Shown in pieces: positions 1 to 64,000 of a stretch of 64,000 nt of DNA. Positions within the stretch are counted from its first letter, which is position 1, and each line of letters begins with the position of its first letter. The notes beneath the pieces were generated by a model. That model ran no database searches. It saw nothing but the letters and a program-made list of their open reading frames with translations, and was not told the DNA's origin. A program made the position numbers and the translations under genes. The stretch covers positions 1-64,000 of the forward strand of contig BQJD01000019.1 of the NCBI GenBank assembly GCA_021604525.1, in the 5' to 3' direction. This DNA comes from a marine bacterium B5-7 (lineage in GTDB: Bacteria; Pseudomonadota; Gammaproteobacteria; Arenicellales; CAJQKF01).

Positions 1-29
1 GAGACTGTAACAAAAACTGTGTAACTGTC
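1..29 (+). repeat. Left terminal inverted repeat of the IS256-type element
   Basis: This 29-bp end pairs with the reverse complement of 1281-1309 at 23 of 29 positions. Mismatches are concentrated in the middle; the outer 10 bp differ once and the inner 9 bp are identical. Confidence 0.85.
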
Positions 30-67
30 TATTATTAACCCAGGTAATGGGAGAGGATAGACAGACG

Positions 68-1276
68 ATGAACAAGAAAGACCTTCAGGCGATAGCCCAG
101 GCGGCAGCGAAGACGATCAAGACTGAAGCGGATCTCAACGAGTTTCGGCAAATGCTCACCAAGATCACGGTTGAGACGGCGCTGAACGCTGAACTAGAGG
201 ATCATCTGGGCTTTGCGCGTCACGAGCAATCTGATACGGGCAATAACCGCAACGGCTATTCCAGCAAGACCCTGCAAACGGAAGACGGCCAGTTTGAGCT
301 GAACACCCCGCGTGATCGCGCGGGCAGCTTTGAACCGCAGCTGGTAAAAAAGCACCAACGCCGCTTCACCTCCATGGATGACAAGATCCTGTTCCTGTAC
401 GCTCAGGGGATGACGACCCGGGAGATCGTCACCACCTTCAAGGAGATGTACGGCGCGGATGTCTCCGCGACTTTGATTTCAAAAGTGACGGATGCCGTTA
501 TCGATCAGGTGGTGGAATGGCAGGCCCGACCACTGGATGCGGTGTATCCGATCATTTATCTGGATTGCATCGTAGTCAAAATCCGCCAGGACAAGCGCGT
601 CATCAACAAGGCCATTCATCTGGCGCTGGGCGTTAATTTGAGCGGCCACAAGGAACTGCTGGGTCTGTGGCTCACTGAAAATGAAGGCGCCAAATTCTGG
701 CTGAGTGTCCTCACCGAACTTCAGACACGCGGTGTGAAAGACATTCTGATTGCCTGTGTCGATGGTCTCAAGGGTTTCCCGGATGCGATCAGCACCGTCT
801 TCCCGCAGACTCAAATCCAGCTCTGCCTTGTTCATATGGTCCGCAACTCACTGAAGTATGTGAGTTGGAAAGACTACAAACCCGTGACCGCAGACCTGAA
901 ACAAATCTACCGGTCAGTCACCGAAGAGGACGCGTTACTGGCACTGGATGCATTTGCCGACCGTTGGGATGAACAATACCCGATGATCAGTCGTTCCTGG
1001 CGCAGCCACTGGCATAACCTGAATACGCTGTTTCAGTATCCGGACGATATCCGCAAGGCGATCTATACCACCAATGCCATTGAGTCATTGAATAGCGTAA
1101 TTCGCAAGGCCATCAAGAAACGCAAACTGTTCCCCACGGATGAGGCGGCACGCAAGGTCGTCTATCTGGCGATCACCGATGCATCAAAGAAGTGGACCAT
1201 GCCAATCCATCATTGGAAAACCGCACTTAACCGGTTTATGATCGATTTCGAAGACCGACTGATCGATCATGTTTAA
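68..1276 (+). CDS. IS256 family (Mutator-type) transposase
   Basis: DDE-type transposase that cuts and rejoins the element ends. The protein is about 402 aa from ATG 68 (409 aa from an upstream ATG at 47), the normal size for the family. ATG 68 is preferred because a purine-rich GGAGAGG lies upstream, although at 11 nt the spacing is long. Family hallmarks are visible: the region around CVDGLKGFPDAI carrying a catalytic Asp, the CLVHMVRNS segment, and TTNAIESLNSVIRKA near the C terminus carrying the catalytic Glu. The frame is uninterrupted, so the copy may be active. It occupies nearly the whole space between the inverted repeats and has no partner gene. Confidence 0.93.
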   Translation: MNKKDLQAIAQAAAKTIKTEADLNEFRQMLTKITVETALNAELEDHLGFARHEQSDTGNNRNGYSSKTLQTEDGQFELNTPRDRAGSFEPQLVKKHQRRFTSMDDKILFLYAQGMTTREIVTTFKEMYGADVSATLISKVTDAVIDQVVEWQARPLDAVYPIIYLDCIVVKIRQDKRVINKAIHLALGVNLSGHKELLGLWLTENEGAKFWLSVLTELQTRGVKDILIACVDGLKGFPDAISTVFPQTQIQLCLVHMVRNSLKYVSWKDYKPVTADLKQIYRSVTEEDALLALDAFADRWDEQYPMISRSWRSHWHNLNTLFQYPDDIRKAIYTTNAIESLNSVIRKAIKKRKLFPTDEAARKVVYLAITDASKKWTMPIHHWKTALNRFMIDFEDRLIDHV

Positions 1277-1280
1277 CACG

Positions 1281-1309
1281 GACAGTTACACAAAATTATT
1301 TACAGGCTC
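1281..1309 (-). repeat. Right terminal inverted repeat of the IS256-type element
   Basis: Begins 5 bp after the transposase stop codon and mirrors bases 1-29. It marks the boundary between the element and the truncated gene that follows. Confidence 0.85.
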
Positions 1310-1789
1310 ACCGATGATGAACCAGACAATGATCCTCGTATCCCACTAAGTTGTAATAGTATTGTCCAAACCCTGGAAGCCGATGTACTAAGTATTGATG
1401 TTGGTATCACAGTTGTAGAAATTACATACAGTGTTACCAATAACAGTGACTTCCCACTGGATCTAGCCAGCGCCAGCTATCAATCTGTAATACCCAACGG
1501 TTGGTCTGGTGGCAACCCTATTCAATTTATCCAGGCCATTGGGGTCGTACAACCTGGTCAGACAGGGTCCAATTCTCAGTCAGGAACCCCGACAGGTGTT
1601 CCTCCCGATTGTGGCCAGTTTCAACCTGACCAAATGCGTTGGCGATTGGGTCTGGTATTCGACAATGTCGCTTGTGGTAATGAAATGTCGCTTGTGGTAA
1701 TGAGTTGTTCGTGCCTTGTACGGTTTCATAACGATTATGACAATGGAGCCTATATCAACGTCGGTTGCATATCTAAAAATCGACATTAG
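1310..1789 (+). pseudogene. 3' remnant of a secreted-protein gene cut by the insertion element and frameshifted
   Basis: An open frame runs from the element's right end (ACC at 1310) to TAG at 1787-1789, about 159 codons, with no start codon near its beginning, as expected if the element removed or displaced the 5' part. The reading is low in charge and rich in Ser, Asn, Gly, Pro and Thr, with beta-strand-like stretches (VEITYSVTNNS, NGWSGGNP) and several Cys, which suggests an exported protein. A 20-bp tandem duplication at 1664-1703 shifts the frame. Without it the protein would end GNELFVPCTVS at a TAA near 1731. The gene therefore has two lesions. The family is not recognised. It may be related to the exported protein at 5580-6155, but no clear alignment was seen. 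Confidence 0.6.
1664..1703 (+). repeat. Perfect 20-bp tandem duplication
   Basis: Bases 1664-1683 and 1684-1703 are identical (unit begins AATGTCGCTTG and ends GGTAATGA). Because 20 is not a multiple of three, the repeat shifts the reading frame of the truncated gene in which it lies. This is consistent with replication slippage after the gene lost function. Confidence 0.95.
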
Positions 1790-1917
1790 ACGCGACTAAT
1801 TTATCGGCCACACATCGGTGTGTCAGTTCCAGCAATATGACAGAATAACTTTATAGCGAATTCGTCTGGAACAGGATCAGCCACCTGGCTTTGCTGGCTC
1901 CATTTTTAATGCGGCTG

Positions 1918-2442
1918 TTATGTGTTTTGGATTTCGTAGATCTCCACGCTGACCATTTTTCGATATCGATCAAGTTTCCGAGTGGTCATAACGTGACTCA
2001 AGCCGACCTTCTTCATCACCTCACCTGAAGCCGGGTTTGATGCCAAATGCTCTGCAACGATTTTATTCAAACCCATTACCCGAAAAGAAAACCGAATAAA
2101 CTTTCTTGCTGCTTCTGTGCAGTAACCCATTCCCCAGTACGGTTCCCCAATCCAGTATCCCAACTCTCCCTGTGATCCTTCTGTTCCCACCAGGCTTATT
2201 GCTCCTAACAATTGATCTGAATCCAGTTTGACCATTGCGTACGCTACTCGAGTTTTAGTCTCCCAGTCTTCCTGATGTGAACTTATCCATTCTTCTGCCA
2301 TCCCGGACTCATAGGGATAAGGAATATTTAACGTCGTTTTTGATACGTTGAAATTACCGGCCAGTTTTTGAACTTCATTCGCATCGTCAATGCAGAAGCT
2401 GCGGAGCAGGAGCCTCTTTGTTTTTATATCAGGTTGTTTCAT
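1918..2442 (-). CDS. GNAT family N-acetyltransferase (RimJ/RimL-like)
   Basis: 174 aa, the usual length for RimJ/RimL-type acetyltransferases, which transfer acetyl from acetyl-CoA to protein N termini or small amines. Supporting sequence: an N-terminal TKRLLLRSF strand, LGYWIGEPYWGMGYCTEAARKFIRFSF (the acetyl-CoA-binding Q/RxxGxG/A loop region, with WGMGYC), and NKIVAEHLASNPASGEVMKKVGL, the typical late-fold segment in which Asn-Pro-Ala-Ser precedes the last helix. No strong ribosome-binding site precedes the ATG. It lies alone in the low-G+C accessory stretch, so its substrate cannot be inferred. Confidence 0.88.
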   Translation of the reverse strand: MKQPDIKTKRLLLRSFCIDDANEVQKLAGNFNVSKTTLNIPYPYESGMAEEWISSHQEDWETKTRVAYAMVKLDSDQLLGAISLVGTEGSQGELGYWIGEPYWGMGYCTEAARKFIRFSFRVMGLNKIVAEHLASNPASGEVMKKVGLSHVMTTRKLDRYRKMVSVEIYEIQNT

Positions 2443-2567
2443 TTTTTTACGTCACATAACCAAGACATAAACCGCGAACAGATTTAACGCGGTTGTTTGC
2501 AACTCTTTCGCAAAAAAATATGACGAGTTTACGAGTCGGAATTATTGTCCTTGCAATATGCTCTCTA

Positions 2568-3113
2568 CTACTGTTCGACAAACTCGGATGTCGTTAAAAC
2601 TTGTGCAAATGGAACACTTAATGCAGCCATAAACGCCGCATTCACATCCAGTGCTGAAACTTTATGATTTTTGAATACCAGATCTCTTGTAGCACAGGCA
2701 TCGGAAATGACTTGACACTTATAGCCAAGATCAAAGGCCGCTCTGGTTGTGGTATCGATACACATGTGTGTCATTGCACCACAGACAACCAATTCTGTAA
2801 TCCCTTGAGCCTTGAGTAGATTTTCAAGCTCGGTTTCTCGAAATGAGCTTGGGTAATGCTTTACAACAGTTGGTTCATTGCCTTGTGGTTCGACCCATTC
2901 ATGAGTTTCGCTACCCCGTGTATCTGGCAAGAAAAAGGTCGCTCCTTCCCGATTGGAAATGTGCTGGATGTGAAAGACTGGAAATTTTTGAGCGCGGAAA
3001 TATGACAGTAGTTCCTGGCTATTCTTCGCAGCCTCTTCCATATCTACCAACTCCATTGCACCGTCGGTGAAATAGTCATTTTGTATATCGACCAAAATTA
3101 ATCCTTTACTCAT
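2568..3113 (-). CDS. Isochorismatase-family cysteine hydrolase
   Basis: 181 aa, typical of the isochorismatase/nicotinamidase superfamily of cytosolic amide and ester hydrolases. The catalytic Asp lies in LILVDIQNDYF (residues 5-15), the Lys in PTVVKHYPSSF, and the nucleophile Cys in VVCGAMTHMCIDTTTRAA, where the second Cys (HMC) occupies the usual nucleophile position. AGGAG precedes the ATG at good spacing. Many members hydrolyse nicotinamide or ureido compounds; nothing here fixes the substrate. The next gene (3269-4408) lies downstream in the opposite-end direction with a 155-bp gap, so co-transcription is uncertain. Confidence 0.88.
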   Translation of the reverse strand: MSKGLILVDIQNDYFTDGAMELVDMEEAAKNSQELLSYFRAQKFPVFHIQHISNREGATFFLPDTRGSETHEWVEPQGNEPTVVKHYPSSFRETELENLLKAQGITELVVCGAMTHMCIDTTTRAAFDLGYKCQVISDACATRDLVFKNHKVSALDVNAAFMAALSVPFAQVLTTSEFVEQ

Positions 3114-3268
3114 GCATGTTCTCCTCGCTGAAGTATCTGTATAAATTTACAATTGCATATTACATCAAGCTCACCGACGTCGATGCTGCGTAGACGAATC
3201 GTCGACTGGTGCGGCGTCTTATTAAACGGCCATGCGAATACCTATCACGCTTGTATCTAAAATTCGCG

Positions 3269-4408
3269 TCAGATCGGCTCGTCGAAAGCCTTGGCGATGG
3301 AGCCCGCCAACCGCTCGAGTGAATAGAACTTCGTCGCCAGGTCGCGGATGTGTGCCACAGTCGACGATTTGACGAACATGGTTCGCGCCAACCTCCGCGA
3401 ATCGTCCTGAATACTCTCCACTCGGCTCCTCCGTCGCTTTACATAGAGTGAGAGTGCCCGTTCTACAAATCGTGCGTTCGTACGCGACAACTCGTCGGCC
3501 AGCACGGCCGCCGACTCCATCGCCATAGATGCACCAATGCCTGCGGTCGGCAGAAATCCTGCGGCCGCGTCCCCAAGCAGGACAACCCGACCACGGGTCC
3601 ACTCTGCCGAACGCACATCCGACAAGTTCCAGAAAAACAGCTCGGCATCGTCGTGTGGCATTGCATCAAGAAAAGTGTCGACAAACCTCCCCATCCCCGC
3701 AAACCGATCCCGCACACGCTGACGCCGTCCCTTCCCCGGCTGATCAAAATCTCCTTTGCAAGGCGCTCCAGCGAAAATGCCTGTGCCATGGGACGTAGGG
3801 TAGGCACCGACGAATCGTCCCACCCCCCAATGCTCAACGAACGTTTCCGGCGTAACAGATGTGAGGTCAGCCCACCACACCCAGCCACCCCACCCGGTGT
3901 GGAAATAGGGTTGTTCACCGAATATCAGGCTCCGCACCCGGGAGTGGAGTCCATCGGCGCCGACGACGAGATCGAATGTTTCACGCGAGCCGTCGCTGAA
4001 AGTCACTTCCACCTCATCTCCATCTTGCTCAAGCGCTTCAATCTCGGTATTGAACCGGATTTCTGTATCACCGAGTCCGTCGTAGAGGAGTTTCACGAGC
4101 TGCGGCCTTGTACAACTCAAGACAGGCCCGAAGCGTTCTACAATCGGCGCCATAGACCAGTGCTTTACGAGCTCTCCATGATTGTCACGTACTTCATAGT
4201 GCTTCCCCTCGATACACTCGGTAGCGAAACGCTCGTATAAGGAGAGACCATGCAGCACCCGAGAGCCCAACGACCACAGGCCAAGCATGTAGCCAGCGTG
4301 GTTGAAATTCGGCGCACGCTCAACGAGTCTGGTAGCGACGTCGCGCCGATCAAGCAAGGCCGCAAGCGTCATGCCGCCGATCCCGGCTCCGACGATCAAG
4401 ATCCGCAT
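3269..4408 (-). CDS. FAD-dependent monooxygenase (aromatic hydroxylase / PHBH fold)
   Basis: 379 aa flavoprotein of the class A monooxygenase family, which hydroxylates or epoxidises small, often aromatic, substrates with NAD(P)H and O2. The dinucleotide-binding GAGIGG is at residues 7-12, the DG fingerprint DLVVGADGLHSRVR at about 147-160, and the second FAD motif GRVVLLGDAAAGFLPTAG at about 273-290. A good ribosome-binding site (AGGAG, about 5 nt before ATG) supports the start. The nearest relatives by motif are the UbiH/TetX/salicylate hydroxylase-like proteins. No obvious pathway partners lie beside it, so the substrate is unknown. Confidence 0.88.
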   Translation of the reverse strand: MRILIVGAGIGGMTLAALLDRRDVATRLVERAPNFNHAGYMLGLWSLGSRVLHGLSLYERFATECIEGKHYEVRDNHGELVKHWSMAPIVERFGPVLSCTRPQLVKLLYDGLGDTEIRFNTEIEALEQDGDEVEVTFSDGSRETFDLVVGADGLHSRVRSLIFGEQPYFHTGWGGWVWWADLTSVTPETFVEHWGVGRFVGAYPTSHGTGIFAGAPCKGDFDQPGKGRRQRVRDRFAGMGRFVDTFLDAMPHDDAELFFWNLSDVRSAEWTRGRVVLLGDAAAGFLPTAGIGASMAMESAAVLADELSRTNARFVERALSLYVKRRRSRVESIQDDSRRLARTMFVKSSTVAHIRDLATKFYSLERLAGSIAKAFDEPI

Positions 4409-4874
4409 GGTTTCTCCTTATCTGTAGTCATGCATCAAGCTCTCATATTGAATGAAACCGTCATCAGAGAGCGTACCTTGACAGCATGATTGACTGTATA
4501 ACGCCAGCATCCAGCAACAGCAGAGTTGTTATTCAGCATGCATGGAAATACATGGATCAAGTGTTCTCTTATGGTAAATATAACGAAAAGTGGTGAAATG
4601 ACTTATGTCAGAATATGCTGCCACTAATCGCTTCAGCAAGATGCTATATACCTTAAGTTCCCACAATAAAATTTTTACTTCAACGCTCGGCTGTTCAGGG
4701 CTTCCGCCTGAAACCAAATCAAACAAAAGGATATAGCCTGATCCATCTGGACTTTTGAGGAGTCCCTCTTCATCGGAATCCGGGCAACATGTCTTATTAC
4801 ATAGACGCGGAACTGTTATTCATCATTTCCTTGAGGCATTTATCGACATAGCCACCTTATCATGGCTTAAGATC
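4409..4874. other. Gene-free 466-bp interval
   Basis: A-T-rich, with no reading frame longer than about 20 codons that has a plausible start site. It must carry the promoter of the minus-strand monooxygenase gene and the 3' end of the acetyltransferase gene on its right. A TTGACA occurs at 4478-4483 with TATAAC at 4497, but the 13-bp spacing is too short to call a promoter. No clear terminator was seen. Confidence 0.5.
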
Positions 4875-5369
4875 TCACCACATGTGAACCTTGGAAACAA
4901 AGCTATCACCAACACGAACGGCAAACGGCTCGAGGCCGAAACGCACAAAGCCCACTGACTCGTAGAGACGTTGAGCAGCAACGTTGCCTTCAGTGACGGT
5001 AAGTTTAAGAATCCTGATATCAGGGCAAGCTCGTGCCTGGTGAAGTACAGCATTGACGAGCTGCCGACCGAATCCATATTGTCGGAATTTTAACGGAACA
5101 TACATTCCGAACAGTGTGGCCTTGTGTCTGGTCTTTTCTCGGGTTTCTAATGTGAGGCCGGTAACGCCGGCAAGTTCATTCCCAACGAATGCTCCCATGA
5201 CTAATTCGCTTGCTGATGAATCATCTGACAGGCGTTGCGACCACCACTTTTCTGGTAATGCTGACCGCTCAGCGACGGTTGATGTGAAGGCATCGGGATG
5301 GAGCTCGTAGGCTTCGAGCATGAGAGCCCGATACGGCTTGGCATGATCTTGATTCAAGCGACGAATCAT
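4875..5369 (-). CDS. GNAT family N-acetyltransferase
   Basis: 164 aa acetyltransferase. The acetyl-CoA-binding motif is the FGMYVPLKFRQYGFGRQLVNAVL stretch (R/QxxGxG form: RQYGFG, about residues 96-101), preceded by the usual beta-strand SELVMGAFVGNELAGVTGL and followed by ILKLTVTEGNVAAQRLYESVGF, where NxxAxxLYxxxGF is a hallmark of the fold. The substrate is unknown. It differs from the other acetyltransferase at 1918-2442 in subfamily (general GNAT rather than RimJ/L), so the two are not a duplication. Confidence 0.88.
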   Translation of the reverse strand: MIRRLNQDHAKPYRALMLEAYELHPDAFTSTVAERSALPEKWWSQRLSDDSSASELVMGAFVGNELAGVTGLTLETREKTRHKATLFGMYVPLKFRQYGFGRQLVNAVLHQARACPDIRILKLTVTEGNVAAQRLYESVGFVRFGLEPFAVRVGDSFVSKVHMW

Positions 5370-5455
5370 TCTTTAACTAACGAAGTATTTACGATTACTC
5401 GGTCACCGCATATTGTGGCAAGTGAGTTACCACTCAGGTAAAGGAGTGTAACTTA

Positions 5456-5488
5456 ATGGCCATTTCGAATACGGCATCTGTTGATTAG
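5456..5488 (+). other. Possible 10-codon leader reading frame
   Basis: A perfect AAGGAG lies 9 nt before an ATG that opens a 10-residue frame (MAISNTASVD) ending in TAG, about 90 nt upstream of the secreted-protein gene. It could be a leader peptide, the scar of a truncated gene, or chance. Only the strength of the ribosome-binding site argues for it. Confidence 0.2.
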
Positions 5489-5579
5489 GCGTATTGTATA
5501 CATTCATATATACATCTACTAACATGAACCAGTAATTGAAAAGAATTAATATTGACCACTAAACGTGGCGGGGAGAAAC

Positions 5580-6155
5580 ATGCCCAATAAACTCGAAGCA
5601 TCAAATGGCCGTCGCAAGCTACTCAAGTCGCTCGCCGCAAGCGGCGGCTTTGTAGCAACGAGCAAGTCGCTACCGGAACAATGGTCGAAGCCAGTGGTGG
5701 ATGCAGTACTTTTACCGGCCCACGCTCAAACAACTGAAATTGATGATGTCCCAACGGACCCAGGACCAGGATGCACCATTAACGTACGAATGAATATAGT
5801 TACCCTAACTGGTATCGAAGGGGGAGCTGGTTCAGGTTTTGACCTGTATAGTGATAGTGAATGCATTGACAATCAGCCATTGGATTTTACCGGACCTGAT
5901 GAGCTTAACTTTCCTTACACATTGGGAGAAGGCACTTACTATTTTCGGAGTGGTGCCAGTTTTGACATACTGGGTGGATCGGTAGATTTCACCCTAAGTG
6001 TCAACTGCTGTATGGGTGATGATGGTGAAGAACTCACCATAAATGAAACCGGTACATTTGATATCAATGAAGAGATGTTTCTTCTGATCGAAATCGGGGA
6101 CGATGGTTCCTGTTCGATATCACGAAGCGATATACCAGACAATGTATTTTGCTAG
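5580..6155 (+). CDS. Secreted protein with Tat-like leader and conserved PVVDAVLLPAHAQT segment
   Basis: About 191 aa from ATG 5580, preferred over the in-frame GTG at 5565 because GGGGAG lies 5-6 nt before it. The N terminus has paired arginines (NGRRKLLKSLAAS), a weakly hydrophobic stretch and then PVVDAVLLPAHAQT, with a likely cleavage at AHA. From memory, similar RR..LK..PVVD-LPAHAQ leaders occur in hypothetical proteins of other gammaproteobacteria. The mature part is acidic and probably all-beta, with a Pro-Gly-Cys start, a CC pair and a C-terminal Cys, so disulfides in the periplasm are likely. No enzymatic motif was recognised. It stands alone; its function is unknown. Confidence 0.75.
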   Translation: MPNKLEASNGRRKLLKSLAASGGFVATSKSLPEQWSKPVVDAVLLPAHAQTTEIDDVPTDPGPGCTINVRMNIVTLTGIEGGAGSGFDLYSDSECIDNQPLDFTGPDELNFPYTLGEGTYYFRSGASFDILGGSVDFTLSVNCCMGDDGEELTINETGTFDINEEMFLLIEIGDDGSCSISRSDIPDNVFC

Positions 6156-6418
6156 CACTGCACCATGCTTAACTAATACTTGAAATATTTACTTGAGCCA
6201 ATATGGGTATAGTCGGGTTATCTGCTTAAACCAGCCTGATGTATATACGGGTGCAAAACGGACGAGAAGTTCCACGTCATGGAATAGAAAAATTGTGGCC
6301 GCCAACCCAAGGGGAAAGCGGTCGTGTACCATTGGCTGATCACAAAACATATTTGGCACTTGATCGACACAGGATAAGGTATTTATAACGACCCTGTCAC
6401 TGGTCGAGTAACTCATCC

Positions 6419-7432
6419 ATGAGTTTTAAGGTACACATCAAGCCCGGCAACCGGGAGATGGAAATCCACTCTCACGAGAGCTTTCTTGAAGCAGCACTCA
6501 ACGCTGCGTTGCCTGTGAACTACGGTTGCAGCAATGGCAATTGCGGGAAGTGTCAGGCACAACTTATAAGTGGTGAGATCGCTCAACTTCATCACTCCGA
6601 CTTTGTATTCCCTGTCGCAGAAAAAAGCGCGGGCGGATTTCTGATGTGCTGTACGACTGCGGCCAGCGACTGCGAAATTGAAACCCGTTTGGCCAGTGGC
6701 AGTAACGAGATCGAACAACAGGACATTGTTGTCAAGGTTCGCGCACTGGAGTCATTGAATGAGGATCTGATGCTACTTAAAGTTCAGACACCACGAACCC
6801 GTCGGTTAAGATTTCTTGCCGGGCAATCCGCGCAATTATCATTGGGTGACGATTCCTGCACATTACCCATCGCGAGCTGTCCCTGCGACGATCGCAATCT
6901 CCAATTTCATGTGCCATCCGATTCGAAGCGATGTCGTACAAGCGAGGTACTGCGTAAGCTGCGTCCCGGCGCCATGCTGAACCTGAAAGGACCGAGTGGT
7001 GATTTCGTGCTTGATGCAGATTCCAATCGGCCGCGTATCATGATTGGTACTGGCCTTGGTCTCGCACCAATCAAGAGTATCATCGAGCACTCTTTGGCGC
7101 TGGCGCCGGATTGTCTGGTGACACTGTTGTTAATGGAAACTGCTGATCGTCCCTATCCGTTGAACAACATTTTCAGGAGCTGGCGAGATGCCTTCGACTC
7201 GTTCGATTGTCAGTGGCTGTCGGTTGAAACAGACAACCTCTTCGATGCTATAACGAATCCACTTGATGACATACTCACGTCAATTGAAGGCGATAGTGAG
7301 TCGGATATCTACGTGGCCGGACCTCATGCACTTATCGATACCGTAACTGAAGTTCTGACCCATCGATCAATTGATTTGATGCATCTTCGTACCGGGCTAT
7401 TCGATGAGTTGATACAGCTTCGGCAAGTGTGA
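6419..7432 (+). CDS. 2Fe-2S ferredoxin / FAD-NAD(P)H oxidoreductase
   Basis: 337 aa reductase that passes electrons from NAD(P)H through flavin to a plant-type 2Fe-2S cluster and on to a partner oxygenase or similar enzyme. The cluster ligands are C37, C42, C45 and C77 (CX4CX2CX31C). The C-terminal part resembles ferredoxin-NADP reductase: a flavin-domain barrel, then IGTGLGLAPIKSI (NAD-binding, about residues 207-219) and DIYVAGPHALID near the end. The usual RxYS flavin-contact motif reads TLPIAS, lacking the Arg. The layout matches AscD or phenol hydroxylase P5-type reductases. No oxygenase gene lies next to it, so the partner is unknown. Confidence 0.88.
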   Translation: MSFKVHIKPGNREMEIHSHESFLEAALNAALPVNYGCSNGNCGKCQAQLISGEIAQLHHSDFVFPVAEKSAGGFLMCCTTAASDCEIETRLASGSNEIEQQDIVVKVRALESLNEDLMLLKVQTPRTRRLRFLAGQSAQLSLGDDSCTLPIASCPCDDRNLQFHVPSDSKRCRTSEVLRKLRPGAMLNLKGPSGDFVLDADSNRPRIMIGTGLGLAPIKSIIEHSLALAPDCLVTLLLMETADRPYPLNNIFRSWRDAFDSFDCQWLSVETDNLFDAITNPLDDILTSIEGDSESDIYVAGPHALIDTVTEVLTHRSIDLMHLRTGLFDELIQLRQV

Positions 7433-7551
7433 ACTCTTACACTTAACTGACGCTTTGTGCATCAGACGGGTGACGCAGTTAAGCATTGGCATTGAGATAC
7501 GCCGGCTGAAGGCCTTGTGCAGTTCAGATTTGAACATTATTCCGCTCATGA

Positions 7552-7869
7552 TTATTCACCTTGGGGTTTAGATACGCACTTCAAAAATGTACGGTCTTCG
7601 CGTAGCAGGAATTTTTCCCGTTGGGCAAACTGATAATTTTCCTGGCCCAGGGGATCAGTCATCAGTCGCGCGCGATAGCGTTCGTATTCCGCTAGGCTAT
7701 CGATATTGTAGATTCCGTAGGCAAGCGTGCTGGAGCCTTCATGTGGAGCAAAATAGCCAATCAAATCAGCACCGCAGCGCGGAATTGCCTGCCCCCAGTT
7801 GCGTGCATATTCTGCAAATTGTGTTTTCTTGGTCGGATCGATGTGGTAGCGGACGATGCAGGTCAACAT
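7552..7869 (-). CDS. NIPSNAP-family protein
   Basis: 105 aa, a single ferredoxin-like dimeric alpha/beta-barrel domain of the NIPSNAP type. The tell-tale features are a starting CIVRYHIDPTKKTQFAEYARNWGQAIPRCGADLIGYF and a YGIYNIDSLAEYERYRARL segment. The biochemical role of bacterial NIPSNAP proteins is poorly defined. It is divergent from the ArsR-type regulator that follows, with only 76 bp between their starts, so the regulator may control it. Confidence 0.85.
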   Translation of the reverse strand: MLTCIVRYHIDPTKKTQFAEYARNWGQAIPRCGADLIGYFAPHEGSSTLAYGIYNIDSLAEYERYRARLMTDPLGQENYQFAQREKFLLREDRTFLKCVSKPQGE

Positions 7870-7945
7870 GGGATTATCCCGGTTGGTAAAAGGACATCCA
7901 GTGTAGTGGATTGCAACAATTAAATGCTTCGTCTACGATCGAACC

Positions 7946-8629
7946 ATGAAAGGAAGTCCGAACATCGCCCGCATAGGCGCACTGATTGGCGATCCCGCGC
8001 GGGCTGCCATGTTGACCGCTTTAATGAGCGGTAAGGCATTGACCGCCAGCGAACTCGCCCGCGAAGCCGGTGTGACAATTCAAACCGCCAGTTCACACTT
8101 GTCGAAGCTGCAACAGGGCGACTTGCTGCACTTGCGCAAGCAGGGGCGGCACAAGTATTTTACCTTGGCCAATGACGACGTGGCCCATGTTCTTGAGGGA
8201 ATCATGGGTCTTGTGGCTGGCAATGACATGTTAAAGACACGGATCGGACCACGCGATATGGCACTGCGTAACGCCCGGGTTTGCTATAACCATCTGGCAG
8301 GTGACAAAGGCATTCAGCTATACCGCAGCCTGCTTGGCAAGGGTCATTTACTTCTTGATGAGAAACAACTCGGATTGTCCGCTTCGGGTCATGACTTTAC
8401 CACCGGTTTCGGTATCGATGTCGAACAACTCAAGGCGGCCAAGGCGCCGCTATGTCGTGAGTGCCTCGACTGGAGCGAACGCCGATCTCACCTCGCCGGG
8501 AGTCTTGGGCGTGCTTTTCTAACACACATGGAGGCACTTGGCTGGCTTAAACGCGCTCGTGATTCCCGAGTCATTCGCTTCACCATAAGCGGTGAAGGGG
8601 CATTCGACTCTGCCTTCGGAATTGAATAA
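7946..8629 (+). CDS. ArsR-family winged-helix transcriptional regulator
   Basis: 227 aa. The N-terminal 90 residues form an ArsR-type winged helix (IGDPARAAMLTALMSGKALTASELAREAGVT, then ASSHLSKLQQGDLLHLRKQGRHKYFTL), which binds DNA as a dimer. The C-terminal 130 residues, including a Cys-x-x-Cys (LCREC) motif and several other Cys and His, form an extra domain found in the longer ArsR-type regulators. These may sense a metal or metabolite, but the ligand cannot be read from the sequence. It is divergent from the NIPSNAP gene. Confidence 0.88.
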   Translation: MKGSPNIARIGALIGDPARAAMLTALMSGKALTASELAREAGVTIQTASSHLSKLQQGDLLHLRKQGRHKYFTLANDDVAHVLEGIMGLVAGNDMLKTRIGPRDMALRNARVCYNHLAGDKGIQLYRSLLGKGHLLLDEKQLGLSASGHDFTTGFGIDVEQLKAAKAPLCRECLDWSERRSHLAGSLGRAFLTHMEALGWLKRARDSRVIRFTISGEGAFDSAFGIE

Positions 8630-8797
8630 TTGCTGCGGGTTTGAATAAGCGTTTCATACTTAACGAAGACACGTACAAAGCGGCAGCAATTGCAACGTTA
8701 TCCCGTTAAATTGAAAACACTAATACTCGTGATGTTCGACAAACATGATTCATCCTATGTGTCGTCATGATCAATATCACAATTCGCAGAACAGGAA

Positions 8798-9925
8798 TTA
8801 CATCTGCGACTGTTTAACCAGTGCCGATAAACAGTGCTGGGTGAAGTCTATTCTCGCCTTGATAAGATACTGTCCATTGCGGAATGCACCCTTATAACGG
8901 GCAATCGCTGCCGAGCTTATTCGTGCATCACCGGCTTCAATCCATGTGGAGTGGTTCTGGAAACTCACATTTTTGTTCATTTCCTGGTCGACACGCAGCA
9001 TCAATTTGTTCCTGGTCTCAAGATCGCCTGCAATCGGTGCATCATCGAGTATTGCTACAACCGCAGCCAACCCCTCCACCACGTAGCAACTGTTCAATGT
9101 CGGTCTAACCAGTGGATTCTGCTTTAGGTAAAACTCACTTTGGGTAATGGCGAAGTCCAGAAATCGACGTTCCCGGGTGGTTCGATAGCGCTGGGAGGCA
9201 GCCATCACACCCCAGTGAAAAAATCCCTTGTCGAATTCTGATCCATAAGTTTTCATCAGATAATCATCCAGATTCGCCAGCCTCTGCATATCGGATTGAT
9301 CGGGATACATATCGGCATGCACAGCAAGTGCCAACCAGCTCTCACCGTTATAGTAAGGTGATTCCTTGATTGACAATGTCCCGCGACGAAAACCACCGCC
9401 ATCGTTATATAACGACATGAGTCCCTGTAGCCAGACAGTCCGCCACGCACTGAAACGTTCAATGGTCTGTACCTTTTCAACATTCAGTAACGCCAGCAAT
9501 GCGAGAGCAGTGGTGCCCGTCTTGACGCCTGTCAATTGTCCATTGATGCTGACGAGCATGCCGTTGTCGAGCGCGATCGAAGCCGATGCCATGGCGGTCA
9601 GGTACGCTTCGAGCGCAGGTTTGACGGCCTGATCGTTTGAGTAGGCATAATACTCTGCCAATCCGTAACCGGTTCCCGCCTGACGCACCATGTTATTGGC
9701 GGTGGATGACTTGCCCGACAATAAATCGATTTCGTAGATGAATGTACCATCACGTTGTTGAATATTGGTCAGATGCCGGGCAGCGGCGGCGGCAAATTTG
9801 TTGTTGGTTGTACTTTCACGATCGCTGCCCAACCACCCAGTGGCAAACATGCCAACGACCACACCGATAATGGCCGCGACGATGGTGGTAGTGTTAATGA
9901 TCTTTGAGTTTCGGCTTCGAGGCAT
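8798..9925 (-). CDS. Membrane-anchored protein of unknown function, probably a helical-toroid fold
   Basis: 375 aa. One N-terminal membrane segment (about residues 11-32, TTTIVAAIIGVVVGMFATGW) anchors a large domain outside the cytoplasm. That domain begins AAAARHLTNIQQRDGTFIYEIDL and contains repeated helical hairpins with Gly-rich turns (RQAGTGYGLAEYYAY, NDGGGFRRGTL, YYNGESWLALAVHADMYPD, FFHWGVMAAS). The pattern resembles (alpha/alpha) barrels such as six-hairpin glycosidases or epimerases of the AGE type, but no specific catalytic signature was recognised. The neighbours give no help. Treat the fold as an inference. Confidence 0.7.
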   Translation of the reverse strand: MPRSRNSKIINTTTIVAAIIGVVVGMFATGWLGSDRESTTNNKFAAAAARHLTNIQQRDGTFIYEIDLLSGKSSTANNMVRQAGTGYGLAEYYAYSNDQAVKPALEAYLTAMASASIALDNGMLVSINGQLTGVKTGTTALALLALLNVEKVQTIERFSAWRTVWLQGLMSLYNDGGGFRRGTLSIKESPYYNGESWLALAVHADMYPDQSDMQRLANLDDYLMKTYGSEFDKGFFHWGVMAASQRYRTTRERRFLDFAITQSEFYLKQNPLVRPTLNSCYVVEGLAAVVAILDDAPIAGDLETRNKLMLRVDQEMNKNVSFQNHSTWIEAGDARISSAAIARYKGAFRNGQYLIKARIDFTQHCLSALVKQSQM

Positions 9926-10162
9926 ACTGAAGGTTCTGTCGATGGATATGGATGAAGTATTATGACAGCATTGTTTGATTAGTCAGATTTTCTACTCACC
10001 ACCCTTACATGGAAAAAAATTCGAAATGGAATGTGCATATCGAATGAGGGGTATTCAGTCGAGCAGCGAATGGGCCGACAATCGAACATCCCGGTATCGA
10101 TTCACCGACTATCAATTTAACCCGCAGAAACTTCTGTCTACCCGCTTTTGAATTCATAACCT

Positions 10163-11569
10163 ATGCGTTATTTACCGATTTTTCTCGACGTTCGTGATAC
10201 TTCATGCCTGGTGATCGGTGGCGGCGAAGTGGCCGCACGCAAGGCCAACCTGTTGCTAGAGTCCGATGCCAGGGTGACGGTAGTCGCCCCAGAGCTTGGT
10301 CCAACCCTGACGCGCATGGCGACCAACAATCAGGTGGAACATATTTCTGCGCACTTCGCGATACCACATCTCGATGGACGGCGTCTGGTGATTGCCGCCA
10401 CCGACGATGCCGCCGTGAATGCATTGATCGCCGATCATGCGCGTGCGCTGAACCTTCCGGTTAACGTCGCCGATCAACCCGCTGCGGGTGACTTTATCGT
10501 GCCGTCTGTGATTGATCGATCACCTGTCGTGATAGCGGTTTCGAGCAGCGGCGCGTCTCCGGTACTGGCACGACTGTTACGCGCGAGGCTCGAAAGCCTC
10601 ATACCGTCGGCTTACGGAAATCTCGGTCAGTTGATCGAGAAATTTCGCGAACGGGTCAAGATGCGTCTGCCGACTGCAGCACGTCGGCGATTCTGGGATC
10701 AGGTGCTGCAGGGTAATGTCGCCGAGATGGTATTTGCCGGCAACAATGCGGCCGCTGAAAGATCTCTCGAACAGGCTATCAACGACGCCGGAGATGACGA
10801 CACACGCGCAGGTGAAGTTTATCTTGTGGGTGCCGGCCCGGGCGATCCGGACTTGTTAACCTTCCGTGCCCTGCGATTGTTGCAACAGGCTGATGTGGTT
10901 CTCTACGATCGTCTGGTATCGCCGCAAATTCTCGCCATGGTTCGCAAGGGTGCCGACAAGATTTATGTCGGCAAACAAAAAGCCGATCACGCGGTGCCCC
11001 AGGAGCAGATTAACAGCTTGCTGCTTAAGCTTGCTCTTGAAGGCAAGCGCGTGTTGCGATTGAAGGGCGGCGATCCGTTTATTTTCGGCCGTGGTGGAGA
11101 AGAGATTGAGGACCTGATGGCCCATGGCATCGACTTTCAGGTAGTGCCGGGTATCACCGCCGCCGCCGGCTGCGCCGCTTATTCGGGTATTCCGCTAACT
11201 CACCGCGATTATTCCCAGGCGTGCATTTTCGTGACCGGTCATCTGAAATCAGGCAGCATCGATCTGAACTGGGCACAGCTCTGTCAGCCCAACCAGACGG
11301 TCGTCGTCTACATGGGGCTCACCGGTCTTGCCACGCTTTGCAGTGAGATGATTCGTCACGGCGCATCAGAAGACATGCCGGTGGCGTTGATCGAGAAGGG
11401 AACAACCGCTGAACAGCGTGTCTTCACCGGCACCCTTTCAAATCTTCCGGAGCGCATCGCCAATGAGGACGTCAGTGCGCCAACACTGATTATTGTTGGC
11501 GAAGTCGTTCGACTGCGCGATGGTCTCAACTGGTACAAACGCCCGCTTAAGGAAGCGAACAACCCATGA
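10163..11569 (+). CDS. cysG: Siroheme synthase (precorrin-2 dehydrogenase/ferrochelatase and uroporphyrinogen-III C-methyltransferase)
   Basis: 468 aa multifunctional enzyme that turns uroporphyrinogen III into siroheme, the cofactor of sulfite and nitrite reductases. The N-terminal half is the CysG(B) dehydrogenase/chelatase with the NAD-binding CLVIGGGEVAARKANLLL (about residues 14-31). The C-terminal half (from about 217) is the SAM-dependent methyltransferase with VYLVGAGPGDPDLLT and RLKGGDPFIFGRGGEE. The length matches E. coli CysG (457 aa). Its stop codon overlaps the start of the next gene (ATGA), so the two are translationally coupled. No siroheme enzyme gene (cysI, nirB) lies in the window. 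Confidence 0.96.
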   Translation: MRYLPIFLDVRDTSCLVIGGGEVAARKANLLLESDARVTVVAPELGPTLTRMATNNQVEHISAHFAIPHLDGRRLVIAATDDAAVNALIADHARALNLPVNVADQPAAGDFIVPSVIDRSPVVIAVSSSGASPVLARLLRARLESLIPSAYGNLGQLIEKFRERVKMRLPTAARRRFWDQVLQGNVAEMVFAGNNAAAERSLEQAINDAGDDDTRAGEVYLVGAGPGDPDLLTFRALRLLQQADVVLYDRLVSPQILAMVRKGADKIYVGKQKADHAVPQEQINSLLLKLALEGKRVLRLKGGDPFIFGRGGEEIEDLMAHGIDFQVVPGITAAAGCAAYSGIPLTHRDYSQACIFVTGHLKSGSIDLNWAQLCQPNQTVVVYMGLTGLATLCSEMIRHGASEDMPVALIEKGTTAEQRVFTGTLSNLPERIANEDVSAPTLIIVGEVVRLRDGLNWYKRPLKEANNP

Positions 11570-11901
11570 GCGACAATCCGCCACCAGAGTCTTTCAAGGT
11601 CGCCATCGAGCATATTCCAAAAGAAGGACGCATGACACGGTTCGATGCATTCGGTGAGCGCATATTACTGGCCAATGTCGATGGCATATTGCGCGCCGTA
11701 TCGGATACCTGCACTCACGAAGACGCTTCGCTATCAAATGGCGCATTGAAGGCTGACACAGTTGCCTGCCCACTCCACGGTAGCCGCTTTTGTCTTCGCA
11801 CCGGTTTGGCCCTGGACGAGCCAGCCGAGTTACCGCTCAAGGTCTACCCGGTGCAGGTAATCAACGATGAGGTATATCTTCGCGTGCCTGAAACGCAATA
11901 G
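11566..11901 (+). CDS. Rieske-type 2Fe-2S protein (NirD-like)
   Basis: 111 aa, a single Rieske domain. The ligands are C49-T-H51 and C68-P-L-H71, with spacing typical of soluble Rieske ferredoxins and NirD-like small subunits. It overlaps cysG by 4 bp, so it is made with siroheme synthase. That suggests a role in electron transfer to a siroheme-dependent nitrite or sulfite reductase encoded elsewhere, or in siroheme metabolism itself. It lacks an extra catalytic domain. NirD proper often lacks the ligands; here all four are present, so it should bind a cluster. Confidence 0.9.
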   Translation: MSDNPPPESFKVAIEHIPKEGRMTRFDAFGERILLANVDGILRAVSDTCTHEDASLSNGALKADTVACPLHGSRFCLRTGLALDEPAELPLKVYPVQVINDEVYLRVPETQ

Positions 11902-12047
11902 TGCGTCACTGGTCAGCATAACCAGCAGCATTACGCCATAGCCAATACCTATCAAGTGACTAAATTATAACGATTGGACCATTTACAATAACCCTCTTAT
12001 GATTATCGTCATTACACCCGTATTACATAATCGCGAGGTTCAAACCG

Positions 12048-13379
12048 ATGTCCGACGTTTACAGCGAAGGCAGCCTTGAGGCGCCGACCCGCCATCCCCT
12101 CGACTGGAAATCCGACGCCTTCTACGATCAGGACAACCTGGACAATGAACTGGAGCGAGTCTTCGATATCTGCCATGGTTGCAGACGCTGCGTAAGTCTC
12201 TGCCAAGCCTTTCCAACGCTGTTCGATCTGGTTGATGAATCGGAAACCATGGAAGTCGACGGGGTTGCCAGATCCGATTACATCAAAGTGGTTGAACAAT
12301 GCTACCTGTGCGATTTGTGCTATCTCACCAAATGTCCATACGTGCCGCCACATCCGTGGAATGTAGATTTCCCGCATCTGATGCTGCGTGCCAAGGCCGT
12401 GCATTTCAAAAACAAGGGCGCATCGCTACGCGACAAACTGCTGTCGAGTACTGACACGGTCGGCTCGCTTGCAGGGATCCCGGTGGTAGTCAATGTGGTC
12501 AATGCAGCCAACCGCAACGCAACTCTGCGCGGTGCACTTGAGAAAACTTTGAGGGTTTCAAAGGATGCCAGACTACCTGCCTATCATAGTAATACACTGC
12601 GCAAGCGCTTCAAGAGTTCGGCAAAAGTTGAGCCCAAAGCGGGCAGTAAAACCACCGGCAAGGTAGCGTTGTTTACTACCTGCTATGGCAATTACAACGA
12701 ACCGGATCTCGGTCGGGATCTGATTGCGGTACTCGAACATAACGGCATTGAGGTCAAGCTGTTAAATGGTGAAAAATGCTGCGGCATGCCCAAGCTTGAG
12801 CTCGGTGATCTAGGGTCGGTGGATAAGCATAGGCAGAATAATATTCCCATCATGAAACAGGCACTAGAGGACGGCTACGACATGATGGCGCTGGTACCTT
12901 CCTGCGTGTTGATGTTCAAGCAGGAACTGCCGCTGATGTATCCTGATGACGACGATGTCGCGAAGGTCGCCAAAGCCATGTTCGATCCGTTCGAATATTT
13001 GATGCTGCGGCATCGCGATAATCTTTTAAATACCGACTTCAAAAATTCACTTGGTAAAGTGTCCTACCACGTCGCCTGCCATCAACGGGTACAACGGATC
13101 GGCAACAAGACCCGTGATGTACTGAAACTCATCCCCGATACCGATGTTCAAACAATCGAGCGCTGCTCCGGGCATGATGGAACCTATGCGGTCAAAAAGG
13201 AATTCCATGCAGCGTCAGTAAAGATCGGCCGGCCCGTGACCACCCAAATCAAGCGTCACGAACCCGATCACTACGGAAGCGATTGCCCGGTGGCAGCACA
13301 ACATCTTGCAAATATTCTCGATGATGGCAGCAACCCCGAGCATCCACTGACCCTGTTGCGTAGTGCCTACGGAATATAA
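12048..13379 (+). CDS. Hdr-like / GlpC-like iron-sulfur oxidoreductase subunit
   Basis: 443 aa. Two 4Fe-4S ligand sets lie near the N terminus: C42, C45, C48, C52 and C85, C88, C91, C96. Two cysteine-rich CCG-type regions follow (FTTCYGNYNEPDLG with GEKCCGMPKLELGDL at about 240, and HVACHQRVQRIG with IERCSGHDGTYAVKKEF at about 355-385), as in heterodisulfide reductase subunit B and GlpC. GAGG precedes the ATG. It lies 146 bp after the Rieske gene in the same direction, so it may share the cysG transcript. From memory, close homologues often sit beside rubrerythrin genes, but none is here. Its electron donor and acceptor are unknown. Confidence 0.88.
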   Translation: MSDVYSEGSLEAPTRHPLDWKSDAFYDQDNLDNELERVFDICHGCRRCVSLCQAFPTLFDLVDESETMEVDGVARSDYIKVVEQCYLCDLCYLTKCPYVPPHPWNVDFPHLMLRAKAVHFKNKGASLRDKLLSSTDTVGSLAGIPVVVNVVNAANRNATLRGALEKTLRVSKDARLPAYHSNTLRKRFKSSAKVEPKAGSKTTGKVALFTTCYGNYNEPDLGRDLIAVLEHNGIEVKLLNGEKCCGMPKLELGDLGSVDKHRQNNIPIMKQALEDGYDMMALVPSCVLMFKQELPLMYPDDDDVAKVAKAMFDPFEYLMLRHRDNLLNTDFKNSLGKVSYHVACHQRVQRIGNKTRDVLKLIPDTDVQTIERCSGHDGTYAVKKEFHAASVKIGRPVTTQIKRHEPDHYGSDCPVAAQHLANILDDGSNPEHPLTLLRSAYGI

Positions 13380-13389
13380 GCTATCGTCA

Positions 13390-14607
13390 TTAGTTGAGCT
13401 TGTGGGCACGTCGTGCAATCCAGGCTGATAAAGGCTTCGCCGAGATACCATGAAGTACGATGCTCAGAATTACCGTAAGTACAACACAGGCGAGAATTTC
13501 TTCTGCGCGCGGTACATTGAACTGTTCCAATACCAACAAGGTAAACAGAATAGATGCAACACCGCGTGGACCGAACCAGCCAAGGAAACACTTCTCGTAA
13601 ACGTTAAGGCCGGATCCGCCGAGCGATAAAATTATCGGCACCATCCGTATCACGGTAAGAAACAATAGTGCGAGTACCACTGTTTGCCAGGTCGCATGGG
13701 CAATGCCCAGCGGTATCATCACAGCACCGAAAATCATGAAGGTAAATATGGTCAGGAGCTGACCCTCGCTCTCCATGAATTCATCAATGAAACTACGCGA
13801 ACACTTGAGCGTATTACCGAAGGCCAGTCCACCCACAAAGGCGGCAATCAACCCGTTGCCTCCAATCATTTCTGCAACGACAAATGCCAAAAATGCAGTG
13901 GCGAGAAAATATATGCCCTGGAAAATTTCCGTAGTCATTTTTCTCGTGACCGCCACATTGAGTATTTGCGCAAACAGGTAGCCAATGAGCACTCCCGCCA
14001 ACGGTCCGAGCGTCACCTGACCAAGCGCAAAGAACCACAGACTATCCGGCACACCGTCGACATCGAAACCAGCAGCACGGGTTGCCGCCAGGGCAGCAAT
14101 CAACACGACTGGCAACGCCAGTCCGTCGTTTAACCCGCTCTCCACATTGATACTCTGGCGTATGGGCAAGGGTACCGATTCGCTTGATACCACAGTCTGA
14201 CCAAGCGCTGCATCAGTTGGTGTCAGGATCGCCGCAACCAGTAAAGCCAACGCCCAGGAAGCCTCCGGGGATACCCAGTGAGCCAGCACACTACCAACGA
14301 TGATTGTCAGCGGCATGCCTATCAACAGCATACGTACCGCAATGGTGTAGTTCTGCGTGAGTTGTCTGAAATTAACCCGTGACGCATCCGAGAATAAAAT
14401 CAAGACGAGGGTAATCTCGGCAACCACGTGGATGACTTCGTTTTCAATATGAATGGGTACGATCCCGACACCGCCCTCGCCGATCAGCCAACCGAATGTC
14501 GCGAAGTACATCGGCAATGTGATGATGGACGACTCAATGACCGATGACAGCAGCGCATAACCAATAATCCCCAACAGAATAATGGCGATGTATGACAGTT
14601 CAATCAT
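13390..14607 (-). CDS. Cation:proton antiporter (CPA1/NhaP-like)
   Basis: 405 aa polytopic membrane protein with about 11-12 hydrophobic segments. Features of Na+/H+ or K+/H+ antiporters are visible: AAILTPTDAALGQTVVS with the T-P-T-D-A motif, INVESGLNDGLALPVV with the conserved E..ND ion-binding segment, and GWFGPRGVASILFTLLVLE with the GPRG motif near the C terminus. It ends 11 bp from the end of the convergent Fe-S gene. An upstream 52-codon frame (14600-14758) overlaps its start by 8 bp. Confidence 0.93.
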   Translation of the reverse strand: MIELSYIAIILLGIIGYALLSSVIESSIITLPMYFATFGWLIGEGGVGIVPIHIENEVIHVVAEITLVLILFSDASRVNFRQLTQNYTIAVRMLLIGMPLTIIVGSVLAHWVSPEASWALALLVAAILTPTDAALGQTVVSSESVPLPIRQSINVESGLNDGLALPVVLIAALAATRAAGFDVDGVPDSLWFFALGQVTLGPLAGVLIGYLFAQILNVAVTRKMTTEIFQGIYFLATAFLAFVVAEMIGGNGLIAAFVGGLAFGNTLKCSRSFIDEFMESEGQLLTIFTFMIFGAVMIPLGIAHATWQTVVLALLFLTVIRMVPIILSLGGSGLNVYEKCFLGWFGPRGVASILFTLLVLEQFNVPRAEEILACVVLTVILSIVLHGISAKPLSAWIARRAHKLN

Positions 14608-14758
14608 TATCGCGACCCGAACGATGACTCACATCATGCAGCATGATCAAGCCACTCGCCGGCGTTGCACTTTGCGGGTTATCATCCAGTCCCTTATAGC
14701 CATCCAAAAAAGCAATGACATGGGTTTTGAAATTGATACCGGTTAATACACCATGCAT
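14600..14758 (-). CDS. Possible small protein coupled to the antiporter
   Basis: A 52-residue frame (begins MHGVLTGINFKTH, ends SGRDND) whose stop codon lies inside the antiporter start (ATGATTGA overlap), the arrangement expected for translational coupling. An AGGA about 10 nt upstream is a weak ribosome-binding site. It is hydrophilic with no membrane segment and matches no family I recognise. It could be a genuine small gene or a chance frame in the antiporter leader. Confidence 0.25.
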   Translation of the reverse strand: MHGVLTGINFKTHVIAFLDGYKGLDDNPQSATPASGLIMLHDVSHRSGRDND

Positions 14759-14913
14759 ACCAGAAACATCCTGTTGTTTGTTTACCGCGCGCGAGTTATC
14801 AGCGCTGCTTGCAGTTTATTGTTTTCATACCAAAAGGATTTAAACACATCGTTGCCTGATTCTCGACGCTCCATAACGGTAAGCGGTTCAATTTACGTCG
14901 TGAATTTACCCGG
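14608..14913. other. Divergent control region between antiporter and SulP genes
   Basis: About 306 bp between two divergent transporters. Apart from the 52-codon frame described separately, and a 31-codon frame further left on the same strand that has no support, nothing is seen. It must hold both promoters, but no convincing paired -35/-10 elements were identified. Confidence 0.4.
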
Positions 14914-16581
14914 ATGCCACTCATGTTGAACATCATAAACGGACTGCGCTTCGACAATATAAAAGGTGATGTTTATGGCGGCCTGACTGCTGCCGTGGTC
15001 GCCTTGCCACTGGCCCTGGCTTTTGGAGTAGCCTCCGGTGCCGGGCCATTGGCGGGCCTTTACGGCGCAATATTTGTCGGCTTGTTCGCAGCACTGTTCG
15101 GCGGCACTCCGGCACAGGTTTCCGGCCCAACGGGACCCATGACCGTGGTAATGGCGGCAGTCATTACCCAGTACGCCCACTTTCCGGCGCTGGCCTTCAC
15201 CGTGGTTATGATGGGTGGCGCCATCCAGATTATCTTCGGTCTCGCCAGGCTGGGGCGTTACATTCGTCTTGTGCCCTATCCGGTGGTCTCAGGCTTCATG
15301 AGCGGCATCGGATGCATCATCATCATTCTTGAGATCGCCCCATTACTCGGATTGCAAAGTCCCGGTGGCGGCGTGTTGAGCGCTCTCAACGATCTTCCTT
15401 ATATGGTTACCCACTTGAATGCCGATGCCCTGATGATTGGCGTTATTGCGTTGGCGACGGTGATATTTTTGCCCGCTCGCATAAACCGCTTCCTTCCCGC
15501 CCCGTTGGTTGCGCTCATACTCGGTAGTGTATTGACGCTGACGGTACTTGAGTCGGCGCCGATCATCGGCTCGATACCCACAGGCCTGCCGCATCCTGCG
15601 ATGCCTGTGTTTGAATGGCCTCTTCTGACCGATATGCTGAAGTCGGCCATGGTGCTGGCATTGCTTGGTTCTATCGATAGCCTGCTGACATCACTTGTCG
15701 CAGATAACATTACCCGGAGTCGACACGATTCCAATCGCGAATTGATCGGTCAGGGTATTGGCAATATGGTCGCTGGCCTGTTTTCCGGATTACCGGGTGC
15801 CGGCGCAACCATGCGCACCGTCATCAATGTACGTACCGGCGGTCAAACACCCATCTCTGGTGCGTTGCACGCGCTGACGTTATTGATGATCGTGCTTGGT
15901 CTTGGCCGATATGCAGCGCATATTCCCCATGCAGTGCTGGCTGGAATATTGATCAAGGTCGGTGCGGACATCATCGACTGGGACTACTTGAAACGTATTC
16001 GTCATGCGCCACGCAAAGGTGTCGTGGTAATGCTGGTGGTTCTTGTACTAACGGTATTCGTTGACCTCATCATGGCTGTCGGTGTTGGCGTCGTACTGGC
16101 CAGCCTGTTGTTCGTGAAGCAGTATGCGGATCTACAGGAAGCCGAATTAAGAGCCGCACGAAACAGACGATCCAACATGACCTTATCATCGGACGAATCC
16201 GCGCTGCTGGACTCACTTGGAGATGCCGTGCTGCTGTTTCGTCTACGCGGTCCGTTGAGCTTCGGCGCCGCCAAGGACATGGTCGATCACATGCTGTCCG
16301 ACATCTCATGTCAGGTGCTTATTCTGGATTTAAGTGAAGCGCAATATATCGACAGCAGCGCTGCCTTTGCGATCGAGGAAGTCGTCGAACGTGCACAGGC
16401 CCTGGAGCGCGACGTTATGCTGGTGGGTATGTCGAGCCGGATCGCAAAGACCCTGAACCGTCTCGGTGTGCTACGTCTACTGGGGCGTGATCGTCGGTTC
16501 TACAAGAGGATGAGCGCGCTCAAGATGGCCGCTACTATCGTTGCCGGGCAGAGTAATACGCTTTCAAGCCAACAGACATAA
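14914..16581 (+). CDS. SulP-family inorganic anion transporter
   Basis: 555 aa. About 10-14 membrane segments are followed by a cytoplasmic STAS domain (about residues 430-535; VLLFRLRGPLSFGAAKDMVDHML and LILDLSEAQYIDSSAAFAIEEVVERA). The core carries SulP features: GDVYGGLTAAVVALPLALAFG at the start, VSGPTGPMTVV, and SGLPGAGATMRTVINVRTGGQTPISG. The family moves bicarbonate, sulfate or related anions, often with Na+ or H+. The substrate cannot be fixed from sequence, and no carbonic anhydrase or sulfate gene adjoins it. Confidence 0.94.
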   Translation: MPLMLNIINGLRFDNIKGDVYGGLTAAVVALPLALAFGVASGAGPLAGLYGAIFVGLFAALFGGTPAQVSGPTGPMTVVMAAVITQYAHFPALAFTVVMMGGAIQIIFGLARLGRYIRLVPYPVVSGFMSGIGCIIIILEIAPLLGLQSPGGGVLSALNDLPYMVTHLNADALMIGVIALATVIFLPARINRFLPAPLVALILGSVLTLTVLESAPIIGSIPTGLPHPAMPVFEWPLLTDMLKSAMVLALLGSIDSLLTSLVADNITRSRHDSNRELIGQGIGNMVAGLFSGLPGAGATMRTVINVRTGGQTPISGALHALTLLMIVLGLGRYAAHIPHAVLAGILIKVGADIIDWDYLKRIRHAPRKGVVVMLVVLVLTVFVDLIMAVGVGVVLASLLFVKQYADLQEAELRAARNRRSNMTLSSDESALLDSLGDAVLLFRLRGPLSFGAAKDMVDHMLSDISCQVLILDLSEAQYIDSSAAFAIEEVVERAQALERDVMLVGMSSRIAKTLNRLGVLRLLGRDRRFYKRMSALKMAATIVAGQSNTLSSQQT

Positions 16582-16748
16582 CACCACACGCTGGTTTTAT
16601 ACCACCCACACTACGATAATTTATTGTTGCATTTACTATCCGCATCGGGTGAAACGCGTTTTCTTATTCGCATCGCATTACATCCATGCCTTGCTACAAT
16701 GTCATGTGCCGATAGAGTCTGGCTAGCATTATTGAAGAGGAGAAAATT

Positions 16749-17624
16749 ATGAAATTTTTCGGCTTTGGCTCAAGTCTTGCGCTCGCCATTGCGTTCACAG
16801 GAAGCGTCAGCGCGCAGCAAATTGAACATGTCGCCATTACGGATTCCATACACATGTTAACCGGTGATGGCGGTAACATTGGGGTGCTGATCGGTGACGA
16901 TGGGACCTTTATGATCGACGACAAATTCGCACCGCTGACCGAAGAGATCGTGAATCAGGTCAAGGCTCTCGGGGGCGAGACACCGCGTTTCATCATCAAT
17001 ACCCACTTCCATGGCGACCATACCGGCGGTAATGAAAATCTTGGCGAGTTGGGCAGCATTATCGTATCCCATGCCAACGTGAGAACCCGGCTGGTTGATG
17101 GCAGTGAGATAAAGGCCTTCAATATGGTGACGCCGCCACAACCTGATGTCGCGCTACCGATCATTACCTTTACAAGTAATATCACCTTTCATTTGAATGG
17201 CGAAAAAATCAGCGTAATCCATGTCCCCAATGCGCATACCGATGGTGACAGCATCGTTCATTTCGGGACATCAAATGTTATCCATACGGGAGACGTCGTA
17301 TTCAACGGCTTTTATCCATTTATCGATACCGACCATGGCGGCACGGTGAAAGGTACGATTGCTGCGGTTGCCAAAATTTTGGAGTTGGCCGATGGTTCTA
17401 CAAAGATAATCCCCGGCCACGGACCGCTCGCCGATCAGGAAGCGCTCATTGCCTACCGCAACATGCTGATTATTGCCGAGGAACGTTTATCCAAAATAAA
17501 ATCGAACGGCAAGTCGGTAGACGAGGTAGTGGCAGACAACCCACTGACCGACCTCGACCATAAGTGGGGCAACGGAATATTTAAAAGCGACCAGTGGATC
17601 AGGATCATCTTCGACGGGGTCTGA
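16749..17624 (+). CDS. Exported MBL-fold metallohydrolase
   Basis: 291 aa with a cleavable signal peptide (residues 1-21, ending GSVSAQ), so it acts in the periplasm. The zinc-binding motif HFHGDH is at residues 86-91. A later His (HVPNAHTDGDSIVHFGTSNVIHTGDVVFNGFYPFID) and the terminal GHG (IIPGHGPLADQEAL) complete the site. Its nearest relatives are the quinoprotein relay system/SoxH and subclass B metallo-beta-lactamase-like hydrolases of unknown substrate. GAGGAG lies 7 nt before the ATG, an excellent ribosome-binding site. A hairpin follows at 17657-17692. Confidence 0.9.
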   Translation: MKFFGFGSSLALAIAFTGSVSAQQIEHVAITDSIHMLTGDGGNIGVLIGDDGTFMIDDKFAPLTEEIVNQVKALGGETPRFIINTHFHGDHTGGNENLGELGSIIVSHANVRTRLVDGSEIKAFNMVTPPQPDVALPIITFTSNITFHLNGEKISVIHVPNAHTDGDSIVHFGTSNVIHTGDVVFNGFYPFIDTDHGGTVKGTIAAVAKILELADGSTKIIPGHGPLADQEALIAYRNMLIIAEERLSKIKSNGKSVDEVVADNPLTDLDHKWGNGIFKSDQWIRIIFDGV

Positions 17625-17656
17625 ACTGGTAATCCGCATTGTGCTAACAAATGCAC

Positions 17657-17692
17657 TCATCACAAGGCCCAATTAATCAGGTCTTGTGATGA
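17657..17692 (+). terminator. Stem-loop after the MBL-fold gene
   Basis: A perfect 10-bp stem (TCATCACAAG at 17657-17666 with CTTGTGATGA at 17683-17692) extended by about three more pairs, including one G-T. It is followed by only a weakly T-rich CACTTTCTC, so it may be an imperfect terminator or an mRNA 3'-end structure. Confidence 0.45.
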
Positions 17693-17845
17693 CACTTTCT
17701 CGCTGCTGCGTGTTACCGTGCAAGGACTTGGATACGTCATGGTTTCGCGGATTAACCTGCGCCAAGTCAGTTAACCCCGTGTTCCTCTGACAACCAACCT
17801 TTTACATAACCCTTTATAGTCCCCGTATCCTGTCGGAGTATTAAT

Positions 17846-18340
17846 ATGGTTTCGAATTATTCCAGTCGACCCCTCACGACATTCTTCAAACGATTATTGG
17901 ATACATCTTTTTGTACGATTATCCTCTCCGCTCTCATTTTTTCCTGTGTGACGATCTCAGCGGATGAACCGGAATTACAAGAGATATACGACGCGGTTCA
18001 ATCCCTCAATACCGCATTCGAGAACTCAGACCGAAACGCGATTGAGTCGCTGATGACGAAAGATCATGTTGCCGTGGCACGCATGTATAAAGGTAAAGCA
18101 ACCGTTGAGCAGCAGACTCGCCTGCTTCCGGAAGTCGAACTTGATATGTATGACATGAGCAAACCAACTATCAGGCTTCTGGCCGCCGATGTTGCCCATG
18201 TCACATTAACCGTATCCCTGCGTGGCAATTTTCGTGGCGAACCGTTGCCGAAACGATTACTGGCGAGCGCCATCTGGGTAAAACACGATGGCAGATGGCT
18301 TCAGTATTTCTACCAGGAAACCGATATAGGCGAGCAATAA
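17846..18340 (+). CDS. Exported SnoaL/DUF4440-like (NTF2-fold) protein
   Basis: 164 aa with an N-terminal hydrophobic export signal (about residues 25-42, TIILSALIFSCVTISA). The mature part begins EIYDAVQSLNTAFENSDRNAIESLMTKDHVAVARMYKG and contains VELDMYDMSKPTIRLLAADVAHVTLTVSLRG, the layout of DUF4440/SnoaL-like NTF2-fold domains, which form small cone-shaped barrels and bind ligands. No catalytic residues can be assigned. CGGAG precedes the ATG. It lies 32 bp upstream of the peptide-binding protein gene, so the two are probably co-transcribed. Confidence 0.78.
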   Translation: MVSNYSSRPLTTFFKRLLDTSFCTIILSALIFSCVTISADEPELQEIYDAVQSLNTAFENSDRNAIESLMTKDHVAVARMYKGKATVEQQTRLLPEVELDMYDMSKPTIRLLAADVAHVTLTVSLRGNFRGEPLPKRLLASAIWVKHDGRWLQYFYQETDIGEQ

Positions 18341-18372
18341 AATCTCTTTGAAGTCACCACCGGTTAAGGATC

Positions 18373-19989
18373 ATGCTGAACAAATCAATCACCACTGCTC
18401 GCGCGGCATGTCTTGCCGGTGCACTTTGCACGTTGGTATTTATCCAGGCTAACGCATTTGCCGCGAGTACCCTGGTGTACTGTTCTGAAGCCAGTCCCGA
18501 AGGATTCAATCCGGCAATTTATACATCGATCACCACGTGGGACGCCTCTTCGAAACCAATCTTTAACCGCCTGCTTGAATTTAAACCGGGCAGTCTTGAG
18601 ATCGTACCGGCACTGGCAGAATCCTGGGTGGCTTCCGACGATGGTTTGGCCTATACATTCGATCTACGCAAGGGCGTTCATTTTCACAACCAGGCATATT
18701 TTTCTCCCACACGGGATTTCAACGCCGACGATGTTGTTTTCAGCGTCAATCGAATGCTTGACCCTGAACATCCTTACCATCATGTCGGTCGTGGGGTTTA
18801 TCCGGTTTTTGAATCGTTGGGAATGGATGAAGTAATCTCACGTGTTGAAAAACTTGGGCCATACCGTGTGCGCTTTCACTTGAGTCAGCCACTCGCTCCT
18901 TTTCTCGCCAACATCGCCATGGATTTCATGTCCATCCAGTCTGCCGAATATGCTGAAAAACTACAGGCTACGGGTGAGGAAGACCAGATCGATTACCAGC
19001 CGATCGGCACAGGGCCATTTCTTCTTGAGAGCTATCGCAAGGATGCAAGCATCAGCTATCGCGCAAATAAATTATATTGGGACGGCGCGCCTGAAATCGA
19101 CCGTCTTATCTATGACATCACTCCCGATGCCAGTGTTCGCTACCAGAAACTGATTAACGGTGAATGTCATGTGATGGGTTACCCGCATCCGGCTGACCTT
19201 AAATCAATGCGAACCAATCCTGAGGTGCGCGTACTCGAAGCGCCAGGGCATAACATCGGTTATCTTGCATTCAATACATTGAAACCACCGCTCGACAACG
19301 TCCTGGTACGGAGAGCCTTGGCACTCTCGATTGACCGTGAGGCCATTTTGGAATCGGTTTACCTGGGCAATGCCATCATTGCCGATAACCCGATACCTCC
19401 GACACTAAAAGCGTGGAGTGAGGCTACGCCAAAGCTGACCCAACAAGTCGATGAAGCCAGGTCTTTGTTGAAAAAGGCTGGCTATGCAAACGGCTTTGAT
19501 ATTGAACTATGGGCAATGCCGGTACAACGCGCCTACAACCCCAACGCGCGCAGAATGGCGGAATTGATCCAGGCCGACTGGAATAAAATTGGCGTTAACG
19601 CCAAAATCGTTTCGTATGAGTGGGGCGAATACTTGAGTCGATCACGCAACGGTGAACATGAAGCGATACTGCTTGGTTGGACTGGTCAGAATGCCGATGC
19701 AGATAATTTTTTATACACGATGCTAAGCTGCGCATCGGTCAACGATGCCAACCGCGCGCGCTGGTGCGATCCAATATTTGACGATCTGATTCGGCGCGCG
19801 CGGCAAGAGAACGATACAACTATTCGGAACGCACTATATAAAAAGGCGCAGGCGGTATTTTTCAAGCAGATGCCATGGCTGCCTATCGCGCACTCCAAGG
19901 GTATTGTTGTTATTCGTAAAAACGTCACAGGATATAAAATAGATCCACTCGGCGGCCAACGCTTTAATCAAGTTCGTCTTGAAAATTAA
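18373..19989 (+). CDS. ABC transporter substrate-binding protein, family 5 (dipeptide/oligopeptide type)
   Basis: 538 aa periplasmic protein with signal peptide (cleavage near ANAFAAS, residue 30). It has the SBP_bac_5 layout: TLVYCSEASPEGFNPAIYTSITTWDASSKPIFNRLLEFKPG at the N terminus, GVHFHNQAYFSPTRDFNADDVVFSVNRML (family signature with NADDVVFS), and a C-terminal WLPIAHSKGIVVIRKNVTGY. It closely resembles DppA, the dipeptide/heme-binding component. No permease or ATPase genes follow, so it must work with a transporter encoded elsewhere or act alone. Confidence 0.93.
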   Translation: MLNKSITTARAACLAGALCTLVFIQANAFAASTLVYCSEASPEGFNPAIYTSITTWDASSKPIFNRLLEFKPGSLEIVPALAESWVASDDGLAYTFDLRKGVHFHNQAYFSPTRDFNADDVVFSVNRMLDPEHPYHHVGRGVYPVFESLGMDEVISRVEKLGPYRVRFHLSQPLAPFLANIAMDFMSIQSAEYAEKLQATGEEDQIDYQPIGTGPFLLESYRKDASISYRANKLYWDGAPEIDRLIYDITPDASVRYQKLINGECHVMGYPHPADLKSMRTNPEVRVLEAPGHNIGYLAFNTLKPPLDNVLVRRALALSIDREAILESVYLGNAIIADNPIPPTLKAWSEATPKLTQQVDEARSLLKKAGYANGFDIELWAMPVQRAYNPNARRMAELIQADWNKIGVNAKIVSYEWGEYLSRSRNGEHEAILLGWTGQNADADNFLYTMLSCASVNDANRARWCDPIFDDLIRRARQENDTTIRNALYKKAQAVFFKQMPWLPIAHSKGIVVIRKNVTGYKIDPLGGQRFNQVRLEN

Positions 19990-20088
19990 TTCGTCCGGTA
20001 AAACATAATTGCGACATTGGCTTCCGTGGCTCACGACAGATATACAACAATAGTGATAACGGCATATTCTCAGGCCGCCAAAGAACAT

Positions 20089-20955
20089 CTATTGACTGCG
20101 AAACTGTTCTGCAATGACCAGACCAACTAACAACCAGAACCCGCCTACCAGGAAGCCGGCCGCCACATCTGATGCGTAGTGAACGCTCAGCAACAATCGA
20201 CTGAAACCGATCAGGCCGATTAATGCAATGGCCCAGTAGGTGACCTCGAATCTTTGCCGCAGGTTGTTCATGTCTCGTGATATCGCATAGGCAATAAAGC
20301 CATAAACCGCAATCGCGCTGGTTGCGTGGCCACTCGGGAACGATGGAGTGAGTGCGGTAACCCCGGTTAGAAACTCCGGTCGCTGTCGATCGAATGCAAA
20401 TTTGCCGACATAGGTAGTTAGCTGCGAGCCGAGGATGGTCACCATCAGCGGAAGAATCATGTAGCCTTTTTTAGATACGTGGAAAAACCCGCTGCTAACA
20501 AAAACCACTGCGAACAGCGATGGAAAAGAACCGAGTTCCGTGATCCAGGTGAAAAAAGCGACTGAGTCAGGCGTTCGGAAACGTTGTAGATAATTGTTTA
20601 TCGACTGATCCATGCTGAGTAATTCATCCATCTCCATGAGTTCTTCAATCAGTCCGCCGAGCAGCATCACAATATATAGCGCTGCAATAATAAGCAGCGT
20701 TAGTGGTAGGCCATTGAAATAGCGCGTATCGATCCTTGAGCCCATAAATCGCATAGTGCGTGGTATGCGTGCGGAAAGAGTTGCATGAAGCGCATTGGTG
20801 CGCGACCACACCGACGACCCGGGTAGTTGAACCTTAACCCGTTCAAGTCTTGAGGATAAACTGCGCACTATTTGCCAACAGATGAACCTGATTACCAGGA
20901 ACACGACGATCGCAATCAGGTACGGAATAACTTCATCGAGCACGATATTTTCCAT
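20089..20955 (-). CDS. PAP2-family membrane phosphatase
   Basis: 288 aa membrane-bound acid phosphatase. All three PAP2 motifs are present: KFAFDRQRP (KxxxxxxRP, about residue 187), PSFPSGHA (PSGH, about 205), and SRLLLSVHYASDVAAGF (SRxxxxxHxxxD, about 255), so it should be catalytic. The family dephosphorylates undecaprenyl pyrophosphate, phosphatidate or phosphatidylglycerophosphate. The first 80 residues form an extra N-terminal membrane segment and basic linker outside the catalytic domain. It is divergent from the following membrane protein gene. Confidence 0.92.
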   Translation of the reverse strand: MENIVLDEVIPYLIAIVVFLVIRFICWQIVRSLSSRLERVKVQLPGSSVWSRTNALHATLSARIPRTMRFMGSRIDTRYFNGLPLTLLIIAALYIVMLLGGLIEELMEMDELLSMDQSINNYLQRFRTPDSVAFFTWITELGSFPSLFAVVFVSSGFFHVSKKGYMILPLMVTILGSQLTTYVGKFAFDRQRPEFLTGVTALTPSFPSGHATSAIAVYGFIAYAISRDMNNLRQRFEVTYWAIALIGLIGFSRLLLSVHYASDVAAGFLVGGFWLLVGLVIAEQFRSQ

Positions 20956-21059
20956 GCAGGTTAGTATAGAAGCGCACAGATAGTTTAAATACGCAAACTA
21001 TTGAGAGCTCAGGCAAACAAGAATGATCGAATGATGGCATCATCCAAAAGAGAGTATGT

Positions 21060-21794
21060 ATGAAAAGACCGGCACGCACTTTTACAATTTTTGTATTTGT
21101 TATCTGTGCAATGGCATGCGGTTTCGGCATTGCCGCATGGACTGGTGCCCGTTATATGGTACCGCCCGGTAGCGGTCTTGCCGGCCCGCTCATGGTACTC
21201 GGCTATGGCATTGTCGGCGCGCTGATCGGTGGCGGCTGCGGATTTATTCTCGGCATCAAACTGCCACCGCGGACGTTTCGATTACTGGCATTTCCGGTCA
21301 TTATCGCCGGCTTTATACTGATTGCAGTCATCAGTGTAAAATTCCTGAAATCGCAAGCCGAGCAGAATGCCTATCTCGATGAGCAGCTCGCCTCGTTGCC
21401 GCCTTTCAAGCTTGATCTGAAATATTCTGGCCAGGGCGATCTGGCACCGTTTCAATCGTTCGCCTACGATTCATCCAGTGGACGATTCGTAACCACCACC
21501 AACGAGGGTGATAGCTGCCAGGGTCAGATTGCCGGAACCAGCAAAGCCAAAGTGACCATGCTGGCAGCACTTCGGCATGTCGAAATTCGTCTCGCCAATG
21601 ATCCACAGTTATGCACTAACAAGACAGCAGAGCCGTTGGCTCGTTTAACGTTCACAATTACAGAACACCTGCCGCCTGCAACCACCGGCGATGTCAGGCT
21701 GACATCCGAATGCCTCACGGATGCGGTTGAAATCGAGGATGCGATATCGTCTATCGCGGCGGTGCATGAACAGTTCCGTAAGGATTGCAAATAG
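21060..21794 (+). CDS. Membrane protein of unknown function
   Basis: 244 aa. Three hydrophobic segments lie in the first 95 residues (about 7-28, 40-62 with a Gly-rich GYGIVGALIGGGCGFILGI, and 76-95). They are followed by a hydrophilic domain of about 140 residues, probably on the periplasmic side, with at least three Cys (GDSCQGQ, DPQLCTNK, LTSECLTD) and a C-terminal DCK. No family was recognised. GAGAG precedes the ATG. It is convergent with the voltage-sensor-like gene, 53 bp apart. Confidence 0.75.
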   Translation: MKRPARTFTIFVFVICAMACGFGIAAWTGARYMVPPGSGLAGPLMVLGYGIVGALIGGGCGFILGIKLPPRTFRLLAFPVIIAGFILIAVISVKFLKSQAEQNAYLDEQLASLPPFKLDLKYSGQGDLAPFQSFAYDSSSGRFVTTTNEGDSCQGQIAGTSKAKVTMLAALRHVEIRLANDPQLCTNKTAEPLARLTFTITEHLPPATTGDVRLTSECLTDAVEIEDAISSIAAVHEQFRKDCK

Positions 21795-21847
21795 TCCGCT
21801 ATTGGATCTGTGCTTCAGCTATAACCTGACGGTAACGCAATGTGCCT

Positions 21848-22789
21848 TCAACTATCTGTCGGCTCACGCTCATCGACACTGGCAAGGTTCACATTATCAG
21901 GTTCGCTCCTGGCTACAATTCGCTGACGCACCTCATCCATCTTGTCGCACAGGCGCTGCAATTCGTGCTCTTTCTCCGCGTGTATTTTTTTAAGTTTCTC
22001 AAGATGCTTTTCCGGGCTTCGGTGGATTACGCGCTCAATGGCGCTGATAGCCACAAATGCCTGCACGATGCGCATCAACAGGCTGCGCAACCGATAGACC
22101 CGCAACATCTTGCCTGCCCTGGCAACACGAAAAGCCCGCACCACCTGCACACTGCGCAGGAAGGCGATCAATGGCAGCAGTATGATCAACAGGTTCAGCC
22201 AGTTTTTCTTCGCGTAGGCAATCTTGTCATCTGCTACGGAGATCATCAAAACGTATTCGAAGGTGAATGCAAACCAGATGAAGGCCGCACTGATATCAAG
22301 CAAGTTGCCAAGCCAGGGTAAGTCCGCCACCTTACCCTTAAGCAAATATTCAATTCCGAGAATCGGCAAAATCATCAAGGCGATGACAAGCATCGGCAGG
22401 GTAAAGGCCTTGTCCAGTTCTTGAAATAGTTCGCGCCCCTTGATACGCCAGCCGAGGCGCGGCAACCAGATAGTGCGGCTGTCGTTAAATGTCGAGTAAC
22501 CAAGGCGCAAGGGCGGCAGGACACTCACCAGGAAAAACCGTTTGAGGTTACCTCGAAGATGTCTATTGAGGAGCAGACCTGCTAATGCTTCGACAATAAA
22601 GGGTAGCCATGCGATCACCAGAATTTCTAATGTAAAGTTCGCCTGTTCGCTGACAATGGTCGACGAATTCCACCATTGCACAATAACTGCAAGAGTCGCC
22701 AGAAAAACCACCGCGGCAACGAACATGATTCGCGGCTGTACAGTGGCGGTGTTTTCGGTAATGACGTTGGGTTCGATAGAGGACGACAT
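21848..22789 (-). CDS. Pore-less voltage-sensor-like membrane protein with C-terminal coiled coil
   Basis: 313 aa with about six membrane segments: two near the N terminus (21-40 and 52-74), then 129-150, 165-186 and 197-213, and an S4-like helix at 215-242. In the S4 region R218, R221, R224, K227, R230 and R233 fall at exactly every third residue, the pattern of voltage-sensor helices. The preceding segment has the S2-like FTFEY with E178. The next has NWLNLL, where voltage sensors usually carry an Asp. No P-loop, TVGYG-like filter or S5-P-S6 follows. Instead residues 257-291 (EKHLEKLKKIHAEKEHELQR) look like a coiled coil. This layout recalls the proton channel Hv1. It could instead be a degenerate ion-transport-family protein. 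It lies 19 bp downstream of sixA, in the same operon. Confidence 0.8.
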   Translation of the reverse strand: MSSSIEPNVITENTATVQPRIMFVAAVVFLATLAVIVQWWNSSTIVSEQANFTLEILVIAWLPFIVEALAGLLLNRHLRGNLKRFFLVSVLPPLRLGYSTFNDSRTIWLPRLGWRIKGRELFQELDKAFTLPMLVIALMILPILGIEYLLKGKVADLPWLGNLLDISAAFIWFAFTFEYVLMISVADDKIAYAKKNWLNLLIILLPLIAFLRSVQVVRAFRVARAGKMLRVYRLRSLLMRIVQAFVAISAIERVIHRSPEKHLEKLKKIHAEKEHELQRLCDKMDEVRQRIVARSEPDNVNLASVDEREPTDS

Positions 22790-22808
22790 AAGTGGGCGTT
22801 ATTATTAT

Positions 22809-23303
22809 TTAGTGTGGCCGTATTAATTCGACCAGTTTGGCCTCTTCACCGATATCGAGACCGTCCGGACCGAGATCAATTGTGGCGATATTGGCTGTCG
22901 TCAGGAGTTTACCCTTCCTGGTACGCTCGATATCCGATCCGCACAAGTAGACCATCAATTCTTCGAGACCCGGATTGTGGCCCACAACCATCACGATATC
23001 GAGATCGTTAAATCGTCTCAGAACCTCGATTAGCTCGTCGCAGCTTGCGAGGTACAAGGATTCGTCGAATTCGAGACGGTCCAGTCGCCAGCCGGTTTTT
23101 AAAAACACCCGCTCCACGGTTTGCCTGGCCCGCAACGCTGGCGAACAAACCACACGGTCCGGTGGGGCTGCCATGTTTTTGAGCTCAAGGCCCATCTCGC
23201 CAGCAGCACGACGACCGCGCTTGTTCAAAACGCGATCGAAATCCCGTTCGGTACCACTATGCCAATCTGACTTGGCATGACGCATTATTATGAGTTGTTT
23301 CAC
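22809..23303 (-). CDS. sixA: SixA-like histidine phosphatase
   Basis: 164 aa of the histidine-phosphatase superfamily. The catalytic LIIMRHAKSDW (residues 4-14) has the RHA/S form typical of SixA, which removes phosphate from phosphohistidine on phosphotransfer domains. The second conserved His lies in VVGHNPGLEEL (about 113-123). The length is near the usual 155-165 aa. It is the first gene of a likely two-gene unit with the voltage-sensor-like gene. Confidence 0.9.
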   Translation of the reverse strand: MKQLIIMRHAKSDWHSGTERDFDRVLNKRGRRAAGEMGLELKNMAAPPDRVVCSPALRARQTVERVFLKTGWRLDRLEFDESLYLASCDELIEVLRRFNDLDIVMVVGHNPGLEELMVYLCGSDIERTRKGKLLTTANIATIDLGPDGLDIGEEAKLVELIRPH

Positions 23304-23434
23304 GGTAATCCTGAAAAAACGGTCAGCCTGTCAATTTCATGTTACAGAACGCATGTTAGGCTAACAAGTATAGCCGCAGCAGACGATATCGTTGCCCTAT
23401 AATCCCATGAACCCCATGCCTTGAGAGAACAGTC

Positions 23435-24250
23435 ATGTCGATACATTCCCCGGATCGCAAGGTGTCGATCACCACGCTAGCGCAACTCAAGCGCGACGGT
23501 AGTAAATTCTCGGCCCTGACCGCCTACGACTATTGCAGCGCGTATGCCGTCAGCAGCGCCGGTGTAGAGGTGATTTTAGTGGGCGATTCCCTCGGCATGG
23601 TTATCCAGGGTCACGATAACTCGCTGCCGGTAACCATCGACGACGTCGCCTATCACGTAAATTGCGTTCGACGCGGAAACAACGGTTCGCTACTGATGGC
23701 AGACCTGCCGTTCATGAGCTATTACTCGGAACAAAAAACCCTTGAAAGCGCTGCTATTCTGATGCGCTACGGCGCACAGATCGTCAAACTGGAAGGTGGC
23801 GCCTGGCTGTCCGAAACCACGCGCCTGCTGGCAGAGCGAGGCATACCGGTCTGTGCCCATATGGGTCTGACACCGCAATCGGTGAACCATCTTGGCGGTT
23901 ACCGTGTACAGGGACGCGATCCCAACAAGGCCAAGGAGATTATCGACGAGGCGATGATTCTCGAACAGGCCGGGGCCAGCGTGCTGTTGCTCGAATGCGT
24001 TCCGGTAGATCTTGGCAAGCAGGTCAGCGAAGCCCTGTCGATACCGGTAATCGGTATCGGTGCGGGGCCGCATACCGACGGGCAAATCATGGTGTGGCAC
24101 GATCTGTTGGGTTTGTATCCCAAAAAGCCGGCGAAGTTCGTCAAGAATTATCTGGCGGCCACAGGGGGCAGCATTGATGGTGCGATTCGCGCCTATGATC
24201 TGGATGTCAAGGAAGGCACCTTTCCCGCGCCCGAGCATTGCTATACCTGA
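23435..24250 (+). CDS. panB: 3-methyl-2-oxobutanoate hydroxymethyltransferase
   Basis: 271 aa enzyme that adds a hydroxymethyl group from methylenetetrahydrofolate to 2-oxoisovalerate, giving ketopantoate, the first committed step of pantothenate and CoA synthesis. It is full length and shows the family blocks: SALTAYDYCSAYAVSSAGVEVILVGDSLGMV at the start, VCAHMGLTPQSVNHLGGYRVQGRD (about 130-153), and IGIGAGPHTDGQIMVWHDLLGL (about 205-227). panC, the usual neighbour, is not in the window. Confidence 0.96.
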   Translation: MSIHSPDRKVSITTLAQLKRDGSKFSALTAYDYCSAYAVSSAGVEVILVGDSLGMVIQGHDNSLPVTIDDVAYHVNCVRRGNNGSLLMADLPFMSYYSEQKTLESAAILMRYGAQIVKLEGGAWLSETTRLLAERGIPVCAHMGLTPQSVNHLGGYRVQGRDPNKAKEIIDEAMILEQAGASVLLLECVPVDLGKQVSEALSIPVIGIGAGPHTDGQIMVWHDLLGLYPKKPAKFVKNYLAATGGSIDGAIRAYDLDVKEGTFPAPEHCYT

Positions 24251-24315
24251 TACAAGCCGTTAACCAAACCGAATAAACCATCTGCCGGTAATAACCGGTC
24301 CAAGGAAAGTTTTAA

Positions 24316-24948
24316 ATGATTGATCTTTATACCTGGTCCACACCCAATGGACGAAAGGTTTCCATTTGTCTCGAAGAACTCGGACTGCCGTACACGGTAT
24401 TTCCAATTGATATTGCCAAGAATCAACAATACGGCGAGGATTTTTTAAAGATCAGTCCAAACAACAAGATCCCGGCCATAGTCGATCACGACACTGGAAT
24501 CAGCCTGATGGAATCTGGCGCTATCCTGATTTATCTTGCCGAGAAAACCGGACGACTGGCACCAACCGATCCCGAGCAACGATATCGGATGCTTGAATGG
24601 TTGATGTGGCAGATGGGCGGCATCGGACCGATGCTCGGTCAGGTGCATCATTTTTGGAAATTCCATCGCGGTGTGAGCGAGTATGCCGAGGAGCGTTATC
24701 GTAAAGAAGCACAGCGACTGTACGGCGTACTCGATAAACGCCTGGCCGACAGGGAATACATCGTCTCGGACTACTCCATCGCCGACATTGCCACCTGGCC
24801 GTGGATATCGCGATTCGAGTGGCAGGGCATCGACCTTGGGGAGTATCCCGATGTGCGCCGCTGGTATCTTGATATCGCCGCCAGAAAGGCAGTAATAGCC
24901 GGCTACAAGATACCCAACGCAGACCTCGAGATTCCACTACCTGATTAA
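24316..24948 (+). CDS. Glutathione S-transferase family protein (YfcG/YghU-like)
   Basis: 210 aa, a thioredoxin-fold N-terminal domain followed by an all-helical C-terminal domain. The start IDLYTWSTPNGRKVSICLEELGLPY (residues 2-26) and NNKIPAIVDHDTGISLMESGAILIYLAEKTGRL (about 54-86, with the cis-Pro and E-S-G glutathione-binding motif) match the YfcG/YghU group. Those enzymes act mainly as glutathione-dependent disulfide reductases or peroxidases. The Asn of TPNGRK is the family's active-site residue. It follows panB by 65 bp in the same direction. Confidence 0.9.
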   Translation: MIDLYTWSTPNGRKVSICLEELGLPYTVFPIDIAKNQQYGEDFLKISPNNKIPAIVDHDTGISLMESGAILIYLAEKTGRLAPTDPEQRYRMLEWLMWQMGGIGPMLGQVHHFWKFHRGVSEYAEERYRKEAQRLYGVLDKRLADREYIVSDYSIADIATWPWISRFEWQGIDLGEYPDVRRWYLDIAARKAVIAGYKIPNADLEIPLPD

Positions 24949-24991
24949 CGGATGAGCCTGACGCATTAGCCTATGGGCGCAAGATCCATGC

Positions 24992-25024
24992 AGGGCCATG
25001 TAAGCCCGTGGGACATATGGCCCT
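24992..25024. terminator. Stem-loop between convergent GST and bcp genes
   Basis: An inverted repeat, AGGGCCAT at 24992-24999 with ATGGCCCT at 25017-25024, can extend inward by a few more pairs around a bulge. Its right arm covers the first bases of the bcp stop codon. There is no clear T-tract on either strand, so it is a possible bidirectional terminator only. Confidence 0.35.
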
Positions 25025-25496
25025 ATTCAAGTGCTTTGCGAACATTCTCCAGCACCTTGTCCGGGTGGGTTTCGGCCTTGGCGACGCGTTTCCAGTGTTT
25101 GGCAACCTTACCCGCCGGATCGATCCAGACGGTTGAACGAATGACGCCCACCGTTTTCTTGCCGTACATCATTTTCTCGCCCCAGGCACCGTACTTCTCC
25201 ATCACCTTCTTGTCGGGATCACTCAGCAGGGTGAATGGCAGCGAATACTTGTCGATAAATTTTTCATGGGCTACGCCGTCATCCGGAGACACCCCCAGCA
25301 CCACGATATCGTGAGCTTCAAAGTCCGACCACAGATCACGGAACCCGCAGGCTTCCTTGGTGCAACCCGGGGTATCGTCTTTGGGATAGAAATAAACGAT
25401 GACGTGTTTGCCTTTGAAATCCTTCAGCGCGACCTTGTCACCGTTTTGATCCTTGAGCGTAAACAGGGGTGCGCTTTTACCTTCTTCGATAGCCAT
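25023..25496 (-). CDS. bcp: Thioredoxin-dependent peroxiredoxin, BCP/PrxQ type
   Basis: 157 aa peroxidase that reduces hydroperoxides with thioredoxin. The peroxidatic Cys is C45 in PKDDTPGCTKEAC and the resolving Cys is C50, the C-x4-C arrangement of the atypical two-Cys BCP group. The length is the family norm. It is the only oxidative-stress enzyme recognised in this part of the window and has no operon partner; the next gene upstream on the same strand begins about 90 bp away. Confidence 0.95.
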   Translation of the reverse strand: MAIEEGKSAPLFTLKDQNGDKVALKDFKGKHVIVYFYPKDDTPGCTKEACGFRDLWSDFEAHDIVVLGVSPDDGVAHEKFIDKYSLPFTLLSDPDKKVMEKYGAWGEKMMYGKKTVGVIRSTVWIDPAGKVAKHWKRVAKAETHPDKVLENVRKALE

Positions 25497-25583
25497 ATTG
25501 ATGTCTTGGATGATGTCTGTTGTTAAATGAATTGATGCGGATGGAAGATATCGCCCACGCCAGACAGCGTGCGCCGATGATCG

Positions 25584-26459
25584 CTAATTCAATCCGTAAA
25601 TCAGCATTTGCGATACCAGATTCAGGGCATCATGGTACGGCACGGCCTGATTGTCGCGAATGATCTGTTTCCCTTCCTCGGAAGTCGCATAGGCGATGAA
25701 CTGGCGAACATTATAGGAAGGCTTGGGGCCGGTCACCAGGAACAATGGCCGATACAAACCATAGTTGCCGCTACGAACATTTTCGACACTCGGATCCTTG
25801 CCATCAAAGCCGATAATCTTGACGTTGCGTTTGCGCGCGCTACTAACGCCGGTGATGCCGATGGCATAGGGATCTGCCTCGATACCCTTTTCAAGCGGTC
25901 CGGATGAGGGGAACGTGTATTCGGTAACAAATTCTTGATCGGCATCCTCGAACACATACTGGCGAATGGCGTAGCCGACGCCGGATATTTTGCCCTTACG
26001 TACAAACAGCTTCAATGGTGCATCCTCGCCCCCGACCTCGGACCAGTTGGTGATGCGGCCTTCGTAGATATCCTTGATCTGCTGCCGGTCGAGACTGCTG
26101 ACCGGATTGACTGGGTTAACGATGATGGCCAACGCATCCCAGGCGACAGGATGCATGGTGACATGCATTTCCGAAGCATCCGAATTCGGCAAGGTAATCC
26201 GGCACGACCCGCCGATGTCAATCTTCAGCTTGGCAGCATCGCGAATGCCGCGGGTCGCACCACCGCCTTCGAGTTCAAATTTAATGCCGGTTTTGGCAGT
26301 AAAACCATTGGAGAGTTCCTGCATGAACGATTTCTTGGTAATGCCACAACCAGCCCAGGTGATGGTCTCGTTATCCTGGGCAACGGCCCCTGGCGGCGAC
26401 AGTAATATGGCACAGACCGCCGGCACAGCAAGTTTGTAAAAATTTATCCCGTTTAACAT
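25584..26459 (-). CDS. PstS-like phosphate/anion-binding periplasmic protein
   Basis: About 291 aa from an ATG at 26459, chosen because GGAG lies 9 nt upstream and the protein then begins with a clean signal peptide (LNGINFYKLAVPAVCAILLSPPGAVAQ). An in-frame ATG at 26534 would add 25 residues with no such logic. The mature protein resembles PstS-type proteins: ITWAGCGITKKSFMQELSNGFTAKTG, GSCRITLPNSDAS, VNPVSSLDRQQIKDIYEGRITNWSEVGG (the signature block), and AYATSEEGKQIIRDN near the C terminus. No pstCAB genes adjoin, so it may bind another anion or act in sensing. Confidence 0.85.
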   Translation of the reverse strand: MLNGINFYKLAVPAVCAILLSPPGAVAQDNETITWAGCGITKKSFMQELSNGFTAKTGIKFELEGGGATRGIRDAAKLKIDIGGSCRITLPNSDASEMHVTMHPVAWDALAIIVNPVNPVSSLDRQQIKDIYEGRITNWSEVGGEDAPLKLFVRKGKISGVGYAIRQYVFEDADQEFVTEYTFPSSGPLEKGIEADPYAIGITGVSSARKRNVKIIGFDGKDPSVENVRSGNYGLYRPLFLVTGPKPSYNVRQFIAYATSEEGKQIIRDNQAVPYHDALNLVSQMLIYGLN

Positions 26460-26833
26460 TCCGACACACTCCATCCCCTTACGTGCAAGGGATTTTATTG
26501 AATTTGAAACCCCGAAACCGATACCCGTCGTCAACCTGCATAACGCGCAGTTTAATTACAGCCTACACCCGATCATCACGCGGTGCGTGTTTCTGACATC
26601 CCCTGATCGCATCAGGTTATATACATTTCCACGCCAGCATGCATCCATACTACGCTTGGCCTGCTCGCCTTCACTACGGACTTGTCCTGTCCTCAACAGC
26701 GAGTGCACCAAACCTTAAACCAATAATTGGTTTCCTTTTAATTATCTACTGGATTATTCCTCTTTTTCGATTCAGCGGCCAGCCACGATCATGCTATGCC
26801 GTCATAAATTTATCGCCATAAATCTCGTCAGAA
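26460..26833. other. Non-coding interval with one perfect palindrome
   Basis: About 370 bp between two minus-strand genes. No reading frame with a credible start was found. The notable element is a 17-bp perfect palindrome at 26717-26733, described separately. The rest is A-T-rich and would contain the promoter of the PstS-like gene. Confidence 0.45.
26717..26733. promoter_or_regulatory. Perfect 17-bp palindrome, possible operator
   Basis: AAACCAATAATTGGTTT reads the same on both strands around a central A. This is the size and symmetry of a dimeric-repressor site. It lies about 260 bp upstream of the PstS-like start and downstream of the PaiB-like gene. The short T-rich run after it (TTTCCTTTT) also allows it to be a weak terminator. 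Confidence 0.3.
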
Positions 26834-27439
26834 TCAATTATCGACCAGGCCATGCTCACGCATTATCGCGGCCAGCGCGCGATCACCAACGCCGCCTTGC
26901 TCCAGAGCATCGACGACTCCGACGCGGTCATCCCGGCTTTTATTCTGACTGAGCTTGAACTTGGCACGCACCGTATCGGCGGTCAGGGTAAAACCGATAA
27001 TGGCATCCAGCATCGCCGGCGGATAATCGGGAATCCAGGGGTTATCGCTACCGCGCTCAAAATAATCAGCGAGGTCCTCGACCAGACGGCTTAAATCATC
27101 GTGAGCAGTAATTGCCGAGACGACGCCTTCAACATGAACGACTACGAAGTTCCAGGTCGGTACCATTTGCGGCGTTGTGTACCAGGTTGGCGATATATAG
27201 GCGTGGGGTCCTGCAAAAACTGCAGTAACCCGACCTCCCGCAAGAATGTCTGCGGACTGGGGATTTTCGCGGGCAAGGTGTCCAAACAACACCGGCGTTA
27301 CCGGATCCTGCACCAGTAAAGGTACGTGCGATATCCACGGTTTATCGCCATGGCTGATCAGGGTCGCGAACGGGTAATTCGCGATAAGTTTGAGCGCGGC
27401 CGCAGGGTCGTTCTCTTGAAACGGCGCTGGCAGATACAT
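26834..27439 (-). CDS. FMN-binding PaiB-like protein
   Basis: 201 aa. The start MYLPAPFQENDPAAALKLIANYPFATLIS is characteristic of the PaiB/FMN-binding split-barrel family, annotated as negative transcriptional regulators after Bacillus PaiB. Further family blocks are HVPLLVQDPVTPVLFGHLARENPQ and WNFVVVHVEGVVSAI. Such proteins bind FMN in a pyridoxamine-oxidase-like barrel. A regulatory role for this copy is assumed from the name only. It is followed by nothing co-directional within 370 bp. Confidence 0.88.
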   Translation of the reverse strand: MYLPAPFQENDPAAALKLIANYPFATLISHGDKPWISHVPLLVQDPVTPVLFGHLARENPQSADILAGGRVTAVFAGPHAYISPTWYTTPQMVPTWNFVVVHVEGVVSAITAHDDLSRLVEDLADYFERGSDNPWIPDYPPAMLDAIIGFTLTADTVRAKFKLSQNKSRDDRVGVVDALEQGGVGDRALAAIMREHGLVDN

Positions 27440-27569
27440 GATGACAGACCCTTGGAGCTGAAGTTCGGATGACGACCGGATGCTATGATCGGCATTTGTT
27501 CTACGATTACATCATAGCGCCGCCACACGTGAAAAGGCTATCGCCACGAACTGACTCGACATTCCAGTC

Positions 27570-28622
27570 ATGAATAGGTCAAGCGGCAGAATCAATCTGC
27601 GGTCAGCCGGGATACTGGTATTCGGCATTTGTCTGCTTCTGATCATCGCGGCAACGCTGTCGTGGTATCACACCAGGCGAATTGAACAGGACATCCTGCA
27701 AGCGGTATCCAGGCAACTCGAGGCCGCCGGCTTTAGTGGGTACGAGCTGATCGTCCGTGGCCGACAGGTCGAGTTTGTCGGTGAGGTGGATGCCGTGGTC
27801 GACCGCCAGGCAATGACTGCGATTGCCGCTTCGGTAGAGAATGTCGAAAGCGTCATCGACAACCGTATTGTCACCAACTACGAGGATGGTCGTCACTTCG
27901 AACTCCACAGCTACGCTGGCATTACTACCGTCGAAGGGGAATTACCATCGGCGAGTGATGTCGATCTGGTGCTTAACGCAATCCGTGAACAATACGGCGT
28001 GGAACCACTCGGCACCGATCTTGAAGTCAGACAGGCAATGCGGCGGCCGCCATGGCTGGACAACTTCAAACACATACTTGATGTTGTCTCGGCAGCATCT
28101 CCCCTGATCATCGAATATCGCGACGACACCCTGTACTTAAGCGGCGGGGTTGCAAGTGCCGAGACCCTTGACGAGATACGTAAAACACTCGTGCAAGTTG
28201 TACCACACACGCTGAAGACACAACTTGCATTCAAATTACCGGAGTCTGTCCGCAAATCCGGTATCAGGATCGAATACCGCAACCGAAAGGTACTTATCGA
28301 AGGCGTGGTGGCAAGCCAGGATTACCTCGATCAGCTTGTCTCGGCACTGAAACTGGCCCTTGCAACGGATGAGATCGACAATCGGGTCGAGGTGGATACC
28401 CATGTCGAGGATAGTGTGGTTTTTGAAGACGTTACCCGCGCCGTCTTCCCACTCGCCATGGCCAATTGGTTTGACATCGATATCGATGACGATGAGGTCA
28501 TGCTCAAAGCCGGCGTGCGAGACGAAGAAGAGCGAGAGATATTGCAACAGCAAATGCATGAGCAATTCACCTACCCGGTAAGAGTGGTCAACCGGATCAG
28601 CAGCGAAGCAACCACTGAATGA
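27570..28622 (+). CDS. Membrane-anchored protein with BON-like repeats
   Basis: 350 aa. One N-terminal membrane segment (about residues 11-31, GILVFGICLLLIIAATLSW) leaves the rest in the periplasm. The exported part has three or more BON-like units, each a helix-strand pattern ending in a Gly-x-Val or Ile strand: ELIVRGRQVEFVGEVD, IIEYRDDTLYLSGGVAS, IRIEYRNRKVLIEGVVAS. BON domains bind phospholipid or peptidoglycan-associated surfaces. A similar pattern occurs in the N-terminal part of OmpA-family ArfA proteins. It is followed after 134 bp by the coiled-coil HhH protein gene, possibly in the same unit. Confidence 0.7.
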   Translation: MNRSSGRINLRSAGILVFGICLLLIIAATLSWYHTRRIEQDILQAVSRQLEAAGFSGYELIVRGRQVEFVGEVDAVVDRQAMTAIAASVENVESVIDNRIVTNYEDGRHFELHSYAGITTVEGELPSASDVDLVLNAIREQYGVEPLGTDLEVRQAMRRPPWLDNFKHILDVVSAASPLIIEYRDDTLYLSGGVASAETLDEIRKTLVQVVPHTLKTQLAFKLPESVRKSGIRIEYRNRKVLIEGVVASQDYLDQLVSALKLALATDEIDNRVEVDTHVEDSVVFEDVTRAVFPLAMANWFDIDIDDDEVMLKAGVRDEEEREILQQQMHEQFTYPVRVVNRISSEATTE

Positions 28623-28756
28623 GTCAAGCAGCCATTACCATGACGTTCTTCGATTTCAGCATAATGATACTGTTAGAATAGCGGTCGATGTTGACTCAAC
28701 TCCCTGCGGACCCGGCTTAAGCGGTTCGCCCAAATACCCCGGAATATTTTCAGTTA

Positions 28757-29938
28757 ATGAGTTCTTTGCTTACTGAAATACTGATTAGCCTGATCGTCAT
28801 CGCGGTTATCGGCGGAATCATCGGCTGGTTGGTGCGTGGTGCCCATGGCAACCGCGAGGACAACAAACTCGATGAGGCGTTGGAAGATAAGGCGGCTGCG
28901 CTTGAGAAGGCGCGCGAGCAGATCAATCGGCTAGAGTCATCCATGAAAAAGATGAACCAGTTACGCAGTGCCGAACGTGAATCGCTGCAAGGCAGGATTC
29001 ACGAACTTGAGCCGCTGTTTGACATCGTTGAAAAACGTGATGGCCAGGTCCGCGAATTAACTGAATCTTTGAAAAACGCTGAACATAAGCATCAGGCCGA
29101 ATTAGAGAAATTCAAGTTCAGCCAAAGCACACTGGGTCTTTTTGACGACGGTGGCAGCGCCGAGATCGAAAAGCTCAAGGATGAAGTCAAGCTCAGTAAC
29201 CGACAACGCGACAGCGCCATAAGCCGTTACCAGGACCAGGTTCGACAGATCGAGGATCTGGAGAACTTACTGGCCGACAAGGACCGACAGTTGAGTGACC
29301 TCAATGAAAAAATAGCCAACGGCGAACTCGGCGGACAAAAGGATTTCGAATCCATGAAAGTCCAGCTTGCGAGGCTGCAAGATGAGATTAAAGACAAGGA
29401 CGAGCAGCTATCGATACTTGAAAACAAACATCGCTACCAGCTTGATATGGCCGAGGCGCGCGCAGCCAAGGCCGAATCGGACGTTGCGGCTCAAGAGGAA
29501 GAGCGTCTAACCCGTGATGCCGAACTGGTCAATCGAATAGAACAACTTGATACCGCGATCCGTGAGCGCGACGAAACGTTAAATGAGCTCCGACAACGAC
29601 TGGAGTCGTCCAGTGCAATGCAGCCGCCTGCGATTCCTGCCGTTACACCAGTCCATCCACCGGCCAATCGCGCCAATCGCGCCAATCGAGACAGCCTGCA
29701 AGCTCTAAAAGGTATCGGCCCCTCTACCGAAGAGCGTCTTAACCAGCTTGGCATTCACACGCTCGAACAGATCGCCACATTGAACGATGCCGACATAGAG
29801 CGCATTGGCGAGAAGATGCCGACTTTCACCACCCATTTGAAACGCTATAACTGGATTGACAATGCCCGGGAACTAACCAGGATCGGGGCCGAGACTGCGG
29901 CCGAGGTCGTGGAGCACATCGAAGCCGGGGACTCCTGA
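28757..29938 (+). CDS. Membrane-anchored coiled-coil protein with C-terminal helix-hairpin-helix
   Basis: 393 aa. A membrane segment near the N terminus (about residues 6-27, TEILISLIVIAVIGGIIGWL) is followed by about 250 residues of heptad-rich coiled coil (DEALEDKAAALEKAREQINRLESSMKKM and onward) and a C-terminal helix-hairpin-helix (about 312-365; LQALKGIGPSTEERLNQLGIHTLEQIATL). The HhH type is a DNA- or protein-binding fold. An inward-pointing anchored coiled coil with an HhH tip could tether DNA or a ribosome-like partner to the inner membrane. No specific function is known for this arrangement. Confidence 0.78.
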   Translation: MSSLLTEILISLIVIAVIGGIIGWLVRGAHGNREDNKLDEALEDKAAALEKAREQINRLESSMKKMNQLRSAERESLQGRIHELEPLFDIVEKRDGQVRELTESLKNAEHKHQAELEKFKFSQSTLGLFDDGGSAEIEKLKDEVKLSNRQRDSAISRYQDQVRQIEDLENLLADKDRQLSDLNEKIANGELGGQKDFESMKVQLARLQDEIKDKDEQLSILENKHRYQLDMAEARAAKAESDVAAQEEERLTRDAELVNRIEQLDTAIRERDETLNELRQRLESSSAMQPPAIPAVTPVHPPANRANRANRDSLQALKGIGPSTEERLNQLGIHTLEQIATLNDADIERIGEKMPTFTTHLKRYNWIDNARELTRIGAETAAEVVEHIEAGDS

Positions 29939-29980
29939 CCACCCCCGTCAGCTAATTGTCGGCCGAATTCGTTTCCCGGA

Positions 29981-31834
29981 CTAACTCTCCCGCCCTGCAC
30001 GCTTTCTTTCGTGCTCTTTCAAATGCTTTTTACGAATGCGGATACTGCTGGGAGTAATTTCCACCAATTCGTCATCATCGATAAATTCGAGTGCCTGCTC
30101 AAGCGTCATATCAACCGCCGGTGTCAGCAAAATCGCCGCATCCTTGCCGGAGGCACGGACGTTTGTTAGCTGCTTACCCTTAAGCGGGTTCACCACCAGA
30201 TCGTTATCACGCGAGTGAATGCCGACCACCTGACCCTCGTAGACTTCATCTCCCGGTTTCACCGTCATCCGTCCGCGTTCCTGCAGATTGAATAGCGCAT
30301 AGCCCAGCGCCTTGCCAGCACCGTTTGAGATCATCACGCCATTATTGCGCTGCTCGATATCAACCGTGCTGAGTGGCGCATAGCGGTCAAACACGTGATA
30401 CATCAAACCGGTACCCGATGTCAGCGTCAAAAAGCGTGTGCGAAATCCGATCAGACCACGCGCCGGGCATTTGAATGACAGGCGGACGCGCCCCCGACCA
30501 TCAGGCTGCATGTCCTCAAGGTTTGCGCCACGGGCACCCAGCGCTTCCATCAACGCACCCTGGTGAACCTGCTCCACATCGATAGTGAGATCCTCGAATG
30601 GCTCACACTGAACACCGTCGATTTCACGGCGAATCACCATCGGCCGCGACACGGCAATCTCATAACCTTCGCGGCGCATCGTCTCAAGCAGTATCGACAA
30701 ATGCAGCTCACCCCGCCCGGATACCTTGAAACAATCCGGATCGCCGGTGCCTTCCACACGCAATGCGACGTTGGATATCAGCTCGCGTTCGAGCCGGTCG
30801 AGGATCTGCCGGGATGTCACGTACTTGCCTTCCCTGCCGGCCAGAGGCGAGGTGTTCACCTGGAACATCATGCTCACAGTCGGCTCATCGACGGTCAGTG
30901 GTGGCAGTGCTTCGACTGTTTCCGGATCGCACAGGGTATCGGAGATGAGCGGCCGCTCGATTCCTGTTACCGCGACGATATCGCCGGCCATGGCCTCGGG
31001 CACTTCCTCTCGGCTGAGGCCTTCAGGCTTCAGTATGGACAGGATACGACCCTGTCTACGCACCCCCTTGCGATCGATTATGGAAATACGGGTGTTACTG
31101 CGGATACTGCCGCGGGTGATTCTGCCGACCGCGATGGCGCCGACGAATGAAGAATAGTCGAGTGTCGATACCTGCATCTGAAACGGACCCGTTGGGTCGA
31201 CCTCAGGCACCGGCGCGTGACGCACGATAGTCTCGAACAACGGATCCATATTGCCCGAGGTGACCCCGGCGTCCAGACCCGCGAAACCTTCGGTAGCCGA
31301 TGAATAAATAACAGGAAAGTCGAGCTGTTCCTCGCTCGCGCCGAGCCGATCGAACAGGTCAAAGGTCTGATCGAGCACCCAGTCGGGACGCGCACCATCA
31401 CGATCGATCTTGTTGATGACCAGAATCGGCCGGAGGTTATGATCGAACGCTTTCTCGGTCACGAAGCGGGTTTGCGGCATCGGCCCCTCGACTGCGTCCA
31501 CCAACAGCAACACCGAATCGACCATCGACAATACCCGCTCGACTTCGCCGCCGAAATCGGCATGACCCGGGGTATCGACGATATTGATCCGATATCCCTG
31601 CCACGAGATGGCGGCATTTTTTGACAGGATCGTGATACCGCGCTCGCGTTCGAGATCATTAGCATCCATCACCCGGTTGACCGGGCCGAAGCGTTCTCCC
31701 AGCGATCCGCTTTGCTGTAGCAACCTGTCGACCAGGGTGGTTTTACCGTGATCGACGTGGGCGATAATGGCAATATTGCGAATTCGCTCGACGTAGCTGG
31801 TCGGGGCCAAGAGAGGTTGTGTTACGACACTCAT
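29981..31834 (-). CDS. typA: Ribosome-associated GTPase TypA/BipA
   Basis: 617 aa translational GTPase that binds 70S ribosomes and helps 50S assembly and stress growth. G-domain motifs: [16 protein letters not shown] (about 23-38), [14 protein letters not shown] (about 84-97) and [10 protein letters not shown] (about 141-150). The C terminus has the TypA-specific domain ending [19 protein letters not shown]. The length is typical (about 605-615). It is preceded on the same strand by argB, 142 bp away. Confidence 0.97.
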
Positions 31835-31976
31835 GATTTATCACTTGATCGCGTCCTTGGGACTCACCGGTTTTGGCGGGTGGTCCAACAGGATTCGATA
31901 TTAGGTTAAGAAAACCGCGACACGCGGCATTGATTCACTGGCATCGACAGGTAACGCCTGCCAGTTGAAGACGAAC

Positions 31977-32933
<957 letters not shown>

Positions 32934-32940
32934 TCATTAA

Positions 32941-32974
32941 AAAACCGCCCCTTAATCGCTTAAGGGGCGGTTTT
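32941..32974 (-). terminator. Intrinsic terminator of hsp20
   Basis: A perfect 15-bp stem (AAAACCGCCCCTTAA at 32941-32955 with its complement at 32960-32974) and a 4-nt loop. Read on the minus strand it ends in a run of T after GGGGCGG, which is ideal for intrinsic termination. It lies about 30 bp after the hsp20 stop and before argB, and separates the two transcripts. Confidence 0.92.
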
Positions 32975-33003
32975 ATCGGTCAATTTTAAGAATTATGGAC
33001 TGA

Positions 33004-33462
33004 TTACGACACTTTTACGTCGATTTTCTTGGGTTTGACCTCTTCACTTTTCGGCAACTTCAGGGTCAAGATGCCGTCGCGGTAGTCGGCGCTGACGTTG
33101 GAATCGTCAACATCGCCGCCAAGACGCATCGAACGAACGAATTTGCCGTAGCGCCGCTCCTGGCGAATAACGCGTCCTTCCTTCTTGTCATCGTGTTCGT
33201 AACGAGTCTCGGCATTGATCGTCAGGACACCATCATTGATGGTGACATCGAGATCTTCCTTGCGAACGCCCGGAAGCTCGGCGCGAACGGTGTATCCGTT
33301 GTCGGTTTCCGACACATCAATGGCCGGCGCGATGGAGCGATTGCCGCTATTACCATTGTTGTTGGCCAGCGGTGAACGAAACATCTGATTGACCAAGCTG
33401 TCGAAATCGCCGAATGCATCCCAGCCGAAGCGTCGCTCCGATGGTTTAACTATCTGGTTCAT
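33004..33462 (-). CDS. Small heat-shock protein, Hsp20 family
   Basis: 152 aa holdase chaperone of the alpha-crystallin type. The crystallin domain spans about residues 45-140 (APAIDVSETDNGYTVRAELPGVRKEDLDVTINDGVLTINAETRYE) and closes with ADYRDGILTLKLPKSEEVKPKKIDVKV, with the family's GxLTLxxPK-like motif. GGAGG lies 7 nt before the ATG. Upstream is a sigma-32-like promoter (33515-33542) and downstream a strong terminator, so it is a single-gene heat-inducible transcript. Confidence 0.95.
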   Translation of the reverse strand: MNQIVKPSERRFGWDAFGDFDSLVNQMFRSPLANNNGNSGNRSIAPAIDVSETDNGYTVRAELPGVRKEDLDVTINDGVLTINAETRYEHDDKKEGRVIRQERRYGKFVRSMRLGGDVDDSNVSADYRDGILTLKLPKSEEVKPKKIDVKVS

Positions 33463-33514
33463 GTGATACCTCCAAATTTACGTTTAGATTGCGGTCGTGC
33501 CGCTTACGGCGTTA

Positions 33515-33542
33515 ATTTGGGGTGTTCAAAACAGTTTTCAAG
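33515..33542 (-). promoter_or_regulatory. Sigma-32-like heat-shock promoter of hsp20
   Basis: On the minus strand CTTGAAA (33542-33536) is followed after 13 bp by CCCCAAAT (33522-33515). The known E. coli sigma-32 consensus is CTTGAAA, 11-17 bp, CCCCATNT, so only one position differs. It lies about 53 bp upstream of the hsp20 ATG. The match and the gene behind it support each other. Confidence 0.82.
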
Positions 33543-33653
33543 AAGCTTTCCGGGCACAAAAATTGACATGAATCAATATCTGAATCGATGTATTGGCGCG
33601 TGCTATATTGGCCGCGGATTTTCACGCTACCGCACCCGTTTCGCGCTATAAAA

Positions 33654-35621
33654 ATGACTGAAAAGGATTTACCGACCGCCACCGGCGATCACCCGCAAAA
33701 CCAGGCCGGCAGCGTGGCCGGTGAACATCATTCGTCCCCTGCGCAGCGAGCCGATGTCAAGCCTCGCGACCTGATGTTCTCACGGAGATTTGCACCGTTT
33801 TTCATGACCCAGTTCCTCGGTGCGTTCAACGATAACGTCTTCAAGAACGCCCTGATTATCCTCATCACTTACGGCATCGCCGAGGCCGCATCGACCAACG
33901 CCCTGGTCAATATCGCTGCCGGCTTGTTTATCCTGCCATTTTTTCTGTTCTCCGCACTGGCCGGACAACTGGCCGATCGCTTCGACAAGGCGCGATACAT
34001 GCGGCACATCAAGGTAGCCGAAATCGTCATTATGGCGGTGGGCGCCACCGGCCTGGTTCTGGGATCACTGCCGCTGCTGTTATTCGTGCTATTTCTGATG
34101 GGCGCGCAGAGTACTTTTTTCGGTCCGGCCAAGTACGCCATATTGCCGCAACACCTTGCTACTCGCGAATTAACGGCCGGCAATGCGCTGGTGGAATCCG
34201 GGACCTTTCTCGCCATCCTTCTCGGCACCATCGTCGGCGGTTTGCTGGCAGGCATGGGCACGGTCGGCACTACCCTGGTGGCGATCGCCGTCATTGTGGT
34301 TGCTATCGCCGGCTATCTCGCCAGTCGAAGCATTCCGGCTGCGCCACCGACCGGCCATGGGCATCGCATCAACTACAACCTGGCAACGGAAACACTGGCT
34401 TTACTGCGGCTTCTCGGCGCTGATCGCTCTGTGTTTCTGAGCGTTCTCGGCATTTCCTGGTTCTGGTTCCTCGGCGCCGTATATCTTACCCAGTTCCCCA
34501 ACTTTACCCGCGTTGTGTTGGGCGGCGATGCTACCGTGGCGACCTTGCTGCTGGCGGTGTTTTCCATCGGGATTGGCGGTGGCTCGTTCATTTGCGAAAA
34601 ACTGTCGCGCGGTCGCATCGAGGCGGGCCTGGTACCCATCGGCATTATTGGAATGACGGTGTTCGGCATTCACCTCGGCCTGGTGGAGCCAATGACCAAT
34701 GACTCCCCTGTCGATGCCATCATGTTCATAACCAACCCGACCAATTTGCGCGTGGTCATCGATCTATTATTACTCTCGATGTTTGGCGGTCTGTATATCG
34801 TGCCGCTCTATACGCTGGTACAACATCTCAGCAAGCCCGCCGAGCGCGCCCGGATTATTGCAGCTAACAACGTTCTGAATGCGTTGTTCATGGTACTGGC
34901 TTCGATTGTCGCTATCGCCGTGCTGGGTGCGGGACGCAGCATCGCCGAGTTGTTCCTGATTATCTCCATCACCAATATCGGCGTATCGATTTATATCTTT
35001 GGCAAGGCGCCTGAGTTTCTGTTCAAAATGCTCGGCTGGCTGCTGGTTCACAGCCTCTACCGGGTTCGCAAACAGGGGCTCGCCAACATACCGACTGAAG
35101 GCCCGGCAATCCTTGCCGCTAATCACGTCAGTTTCGTCGACGCGGTGATCATGCACGCCATATGCCCGCGGCAACTCAGATTCGTGATGGACGCGGATAT
35201 CTATAATATCCCTGTACTTAACTGGCTATTCCGCTCGGTGGGCGCGATCCCTGTTACCGATCCGCGTATCAATCGTCATCTGGTTCGGCAAGGTTACGAC
35301 CTCATAGCCAATGCACTTGATCGGGGTGAGTTGGTCTGTATTTTCCCGGAAGGCGGTATCACCCGCGATGGCGAGATCCAAAAGTTCAAAAATGGCATCG
35401 ACAAGATCGTTAAACGCACGCCCGTTCCGGTCATTCCCGTGGCACTTCAGGGATTGTGGGGCAGCTTCTTCAGCTACGCCAGCGGGATGGCAATGCGCGG
35501 ATTGCCACGCAAGCTCTTTGCCCGTATAACCATAATCGTCGGCGCAGCGATCGCGCCGCAGTCGGTCAGCACACAGCACTTGCACCAGGTGATCAGCAGC
35601 CTTCGCGGCACTCAGCGCTGA
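33654..35621 (+). CDS. MFS transporter fused to 1-acylglycerol-3-phosphate acyltransferase (LplT-PlsC-type)
   Basis: 655 aa from ATG 33654; an upstream ATG at 33588 would add 22 residues, and neither has a clear ribosome-binding site. Residues about 40-440 form an MFS domain of the LplT lysophospholipid-flippase type (FFMTQFLGAFNDNVFKNALIILITYG near the start). Residues about 460-655 form a PlsC-type acyltransferase with NHVSFVDA (the NHxxxxD motif) and FPEGGITRDGEIQKFKNGI (the FPEG motif). In enterics these are separate proteins, LplT and Aas, which import and reacylate lysophospholipids. Here the flippase and acyltransferase are one chain. An AMP-binding domain, as in Aas, is absent. Confidence 0.9.
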   Translation: MTEKDLPTATGDHPQNQAGSVAGEHHSSPAQRADVKPRDLMFSRRFAPFFMTQFLGAFNDNVFKNALIILITYGIAEAASTNALVNIAAGLFILPFFLFSALAGQLADRFDKARYMRHIKVAEIVIMAVGATGLVLGSLPLLLFVLFLMGAQSTFFGPAKYAILPQHLATRELTAGNALVESGTFLAILLGTIVGGLLAGMGTVGTTLVAIAVIVVAIAGYLASRSIPAAPPTGHGHRINYNLATETLALLRLLGADRSVFLSVLGISWFWFLGAVYLTQFPNFTRVVLGGDATVATLLLAVFSIGIGGGSFICEKLSRGRIEAGLVPIGIIGMTVFGIHLGLVEPMTNDSPVDAIMFITNPTNLRVVIDLLLLSMFGGLYIVPLYTLVQHLSKPAERARIIAANNVLNALFMVLASIVAIAVLGAGRSIAELFLIISITNIGVSIYIFGKAPEFLFKMLGWLLVHSLYRVRKQGLANIPTEGPAILAANHVSFVDAVIMHAICPRQLRFVMDADIYNIPVLNWLFRSVGAIPVTDPRINRHLVRQGYDLIANALDRGELVCIFPEGGITRDGEIQKFKNGIDKIVKRTPVPVIPVALQGLWGSFFSYASGMAMRGLPRKLFARITIIVGAAIAPQSVSTQHLHQVISSLRGTQR

Positions 35622-35684
35622 CTGTTCTAATGGATAACTGCAATTTCTGTTTATCCTGACCATACTATCTGCGAGGTATGTCTG

Positions 35685-36176
35685 ATGTTTCTCAAAGGTT
35701 CGTGTCATTGTGGTGCGGTAAGGTTCAGTCTCGAATCGCAACACCCCTATCCATTCATGCGCTGTTACTGTGCAATCTGCCGCAAGACGGCTGGCGGTGG
35801 TGGTTACGTGCTTAACATCGGCGGCGAGGCTGAATCGTTGAAAGTGATCGGCGAAGAATTTATTAGTCGCTATCAGGCGATGATGGAGGACGACAGCGGT
35901 AACACGACCCAAAGCCCTGCGCAACGAAATTTCTGCAAGCAATGCGGTTCGGCGTTATGGGTGTGGGATCCGCGATGGCCTGAGCTGATTCATCCTTTTG
36001 CCTCCGCCATCGACACTGATCTGCCCGTAGCGCCAGAACATACCCACCTGATGCTGGCCTTCAAGGCCGGTTGGGTACCGCTCGACGCAGCGCCCGGCGA
36101 CAAGGTGTTCGATCGCTACCCGCAGGAATCAATCGCTGATTGGCACCAACGCCTTAATCTCGTGGTACCCGAATGA
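35685..36176 (+). CDS. GFA/CENP-V domain zinc protein
   Basis: 163 aa of the GFA family (glutathione-dependent formaldehyde-activating enzyme fold). Zinc-binding cysteines: C7-x-C9 in GSCHCGAVRF, C28-Y-C30-x2-C33 in RCYCAICRKTAGG, and C-x2-C in FCKQCGSALW. Only some family members activate formaldehyde; most are uncharacterised. The last 72 bp of the gene are repeated, with about 92% identity over the surrounding 102 bp, at 37421-37522 (see the duplication). It is 63 bp downstream of the acyltransferase fusion in the same direction. Confidence 0.88.
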   Translation: MFLKGSCHCGAVRFSLESQHPYPFMRCYCAICRKTAGGGGYVLNIGGEAESLKVIGEEFISRYQAMMEDDSGNTTQSPAQRNFCKQCGSALWVWDPRWPELIHPFASAIDTDLPVAPEHTHLMLAFKAGWVPLDAAPGDKVFDRYPQESIADWHQRLNLVVPE

Positions 36177-36350
36177 TTTTAAACAAGGTGGCTGAAGATC
36201 ATCGGATTCCTGCCATGAATAATCTGGGTCGAGATTATTTTTAACCGCCATTTTACATATGGGAACCCTGCATGAGAGCCCGGCTAACCAGGAGGCTAAA
36301 TCGCTATGCTGAGTTGAAACGGCTGCTTTTGTACTTATCGATAGCAGCAT
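36104..36350 (+). repeat. Tandem duplication, left copy
   Basis: Bases 36104-36205 match 37421-37522 at 94 of 102 positions. After a gap of about 75 bp present only here, 36281-36350 matches 37531-37604 more weakly. The copy covers the GFA gene end, the spacer and the beginning of the serine hydrolase gene. Confidence 0.85.
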
Positions 36351-37372
36351 GGGCTGCTTCATCTGTTACACATGCCGAGGATCGTGATCTGGACGTTCAA
36401 CTGCATAAAGCATTCGTCGCCGGTGAACTGCCGGGCTTGCATAGTGTTCTCGTTTTGCACAAAGGCAACATCATTGCTGAATCGTATTTCAAGGGTGAAG
36501 ATGAACGGTGGGGTAGACCCACAGGATTACGCCATCACGGACCGGATACACTGCATGATTTGCGGTCAGTCACCAAACCTGTCGTTGGTCTGCTCTATGG
36601 CATAGCCTTGTCCGAGGGAAAAGTTCCCGCTCTTGATGAAAATCTGATCGCGCAGTTCCCCCAATATGCCGATCTCGCGGATGGCTCTGAACGTCAGAAT
36701 ATTTTAGTGCGTGATGCGCTATCGATGAAGATGGGAACCGAGTGGAACGAGGACCTGCCTTACACCGATCCCAACAACAGTGAAATCGCCATGGAGTATG
36801 CAGAAGATCGCTATCGGTTCATCCTGGACCGTCCCATGGTGAGCACGCCCGGAGAACAATGGACCTACAATGGTGGTGCGGTGGCGATTGTGGCCCGGTT
36901 AATTGCAGATGGGGTTGGAATGCCCATCGACAAATACGCTCAGGAAAAACTCTTCAAGCCGCTCGGGATAACGGAGTTCGAATGGATACACGGTAGTAAC
37001 GATGTTCCGTCCGCTGCGTCGGGTCTACGACTCAATACGCATGATCTGGCAAAAATCGGTCAACTGGTTTTGAACAATGGCCTATATGACGGCAAACAGA
37101 TTGTTCCAGCAAGCTGGTTGACTGCCTCATTTGAACCCCAGGCAACATTAAAAGATGGCTTGCGATATGGATTGTTGTGGTGGCTTTCACCACAAGGGTC
37201 ACCACCGTCATGGGTAGCAGGCTTCGGCAATGGAGGACAACGTTTGACCGTGAATCCGGGTGACAAGATTATCCTTGTCATCTTTGCCGGCAATTACAAT
37301 CAGCCCAACGACTGGCAGTTACCGGTAAAGATAATCGAAGAATTTCTGGTGCCTGCCTTATTCCCCGAGTAA
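36272..37372 (+). CDS. Exported serine hydrolase, beta-lactamase/class C family
   Basis: 366 aa with an N-terminal export signal (LLLYLSIAAWAASSVTHA, residues about 18-35). The catalytic S-x-x-K is in LRSVTKPVVGLLYG (SVTK, about residue 106), the tyrosine motif in WTYNGGAVAIV (YNG, about 198), and a late GFGNGGQRL stands in for the third (K/H-x-G) motif. This is the penicillin-binding/class C fold used by esterases, DD-peptidases and beta-lactamases; substrate unknown. The gene lies inside a decayed tandem duplication, which suggests it was once present twice. Confidence 0.88.
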   Translation: MRARLTRRLNRYAELKRLLLYLSIAAWAASSVTHAEDRDLDVQLHKAFVAGELPGLHSVLVLHKGNIIAESYFKGEDERWGRPTGLRHHGPDTLHDLRSVTKPVVGLLYGIALSEGKVPALDENLIAQFPQYADLADGSERQNILVRDALSMKMGTEWNEDLPYTDPNNSEIAMEYAEDRYRFILDRPMVSTPGEQWTYNGGAVAIVARLIADGVGMPIDKYAQEKLFKPLGITEFEWIHGSNDVPSAASGLRLNTHDLAKIGQLVLNNGLYDGKQIVPASWLTASFEPQATLKDGLRYGLLWWLSPQGSPPSWVAGFGNGGQRLTVNPGDKIILVIFAGNYNQPNDWQLPVKIIEEFLVPALFPE

Positions 37373-37644
37373 TGTTCTCGTTTAAATCATAAGCCGCTCT
37401 TATTGCCAGAGGGTGAATGAGGTGTTCGATCGCTACCCGCAGGAATCAATCGCCGACTGGCACCAGCACCTTAATCTCGTGGTACCCGAATGATCTTAAA
37501 CACAGCGGCTGAAGATCATCGGCTTATCACCGGCCAGTCACGAGGCTAAACCACCATACTGATGTTGGGACGGCTATTCTTCAGTTATGCCAGCGAGATG
37601 GTATTAGCCAAACTGACGTGACGCATGAATACAGCGTCTTTGTG
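37373..37644. pseudogene. Relic of a second GFA-serine hydrolase copy
   Basis: The interval after the serine hydrolase holds 37421-37522, a copy of the GFA gene's last 72 bp plus its downstream sequence, then 37531-37604 resembling the serine hydrolase 5' region. In the GFA part, three of four substitutions are synonymous, so the copy diverged while still coding. The body of the second hydrolase is missing. No full gene remains. Confidence 0.6.
37421..37605 (+). repeat. Tandem duplication, right copy (decayed)
   Basis: Matches the left copy at 36104-36350 with an offset of 1317 bp. The first 102 bp are about 92% identical. The remainder is more diverged and lacks about 70 bp of the spacer. 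Confidence 0.85.
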
Positions 37645-38133
37645 TCAATGTGCCAAAAAGCCAGACACGTCAAGCAAAAACATCAGTACCGATCCTCCAA
37701 CCAACACGATGGCTAACCCACCAAATACCCATTTTACCCAGATATTTACGCCACCTGTCTTCCTTAAAAATTCGATAGGGTGAGTGGAATCAACATGTTT
37801 TGAGTGAGACGACTTAACCCTGTTTTGCACATGCCTGTAATACCAGAAATTCGCATACATGGGAATCAGGATAAAATCAGTAACAAGATAAATCGCACCT
37901 ATCAAAACGCTGTTGTCTGGGCGACTTACTAAAGGCTCACACAAATGAAACAGAATCAGCAACACACACCAGCCATACATCTTGCGATAGAGCATCCAGA
38001 AAGACCCAAAGAAAAACGCCGACCAATTCCAGGTTATCTGCATAAGAGCAGTCCCCTCTTCAAGGTGTCTGAATTCTGATAAATAAAACCTGGTGTTTAT
38101 ATCTCCTATTGCTGCTTCAATATATCGATCCAT
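37645..38133 (-). CDS. DUF2628-type membrane protein
   Basis: 162 aa with about three membrane segments. The WNWSAFFFGSFWMLYRKMYGWCVLLILF block (residues about 33-60) is the DUF2628 signature, in which a Trp-Asn-Trp-x-Ala-Phe sequence precedes two helices. Later segments lie at about 75-93 and 133-158. The family is found in many bacteria with no established function. It lies in a lower-G+C pocket with the relic duplication; no co-directional partner. Confidence 0.82.
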   Translation of the reverse strand: MDRYIEAAIGDINTRFYLSEFRHLEEGTALMQITWNWSAFFFGSFWMLYRKMYGWCVLLILFHLCEPLVSRPDNSVLIGAIYLVTDFILIPMYANFWYYRHVQNRVKSSHSKHVDSTHPIEFLRKTGGVNIWVKWVFGGLAIVLVGGSVLMFLLDVSGFLAH

Positions 38134-38325
38134 CGATTCAAATCCGTTTGTAGTTTGTCTTTTTGTTGCACTAAATAAGCGTGGCCGATCATAGCAAAAA
38201 GTTTTTTCAGGAAGTTGTAGAACGCGCCATTGAAGTTGTTACATATTTTCCAACCTTATCCATTGCATCGACGCCGAAGGCACGCTCATTCAAGGAACTC
38301 GATGACCAATCGATACCTGGTGCCC

Positions 38326-38940
38326 TTAAAGGTCCTGCAAAATCCCGACCAGGGTAGATTCGCCACCCGGGGTTAGCAGCCAGCCAAGAATTGCCATGTT
38401 AACAACGACACTTATCCAGAAAATGGTCTGGAACGGTTGTTTACTTGATTTATGCCGTAGCAGTTCCTGGGCAACATACGCGCCTGGCCAGCCACCCATA
38501 ATCGCCAACAGATGCAAAGTGGCTTCAGGCGTTCTCCAGCGGCGTGTCCTGGCGGCCCATTTGTCGAGTGCATATATGACAAAGGTAACGATACTCATGA
38601 GTACGTACCAGGCAACGAGAAATGTCGACAGTCGTGCAGAGCCAGTAGCAATAAGAACGCCGACAATAACCACGGCAGCAAGCAGCAGGGCCGCAAAACC
38701 AAGGCGTGTTTTATTCAACTGAAACTTGCGCGCGCCTGCAGGCGTTACGTTGACCGCGCAGGGGCGGCCTTGACGATCCTTGGATAACTCATAACTGACG
38801 ACCTGACCTGCCCTGGGTCGCGAGCCGTCGCCATCGTATGACTTGATATGAACGAATACCGACTTACCCCCGCCATCTGGCGCGATAAACCCAAAACCCC
38901 GGTTGTCCTTCCATGTTTCGATTGTGCCTTTATGTTTCAT
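38326..38940 (-). CDS. Cold-shock domain fused to DUF1294 membrane domain
   Basis: 204 aa. Residues 1-68 are a cold-shock domain (KGTIETWKDNRGFGFIAPDGGGKSVFVHIKSY with the RNP1-like GFGFI and VFVH motifs), which binds single-stranded nucleic acid. Residues about 80-200 are a DUF1294 membrane domain (YALDKWAARTRRWRTPEATLHLLAIMGGWPGAYVAQELLRHKS, with GGWPGA). The fusion of a nucleic-acid binder to an inner-membrane domain is a recurrent but unexplained architecture. The N-terminal domain should face the cytoplasm. Confidence 0.9.
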   Translation of the reverse strand: MKHKGTIETWKDNRGFGFIAPDGGGKSVFVHIKSYDGDGSRPRAGQVVSYELSKDRQGRPCAVNVTPAGARKFQLNKTRLGFAALLLAAVVIVGVLIATGSARLSTFLVAWYVLMSIVTFVIYALDKWAARTRRWRTPEATLHLLAIMGGWPGAYVAQELLRHKSSKQPFQTIFWISVVVNMAILGWLLTPGGESTLVGILQDL

Positions 38941-39053
38941 CCAGTTATTTTTCCATCGATGTGTGACGTTGTTTCAAAGCGAGTAACTGCAAGGATATAC
39001 GAATTCGGCGTCGTAAATCCGCAGGTGTTTCAGCCCGTACGATCATGGCGAGA

Positions 39054-39371
39054 TCAATAATGGACAGTTAGCCATATGGTTTCCGTATCGGGCGTGGTCC
39101 ACTCAACCTTATGATGGGTGTGGGCTGGCAGATTAAAATGATCGCCGCTTTCAAGTCGCACCGTTTGGCCAGACTTGAGTGCGATAATCGCACTGCCTTT
39201 CAATACCAGCACCCATTCGTTTTGTTCCTGGTCGTACCAACCACTAGCAGGCGACGTGTGTCCCATTGAGACGATGCGTTCGATCCTGACATGATCGGAT
39301 TCTACCAGCGTCTCGAATTGCTCTTCATCGAGCGAACCTTTAACCAGGTCGAAGATATTTTCAGGTTTCAT
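39054..39371 (-). CDS. Small cupin-domain protein
   Basis: 105 aa single cupin. Metal-ligand-type residues are visible in GHTSPASGWYDQEQNEWVLVLKGSAII (H36, E51) and GDHFNLPAHTHHKVEWT (H81 and H83 region), the two cupin motifs. Small cupins of this kind occur as dioxygenase-like or sugar-binding proteins, and some function is unknown. It lies 36 bp downstream of the Pth2-type gene and is probably co-transcribed with it. Confidence 0.85.
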   Translation of the reverse strand: MKPENIFDLVKGSLDEEQFETLVESDHVRIERIVSMGHTSPASGWYDQEQNEWVLVLKGSAIIALKSGQTVRLESGDHFNLPAHTHHKVEWTTPDTETIWLTVHY

Positions 39372-39407
39372 GGTTGCAGCAGATATCCGGGGTTAACTTC
39401 ACAATAT

Positions 39408-39794
39408 CTAGTAAAGCTGAAGATGTCCGGTAATAACGTCAATTTTCTCCTGGTCGTCCGGTCCGATTGCACATGCGGTCAGCGTCGGTACGCCGCCGAA
39501 TTCGGTACGCCCGCTATCGGTGATAATGTGGCTATCAAGACCGGCTTCGATTGCCTTGTGGTGACAATCCAATAATTCCTGTTCGGTGTTCACGCGCAGA
39601 CATACTTTAGCGGTTCCACTATCGACCCAGGCGCGTTGCGATTCACTTAGGGTAATCAAAGCAGTTGAGCCTTTGGCATAGAGCAACTGACGCATGATGA
39701 ATGCCATGGATGCATGCGCGCCCTGGGCGACCTCCTTGCCACGACGCATTTTCAAATCCTTGCGAATCAGGATGACCTGTTTAATTCGAACCAA
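39408..39794 (-). CDS. Pth2-type peptidyl-tRNA hydrolase
   Basis: 128 aa matching the archaeal/eukaryotic Pth2/PTRHD1 family, unrelated to the bacterial Pth fold. The N-terminal QVILIRKDLKMRRGKEVAQGAHASMAFI block contains the family's conserved Lys and the GKxxAQxxHA motif. A late ITDSGRTEFGGVPTLTACAIGPDDQEKIDVITGHLQ has the T/S-D-x-GxTE...TxxxxGP motif. The enzyme frees peptides from prematurely released peptidyl-tRNA. It is 31 bp downstream of tdh. A bacterial Pth would normally be encoded elsewhere. Confidence 0.85.
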   Translation of the reverse strand: MVRIKQVILIRKDLKMRRGKEVAQGAHASMAFIMRQLLYAKGSTALITLSESQRAWVDSGTAKVCLRVNTEQELLDCHHKAIEAGLDSHIITDSGRTEFGGVPTLTACAIGPDDQEKIDVITGHLQLY

Positions 39795-39825
39795 GCTGGT
39801 TACCCGACAGTTGAGTCAAAATAAT

Positions 39826-40869
39826 CTATGCCATCATCTCATCGCCTCGCCAGTCCAGTATGACCTTACCGGAATGACCGGAACACATGACATCGAAACC
39901 CTGCTGGAATTCGTCGACAGAATAACGATGGGTGATGATCGGCGAAAGATCGAGGCCGGACTGAATGAGACTGGCCATCTTGTACCAGGTTTCAAACATC
40001 TCCCGCCCGTAAATTCCTTTAATGGTGAGTCCCTTGAAGATGACCTGATTCCAGTCAATTTCCATGTGCGTCGGTGGTATACCAAGCAATGCAATCCGTC
40101 CGCCATGATTAATCGATTCGAGCATGGTGTCGAAGGCACTGTGAACACCGGACATTTCCATCGCCACATCAAACCCTTCGCTCATGCCAAGCTCGTCCAT
40201 GACATCCTTAACGGAACGCTCTGAAACATTCACGGTTCGCGATGCGCCCATTTTTGAAGCAAGATCGAGCCGGTATTCGTTGATATCGGTGATCACTACA
40301 TGGCGCGCGCCGGCATGCCGGGCGACTGCTACAGCCATTATGCCGATGGGCCCGGCTCCTGTGATCAGCACATCCTCGCCTACCAGGTCATAGGTCAACG
40401 CGGTGTGTACGGCGTTTCCGAATGGATCGAAGATCGAGGCGATATCATCCGTGATCTCATCGGGTAATTTGAATGCGTTGAAAGCCGGGATAACCAGATA
40501 CTCGGCAAACGCACCCGGCCGATTGACGCCGACACCGACACTGTTGCGACACAAATGACGCCGGCCGGCACGACAGTTACGGCAATGACCACAGGTGACG
40601 TGGCCTTCGCCCGATACCCGATCGCCTATCTCAAAACCGGGCACCTCCTGGCCGATGGCAACGACTTCACCGACATATTCGTGGCCAACCACCATGGGCA
40701 CCGGAATCGTTTTCTTCGACCACTCATCCCAATTATAAATGTGTACATCGGTGCCACAGATCGCGGTCTTGCGAATGCGGATCATCAGGTCGTTGTGACC
40801 GAGTTCCGGTTCCGGTACATCGGTCATCCATATTCCGGGTGTCGGCTTAAGCTTCGCGAGTGCTTTCAT
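39826..40869 (-). CDS. tdh: L-threonine 3-dehydrogenase
   Basis: 347 aa zinc-dependent medium-chain dehydrogenase that oxidises threonine to 2-amino-3-ketobutyrate with NAD+. Catalytic zinc: [14 protein letters not shown] (Cys37 region). Structural zinc: [18 protein letters not shown]-binding: [16 protein letters not shown] (about 167-182). The length matches E. coli Tdh (341). It lies 86 bp downstream of kbl on the same strand, the classical threonine-degradation pair, in the usual kbl-tdh order. Confidence 0.97.
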
Positions 40870-40955
40870 GATGTTTCCATTTCCAATATTCAGAAAACCG
40901 TAGCTGTCCTTATTATTCGGTTATCGAGTTGAGATCCAGCTTGCATAGACAATTT

Positions 40956-42143
40956 TCAGATCAACTTGAGCATTCGGCCAATGCGGGTAAATGCGTTAAC
41001 AGCGCTATCGATATTCTCGGGCGTATGCGCGGCGGACATTTGCGTGCGTATGCGCGCCTGGCCGCGGGGTACCACGGGAAACGAGAAACCGATGACGTAT
41101 ATCCCTTCTTCAAGCAGCGCGTCGGCGAATGCCTTGGCCTTGGCGGCGTCTCCAATCATTACCGGAATAATCGGATGATCCGCACCGGCAAGTGTAAAAC
41201 CGGCGGCGGTCATTTGCCGCCTGAATGATTCACTGTTTTGCCGCAGGCGTTCTCGCAACTCGTCACCGCTTTCAAGAAGATCGAGAACCTTCAAGGTAGC
41301 GCTGACAATACCCGGTGCAAGAGAGTTTGAAAACAGGTAGGGACGCGAACGCTGACGCAGCCATTCGACAACCGGTGCGCGCGCGGCGGTGTAGCCTCCC
41401 GATGCACCGCCCATAGCCTTGCCCAGGGTACCGGTCACAATATCCACACGCTCGATGACATCATGATATTCATGGGTACCGCGGCCGCTCTCGCCCATGA
41501 AGCCAACAGCATGAGAGTCATCCACCATCACCATGGCATTGTATTGCTCGGCCAGATCGCAGATTGCCGGCAGGTTGGCAATGACGCCGTCCATGGAAAA
41601 TACACCATCGGTTGCTATCAACCGAAAGCGTGCGTCAGCCGCCTCCTGCAAACGCGTTTCGAGCTCGGTCATATCGTTGTTGGCATAACGAAAACGCTTC
41701 GTCTTGCAAAGACGCACGCCATCGATGATCGACGCATGGTTTAACGCATCGGAGATAATCGCGTCCTGCTCACCCAGCAGTGTTTCAAACAGGCCCGCAT
41801 TGGCATCGAAACAGGATGAATACAGGATGGTATCTTCTGTGCCGAGAAATGCGGCCAGGCGCTGTTCGAGCTGTTTATGTATATCCTGGGTACCACATAT
41901 AAAGCGCACCGACGCCATACCAAAACCGTGGCTGCGCATCCCTTGGCAGGCGGCGTCGATCAACTCGGCGTGGTCGGCCAGTCCGAGATAATTATTGGCG
42001 CAAAAATTGAGAACCTCGCCGCTGCCAAGCGTAGCAATTGCCGGCTTTTGCGCGGAGGTGATAATCCTCTCATCCTTGTACATTCCACCTGCACGAACGT
42101 CGTCGAGTTGCTGATTAATATGATCCAAAAAGCGGTTTGTCAT
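40956..42143 (-). CDS. kbl: Glycine C-acetyltransferase (2-amino-3-ketobutyrate CoA ligase)
   Basis: 395 aa PLP enzyme that cleaves 2-amino-3-ketobutyrate with CoA to glycine and acetyl-CoA, partner of Tdh. Family blocks: [44 protein letters not shown] (about 208-231) and [19 protein letters not shown] with the PLP-binding Lys (about 246). It runs to [22 protein letters not shown] near the C terminus. It is full length compared with E. coli Kbl (398). Confidence 0.97.
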
Positions 42144-42314
42144 CTATGCTAATTACCGGTTCGATTACCTTGAAACTTCCGTGCAGGCGTTATTGATTTG
42201 GCGACTGCTTTATTGGGCATGTATCAGTTCACAGAGTCAAGGCAAGGCATCGTGATTGCAACCTCAATCACGCTGACACACCGAAGATATTCATGGGCTC
42301 GAACCGGGATTGTA

Positions 42315-42785
42315 CTATTGCCCCGTTGCGTTCCGATCGACGAGATGACGGGCAAGAATCTGATCGAGACTGTTGGCGAAACGCTGCCGGTCAGCATGAT
42401 TCAATGCCGCCGGACCACCGCTATGTATGCCGCTGCCACGCAGGGTATCCATAAAGTCACGCATATTCAGTCGCGCCTTGATGTTATCGCTGGTGTATTT
42501 CTCGCCGCGCGGATTGAGCGCTAGCGCACCCTTGTCGATCGCCTCAGAGGCCAGCGGGATATCGGCCGTCACCACGAGATCGCCAGGGTTCACACGTTTG
42601 ACGATCTCGTTATCAGCCACATCGAACCCGGATGCAACCTGGACAGTATGAATCCAGCGCGACCGTGGCACATTAAGGGGTTGATTAGCCACAAGGGTCA
42701 CAGATACGCAGGCACGCTCGGCAGCACGATAGAGAATATCCTTGATTACCGACGGGCAGGCATCGGCATCGACCCATATATTCAT
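42315..42785 (-). CDS. YaiI/YqxD-family protein
   Basis: 156 aa from ATG 42785 ([16 protein letters not shown]). A longer frame to 43211 exists only because it runs antisense to the aminotransferase gene. The family motif [20 protein letters not shown] is at the very start, and [35 protein letters not shown] follows at about 80-115. These PIN-like proteins (UPF0178) have conserved acidic residues and no proven function. It is 58 bp downstream of the aminotransferase gene. Confidence 0.9.
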
Positions 42786-42843
42786 GGCGACGATGATAAC
42801 GCGATGGCGCGTGCTGAATCTGTTTGATAATTGCCGTTTATCA

Positions 42844-44019
42844 TCAAAGCGATTCGACGAATGCGACGATTCGGCGACAACCTTCCTCGATCTGTGACTC
42901 ACTGGCGGCAAACGACAAGCGCACGTAGCCGGTGGCACTTTCTCCAAATGCCCGTGCGTCGAGCACCGACACGCCGGTATTCTCGTAAAGTTGAATTGCG
43001 AAATCGCCACTGTCGAGTCCTGTTTGTCGGACATCGACCAGCATGAACATGCCGGCGTCGGGCACAAGGCATCGCAGGGATTCGCATTTGCCAAGACCAC
43101 GGACAGCGATATCGAGTCGTCGACTATACGCATCCCGCATAAGGGCGATATCACTTTCGCAAGCAGAAATTGCAGCCATGCCGCCGGCCTGGATGAATCC
43201 CGGTATGCCATAGCACACCACCAGCAACAGGTTCTCCATATGCGCTTTGAGTGATGGCGGCATCACCAGCCAGCCCAATCGCCAGCCGGTCATGGCATGA
43301 GACTTTGAAAAGCTTGCAACAGTGATTAACCGATCATGTACCTCTGGCAGCTCCGCGAAGTAGTGAAACTGGCCATTGAAGACGAGATCGGCGTAAACCT
43401 CATCTGCCACGATCCAGAAATTATTTTGTCTGGCTAAGAGGGCGATGGCCAGCATCTCATCAAGACTTAAAACCCTGCCGGTCGGATTATTGGGGTTGGC
43501 CAGATACACGGCGCGGGTACGATCCGTAATCGCTGCCTCAAAAGTGGCGAGATCGAAGCGAAATCCATTGTCTGCGTCGAGCGGTACCTTGACCAGCCTC
43601 GCACCGGAGGCACTAAGCGTTGCTTCATAGGTGCTATATACCGGATCGGTTGTGATGATCTCGCAACCCGGCTCGCCAAGACACAACGAGGCACAAAATA
43701 AACCGGTCTGCGCGCCGGCCACAATGGCAATCTGATCCGCAGGGACGACCTGACCGCAACGTCCTTGATGAAGTTCGGCAATGGCCTGCCTCAAGTCTTG
43801 CCTGCCAACGACCTGGGTGTAGTGGGTGTCACCCGACTCAAGCGCCGTGCGGGTAGCAGCGATGACCGGCGCCGGCGTGTCGAAGTCCGGATCGCCGATA
43901 CTCAGGATGATGACATCGCGGCCTGCCTGCTTGGCGGCAACCGCGCGAATATGAATGTCCCAGGCGCTGGCGCCGAAGCCGCCGATGCGTTCAACGAAAG
44001 CGGAGAGCTTAACGGACAT
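42844..44019 (-). CDS. Class I/II aminotransferase (AruH-like)
   Basis: 391 aa PLP aminotransferase. Visible: [21 protein letters not shown] (about 42-62), [14 protein letters not shown] with the NPxNPTG motif (about 172-185), [17 protein letters not shown] with the PLP Lys (about 235-251), and [19 protein letters not shown] at the end. By recollection it resembles Pseudomonas AruH (arginine:pyruvate transaminase), including the start [16 protein letters not shown], where AruH has a closely similar GxGAxAWDIH. No arginine-pathway partners adjoin, so specificity is uncertain. Confidence 0.9.
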
Positions 44020-44040
44020 GGTTGCGTGTTCCCGGAATGT

Positions 44041-45363
44041 TCAGTGAAGTTTGATCTTCGGATGTACCGTTCGCCTGAACAGGTTGGCAAGCGTCAAAAA
44101 TGCAACACGCGGCATACCGTAAAGTACGCTTTGATGTTTTTTGTAAAGTGACAGATACACCAGCCGGGCAATTGCGCCTTCAATGTTTACCTTGCCAAGA
44201 AGGTTACCCATGATGCTGCCCACCGTACTATATTTTCCGAGCGACACCAGCGATCCATAGTCACTGTATCTGAACGGTTTCGAACGCTTTCCTTTGATCC
44301 TCCTGTCAAGCGCACCCGCCAGATACATGCCTTGTTGATGCGCTGCCTGAGCACGCGGTGGGATATTGCCATCATGCCCCTTCCAAACGCATTCTGCCGC
44401 ATCTCCCAATGCATAGATACGATCGTCACCCATACACAGCAAGTGATCATCCACCTTGAGTTGGTATATTCGATTGGTTTCAAGTCCATCCAGTTCGGTG
44501 AGAAAATCAGGCGCCTTTATACCGGCCGCCCAGACGCGAATAACCGCCGGGATATAACCACCACTTTCAGTGTGTATGCCGCTGTGGTCGACGCTACGCA
44601 CGCGTTCACCGGTCAATACGCGAACCCCCAGGTTTTCAAGCTGCTCGGTGGTTTGTTCGGACAGCCGTTCGGGCAGGACCGGCAGGATCCGCTCCGACGC
44701 CTCAATAATACTGATGCGGATGTCCCTGTCAGGCAGTACGTCATCGAAGCCGTAGGCGGCAAAGGCACGGGTTACTGCATAGAGTTGTGCTGCGAGTTCG
44801 ACTCCAGTGGCGCCGCCACCGACGATGGCAATATCGAGTTGACCTGCCGTTGATGTTCCGTGTTTGGAATGGGCACGCAGATAGGCGGACAACATTCGCC
44901 TCTGGAATTGCTCGGCTTGACGAGTGTTGTCGAGAAACATGCAGTGTTCGCGAACGCCTTCAATGCCGAAGTCATTGCTGACACTACCCACGGCTATCAC
45001 CAGGATATCGTAAGGTATGCGACGCTCGGGCATGATCTCGACGTTATCTTCATCGAAAGTAGTGGCCAGCTTGATCTCGCGCGTGGTGCGATCGATGCCA
45101 ATCATCTGACCATGCCTGAACCTGAAACCATGGGCACTGGCTTGTGCCAGGTATTCCAGTTCATCTTCGTGAACATCTAACGTGCCGGCAGCCACTTCAT
45201 GCAACAATGGCTTCCACATATGCGTCCAGGAGACGTCTACAAGAGTGATCTCGGCCCTGCCTTTTCTGCCAACGCGATTGCCAAGACGGGTCGCCAGTGC
45301 GAGACCGCCCGCGCCACCGCCGATGATGACGATACGTTGCAGCGAAGCGTTGGCTTGAACCAA
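44041..45363 (-). CDS. Type II NADH dehydrogenase (NDH-2)
   Basis: 440 aa flavoprotein that passes electrons from NADH to quinone without pumping protons. FAD motif IVIIGGGAGGLALATRLG (about 11-28), NAD motif DIAIVGGGATGVELAAQL (about 177-194), and a late FAD contact IYALGDAAECVW (about 319-330). The C-terminal RLVYLSLYKKHQSVLYGMPRVAFLTLANLFRR fits the membrane-associated amphipathic tail of the family. It is 21 bp upstream of the aminotransferase gene on the same strand. Confidence 0.93.
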   Translation of the reverse strand: MVQANASLQRIVIIGGGAGGLALATRLGNRVGRKGRAEITLVDVSWTHMWKPLLHEVAAGTLDVHEDELEYLAQASAHGFRFRHGQMIGIDRTTREIKLATTFDEDNVEIMPERRIPYDILVIAVGSVSNDFGIEGVREHCMFLDNTRQAEQFQRRMLSAYLRAHSKHGTSTAGQLDIAIVGGGATGVELAAQLYAVTRAFAAYGFDDVLPDRDIRISIIEASERILPVLPERLSEQTTEQLENLGVRVLTGERVRSVDHSGIHTESGGYIPAVIRVWAAGIKAPDFLTELDGLETNRIYQLKVDDHLLCMGDDRIYALGDAAECVWKGHDGNIPPRAQAAHQQGMYLAGALDRRIKGKRSKPFRYSDYGSLVSLGKYSTVGSIMGNLLGKVNIEGAIARLVYLSLYKKHQSVLYGMPRVAFLTLANLFRRTVHPKIKLH

Positions 45364-45452
45364 CTTTCGTGTATCCAGATTTTACTAATTGCAGAACCGA
45401 TACCATGATCGCCGGTTAAGGACCATCACGACACCGCTTTGATCCTGCCAGA

Positions 45453-46184
45453 TCAATACATGTGTTGACCGCCATTGATGGAGATCGTCGAACCGGTAAT
45501 AAAGCTTGCATTTTCGTCCACCAGGTACATCACTGCATGCGCGATATCCTCTGCCTTACCCAGACGGCCCACCGGAATGGTCGCGACAATTTTCTCAAGC
45601 ACTTTTTCAGGCACTGCACGCACCATGTCGGTTTCGACGTAACCAGGCGCCACGGCGTTGACGGTTATACCTTTGGCCGCATTTTCCTGAGCCAGCGCCT
45701 TGGTAAAACCGTGTATGCCGGATTTGGCAGCGGCATAGTTTACCTGGCCATACTGACCGGCCTGGCCGTTGACCGAACCGATGTTAACGATGCGCCCATA
45801 GCCACGCTCGCGCATGCCGTTAATGACCGCATGACACATGTTGAAGCAGGACGACAGGTTGGTTTGTATTACTGAATTCCATTGTTCGAACGTCATCCGG
45901 TGCATCGTGCCATCGCGGGTGATGCCGGCGTTGTTGACGAGGATATCCACCGGACCCAGATCTTCGCTGATCTGGTTGACCGAGTCGGCACACTGGTCAT
46001 AGTCCGACACGTCAAACTTGTACACGGCGATGCCGGTGCGTTCCTTGAAAGCACTGGCGGCTTCATCGTTACCGGCATAGGTGGCGGCGACAGTGTGGCC
46101 GGCATTTTTCAGAGCGACCGATATGGCTTCGCCGATGCCGCGGGTTCCGCCGGTAACGATAGCGACGCATTTTTTCTGGCTCAT
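45453..46184 (-). CDS. phaB: Acetoacetyl-CoA reductase (3-oxoacyl-CoA reductase, SDR)
   Basis: 243 aa short-chain dehydrogenase that reduces acetoacetyl-CoA to (R)-3-hydroxybutyryl-CoA with NADPH, the PhaB step of polyhydroxybutyrate synthesis. NADP-binding TGGTRGIGEAIS (about 11-22). Catalytic Ser in IVNIGSVNGQAGQYGQVNYAAAKSG with the YxxxK (about 150-154). A C-terminal INGGQHMY is typical of PhaB. It is 69 bp downstream of the thiolase gene, the phaA-phaB pair. phaC, the polymerase, is not in the window. Confidence 0.94.
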   Translation of the reverse strand: MSQKKCVAIVTGGTRGIGEAISVALKNAGHTVAATYAGNDEAASAFKERTGIAVYKFDVSDYDQCADSVNQISEDLGPVDILVNNAGITRDGTMHRMTFEQWNSVIQTNLSSCFNMCHAVINGMRERGYGRIVNIGSVNGQAGQYGQVNYAAAKSGIHGFTKALAQENAAKGITVNAVAPGYVETDMVRAVPEKVLEKIVATIPVGRLGKAEDIAHAVMYLVDENASFITGSTISINGGQHMY

Positions 46185-46253
46185 AATGATGTCTCCTTAA
46201 GTGTTTTTTAGTGCAATAGGATATTGGAAACAGGGACGAATACCGTATGGGTT

Positions 46254-47447
46254 TTAGCGTTCAACCGCCAGTGCAACGCCCTGCCCACCACCGATACACA
46301 AGGTGGCAAGACCCTTTTTCGAATCGCGCCGCTTCATCTCATGTAACAAGCTGACAAGAATACGACAACCGGAAGCGCCAATGGGATGACCCAGGGCAAT
46401 CGCGCCACCGTTGACGTTGACCTTGTCGGTATCCCAGCCAAGATCGCAGTTGACCGACAACGATTGTGCGGCGAACGCTTCATTGGATTCAACCAGATCA
46501 AGGTCGTCTACCGTCCAGCCGGCCTTTTCCAGGCACTTTTTGCTGGCAGGAATCGGACCGGTTCCCATGATGGCCGGATCGACGCCGGCACTGGCATAAC
46601 TGGTAACCCTGGCCAATGGTTCGAGCCCTAATGCCTCAGCCTTGGCGGCACTCATTACCAGCACCACGGCCGCACCGTCATTCAAGCCCGAGGCATTCCC
46701 GGCGGTCACGGTACCGTCCTTGCTGAAGGCCGGTCGAAGTTTTGCCAGACCCTCGACGGTGGTGCCGGCGCGGGGATACTCATCCTTTGCAAACACAACC
46801 GGGTCTCCCTTGCGCTGGGGTATGGATACCGGAATGATCTCGGCGTCGAAGGCGCCTGCTTCCTGAGCAGCGATAGTCTTGACCTGCGAGGCAGCGGCAA
46901 AGGTATCCTGGGCAGAGCGATCCAACTGATACTGGTTGGCGATATTCTCGGCCGTATTGCCCATGTGGTAATTGTTGAAGGCATCCCACAGGCCGTCGAC
47001 AATCATCGAGTCAATCAGCTTCCAGTCACCCATCTTCTGACCGACGCGCGACTTCGGCAACACGTGAGGCGCGAGGCTCATATTCTCCTGGCCACCGGCA
47101 ATGATGATCTCGGCATCGCCACAACGTATTGCCTGGGTAGCCAGGGATACGGCCTTGAGTCCGCTGCCGCAAACCTTGTTGATGGTCATTGACGGTACTT
47201 CATTGGGCAGTCCGGCGGCGATCGCGGCCTGGCGAGCCGGATTCTGGCCGCTGCCAGCGGTCAATACCTGGCCGAGTATGACTTCGTCGACCTGATCCGC
47301 GGCAACGCCGTTACGCTCGAGCAGCGCTTTGATGACCGTCGCTCCCAATTCGTGGGCCGGCACACCGGCGAGCGCACCGCCGAATGTTCCTATGGCCGTA
47401 CGTACTGCGTCGACAATAACGACATCATCACTTTTCATCTTGCTCAT
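46254..47447 (-). CDS. phaA: Acetyl-CoA C-acetyltransferase (beta-ketothiolase)
   Basis: 397 aa thiolase that condenses two acetyl-CoA to acetoacetyl-CoA, or cleaves it. Active-site Cys in [14 protein letters not shown] (about 92), His in [17 protein letters not shown] (about 354), and the second Cys in [16 protein letters not shown] (about 384). All three active-site elements are present. Paired with phaB, it points to polyhydroxybutyrate or a related 3-hydroxybutyrate pathway. The start could be the first ATG or three codons later. Confidence 0.94.
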
Positions 47448-47582
47448 CTTCTATTGGGCTCCTGGACAACTTTATGGTCGTGTGTCCTCAGTTTGGTTGA
47501 TTACTTTCGATTGGTAAAACGGGGTTCAGAACGTTAGTTATTCCGGCGTCTCGTAAAGGCACAAGACTGACGGTGTCCGCTA

Positions 47583-48554
47583 TCAAACATCGACGCCATC
47601 CGCCTGCAGATCGGCGTGATAGGACGACCGGACGAACGGACCGCTGGCAACATGTACGAAGCCGAGCTCCTTGCCAATGCGTCTGAAATCGGCGAACTCG
47701 TCAGGCGTCACGTAGCGCTCCACCGCCAGGTGATGCTCACTCGGCTGCAGATACTGACCGATGGTCAGCATATCGCAATCATGGTTACGAAGATCTTTCA
47801 TCACCTCGACAATCTCGGCATTAGTCTCGCCAAGACCCACCATCAACCCCGATTTACTGCGCGTATCCCGATGTCGTTGCTTGAATTCCTTGATCAGTCG
47901 AAGTGACCAGGCATAGTCAGAGCCGGGTCGCGCCTGTTTATAGAGTCGCGGCACAGTTTCGAGGTTGTGATTAAACACTTCCGGCACCGCCTCACCGAGT
48001 ATATCCAGCGCGACATCCATGCGGCCGCGAAAGTCCGGTACCAGTATTTCGACCCGTATGTCCGGATTGTCGCGTCGCACCGCCGTGATGCAATCGGCGA
48101 AGTGACACGCACCGCCATCTTTGAGGTCGTCGCGATCAACCGAGGTGATGACGACGTAGCGCAGTCCCATGGCGCGGATGGTACGGGCGAGATTATCAGG
48201 CTCATCGCTATCCGGCGGCAATGGACGGCCGTGGGCCACCTCGCAGAACGGGCAGCGGCGGGTGCATACATCGCCAAGTATCATGAATGTGGCCGTTCCC
48301 TTACCGAAGCATTCCGGTAAATTCGGGCAGGCTGCTTCCTCGCACACGGTATGCAGTTTTGCTCCACGCAGCAGGGCTTTTACCCGGCTGCTCTCCGACT
48401 CGCTCGGCAACTTGATTTTCATCCAGGGTGGCTTCTTCAACTTCACCTTGGGCTTTTCCACCTTGATCGGAATCCGCGCGAGTTTTTCTTCGCCGCGCAG
48501 TTTCTGACCCGGAACGACCCGCGGCCTGGCGACGCGCGCTGTGGTATCGGTCAT
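47583..48554 (-). CDS. lipA: Lipoyl synthase
   Basis: 323 aa radical-SAM enzyme that inserts two sulfur atoms into octanoyl groups on lipoyl domains. The auxiliary cluster is [12 protein letters not shown] (about 86-97). The radical-SAM cluster CTRRCPFC (CX3CX2C) lies about 15 residues later, after [13 protein letters not shown]. The final RSSY Ser ligand region ([10 protein letters not shown]) is near the C terminus. It follows lpd by 10 bp, so lipoate synthesis is transcribed with the pyruvate dehydrogenase complex that needs it. Confidence 0.97.
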
Positions 48555-48564
48555 GACGTGTCCT

Positions 48565-50607
48565 TCACTTGCGTTTTGGCATATACAAATCTGTGATCGT
48601 CCCCTCGAATGCCTCCGCGGCCATCGCTACGGTTTCCGACAGGGTTGGATGTGGATGTATGGTTAGTCCAATATCCGTGGCATCGGCACCCATTTCAATA
48701 GCCAATGCGACTTCGGCAATCAGATCACCGGCATTGGGGCCGGTTATTCCGGCACCAATGACCTGACCACTGTCTGCCTCGAACAGCAACTTGGTCAAAC
48801 CTTCTTCGCGGCCTAACGCCAGTGAGCGGCCGCTGGCAGCCCACGGGAAAACACCCTTGCCATACTTGATACCAGCGGCCTTGCATTCGTCCTCGGTTTT
48901 ACCCACCCAGGCGATTTCAGGGTCCGTATAGGCTACCGAAGGTATGCACCTGGCGTCGAATACTGATTTCAACCCGGCGCATATTTCTGCCGCGACCTTG
49001 CCCTCGTGTACTGCCTTGTGAGCCAGCATCGGCTGACCAACGACATCGCCGATGGCGAATATATTGGCAACGTTGGTACGCTGGTGATTATCGACTGCGA
49101 TAAACCCCCGCTTGTCCACTTGCACGCCAGCTTTATCGGCATCGATTTGAGCTCCGTTGGGCGTTCGCCCTACAGCCACCAGGATACGATCAAAGCGCAT
49201 CGGCGCGGGCGCACCATCGCCTTCGAACGTGACCTCAAGACCATCGTCAAACGATTTGACTGCGCTCACGCGGGTATTCAACAGGATCGACTCGTAGCGT
49301 TGTTGAAGCCGCTTGAACAGCGGCCTGACGATATCCTTATCGGCGCCGGCGACGAGGGAATCGAGCATTTCAACCACCGAAACCCTGGTGCCCAGCGCGT
49401 GGTAGACGGTGGCCATCTCGAGGCCGATTATGCCGCCGCCGATAACCAGCATACTTTTCGGAACGCCGTTGAGTTCGAGCGCACCGGTTGAATCCACAAT
49501 CCGCGGATCATCCGGCAAGAACGGCAACTTAACCGGCTCGGAGCCCACCGCGATAATGCATTTCTCGAAGCCGACTACCGTTGCATTACCTTCACCATCC
49601 AGCACTTCAATGTGGTGGGCGTCGAGGAAGCGGCTGACGCCGTTAACAACGTTCACCTTGCGCTGTTTGGCGAGACCGGCGAGACCGCCGGTAAGACGCT
49701 TGACGATACCGGATTTCCAGTCGCGCAATGCGTCGATATCGACCTCGGGTGACGAAAATTTGATGCCGTGGGTGGCAAAACTGTCAGCTTCATCGATGAC
49801 TTTAGCCGCATGCAACAATGCTTTTGAGGGGATACATCCAACGTTCAGGCAGACTCCACCCAGGGTCTCGTAGCGTTCGATGAGAATCGTCTTCAGGCCG
49901 AGATCGGCGGCCCTGAAGGCGGCGCTGTATCCGCCCGGACCCGAGCCCAGTACCACTACGTCTGCGGTGACGTCCGCATTCCCGGCATAATCACTGGCGC
50001 CTTCAGTTGGGGTAACGGCATCCGCGCCACCCTCGACTTCCATGGTCAGGATCAAATCGCCCTTGGAAACACTATCGCCAACCGTCACCTTGACGGACTT
50101 GACCAGGCCGGCGAACGGCGCCGGCACGTCCATGGACGCCTTATCGCTCTCCAGGGTAATCAAGGCGTCGTCCACGGCCACCCGATCACCAGGCGTTACC
50201 AGAAGTTCGATGACATCGACGCCTTCGAAATCGCCAATGTCGGGGACGGTTACATCGCGCACCATGGATCCGCCGTAACCACCACCTGCATCTGATGGCG
50301 CGGCGCTGCTGGCGGCCGGCTGCTGCACGGTCGGCTGTGGGTCACGTGCGCCAACCGTCCCCGTGCTGGCCATATCGAGGACAACGATCTGTGTCCCTTT
50401 GGATACACTATCGCCGACAGTGACAAGCACTTCGACCACTGTCCCGGAAGTCGGCGCTGGAATGTCCATGGACGCCTTGTCGCTCTCCACGGTAATCAAC
50501 GCATCTTCGGTATCCACGGCGTCGCCGGGGGCGACCAGGACCTCGATGACCTCGACCGCCTCGAAATCGCCGATATCGGGCACTTCGATTGTTTGTTTAT
50601 TGCTCAT
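48565..50607 (-). CDS. lpd: Dihydrolipoyl dehydrogenase with two N-terminal lipoyl domains
   Basis: 680 aa from ATG 50607 ([10 protein letters not shown]). A longer frame to 50775 adds an atypical stretch. It reoxidises dihydrolipoyl groups with NAD+. Two lipoyl domains precede the enzyme: residues 1-80 with K44 in ESDKASMD, and about 116-192 with K156 in ESDKASMD, joined by an Ala-Pro-Gln-rich linker. The E3 proper starts near 214 ([14 protein letters not shown]), with the redox disulfide C253-C258 in [15 protein letters not shown]. Most lipoyl-bearing E3 enzymes carry one domain; two is unusual. The next gene, lipA, begins 10 bp downstream. Confidence 0.95.
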
Positions 50608-50651
50608 GCTGGATTGGCTCGCATTTATTTGGTGAGTATGGGGGCGGTCGG

Positions 50652-51959
50652 CTAGGCCAGAAGCAGACGGATATCGCCGAGGAGATCTGCCAGGTGACGG
50701 GTAAACCTGGCTGCCTCGGCACCGTCGATCACACGATGATCGTAGGAGATTGATAAAGGCTGCATCAACCGCCAAACGATGCCATCATCGGTACCCCTGA
50801 ATGGCTGTTCCTTTGAACGGGTGAGTCCGAGTATTGCAACTTCCGGTGCATTGACTATGGGCGTGAACGCGGTGCCGCCAATACCACCGAGGCTAGAGAT
50901 TGTCATCGAGCCGCCTGTCATGTCGGCGGTCTTCAGTTTCTTGTCACGAGCCTTGCCGCTCATTTCCATGAGGTCTGCGGATAGCTCAAAGATGCCCTTG
51001 CGATCGACATCACGAATCACCGGCACGACCAGACCGTTGGGTGTGTCCACGGCGATGCCGATATTCACATACTTCTTCAAAATCAGATTCTCGCCGGTTT
51101 CATCAAGCGAGGAATTAAATGTCGGGAATGTCTTCAGCGAGTCGGCCAGCGCCTTCATCACGAACGCCAACAGCGTGACGCGAACGCCGGCCTTTTCTGC
51201 GCGTGGCTTGAGCTCCTTGCGAAACGCTTCAAGATTGGTGATATCGGCTTCGTCGTGATGGGTAACGTGGGGCACGTTAAGCCAGGCGCGTGACAGATTC
51301 GCGCCCGTCAGGCGTTTGATTTTGTTAAGCGGCAGCAACTCGGTGTCGCCGAATTTTGAAAAATCCTGTGACGGTATCGGCTCGATACCATGGCTGCCTG
51401 CCGGAGCAGTCGCTTTTGAAGATGCCGACGCTGATTTCCCGGTACCTCCCTTCACAAAGGATTCAATATCACTGCGGGTAATCCGACCCTTGCGACCGCT
51501 GCCAACGATCCGGTTGAGGTCGATGTCCATCTCGCGAGCGATACGCCGCATGGACGGACTGGCGTGAACCCGCTCAAACGATACCGCCGGATTGGCTGAC
51601 GGTGCGACACTTGCCGCCGCAGGTGTTTCACTTGAACCGCCGCTGTCAGCCGCTTCGGATTGATCGTTTGACGGTGCTGAATTGACTGCAGCATCGTTAT
51701 CGGCAACACCGGTGACCTCGCCTTCAGACTCAAGAATAACGATCAAATCACCTTCCGATACGCTGTCGCCCACCGCCACCTTGATCTCCTTGATGACACC
51801 GGCTTCCGGCGACGGCACATCCATGGACGCCTTGTCGCTTTCAAGGGTGATCAGGGCATCGTCAATGGCTACGCTATCGCCCGGATTGACGAGAATCTCA
51901 ATGATCTCGACACTGCTGAAGTCGCCGATGTCCGGCACGTGTATTTGTTGCACACTCAT
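50652..51959 (-). CDS. aceF: Dihydrolipoyllysine acetyltransferase (E2)
   Basis: 435 aa from ATG 51959. One lipoyl domain (residues 1-75, lipoyl Lys K43 in ESDKASMD), an Ala-Ser-Pro linker, a subunit-binding domain (SPSMRRIAREMDIDLNRIVGSGRKGRITRSD, about 130-160) and the catalytic core. That core has the catalytic HxxxDG near the C terminus in ISYDHRVIDGAEAARF. E2 transfers acetyl from E1 to CoA. It is 19 bp downstream of aceE and 44 bp upstream of lpd. It has only one lipoyl domain, while the neighbouring E3 has two. Confidence 0.96.
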   Translation of the reverse strand: MSVQQIHVPDIGDFSSVEIIEILVNPGDSVAIDDALITLESDKASMDVPSPEAGVIKEIKVAVGDSVSEGDLIVILESEGEVTGVADNDAAVNSAPSNDQSEAADSGGSSETPAAASVAPSANPAVSFERVHASPSMRRIAREMDIDLNRIVGSGRKGRITRSDIESFVKGGTGKSASASSKATAPAGSHGIEPIPSQDFSKFGDTELLPLNKIKRLTGANLSRAWLNVPHVTHHDEADITNLEAFRKELKPRAEKAGVRVTLLAFVMKALADSLKTFPTFNSSLDETGENLILKKYVNIGIAVDTPNGLVVPVIRDVDRKGIFELSADLMEMSGKARDKKLKTADMTGGSMTISSLGGIGGTAFTPIVNAPEVAILGLTRSKEQPFRGTDDGIVWRLMQPLSISYDHRVIDGAEAARFTRHLADLLGDIRLLLA

Positions 51960-51978
51960 TAACTTTATCTCCGGACAA

Positions 51979-54648
51979 TCAGATCGTGGCAGGATTTGGC
52001 GAGTCAGCGTCAATGCCGAATCTGCCGATAGCGTCAGTTACGACGGACGGGGAAATCTGACCCTCGTCAGCCAATGATTTAAGCGCGGCAACGGCAATGT
52101 GGTAACGATCCACCTCGAAGAATTTTCGCAGATTCTCACGGCTGTCGGAACGACCAAAACCATCGGTGCCGAGAACGCAGTAGCGGCGGGGCACGAAAGC
52201 CCGAATCTGTTCGGCAAAGGTGCGCTTGTAGTCGGTTGCGGCAATCACCGGTCCCTGGCTGTCGCCGAGACACTGTTCAACCCAGCTCTTGCGTGGCTCG
52301 GCTTCCGGATGCAGGCGGTTGTAGCGTTGTGCATCATGCCCGTCACGCGCCAGTTCATTAAAGCTCGTGGCACTCCACACGTCGGCGGCAACATCGAACT
52401 GTTCCAGCAGCGTGACAGCAGCGATGGCCTCGCGCAGAATCGTACCACTGCCAAGCAGTTGCACGCGCATTTTCCCGCCGTCATTGTCAGCACGGCTCAA
52501 TTGATACAGCCCCTTCAGAATGCCTTCCTCGGCACCATCCGGCATATCCGGGTGCGCATAGTTCTCGTTCATCGTAGTGATGTAGAAGAAGACGTTTTCC
52601 TGATCGCGAAACATCCGCTGCATGCCACGATGGACAATCACCGCCAGCTCGTAATGAAACGTCGGGTCATAGGAAACGCAGTTGGGTATGAATTCGGCGA
52701 ACAATTGGCTATGGCCATCTTCGTGCTGCAATCCCTCGCCGTTCAAGGTGGTACGCCCGGCGGTACCGCCAATGAGGAAACCGCGTGCGCTCAGATCGCC
52801 CGCCGCCCAGGCAAGGTCACCGACCCGCTGGAAGCCGAACATCGAATAGAACATGTAAAACGGCATCATGGTCAGGCCGTAGTTACTGTAGGCGGTCGAT
52901 GCGGCAATCCATGATGACATGGCGCCGGCCTCGTTGATGCCTTCCTGCAGCATCTGCCCGCTCTTCGATTCGCGATAGGGCATGATGTCCTTGGCATCCA
53001 TGGGCGTGTATAGCTGTCCTTCCGAGGCATAAATACCCACCTGACGGAACATGCCTTCCATACCGAAAGTACGCGCTTCGTCGGGGACAATCGGCACCAG
53101 ACGCGGTCCGATCTGCTTGTTACGTGCCGTTGCCACGAGGATTCGGACTAACGCCATGGTGGTCGACATGGTGCGTTCGCCGGTGGCCTTCAGCAGTTGC
53201 GAGAAAATCGACAGGTCGGGAATATCGAGAGCATCCCCGGTACGTCGACGGCTCGGCAGATAACCACCGAGCGCCTGACGACGTTCGTGCAGGTAGCGCA
53301 TCTCCGGGGAATCTTCCGCCGGCCGATAGAGCTGTGCCTCTGCGATTTGTTCATCGGTGACCGGAATATCAAAGCGTTTGGCGAATTTACCCAATTGATC
53401 CGCCGCCATCTTCTTCTGCGAATGGGTGATGTTCTGCCCCTCGCCTGCCTCACCCATGCCGAAGCCCTTCACTGTCTTGGCGAGAATCAGGGTCGGCTGG
53501 CCTTCGGTTTTCATGGCCGCATCATAGGCCGCGTAGACCTTTTGGGCATCGTGGCCGCCTCGTACCAGGTCGTAATACAACTCATCGTCAGACATGTGCG
53601 CGACCATTTTCTTCAGCTCCGGGTACTTGCCGAAGAAATGTTCGCGCAGATAGGCACCACCATTGGCCTTGAAGGCCTGATATTCGCCGTCGATGCATTC
53701 TTCCATGAGTTTTTTCAACAGGCCGTTATGGTCCTGGGCCAGTAACGGATCCCAGCCCGAACCCCACAACAACTTGATCACATTCCAACCGGCACCGCGG
53801 AAGTTACCTTCCAGCTCCTGGATGATCTTGCCATTGCCACGCACCGGGCCATCGAGACGTTGCAGATTGCAGTTGATGACGAAAATCAGGTTGTCGAGCT
53901 TTTCCCGAACCGCCAGCGCGATCGCGCCCTGGGTTTCCGGTTCGTCGGTCTCGCCGTCACCAATAAACACCCAGATCTTGCGATTACTGGCAGGGGTCAA
54001 TCCACGATTGACCATGTATTTCATGAAGCGAGCCTGGTAGATCGCCATGATCGGGCCAAGACCCATAGACACGGTGGGGAACTGCCAGAAATCCGACATC
54101 AGCCAGGGATGCGGATAGGAGGACACGCCATTACCACCGACTTCTCGACGATAGTTGTCGAGCTGTTCTGCCGACAGGCGACCTTCGAGGTACGCGCGTG
54201 AATACACACCGGGCGAACTGTGGCCCTGGAAGTAGATCATGTCGGCGCCGCTGTCGGCGTCGGGACCCCGCCAGAAATGATTGAAGCCCGTCTCGTAAAG
54301 TGTCGCTGACGACTGGTAACTGGCGATATGTCCGCCGGGTTCTCCGGGTTTACGATTCCCGGCAACCACCATGGCAACCGCGTTCCAGCGAATTGCTTGG
54401 TAAAGTTTTCGCTCCAGTTCGCTGTCGCCAGGATAACGCGGTTCAAGTGACGACGGGATGGTATTGAGGTACGGGGTCCGTGAGCAATTGGGCGGCTGGA
54501 CACCGGCTGCGGCCGCTTTGTCGAGTGCCGACTTGATTAAATAACGCGCTCTTTCGGCGCCTTCGCGTTCGATAACAACATCGATGGCGTCCTGCCATTC
54601 TGAAGTTTCCTCGGGATCGATGTCTTTATAATTTCGGGGATCTGACAC
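51979..54648 (-). CDS. aceE: Pyruvate dehydrogenase E1 component
   Basis: 889 aa homodimer-type E1 that decarboxylates pyruvate with thiamine diphosphate. It uses a GTG start, supported by AGGAG 7 nt upstream. The thiamine diphosphate motif GDGETDEPETQG (about 231-242) ends in NCNLQRLDGPV. The family length is about 885-890 aa. First gene of aceE-aceF-lpd-lipA, read from the promoter at 54684-54712, which overlaps a near-consensus PdhR operator. Confidence 0.97.
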   Translation of the reverse strand: MSDPRNYKDIDPEETSEWQDAIDVVIEREGAERARYLIKSALDKAAAAGVQPPNCSRTPYLNTIPSSLEPRYPGDSELERKLYQAIRWNAVAMVVAGNRKPGEPGGHIASYQSSATLYETGFNHFWRGPDADSGADMIYFQGHSSPGVYSRAYLEGRLSAEQLDNYRREVGGNGVSSYPHPWLMSDFWQFPTVSMGLGPIMAIYQARFMKYMVNRGLTPASNRKIWVFIGDGETDEPETQGAIALAVREKLDNLIFVINCNLQRLDGPVRGNGKIIQELEGNFRGAGWNVIKLLWGSGWDPLLAQDHNGLLKKLMEECIDGEYQAFKANGGAYLREHFFGKYPELKKMVAHMSDDELYYDLVRGGHDAQKVYAAYDAAMKTEGQPTLILAKTVKGFGMGEAGEGQNITHSQKKMAADQLGKFAKRFDIPVTDEQIAEAQLYRPAEDSPEMRYLHERRQALGGYLPSRRRTGDALDIPDLSIFSQLLKATGERTMSTTMALVRILVATARNKQIGPRLVPIVPDEARTFGMEGMFRQVGIYASEGQLYTPMDAKDIMPYRESKSGQMLQEGINEAGAMSSWIAASTAYSNYGLTMMPFYMFYSMFGFQRVGDLAWAAGDLSARGFLIGGTAGRTTLNGEGLQHEDGHSQLFAEFIPNCVSYDPTFHYELAVIVHRGMQRMFRDQENVFFYITTMNENYAHPDMPDGAEEGILKGLYQLSRADNDGGKMRVQLLGSGTILREAIAAVTLLEQFDVAADVWSATSFNELARDGHDAQRYNRLHPEAEPRKSWVEQCLGDSQGPVIAATDYKRTFAEQIRAFVPRRYCVLGTDGFGRSDSRENLRKFFEVDRYHIAVAALKSLADEGQISPSVVTDAIGRFGIDADSPNPATI

Positions 54649-54671
54649 CTGCTCGCTCCTATATTCGAAAA

Positions 54672-54686
54672 ATTGGTCGGACCATT
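54672..54686. promoter_or_regulatory. Near-consensus PdhR operator in the aceE promoter
   Basis: ATTGGTCGGACCATT differs from the known PdhR consensus ATTGGTNNNACCAAT at one base. It lies just downstream of the aceE -10 element and overlaps it by 3 bp, so bound PdhR would block transcription start. A second, imperfect TGGT/TCCA pair lies at 54706-54717. The regulator gene (54883) is the divergent neighbour. Confidence 0.85.
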
Positions 54687-54712
54687 GTAATATCTGACGA
54701 ATAACTGGTCAA
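54684..54712 (-). promoter_or_regulatory. Sigma-70-type promoter of aceE
   Basis: On the minus strand TTGACC (54712-54707) and TACAAT (54689-54684) are separated by exactly 17 bp, close to the sigma-70 consensus TTGACA-N17-TATAAT. It lies 36 bp before the GTG start. The 3' end of the -10 overlaps the PdhR operator. Confidence 0.75.
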
Positions 54713-54822
54713 TTCCAAGACAGTATTCGTAATTTGTTGGCATCCATACTCTCTATATATGACAAATATCCTTATTTATCATTAAATTATGATCTATATA
54801 TCGATTCAAGAGGGGAATATGA

Positions 54823-54837
54823 ATTGGTCTGACAAGG
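54823..54837. promoter_or_regulatory. Possible second PdhR site before pdhR
   Basis: ATTGGTCTGACAAGG has an intact left half-site (ATTGGT) and a degenerate right half. It overlaps a plausible -35 (TTGGTC, 54825-54830) with TATACT at 54849-54854, 18 bp away. Binding here would give autoregulation. The weak second half makes the call tentative. Confidence 0.4.
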
Positions 54838-54882
54838 TATTTTACGTGTATACTCTTTGAGAATGTTGAATGGAAACAGATC

Positions 54883-55647
54883 GTGAAGCTTAAACCTATC
54901 AAGCCCTCAAAGATATCCGACGCCATATCAGAACAGCTCAAGGAATTCATCCGCGACGGCACCTTAAAGCCGGGTGAGCGCCTGCCTTCTGAGCGCGAAC
55001 TGGTCGATCAGCTCGGCGTATCGCGACCTTCGGTGCGAGAGGCGTTGCTTAAACTCGAAGCCAAGGGTCTGGTGCAGACTCGACAGGGCGGCGGCACGTA
55101 TGTAAGTGATGTGCTGGCGCCGTCGATTGTCAATCCGCTCGCGGATCTCATGAAAGACAACCCGGAGGCGATCTCCGACGTCCTCGAATGCCGTCACGGT
55201 CTTGAAGAACTGGCCGCGAGCTACGCGGCGCTACGCGCAACCGGTGCCGATCGCGAAACCATCCACAAAAAGTTTCTGGCTCTTGACGCTGCCAACAAGG
55301 CACGCGACCTGAAGCGTTCGGCCCTCGCCGACGCCGAATTTCACATGGCGATTGCCGAGGCCTCACATAATTTTGCTCTGATTCACATCACCCGTTCGCT
55401 GTTCGATCTGTTGAGTACACAGATGCTGAGTAACTGGGAGCATCTCCTGATGAACCCGGAAAACTGCGAACAAATTCATGACCAGCACCAGTATATCTAT
55501 GAGGCTATCATCAGCCGCGATCCCGACATGGCCCGTAATGCAGCGGTCACCCATCTGTCTTATATCGGACGTTGCCTCAAGGATCCAGGCGACAATAATC
55601 GTCATCTGGATCCCGGCATGATACTTAAAGCGAGCGGCGAAGGTTAA
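54883..55647 (+). CDS. pdhR: FadR/GntR-family regulator of pyruvate dehydrogenase
   Basis: 254 aa from a GTG start (the nearest upstream ATG is out of frame). The N-terminal GntR winged helix (about 1-75) has LKPGERLPSERELVDQLGVSRPSVREALLKLEAKGLV. The C-terminal all-helical FCD domain binds the ligand. It matches PdhR, which senses pyruvate and represses aceEF-lpd. Its position divergent from aceE, with a PdhR-type operator between them, supports the name. The length equals E. coli PdhR (254). Confidence 0.92.
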   Translation: MKLKPIKPSKISDAISEQLKEFIRDGTLKPGERLPSERELVDQLGVSRPSVREALLKLEAKGLVQTRQGGGTYVSDVLAPSIVNPLADLMKDNPEAISDVLECRHGLEELAASYAALRATGADRETIHKKFLALDAANKARDLKRSALADAEFHMAIAEASHNFALIHITRSLFDLLSTQMLSNWEHLLMNPENCEQIHDQHQYIYEAIISRDPDMARNAAVTHLSYIGRCLKDPGDNNRHLDPGMILKASGEG

Positions 55648-55652
55648 CCCGT

Positions 55653-56387
55653 ATGAATAATAACGAGCGGTCGATGATCATGACTCAAGAAGACGCCGAG
55701 GTCACAGATGCGTTAGCGATTCGCCAGGTTCTGTTCGACATGGACGGACTACTGCTGGATACCGAGAGTATTTATACCGAAATTACCCAGCAGATTGTCA
55801 GCCGCTTCGGCAAGGTATTCGACTGGTCTATCAAGGGAAATATGATCGGCCGGGATTCAACGTCGTCGTCACGCTACCTGGTCAGCGCACTCGATCTGCC
55901 AATCTCGGCCGAGGATTACCTCTGCGAGCGCGACAGCATGCTTCGCGTAGCATTTCCCCGTGCCCAGCCGCTTGCAGGAGCGCGTGAGTTGATCGAGCAT
56001 TTAAGCGCTCACCGCATTCCTATCGCTGTTGCCAGTAGCTCATCACGAGAGATGTTCGACATAAAAACCCGAAATCACCAGGACTGGTTCCGCCTGTTCG
56101 ATACCGTTGTCACCGGTGACGACCCCGAGGTCGGCGCGGCCAAGCCGTCACCGGATATATTTTTAACGGCGTCTGCTCGACTCGGTGGCCCGGCATCGCA
56201 CACGCTGGTTTTCGAAGATGCGCCATCGGGTCTTGCCGCTGGCCTTGCGGCTGGAATGCATGTGATTGCGATACCCGATCCGAACATGGATGCCAGTCGT
56301 TACAGCGGCGCTCGTGAAGTGCTCGGATCATTGACCGAATTTGCGCCGCAAAAATATGGTCTTCCCGAGCTGATTTTCACCCGCTAG
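55653..56387 (+). CDS. HAD-superfamily sugar/nucleotide phosphatase (HDHD1-like)
   Basis: 244 aa. HAD motifs: I LFDMDGLLLDTE (nucleophile DxD, about 24-35), II AVASSSSRE (about 127-135), III Lys in VGAAKPSPDIF (about 164-174) and IV FEDAPSGLAAGLAAGM (about 188-203). The cap inserted after motif I (GRDSTSSSRYL) resembles the beta-phosphoglucomutase/HDHD1 group, which includes pseudouridine-5'-phosphatase. It begins 6 bp after the pdhR stop, so it is probably co-transcribed with pdhR, although the functional link is unclear. Confidence 0.88.
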   Translation: MNNNERSMIMTQEDAEVTDALAIRQVLFDMDGLLLDTESIYTEITQQIVSRFGKVFDWSIKGNMIGRDSTSSSRYLVSALDLPISAEDYLCERDSMLRVAFPRAQPLAGARELIEHLSAHRIPIAVASSSSREMFDIKTRNHQDWFRLFDTVVTGDDPEVGAAKPSPDIFLTASARLGGPASHTLVFEDAPSGLAAGLAAGMHVIAIPDPNMDASRYSGAREVLGSLTEFAPQKYGLPELIFTR

Positions 56388-56399
56388 AACCCAATCAAT

Positions 56400-57374
56400 C
56401 TATTGGTCAGGACGCCGACCGGCACCGAGAATGTCCGCAGACATCCTCACGATATCATTGAAACAGCTATTGACATCCCGTCCGCTGGTGTCGAGCACGT
56501 GGTCAGCCAGACGGTAACGGGGGATCCTCGATTCAAGAATCGTTTCCAGGTCTTTCATGGCCGCCTCAATGTTACCCGCCATGGGCCGCAGATCGCCCTG
56601 ATGCACAACCCGCTGCATGTGTTCCCTCGGTTGCGCACGCACCCAGATGGTTGAAAACGACCGCAGTAAGACATCATGAGTCATCTCATTCATGACCAGG
56701 CTTCCGCCGACTTCGAGAACGATTAATTCGTGAGCCAGAATGACGTGCTGCAGTGCCTGATTTTCCAGACGACGATAGAGTGTCTGACCGCCAAGGGAAA
56801 ACAGTTCTGTCAGCTCCATGGAACCGAGCTCCTCGATCACATCCGCCAGACGGACGAACGGAACATTGAACTGACCGGCAAGACGCTCGCCGAGCGTACT
56901 TTTACCGGCGCCACGCAACCCGACCAGGGCGATTCCACGCTTGCGTTCAGTCACTGCACCCAGGTTTCGCAATAACAGTTCATAAGCAAACTGACGCTCT
57001 CGCGGCGACAGTCGCCTGACCAGATGCTCCAGCGGTTCGGCTACCGCCTGCAAGCTGGCATCCTCAGGTATCAATTCGATCAGACCGATGCCGAGTGAAT
57101 TGGTCACCTTCCAAAGGACCGCCACGGACACATTGGCGTTACCACCTTCGAGTTGGGCGAGATAGCGTAACGATATGCCGGATCGCGCCGCCAGTTGTTT
57201 ACGGGTCAGGCCACGCTTCTGGCGGATGCGGCGAACCCTCAGACCAATTTCCGAGGTTAATTCGGCCAACAAGCCTTCCATATCATGGGTGGCATTGCTG
57301 GTGGAATCAGCGGGGAAAGCGGATTCAGATCGCGGAGATGCTTTATGGATCGTGGATGCAGACGCGTTTTCCAT
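56400..57374 (-). CDS. boxR: BoxR-family regulator: XRE HTH fused to a shikimate kinase-like domain
   Basis: 324 aa. Residues about 30-100 form an XRE helix-turn-helix (LRVRRIRQKRGLTRKQLAARSGISLRYLAQLEGGNANVSVAVL). Residues about 145-320 resemble shikimate kinase (ALVGLRGAGKSTLGERLAGQFNVPFVRLADVIEE, with the GxxGxGKST P-loop). This HTH-shikimate-kinase fusion is the diagnostic architecture of BoxR/BzdR, repressors of aerobic and anaerobic benzoate operons that are inactivated by benzoyl-CoA. It is divergent from the DUF4863-benzoate-CoA ligase genes, with TGCA repeats in the shared region. Confidence 0.9.
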   Translation of the reverse strand: MENASASTIHKASPRSESAFPADSTSNATHDMEGLLAELTSEIGLRVRRIRQKRGLTRKQLAARSGISLRYLAQLEGGNANVSVAVLWKVTNSLGIGLIELIPEDASLQAVAEPLEHLVRRLSPRERQFAYELLLRNLGAVTERKRGIALVGLRGAGKSTLGERLAGQFNVPFVRLADVIEELGSMELTELFSLGGQTLYRRLENQALQHVILAHELIVLEVGGSLVMNEMTHDVLLRSFSTIWVRAQPREHMQRVVHQGDLRPMAGNIEAAMKDLETILESRIPRYRLADHVLDTSGRDVNSCFNDIVRMSADILGAGRRPDQ

Positions 57375-57406
57375 TACCTCAATTCCTCATCATTTGCTCA
57401 AAAAGG

Positions 57407-57420
57407 TGCAGCAAGATGCA
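57407..57420. promoter_or_regulatory. Candidate BoxR operator (TGCA-N6-TGCA)
   Basis: TGCA at 57407-57410 and again at 57417-57420, separated by 6 bp, lie just upstream of boxR, between it and the divergent genes. From memory, BzdR/BoxR operators contain TGCA direct repeats. The exact published spacing is not certain here, so the call is tentative. Confidence 0.5.
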
Positions 57421-57475
57421 TTATTTTTCACCAAAGGCTATTGTAACCTCACGATGACGGTGATTTAGTGCGCTT

Positions 57476-57503
57476 TTGATATTTTTTCATCGTCAAATAC
57501 GAT
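57476..57503 (+). promoter_or_regulatory. Sigma-70-like promoter of the box genes
   Basis: TTGATA at 57476-57481 and TACGAT at 57498-57503 are separated by 16 bp, reading toward the DUF4863 gene that starts at 57544. The -10 lies within an inverted repeat (57494-57520), so the promoter is probably controlled there. Confidence 0.5.
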
Positions 57504-57520
57504 CCCTTGGACCGTATTTG
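57494..57520. promoter_or_regulatory. Inverted repeat overlapping the box promoter
   Basis: CAAATACG (57494-57501) and CGTATTTG (57513-57520) form an 8-bp perfect inverted repeat with 11 bp between, just before the DUF4863 start and covering the -10. It is a candidate operator or mRNA hairpin. It does not contain TGCA, so a regulator other than BoxR may bind. Confidence 0.5.
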
Positions 57521-57543
57521 GTTATCTTTTTGAGTCAAGAGTT

Positions 57544-58017
57544 ATGAGCCGGAAATTATTTAACGCCAGAATCGCTGAAGCCGTTGCGGCGATTGCCGAC
57601 CGCGACATCGACGAGAATCTCGCGGATTATCTGAATTCAATGTTTCAAGGCAATAGTGAGTGGTATCGACAGGTTAGTGATGCCTGCCTCATGGCGGTCG
57701 ATGAGGGCTGGATGTGTGAGCGGGAGGCAGGAGGCATTCGTTATGGACGGGTTACGAAACCGTTTGCCGAAGCAGGTCGATTCAGCGTCGATGTGGTTCT
57801 GATGGATAACGTGAAAGGGCCATGGCACGTGCACCCGCAAGGTGAAGTGGATCTGGTGATGCCCCTTGATGATGGTGCAATGTTTGACGGCCATGGCGCC
57901 GGCTGGGTGGTCTATCCGGGTGGTAGCGGCCATTATCCAACCGTCACTGGCGGCAAGGCACTGGTACTCTACCTGTTACCGGAGGGCAAAATAGATTTCA
58001 CCCCGCCGCCAACATGA
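57544..58017 (+). CDS. DUF4863 / 4-hydroxylaminobenzoate lyase-family protein
   Basis: 157 aa, one cupin-like domain. The GPWHVHPQGEVDLVMPLDDGAMFDGHGAGWVVYPGGSGHYPTVTGGKALVLYLLPEGKIDF stretch (His pairs and a Gly-rich barrel) is the conserved core. From memory, the family includes PnbB, 4-hydroxylaminobenzoate lyase, and members are often found in box gene clusters. Which reaction this copy performs is not shown by the sequence. It is the first gene after boxR on the divergent strand. Confidence 0.8.
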   Translation: MSRKLFNARIAEAVAAIADRDIDENLADYLNSMFQGNSEWYRQVSDACLMAVDEGWMCEREAGGIRYGRVTKPFAEAGRFSVDVVLMDNVKGPWHVHPQGEVDLVMPLDDGAMFDGHGAGWVVYPGGSGHYPTVTGGKALVLYLLPEGKIDFTPPPT

Positions 58018-58171
58018 ACCCACGACCGCACTCGAATCAAGCAACAGTAATTAGCCACAGGTAATACGCGCCGCGGCGAACGAATTCTTAACCTGACTGA
58101 TAACCAATATCAATATAATGGGCGACACGGACCGGCACGGTCCGAACGCCGGATCACGTGAGGAAACCGAC

Positions 58172-59770
58172 ATGATCGAACTTGCCAAGCAAACCCCTGA
58201 CGAGGACGAGATTCCCCGCCAGTTCAATGCCGCGCGATACTACATTGATCGCCACATAACCGAGGGTCGTGGCGACAAGGCTGCGTACATCGATTCAAGT
58301 GGCACGCACAGCTACCGCGCACTGGCAGAATCGGTTAACCGGGTGGCCAATTCACTTGTCAGTGCGGGCATTCGGCCCGAATCGCGCGTGGCGATGATCA
58401 TGCACGATACCGTGAGCTTCCCGGTAGTCTTTTTTGGTGCAATCAAGGCAGGGATCATACCGGTTGCCATCAATACCCTGCTGACCACTGAACATTATCA
58501 ATATATTCTCGGCGATTGTCGCGCCCAGGTTCTTGTCATCAGCGAAGCGCTCTATGACACGGTGGCGCCTGTGCTCGATGATTTACCCCGGCTTGAACGG
58601 GTTGTTGTGGTCGGTGATAACGCACACGGACATACGCTGTTTGATGACTTTATCAAAGGCGCCGACACAGAATTCGAAGCCTGCGATACCACACGTGACG
58701 ATGCCTGCTTCTGGTTATATTCATCGGGCTCCACCGGCAACCCCAAGGGCGTCGTCCATCGCCATGCCAACCTGTACTGGACGGGGCGCTTGTATGGTCG
58801 CAAGGTACTCGGCATTGAAGCCAACGACCTGATTTATTCCGCCGCCAAATTATTCTTCGCATACGGCCTCGGTAATGGCATGACCTTCCCGCTTGAGGTC
58901 GGTGCGACGACTGTATTGCTCGAGGGCCGACCGACACCCGAGTCGGTAATGGATGTGCTGCACCAACATCAGCCGACACTCTTTTGCGGGGTGCCGACAC
59001 TGTATGCAGCGATGCTCGCCAATCGCGATAGTGGCCGCGATAACGGTTCACAACGTCTGCGCCGATGCATCTCTGCCGGTGAGGCACTGCCAGAGGAAAT
59101 CGGTCAAGCCTTCGAACAGCGCTTTGGCGCGGAAATCCTCGATGGAGTCGGTTCAACCGAAATGCTGCACATCTACCTGAGCAATCGTGCCGGTAAAGTG
59201 CGCTACGGCACGTCCGGCGTGGCGGTGCCTGGCTACAACCTGAAACTGGTTAACGAAAATGGTGAAGACGTCTCGCCAGGGGAGATCGGTGAACTCCTGG
59301 TCAACGCGCCGAGTGCGTGCGATGGCTACTTCAACCAGCGACAGAAGAATCTCGCAACGTTTGTCGGCCCGTGGTCGTTCAGTGGCGACAAATATTATCT
59401 CGACGACAATGGACATTACGTTTACTGCGGCCGCTCTGACGACATGTTCAAGTCTGGCGGAAACTGGGTATCGCCATTCGAAGTCGAGTCGGCGCTCATT
59501 TCACACGACAAGGTGCTGGAGGCGGCTGTTATCGCCCACTCCGATGCCAGCGGCAACCTGAAGCCCAAGGCCTTCGTCGTACTCAAGGACAGCGCCGTGG
59601 GTGATAATGACCTGGCCGATGAACTCAAGCAATTTGTCCAACAGAAACTTGAGAAATGGAAGTACCCACGCTGGGTCGAGTTTATCGATGAACTTCCAAA
59701 AACAGCGACAGGCAAGATTCAACGTTTCAAACTGCGAGACGTTGAGACTGACACAAAAGCGGGCGCATGA
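58172..59770 (+). CDS. bclA: Benzoate-CoA ligase
   Basis: 532 aa from ATG 58172, chosen for GTGAGG 8 nt upstream; an earlier ATG at 58118 lacks one. It activates benzoate to benzoyl-CoA with ATP. The adenylate-forming P-loop FWLYSSGSTGNPKGVVHRHANLYW has S-S-G-S-T-G-N-P-K-G. A late YCGRSDDMFKSGGNWVSPFEVES and PKTATGKIQRFKLRD (catalytic Lys) complete the ANL fold. Typical length for the group. It lies 154 bp after the DUF4863 gene and overlaps the next gene by 4 bp. Confidence 0.92.
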   Translation: MIELAKQTPDEDEIPRQFNAARYYIDRHITEGRGDKAAYIDSSGTHSYRALAESVNRVANSLVSAGIRPESRVAMIMHDTVSFPVVFFGAIKAGIIPVAINTLLTTEHYQYILGDCRAQVLVISEALYDTVAPVLDDLPRLERVVVVGDNAHGHTLFDDFIKGADTEFEACDTTRDDACFWLYSSGSTGNPKGVVHRHANLYWTGRLYGRKVLGIEANDLIYSAAKLFFAYGLGNGMTFPLEVGATTVLLEGRPTPESVMDVLHQHQPTLFCGVPTLYAAMLANRDSGRDNGSQRLRRCISAGEALPEEIGQAFEQRFGAEILDGVGSTEMLHIYLSNRAGKVRYGTSGVAVPGYNLKLVNENGEDVSPGEIGELLVNAPSACDGYFNQRQKNLATFVGPWSFSGDKYYLDDNGHYVYCGRSDDMFKSGGNWVSPFEVESALISHDKVLEAAVIAHSDASGNLKPKAFVVLKDSAVGDNDLADELKQFVQQKLEKWKYPRWVEFIDELPKTATGKIQRFKLRDVETDTKAGA

Positions 59771-60591
59771 CCCACACCATGAGTCGTGAATTCCTGAGCC
59801 TTGTAAATGGTCGTGTTGAAGTGGAACGGTTTAACGTTGACGCGCCCGGTCCCACCCTCGTCTTCCTTCACGAAGGCCTTGGCTGCGTAAGCCTGTGGAA
59901 AGATTTTCCGCAGCTTATCGCATCCGCGAGTGGCCTCGACACGCTGGTCTACAGCCGCTTTGGCTACGGCGCATCGGACCCGGTCGAATTACCAAGACCG
60001 TTGAGCTACATGCACGATGAAGCTCTCGATATTCTGCCCATGGTTCTTGATGCTGCCGGAATCAGGCGATGCATCCTGATTGGCCATAGCGACGGTGCAT
60101 CCATCGCCTTGATCGCTGCCGGTGGAACAGGCGATGCTCGCATCGAAGGACTGGTGCTGATGGCGCCGCATGTTTTCACCGAACCCGACGGTCTCGCCAG
60201 CATTGACAGCGCACGGCAGGCCTTTGAGCGGGGCTTGCGCGACCGCCTGAAAAAATACCACGGTGATAACGTCGATTGCGCTTTTCGTGGCTGGAATGAC
60301 GCCTGGCTTGACCCAGGATTCGTCAACTGGAATCTTGAAGAATATTTGCCGGCTATCCGCGTGCCATCGCTCATCATTCAGGGACGGGACGACGAATACG
60401 GCACCTTGCGTCAGGTGGATGCGATTGTCAGTCAATCGGGTGGCCCGGTCGATACACTCATCCTGGACAACTGTGGCCACTCGCCACAGCGTGACCAACC
60501 CGGGGCAACCAGCGAGGCAATCTTTCGTTTCCTTGCAACGGTAACAACACAAACACCACACGTTGAGCTGGCCACCCAACAAAGTTTCTGA
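59767..60591 (+). CDS. Alpha/beta-fold hydrolase
   Basis: 274 aa. GXSXG nucleophile elbow in ILIGHSDGASIALIAA (Gly-His-Ser-Asp-Gly, Ser about residue 102), an oxyanion region in LVFLHEGLGCVSLWKDFP, and a late His in ILDNCGHSPQRDQPG (about 238). It overlaps the ligase stop by 4 bp, so it is co-translated. Box clusters often include such a hydrolase, probably to clear stray CoA esters or act on ring-cleavage products; the substrate is inferred. Confidence 0.88.
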   Translation: MTHTMSREFLSLVNGRVEVERFNVDAPGPTLVFLHEGLGCVSLWKDFPQLIASASGLDTLVYSRFGYGASDPVELPRPLSYMHDEALDILPMVLDAAGIRRCILIGHSDGASIALIAAGGTGDARIEGLVLMAPHVFTEPDGLASIDSARQAFERGLRDRLKKYHGDNVDCAFRGWNDAWLDPGFVNWNLEEYLPAIRVPSLIIQGRDDEYGTLRQVDAIVSQSGGPVDTLILDNCGHSPQRDQPGATSEAIFRFLATVTTQTPHVELATQQSF

Positions 60592-60636
60592 GTATCGTAT
60601 TTCCCGAAAGCTCGCTACGGCATCAATCATAGCTAC

Positions 60637-61770
60637 ATGGGTTCATCACAGTTCATTTTACTGATTACCACAGTACTCAGTTTTGCCAGCCTGTATGTGC
60701 TTCAACCCATCTTGCCAAGCCTGTCGCGTGTCTTTGGAGTATCCCAGGCTGACGCCACGTTACTGGTCAGCATCTCGATGTTCCCGCTGGCTGTCGCGCC
60801 CATCTTCTACGGTTACTTTCTACGCTCGATCTCAGCGCGTCGGCTACTGATCATTACCGTAACGGTCATGGCCGTTACCCAACTCGTCTTCGCGTATGCC
60901 CCGGGATACCAGGTCGCTCTTGCATCGCGTTTCGTTCTGGGTCTTGCACTACCAGCATCGTTTACGGCGTTAATGACCATATTTGCCTCTTTAGCGCCTG
61001 CAGAAAAAGTACGGCAGGCTATGGGCGTTTACATTGCCACCACTATCGTTGGCGGTTTTGCCGGTCGCATACTCGGCGGTGTATTGACGGCGACACTAAA
61101 CTGGCAGGCGCCGTTTATTACCATGGCCGTGTTACTGAGCATCAACGCTTTCCTTTTAACCCGGCTCGATGTCGATCGCGGCATGCAGATATCAAGACCG
61201 GGGTTCAGCATTATCAGTACCACCCTTGCCCGGGGGGAGTTTCTGTACAGCTATCTGACCATCTTTTGTGTGTTCTTCGTATTCGCCGGTGTGCTGAATA
61301 ATCTGCCCTTCAGACTTGAAGAGATTGACCCGGGTATTCGCGAATCCGCTATCGCAATGATTTATTCAGGTTACCTCATCGGTATCGTCACAGCCCTTGG
61401 CGCCAATCGTCTATCAGTATTGTTGGGCAGTGAAACCCGGGCGTTGATCATGGCGCTGGTGGTTTACTTCATAGCCACTGCACTGTTTGCCATCGCCAGT
61501 CCTTCGGCGCTTTTGATCAATGTCTTTATCTTCTCCATTGGCATGTTCGCAGTGCATAGCATCCTTAGCGCAGGCGTTAATCATCGAGCGGGTGACAACA
61601 AGAGCGTTGTCAATGGACTATACATCGCCATCTACTACACCGGCGGCAGTCTCGGCGCCTGGCTACCGGCTTATCTGTACAGTACGCTGGGTTGGAATAA
61701 CCTGTTGCATGCCTTGAACGGTGTACTGGTTATTGCCTTCATGACATCGCTGCGAATCAGACGCGGTTGA
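60637..61770 (+). CDS. MFS transporter (YnfM-like)
   Basis: 377 aa with about 11-12 membrane segments, slightly short for the superfamily. The start SQFILLITTVLSFASLYVLQPILPSLSRVFGVSQADATLL (an exposed Pro-rich loop) and RFVLGLALPASFTALMTIFASLAPAEKVRQAMGVYIATTIVGGFAGRILGG resemble the YnfM/arabinose-proton drug group. Near the C terminus YTGGSLGAWLPAYLY is conserved. It follows the hydrolase by 45 bp in the same direction and may export or import an aromatic compound for the box pathway, which is inference. Confidence 0.88.
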   Translation: MGSSQFILLITTVLSFASLYVLQPILPSLSRVFGVSQADATLLVSISMFPLAVAPIFYGYFLRSISARRLLIITVTVMAVTQLVFAYAPGYQVALASRFVLGLALPASFTALMTIFASLAPAEKVRQAMGVYIATTIVGGFAGRILGGVLTATLNWQAPFITMAVLLSINAFLLTRLDVDRGMQISRPGFSIISTTLARGEFLYSYLTIFCVFFVFAGVLNNLPFRLEEIDPGIRESAIAMIYSGYLIGIVTALGANRLSVLLGSETRALIMALVVYFIATALFAIASPSALLINVFIFSIGMFAVHSILSAGVNHRAGDNKSVVNGLYIAIYYTGGSLGAWLPAYLYSTLGWNNLLHALNGVLVIAFMTSLRIRRG

Positions 61771-61869
61771 GAGATTCACGAACACCTATGCAAAAAGTTT
61801 ATGTCTTTATCTGGGGCGTGCAAAGTCAGGCCAGGTTTTTTACTGACAACTGCGCCAAACGATTGAACG

Positions 61870-62193
61870 TTATTCTTCTTTCAGATTGTCACGTAACCGC
61901 TTGTACTCATCTTCGTCTATCTCACCGCGAGCATAACGGGTTTTGACAATAGTTAATGGATCGCTCTCATGTTTATCGTTTGTCGTTGACGATCTGCCAC
62001 CGAGCCACCGCGCCAAAATCACAATCAAGACGACAAGCAGGCCCAACCAGATAATCATCCCAAACGGGCCCCACAGCATCCCTGTTGCACCATTCCACAT
62101 ATGACCGTAGTTACCATTGTCTGCATGAGCGGATACTGAATCCAGCAAAATGACCGGAACAATACTCGAAAAAGACATTGCACCATGTTTCAT
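61870..62193 (-). CDS. Small membrane protein with C-terminal SHOCT domain
   Basis: 107 aa. A first hydrophobic stretch may be a signal peptide (about 7-24), and a second lies at about 38-63. The last 30 residues, IVKTRYARGEIDEDEYKRLRDNLKEE, are a SHOCT domain, a short helix pair common at the C termini of membrane proteins. Its function is unknown. It lies 87 bp downstream of the ccdA-like gene on the same strand. Confidence 0.85.
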   Translation of the reverse strand: MKHGAMSFSSIVPVILLDSVSAHADNGNYGHMWNGATGMLWGPFGMIIWLGLLVVLIVILARWLGGRSSTTNDKHESDPLTIVKTRYARGEIDEDEYKRLRDNLKEE

Positions 62194-62279
62194 GATTTAT
62201 CTCCTTACGGGTGTATAAATATGTCGAGACCTCGAACAGATATTCAAGAGCCTGTTTCGTGTTGCCAGAAAACAGGTAG

Positions 62280-63017
62280 TTAGCCTATCGAACCAAGCCA
62301 CGGCAACGCCTTGAGCATCCAGATCGAAAAAGTACTCATGTATCCAGTCAGAATAGCGGCACCGGCTATGACAAGCACTAACCCGGCAATTCTATGAAGA
62401 ATTGCAAGAAAACGTCCCAGCTTTCGAGCGCGACTTAAAAACCAGTCTGTGAATATCGCCGCTAACAAAAACGGCAGCCCTAACCCCATTGCATAGGATC
62501 CCAAGAGATATGAACCCTCAAGTTCCGAAGTTGTTGCAACCATGAGAATTGCGCCGAGTATGGGACCAATACACGGTGTCCAACCGAACGCAAAGGCGAC
62601 TCCAAGCGTTCCTGCAGCAAACGCACCACCCTTTCCGCTAATAATTCCATGAAATCGCATATCCCGGGCGAACCAACCAAGTCGGAGCAATCCCATCATA
62701 AACAAACCAAAAACAATGATAATAACGCCGGCAATCAGATTGAGCTCATACCGGTACTGCGACAGCATGGAGCCGAGCCTTGTAGCGCCTGCACCGAGGG
62801 CGATAAATACCACCGAAAAACCGAAGATAAAGCATAGACTCAGTCCAACAACGTTAAGACGGGAAGTTATTCCGGTGGTGGTCTTTCCGGATTCGATCGC
62901 CTCCCCGGCAATAAAGGACAGGTAGCCCGGCACAAGCGGCAAAACGCATGGTGAAAGAAAGGAAATAATCCCAGCGATAAATGCCGTCAAAAAACCAAGA
63001 CTTGCGATATCGGCCAT
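62280..63017 (-). CDS. CcdA-family membrane thiol transporter (DsbD-like core)
   Basis: 245 aa with six membrane segments. Two conserved cysteines: one in ISFLSPCVLPLVPGYLSFIAGE (about residue 24), and one in FGWTPCIGPILGAILMVAT (about 150), the pair that passes electrons across the inner membrane from thioredoxin. This is the short CcdA type, not the three-domain DsbD. It lies 18 bp after the DsbE-like gene, so the two form a unit that reduces periplasmic thiols, for example in cytochrome c heme ligation. Confidence 0.93.
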   Translation of the reverse strand: MADIASLGFLTAFIAGIISFLSPCVLPLVPGYLSFIAGEAIESGKTTTGITSRLNVVGLSLCFIFGFSVVFIALGAGATRLGSMLSQYRYELNLIAGVIIIVFGLFMMGLLRLGWFARDMRFHGIISGKGGAFAAGTLGVAFAFGWTPCIGPILGAILMVATTSELEGSYLLGSYAMGLGLPFLLAAIFTDWFLSRARKLGRFLAILHRIAGLVLVIAGAAILTGYMSTFSIWMLKALPWLGSIG

Positions 63018-63035
63018 TGTGCTATCCGGCTAACA

Positions 63036-63611
63036 TCAAGAACGCGATTCTGCCTTCAACCGCGTAACCAATGGAAGCAATGTTTGCTGCCATGTTGCCC
63101 AATCCAGCGGACCGATTTGCTTATAGCGAATTACGCCCTTCTTATCGATAACGAATGTTTCCGGTACACCATATACACCCCAGTCGAGACCAGCCTCACC
63201 TTTCAGATCGAACGCAATCGTAGAGTAAGGATTACCCAGATCCTGAAGCCACTTCATTGCATCAGTGCGCTGATCCTTGTAATTCAGCCCATAAACCGGA
63301 ACTACCCCACTTCGTGAAATCTCAACAAGAAATGGATGTTCCTGGCGACAGGCAACGCACCAACTTGCAAATACATTTACCAGCGAGACATGATCCGCAA
63401 GTGTCTGCTCACTGAATCTTGCACTTGGTTGATAAAGTCTCGGCAAATCAAACGCCGGAACCTGTTTATCAATCAGCGGCGAGGGAACCTTTTTAGGGTC
63501 CAGCCCAAGGCCAATTCCAAGGAATACCACGACCAACCCGAATACCCCGACCGGCAGGAAGTATCGGATTGTACGACGCCCACTAACACAGCTTGGTTGT
63601 GCTGACTTCAA
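63036..63611 (-). CDS. DsbE/CcmG-type periplasmic thioredoxin
   Basis: 191 aa with an N-terminal membrane anchor (about 17-36, RYFLPVGVFGLVVVFLGIGLGLDP) and a periplasmic thioredoxin fold. Active site FASWCVACRQEHPF (Cys82-x2-Cys85 region). PSPLIDKQVPAFDLPRLYQ at about 40-58 and GVYGVPETFVIDKKGVIRYKQIGPL at about 148-172 are close to CcmG/DsbE, which reduces apocytochrome c thiols. The ccmF and other system-I genes are not adjacent. It lies between the partial cytochrome gene and the ccdA-like gene. Confidence 0.92.
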   Translation of the reverse strand: MKSAQPSCVSGRRTIRYFLPVGVFGLVVVFLGIGLGLDPKKVPSPLIDKQVPAFDLPRLYQPSARFSEQTLADHVSLVNVFASWCVACRQEHPFLVEISRSGVVPVYGLNYKDQRTDAMKWLQDLGNPYSTIAFDLKGEAGLDWGVYGVPETFVIDKKGVIRYKQIGPLDWATWQQTLLPLVTRLKAESRS

Positions 63612-63676
63612 TTCATGGTTTCCTCAATGGCTTTTAGATAATTGGCAAACAACCCTGAATCTTTTCTTTTGGCGTG

Positions 63677-64000
63677 TCATGAGTCGCTATCGTGTCCATG
63701 GTTAGCTTCCTTGCTATCCCATCCCGCGTTGTGAAAAAGCTGATGGATGTATGTTAAAACATCCCATCGTTGTTGTTCATCCAGCATCAATTTGAATGGC
63801 GGCATCGCAGAGCCTTGCGATTTGAACGGTTCAACTTGACCACCTTCACTGACTCTCCAAAAAAGATAGCCGTCGCCAAGACCTGGGCCGCGATGAAAGT
63901 GGTTTGTGAGGTCTGCCGGCTCGTGCTCCAGAGCATTAGCAACGGGACCACTGCCTTTGCCAGTCACACCATGACACGACGCACAGTTATCCAGATATAA
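63677..64000 (-). CDS. Cytochrome c, partial (runs off the right end)
   Basis: The 3' part of a cytochrome c gene; the beginning lies beyond base 64000. The visible 107 residues start LYLDNCASCHGVTGKGSG, with the heme-binding C-A-S-C-H covalent site, and end FKSQGSAMPPFKLMLDEQQRWDVLTYIHQLFHNAGW. The distal Met is probably in GSAMPPF, typical of class I monoheme domains. It is the first gene of the minus-strand thiol-redox set, 65 bp before the DsbE-like gene. Confidence 0.9.
   Translation of the reverse strand, partial: LYLDNCASCHGVTGKGSGPVANALEHEPADLTNHFHRGPGLGDGYLFWRVSEGGQVEPFKSQGSAMPPFKLMLDEQQRWDVLTYIHQLFHNAGWDSKEANHGHDSDS

Follow-up and report, generated by a model that had tools for sequence, protein, structure and literature searches.

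Within the window, that is, the whole 64,000-nucleotide stretch of DNA analysed here, a minus-strand gene (21848..22789) encodes a pore-less voltage-sensor protein of 313 amino acids plus stop, as indicated by the ORF call and by homologues of 63-64% identity in two other genomes of the same genus. Its reading frame begins with an ATG at 22789 and is separated by 19 nt from an upstream sixA-like phosphohistidine phosphatase gene on the same strand (22809..23303; Pfam His_Phos_1, E 7.4e-12). On the other side lies a convergent plus-strand gene (21060-21794) encoding 244 amino acids, which has no Pfam match and is kept beside the sensor gene in the genus. A further minus-strand ORF (20089-20955) carries an SFPSGHATSA motif and resembles a PAP2-type membrane phosphatase.

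The N-terminal half of the sensor protein, whose features all lie on the minus strand, consists of a degenerate first sensor followed by a short hairpin. Transmembrane segments were located at residues 21-39 and 56-74, with KRFFLVSVLPPLRLG at 83-97. S1' (residues 17-42; 22664..22741) corresponds to an AlphaFold helix with a pLDDT of about 90 at 21-40 and pairs with S1 in the internal-repeat alignment. S2' (residues 47-74; 22568..22651), also an AlphaFold helix, contains W61-x-x-F64-x-x-E67 with the spacing of W172-x-x-F175-x-x-E178 in the second sensor, and residue 67 is E or D in all 24 members of the family alignment. A short S3'-like helix (residues 81-96; 22502..22549), delineated by AlphaFold, the repeat alignment and the 24-member alignment, ends in LPPLR, in which P92 and R95 are invariant. 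The IWLPRLGW hairpin (residues 106-116; 22442..22474), a family signature with W108 and P110 in 24/24 members, was modelled as two short strands in both AlphaFold predictions.

An earlier note on this DNA, made from the sequence alone, had regarded this half as a degenerate copy of the S1-S3 pattern, and profile comparison bears this out. Profile columns 15-125 matched columns 126-260 with a score of 30.5 (E 9e-5), compared with 19.2 for the best of 200 column shuffles and 11.4 for a reversed control; circular-shift controls were uninformative because some shifts keep the matching stretch intact. The match is in register, covering S1', S2' with its W-x-x-F-x-x-E, and S3' ending in LP. A BLASTP comparison with the bacterial channel P0004 shows the same S2'-S3' correspondence in a second, weak match (E 0.70). 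S4 is missing from the first copy, and R95, located after LPP, may be its sole remnant. Since S3' is short and has basic residues on both flanks, it is probably re-entrant or interfacial; a re-entrant S3' would place both sensors in the same orientation.

The second sensor is complete. S1 (residues 119-149; 22343..22435), defined by AlphaFold and the family alignment, contains P142 in 24/24 members and E147 in 22/24. S2 (residues 158-185; 22235..22318), an AlphaFold helix, bears the charge-transfer pair F175/E178, with the F-x-x-E spacing of Shaker F290/E293 (PMC6768053). This pair, a mark of the voltage-sensor superfamily, is invariant in 24/24 members and belongs to the FTFEY segment (175-179) previously recognised as S2-like. 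S3 (approximately 193-209; 22163..22213), assigned from the family and channel alignments, reads W197-L-N199...LLP206. Acidic countercharges in S3 are common in voltage sensors, although not strictly defining; the corresponding position 199 is acidic in 19/24 members (D in 18, E in one), while the window protein, whose clade has N here, and four further members carry N. S4, placed by homology at residues 211-235 (22085..22159) through a gap-free alignment to a pore-bearing channel, contains R212, Q215, R218, R221, R224, K227, R230 and R233, whereas AlphaFold places it, with low confidence, at about 228-255.

The six charges from R218 to R233 fall at exactly every third position, as originally described, and R212 and Q215 prolong the register. 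Among 20,000 shuffles of this protein, which keep its composition, only 21 contained a run of at least six basic residues with this spacing. In the 24-member alignment, a basic residue is found at position 212 in every member, at 227 in 22 and at 233 in 23, and the stretch 210-236 holds 6-10 basic residues throughout. The periodicity is kept in close homologues, with eight basic residues in this stretch in all three proteins of the genus, and becomes slightly weaker in the next relatives (R221Q). Many planctomycetes have G or S at 218 and Q at 224, and in Gemmataceae-type members acidic residues (D/E) and prolines interrupt the run.

The coiled coil had been thought to follow S4 directly, but this overlooked an intervening hydrophobic helix that resembles an S4-S5 linker (residues 236-255; 22025..22084). 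This helix is supported by hydropathy (Kyte-Doolittle peak 1.66), the family alignment and the channel alignment, and residue 253 is basic in 24/24 members. The C-terminal coiled coil itself (residues 259-295; 21905..22015) is predicted as an AlphaFold helix, with the same heptad register scoring best in 24/24 members. The Pfam matches of the protein include no phosphatase family, and the part after residue 257 is coiled coil. We are highly confident of the overall anatomy: an S1-S3 repeat that has degenerated, then a WLP hairpin, a full S1-S4 sensor, a linker-like helix and a coiled coil.

The sensor of this protein is homologous to that of bacterial pore-bearing channels. Residues 120-247 align with P0004 (locus L083), a 277-aa protein scoring above the Pfam cut-off for both Ion_trans and Ion_trans_2, at 37% identity over 128 aligned columns and without a gap through S3, S4 and the linker. 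All 24 family members align to P0004, nearly all of them across S1-S4 plus the linker or part thereof, and the local alignment of L018 extends about 15 residues further. When the family was compared by hhalign with profiles of pore-bearing channels, the probability was 99% and E ranged from 1e-17 to 1e-19, a match that is not fully independent because the channel relatives were themselves found by profile. Pfam Ion_trans (PF00520) scored 19.4 bits on the window protein, below the cut-off of 25 (E 6.5e-4), and covered residues 162-247 only. A profile search of PDB sequences returned mostly coiled coils. The only NCBIfam match, to the D-galactonate transporter TIGR00893, scored 19 bits where the cut-off is 395 and was taken as a chance transmembrane match.

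The channel homology ends before S5. No filter, S5 or S6 of the kind that characterises a 6TM cation channel was found, and the earlier description of a voltage-sensor-only protein without a pore is upheld. A stricter set of filter patterns matched neither the window protein nor any of 27 distinct family ORFs. Three planctomycete members were picked up by a looser pattern, probably by chance and outside any pore context. Bacterial 6TM Ion_trans channels such as P0004 and BH1501 share S1-S4 and the S4-S5 linker with the window protein, but also possess S5, S6 and a filter, which in P0004 reads TMGSEYWP. Conversely, P0004 begins too late to contain the S1'-S3' repeat. The P0004 gene (L083:1438-2271), which encodes the nearest sensor relative found, has a non-canonical filter, and similar filters in L019 (SLGSDFWP), L024 and L061 (both TMGSEYWP) delineate a bacterial channel group with an unusual filter.

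Structural models were generated with AlphaFold from nine sequences for the window protein (mean pLDDT 76.9, pTM 0.64) and for a second member from Pirellulaceae (mean pLDDT 73.7, pTM 0.66), and both displayed the expected helix order. In structure comparisons, sensor-bearing proteins ranked first for the window model (NavMs, Z 7.7, rmsd 3.0 over 115 residues) and for the Pirellulaceae model (Z 7.8, rmsd 3.1 over 111 residues), with unrelated helical proteins starting from Z of about 4.9 and 5.9, respectively. According to the caution attached to the comparison tool, Z values below 8 may be common; the fold therefore supports, but does not prove, the sensor assignment, which is carried by sequence homology. 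With Foldseek alone, no match reached E <0.001, but the top matches were to the sensor-bearing SLC9C1 exchanger, and NavMs was also among the matches. The proposed S1-S4 arrangement is recovered as a sensor-type fold in two models, but S4 is among the least confident regions of both (pLDDT 49-64 in the window model).

This leaves a second register for S4 to be considered, in which S3 would extend to about residue 222, the true S4 would span 228-255, and most of the charges would lie in an amphipathic S3-S4 connection. Both AlphaFold models place S4 there (in window numbering), hydropathy peaks at 199-217 and 237-255, the length between F210 and Y232 varies in the family alignment, and Gemmataceae-type members carry a proline and an acid in that stretch. 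However, the pLDDT there is 49-64, both models were built on the same nine sequences, and the channel matched at 37% identity without a gap has S5 as its next helix, which sets the window protein's S4 at about 211-235. We consider the shifted register a tentative reading, somewhat less probable than not, and one that would fit any function. Both placements, 211-235 and about 228-255, are retained, and the absence of a pore is the same under either.

Relatives of the protein are widely scattered among bacteria. A single-sequence scan of genome contigs detected none, whereas a three-row profile recovered full-length relatives of approximately 28-42% identity beyond the genus, in other Gammaproteobacteria, Pirellulaceae, Gemmataceae/Fimbriiglobus, a Rhodothermales MAG and a MAG labelled Bacteroidales. 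No fewer than 24 full-length members (from Gammaproteobacteria, Planctomycetota, Rhodothermales and others) have the same layout, all without a pore; this and the following counts are lower bounds, reflecting profile detection in sampled genomes. Among 246 genomes sampled from the phylum to which the Pirellulaceae seed belongs, at least 14 had a full-length match (seed counted), plus one weak partial match, and two further members were found elsewhere in the phylum of the window. The corresponding sample for the Rhodothermales seed yielded only the seed itself (1/198), and the plasmid collection searched gave no match. Across the 24-member alignment, P92, R95, W108, P110, P142, W172, F175, E178 and P206 are invariant. 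Two members (L009:5827-6975, TAG; L058:1471-2400, TAA) are each broken by a single in-frame stop, attributable to sequencing error or decay. A Gemmataceae-like member (L011:929-1900) lies on a contig labelled Bacteroidales, where mis-binning is possible.

The genomic setting offers no common partner. Pairing with SixA had been suggested, but the adjacency recurs in two other genomes of the same genus and nowhere else in the flanks examined, where neighbours vary by lineage; SixA was accordingly rejected as a partner outside the genus. As the whole local order (panB, sixA, the sensor gene, then the convergent 244-aa gene) is common to the genus, the adjacency is likely ordinary synteny. Neither a recurrent neighbour across distant lineages nor a conserved neighbouring pore gene was found in the flanks examined. 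In one planctomycete group, both genes flanking the sensor gene are oppositely oriented, so that it stands alone. As to pore subunits in the organism's own genome, three Ion_trans_2 matches were found, located on other contigs and unlinked to the sensor gene.

Among known systems, Hv1 likewise combines a sensor lacking a pore with a coiled coil, and both features are found here, the coil as a prediction. Hv1 requires an aspartate in the middle of S1 for proton selectivity and carries an RxWRxxR motif (PMC10377628, PMC4148356), and reviews report no prokaryotic Hv1 (PMC10377628, PMC6768053). The earlier note inferred an Hv1-like channel, but membership in Hv1 is not supported: neither a mid-S1 acid nor RxWRxxR occurs in any of the 24 members. 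Residues 129-146 contain no D or E in 24/24, and the sole acid close by, E147, lies towards the outer end. The window protein also differs from Hv1 in its extra N-terminal repeat and in having bacterial 6TM channels as the closest relatives found. Because the Hv1 residues are absent, proton conduction is an open possibility rather than a consequence of family membership. Vertebrate TMEM266 (HVRP1) has an S1-S4 sensor, no pore, a C-terminal coiled coil and no mid-S1 aspartate (PMC4148356, PMC6392501), and the same features are predicted in the window protein. TMEM266 dimerises through its coiled coil and reports voltage without proton current (PMC6392501, PMC4148356). TMEM266 differs in that it has just one sensor and its long tail is disordered. 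The bacterial protein, for its part, has an S4-less S1-S3 repeat and a WLP hairpin, and a hydrophobic linker helix precedes its coil. Most likely, the window protein is functionally nearer to TMEM266 than to Hv1, a likeness judged on features. Voltage-sensing phosphatases also join a pore-less sensor to a cytoplasmic part, but that part is a phosphatase domain, whereas the window protein has only a coiled coil.

With about an even chance of being correct, we propose that the protein is a dimeric voltage-responsive sensor in which S4 acts through the linker helix and the coiled coil. The coiled coil would form the dimer, and a change in membrane potential would shift S4 past F175/E178. This motion would be relayed by the linker helix to the coiled coil, altering its contact with a cytoplasmic or membrane partner, while the S4-less first repeat would probably serve as a fixed packing partner replacing the absent pore. 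Retention of sensor function is suggested by F175/E178 in 24/24 members, the acid at position 199 in 19/24 and the nearly constant basic residues of S4 at 212, 227 and 233. Against this stand the variation of S4 charges between lineages (G/S at 218, Q at 224, acids and prolines in Gemmataceae-type members), the window clade's N199, where S3 usually has an aspartate, and a solo, non-operonic setting outside the genus that would equally suit a self-contained channel. It is the mechanism, not the anatomy, that lowers our confidence.

The last point leads to the possibility that the sensor domain itself conducts, either as an Hv1-like proton channel or as a leak (omega, gating-pore) channel, with no separate pore. 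A protein with no pore whose gene is solo outside the genus may act alone, and many relatives have neutral G, S or Q at 218 and 224 within the S4 run; in NavAb, small residues replacing S4 arginines open gating-pore currents (PMC13095418). Yet the S1 core lacks an acid and RxWRxxR is missing in 24/24. Hv1 depends on its S1 aspartate to select protons, the sensor-only relative HVRP1/TMEM266 is non-conducting, and the charge at each third position from 218 to 233 of the window protein does not favour a leak. We consider conduction rather unlikely. Quite unlikely is its more specific form, a prokaryotic stand-alone family with a tandem sensor, the first copy S4-less, that would move protons or cations through the sensor by a route other than the Hv1 S1 aspartate. 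The variation in number and spacing of S4 charges, with D/E and P in Gemmataceae-type members, could instead reflect a vestigial, voltage-insensitive sensor serving another membrane protein as a structural or assembly factor; among the most constant charges are inner ones (233, 235, 240, 253) that are possibly structural. An invariant F175/E178 and the 6-10 basic residues at 210-236 in all members argue against such a loss, which we regard as unlikely. Finally, pore-bearing channels are the nearest sensor relatives, as would be expected of a truncated or decayed ordinary channel, but at least 24 full-length pore-less members in several groups with an invariant N-terminal signature, together with a frame intact in three genomes of the same genus, render decay extremely improbable.

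According to reviews, known prokaryotic voltage sensors are accompanied by a pore (PMC10377628), and stand-alone sensors have no reported counterpart in prokaryotes (PMC6768053). The open-licence papers searched contained no account of this pore-less family. The protein is, as judged from sequence, a known domain in an architecture unreported for bacteria, with a predicted function. Its members are small proteins, and the planctomycete relatives provide further ones for testing. The occurrence of such a pore-less family in several groups of bacteria bears directly on whether the voltage sensor evolved as an independent module, and would suggest that bacteria could use membrane potential as a signal without ion passage through a pore.
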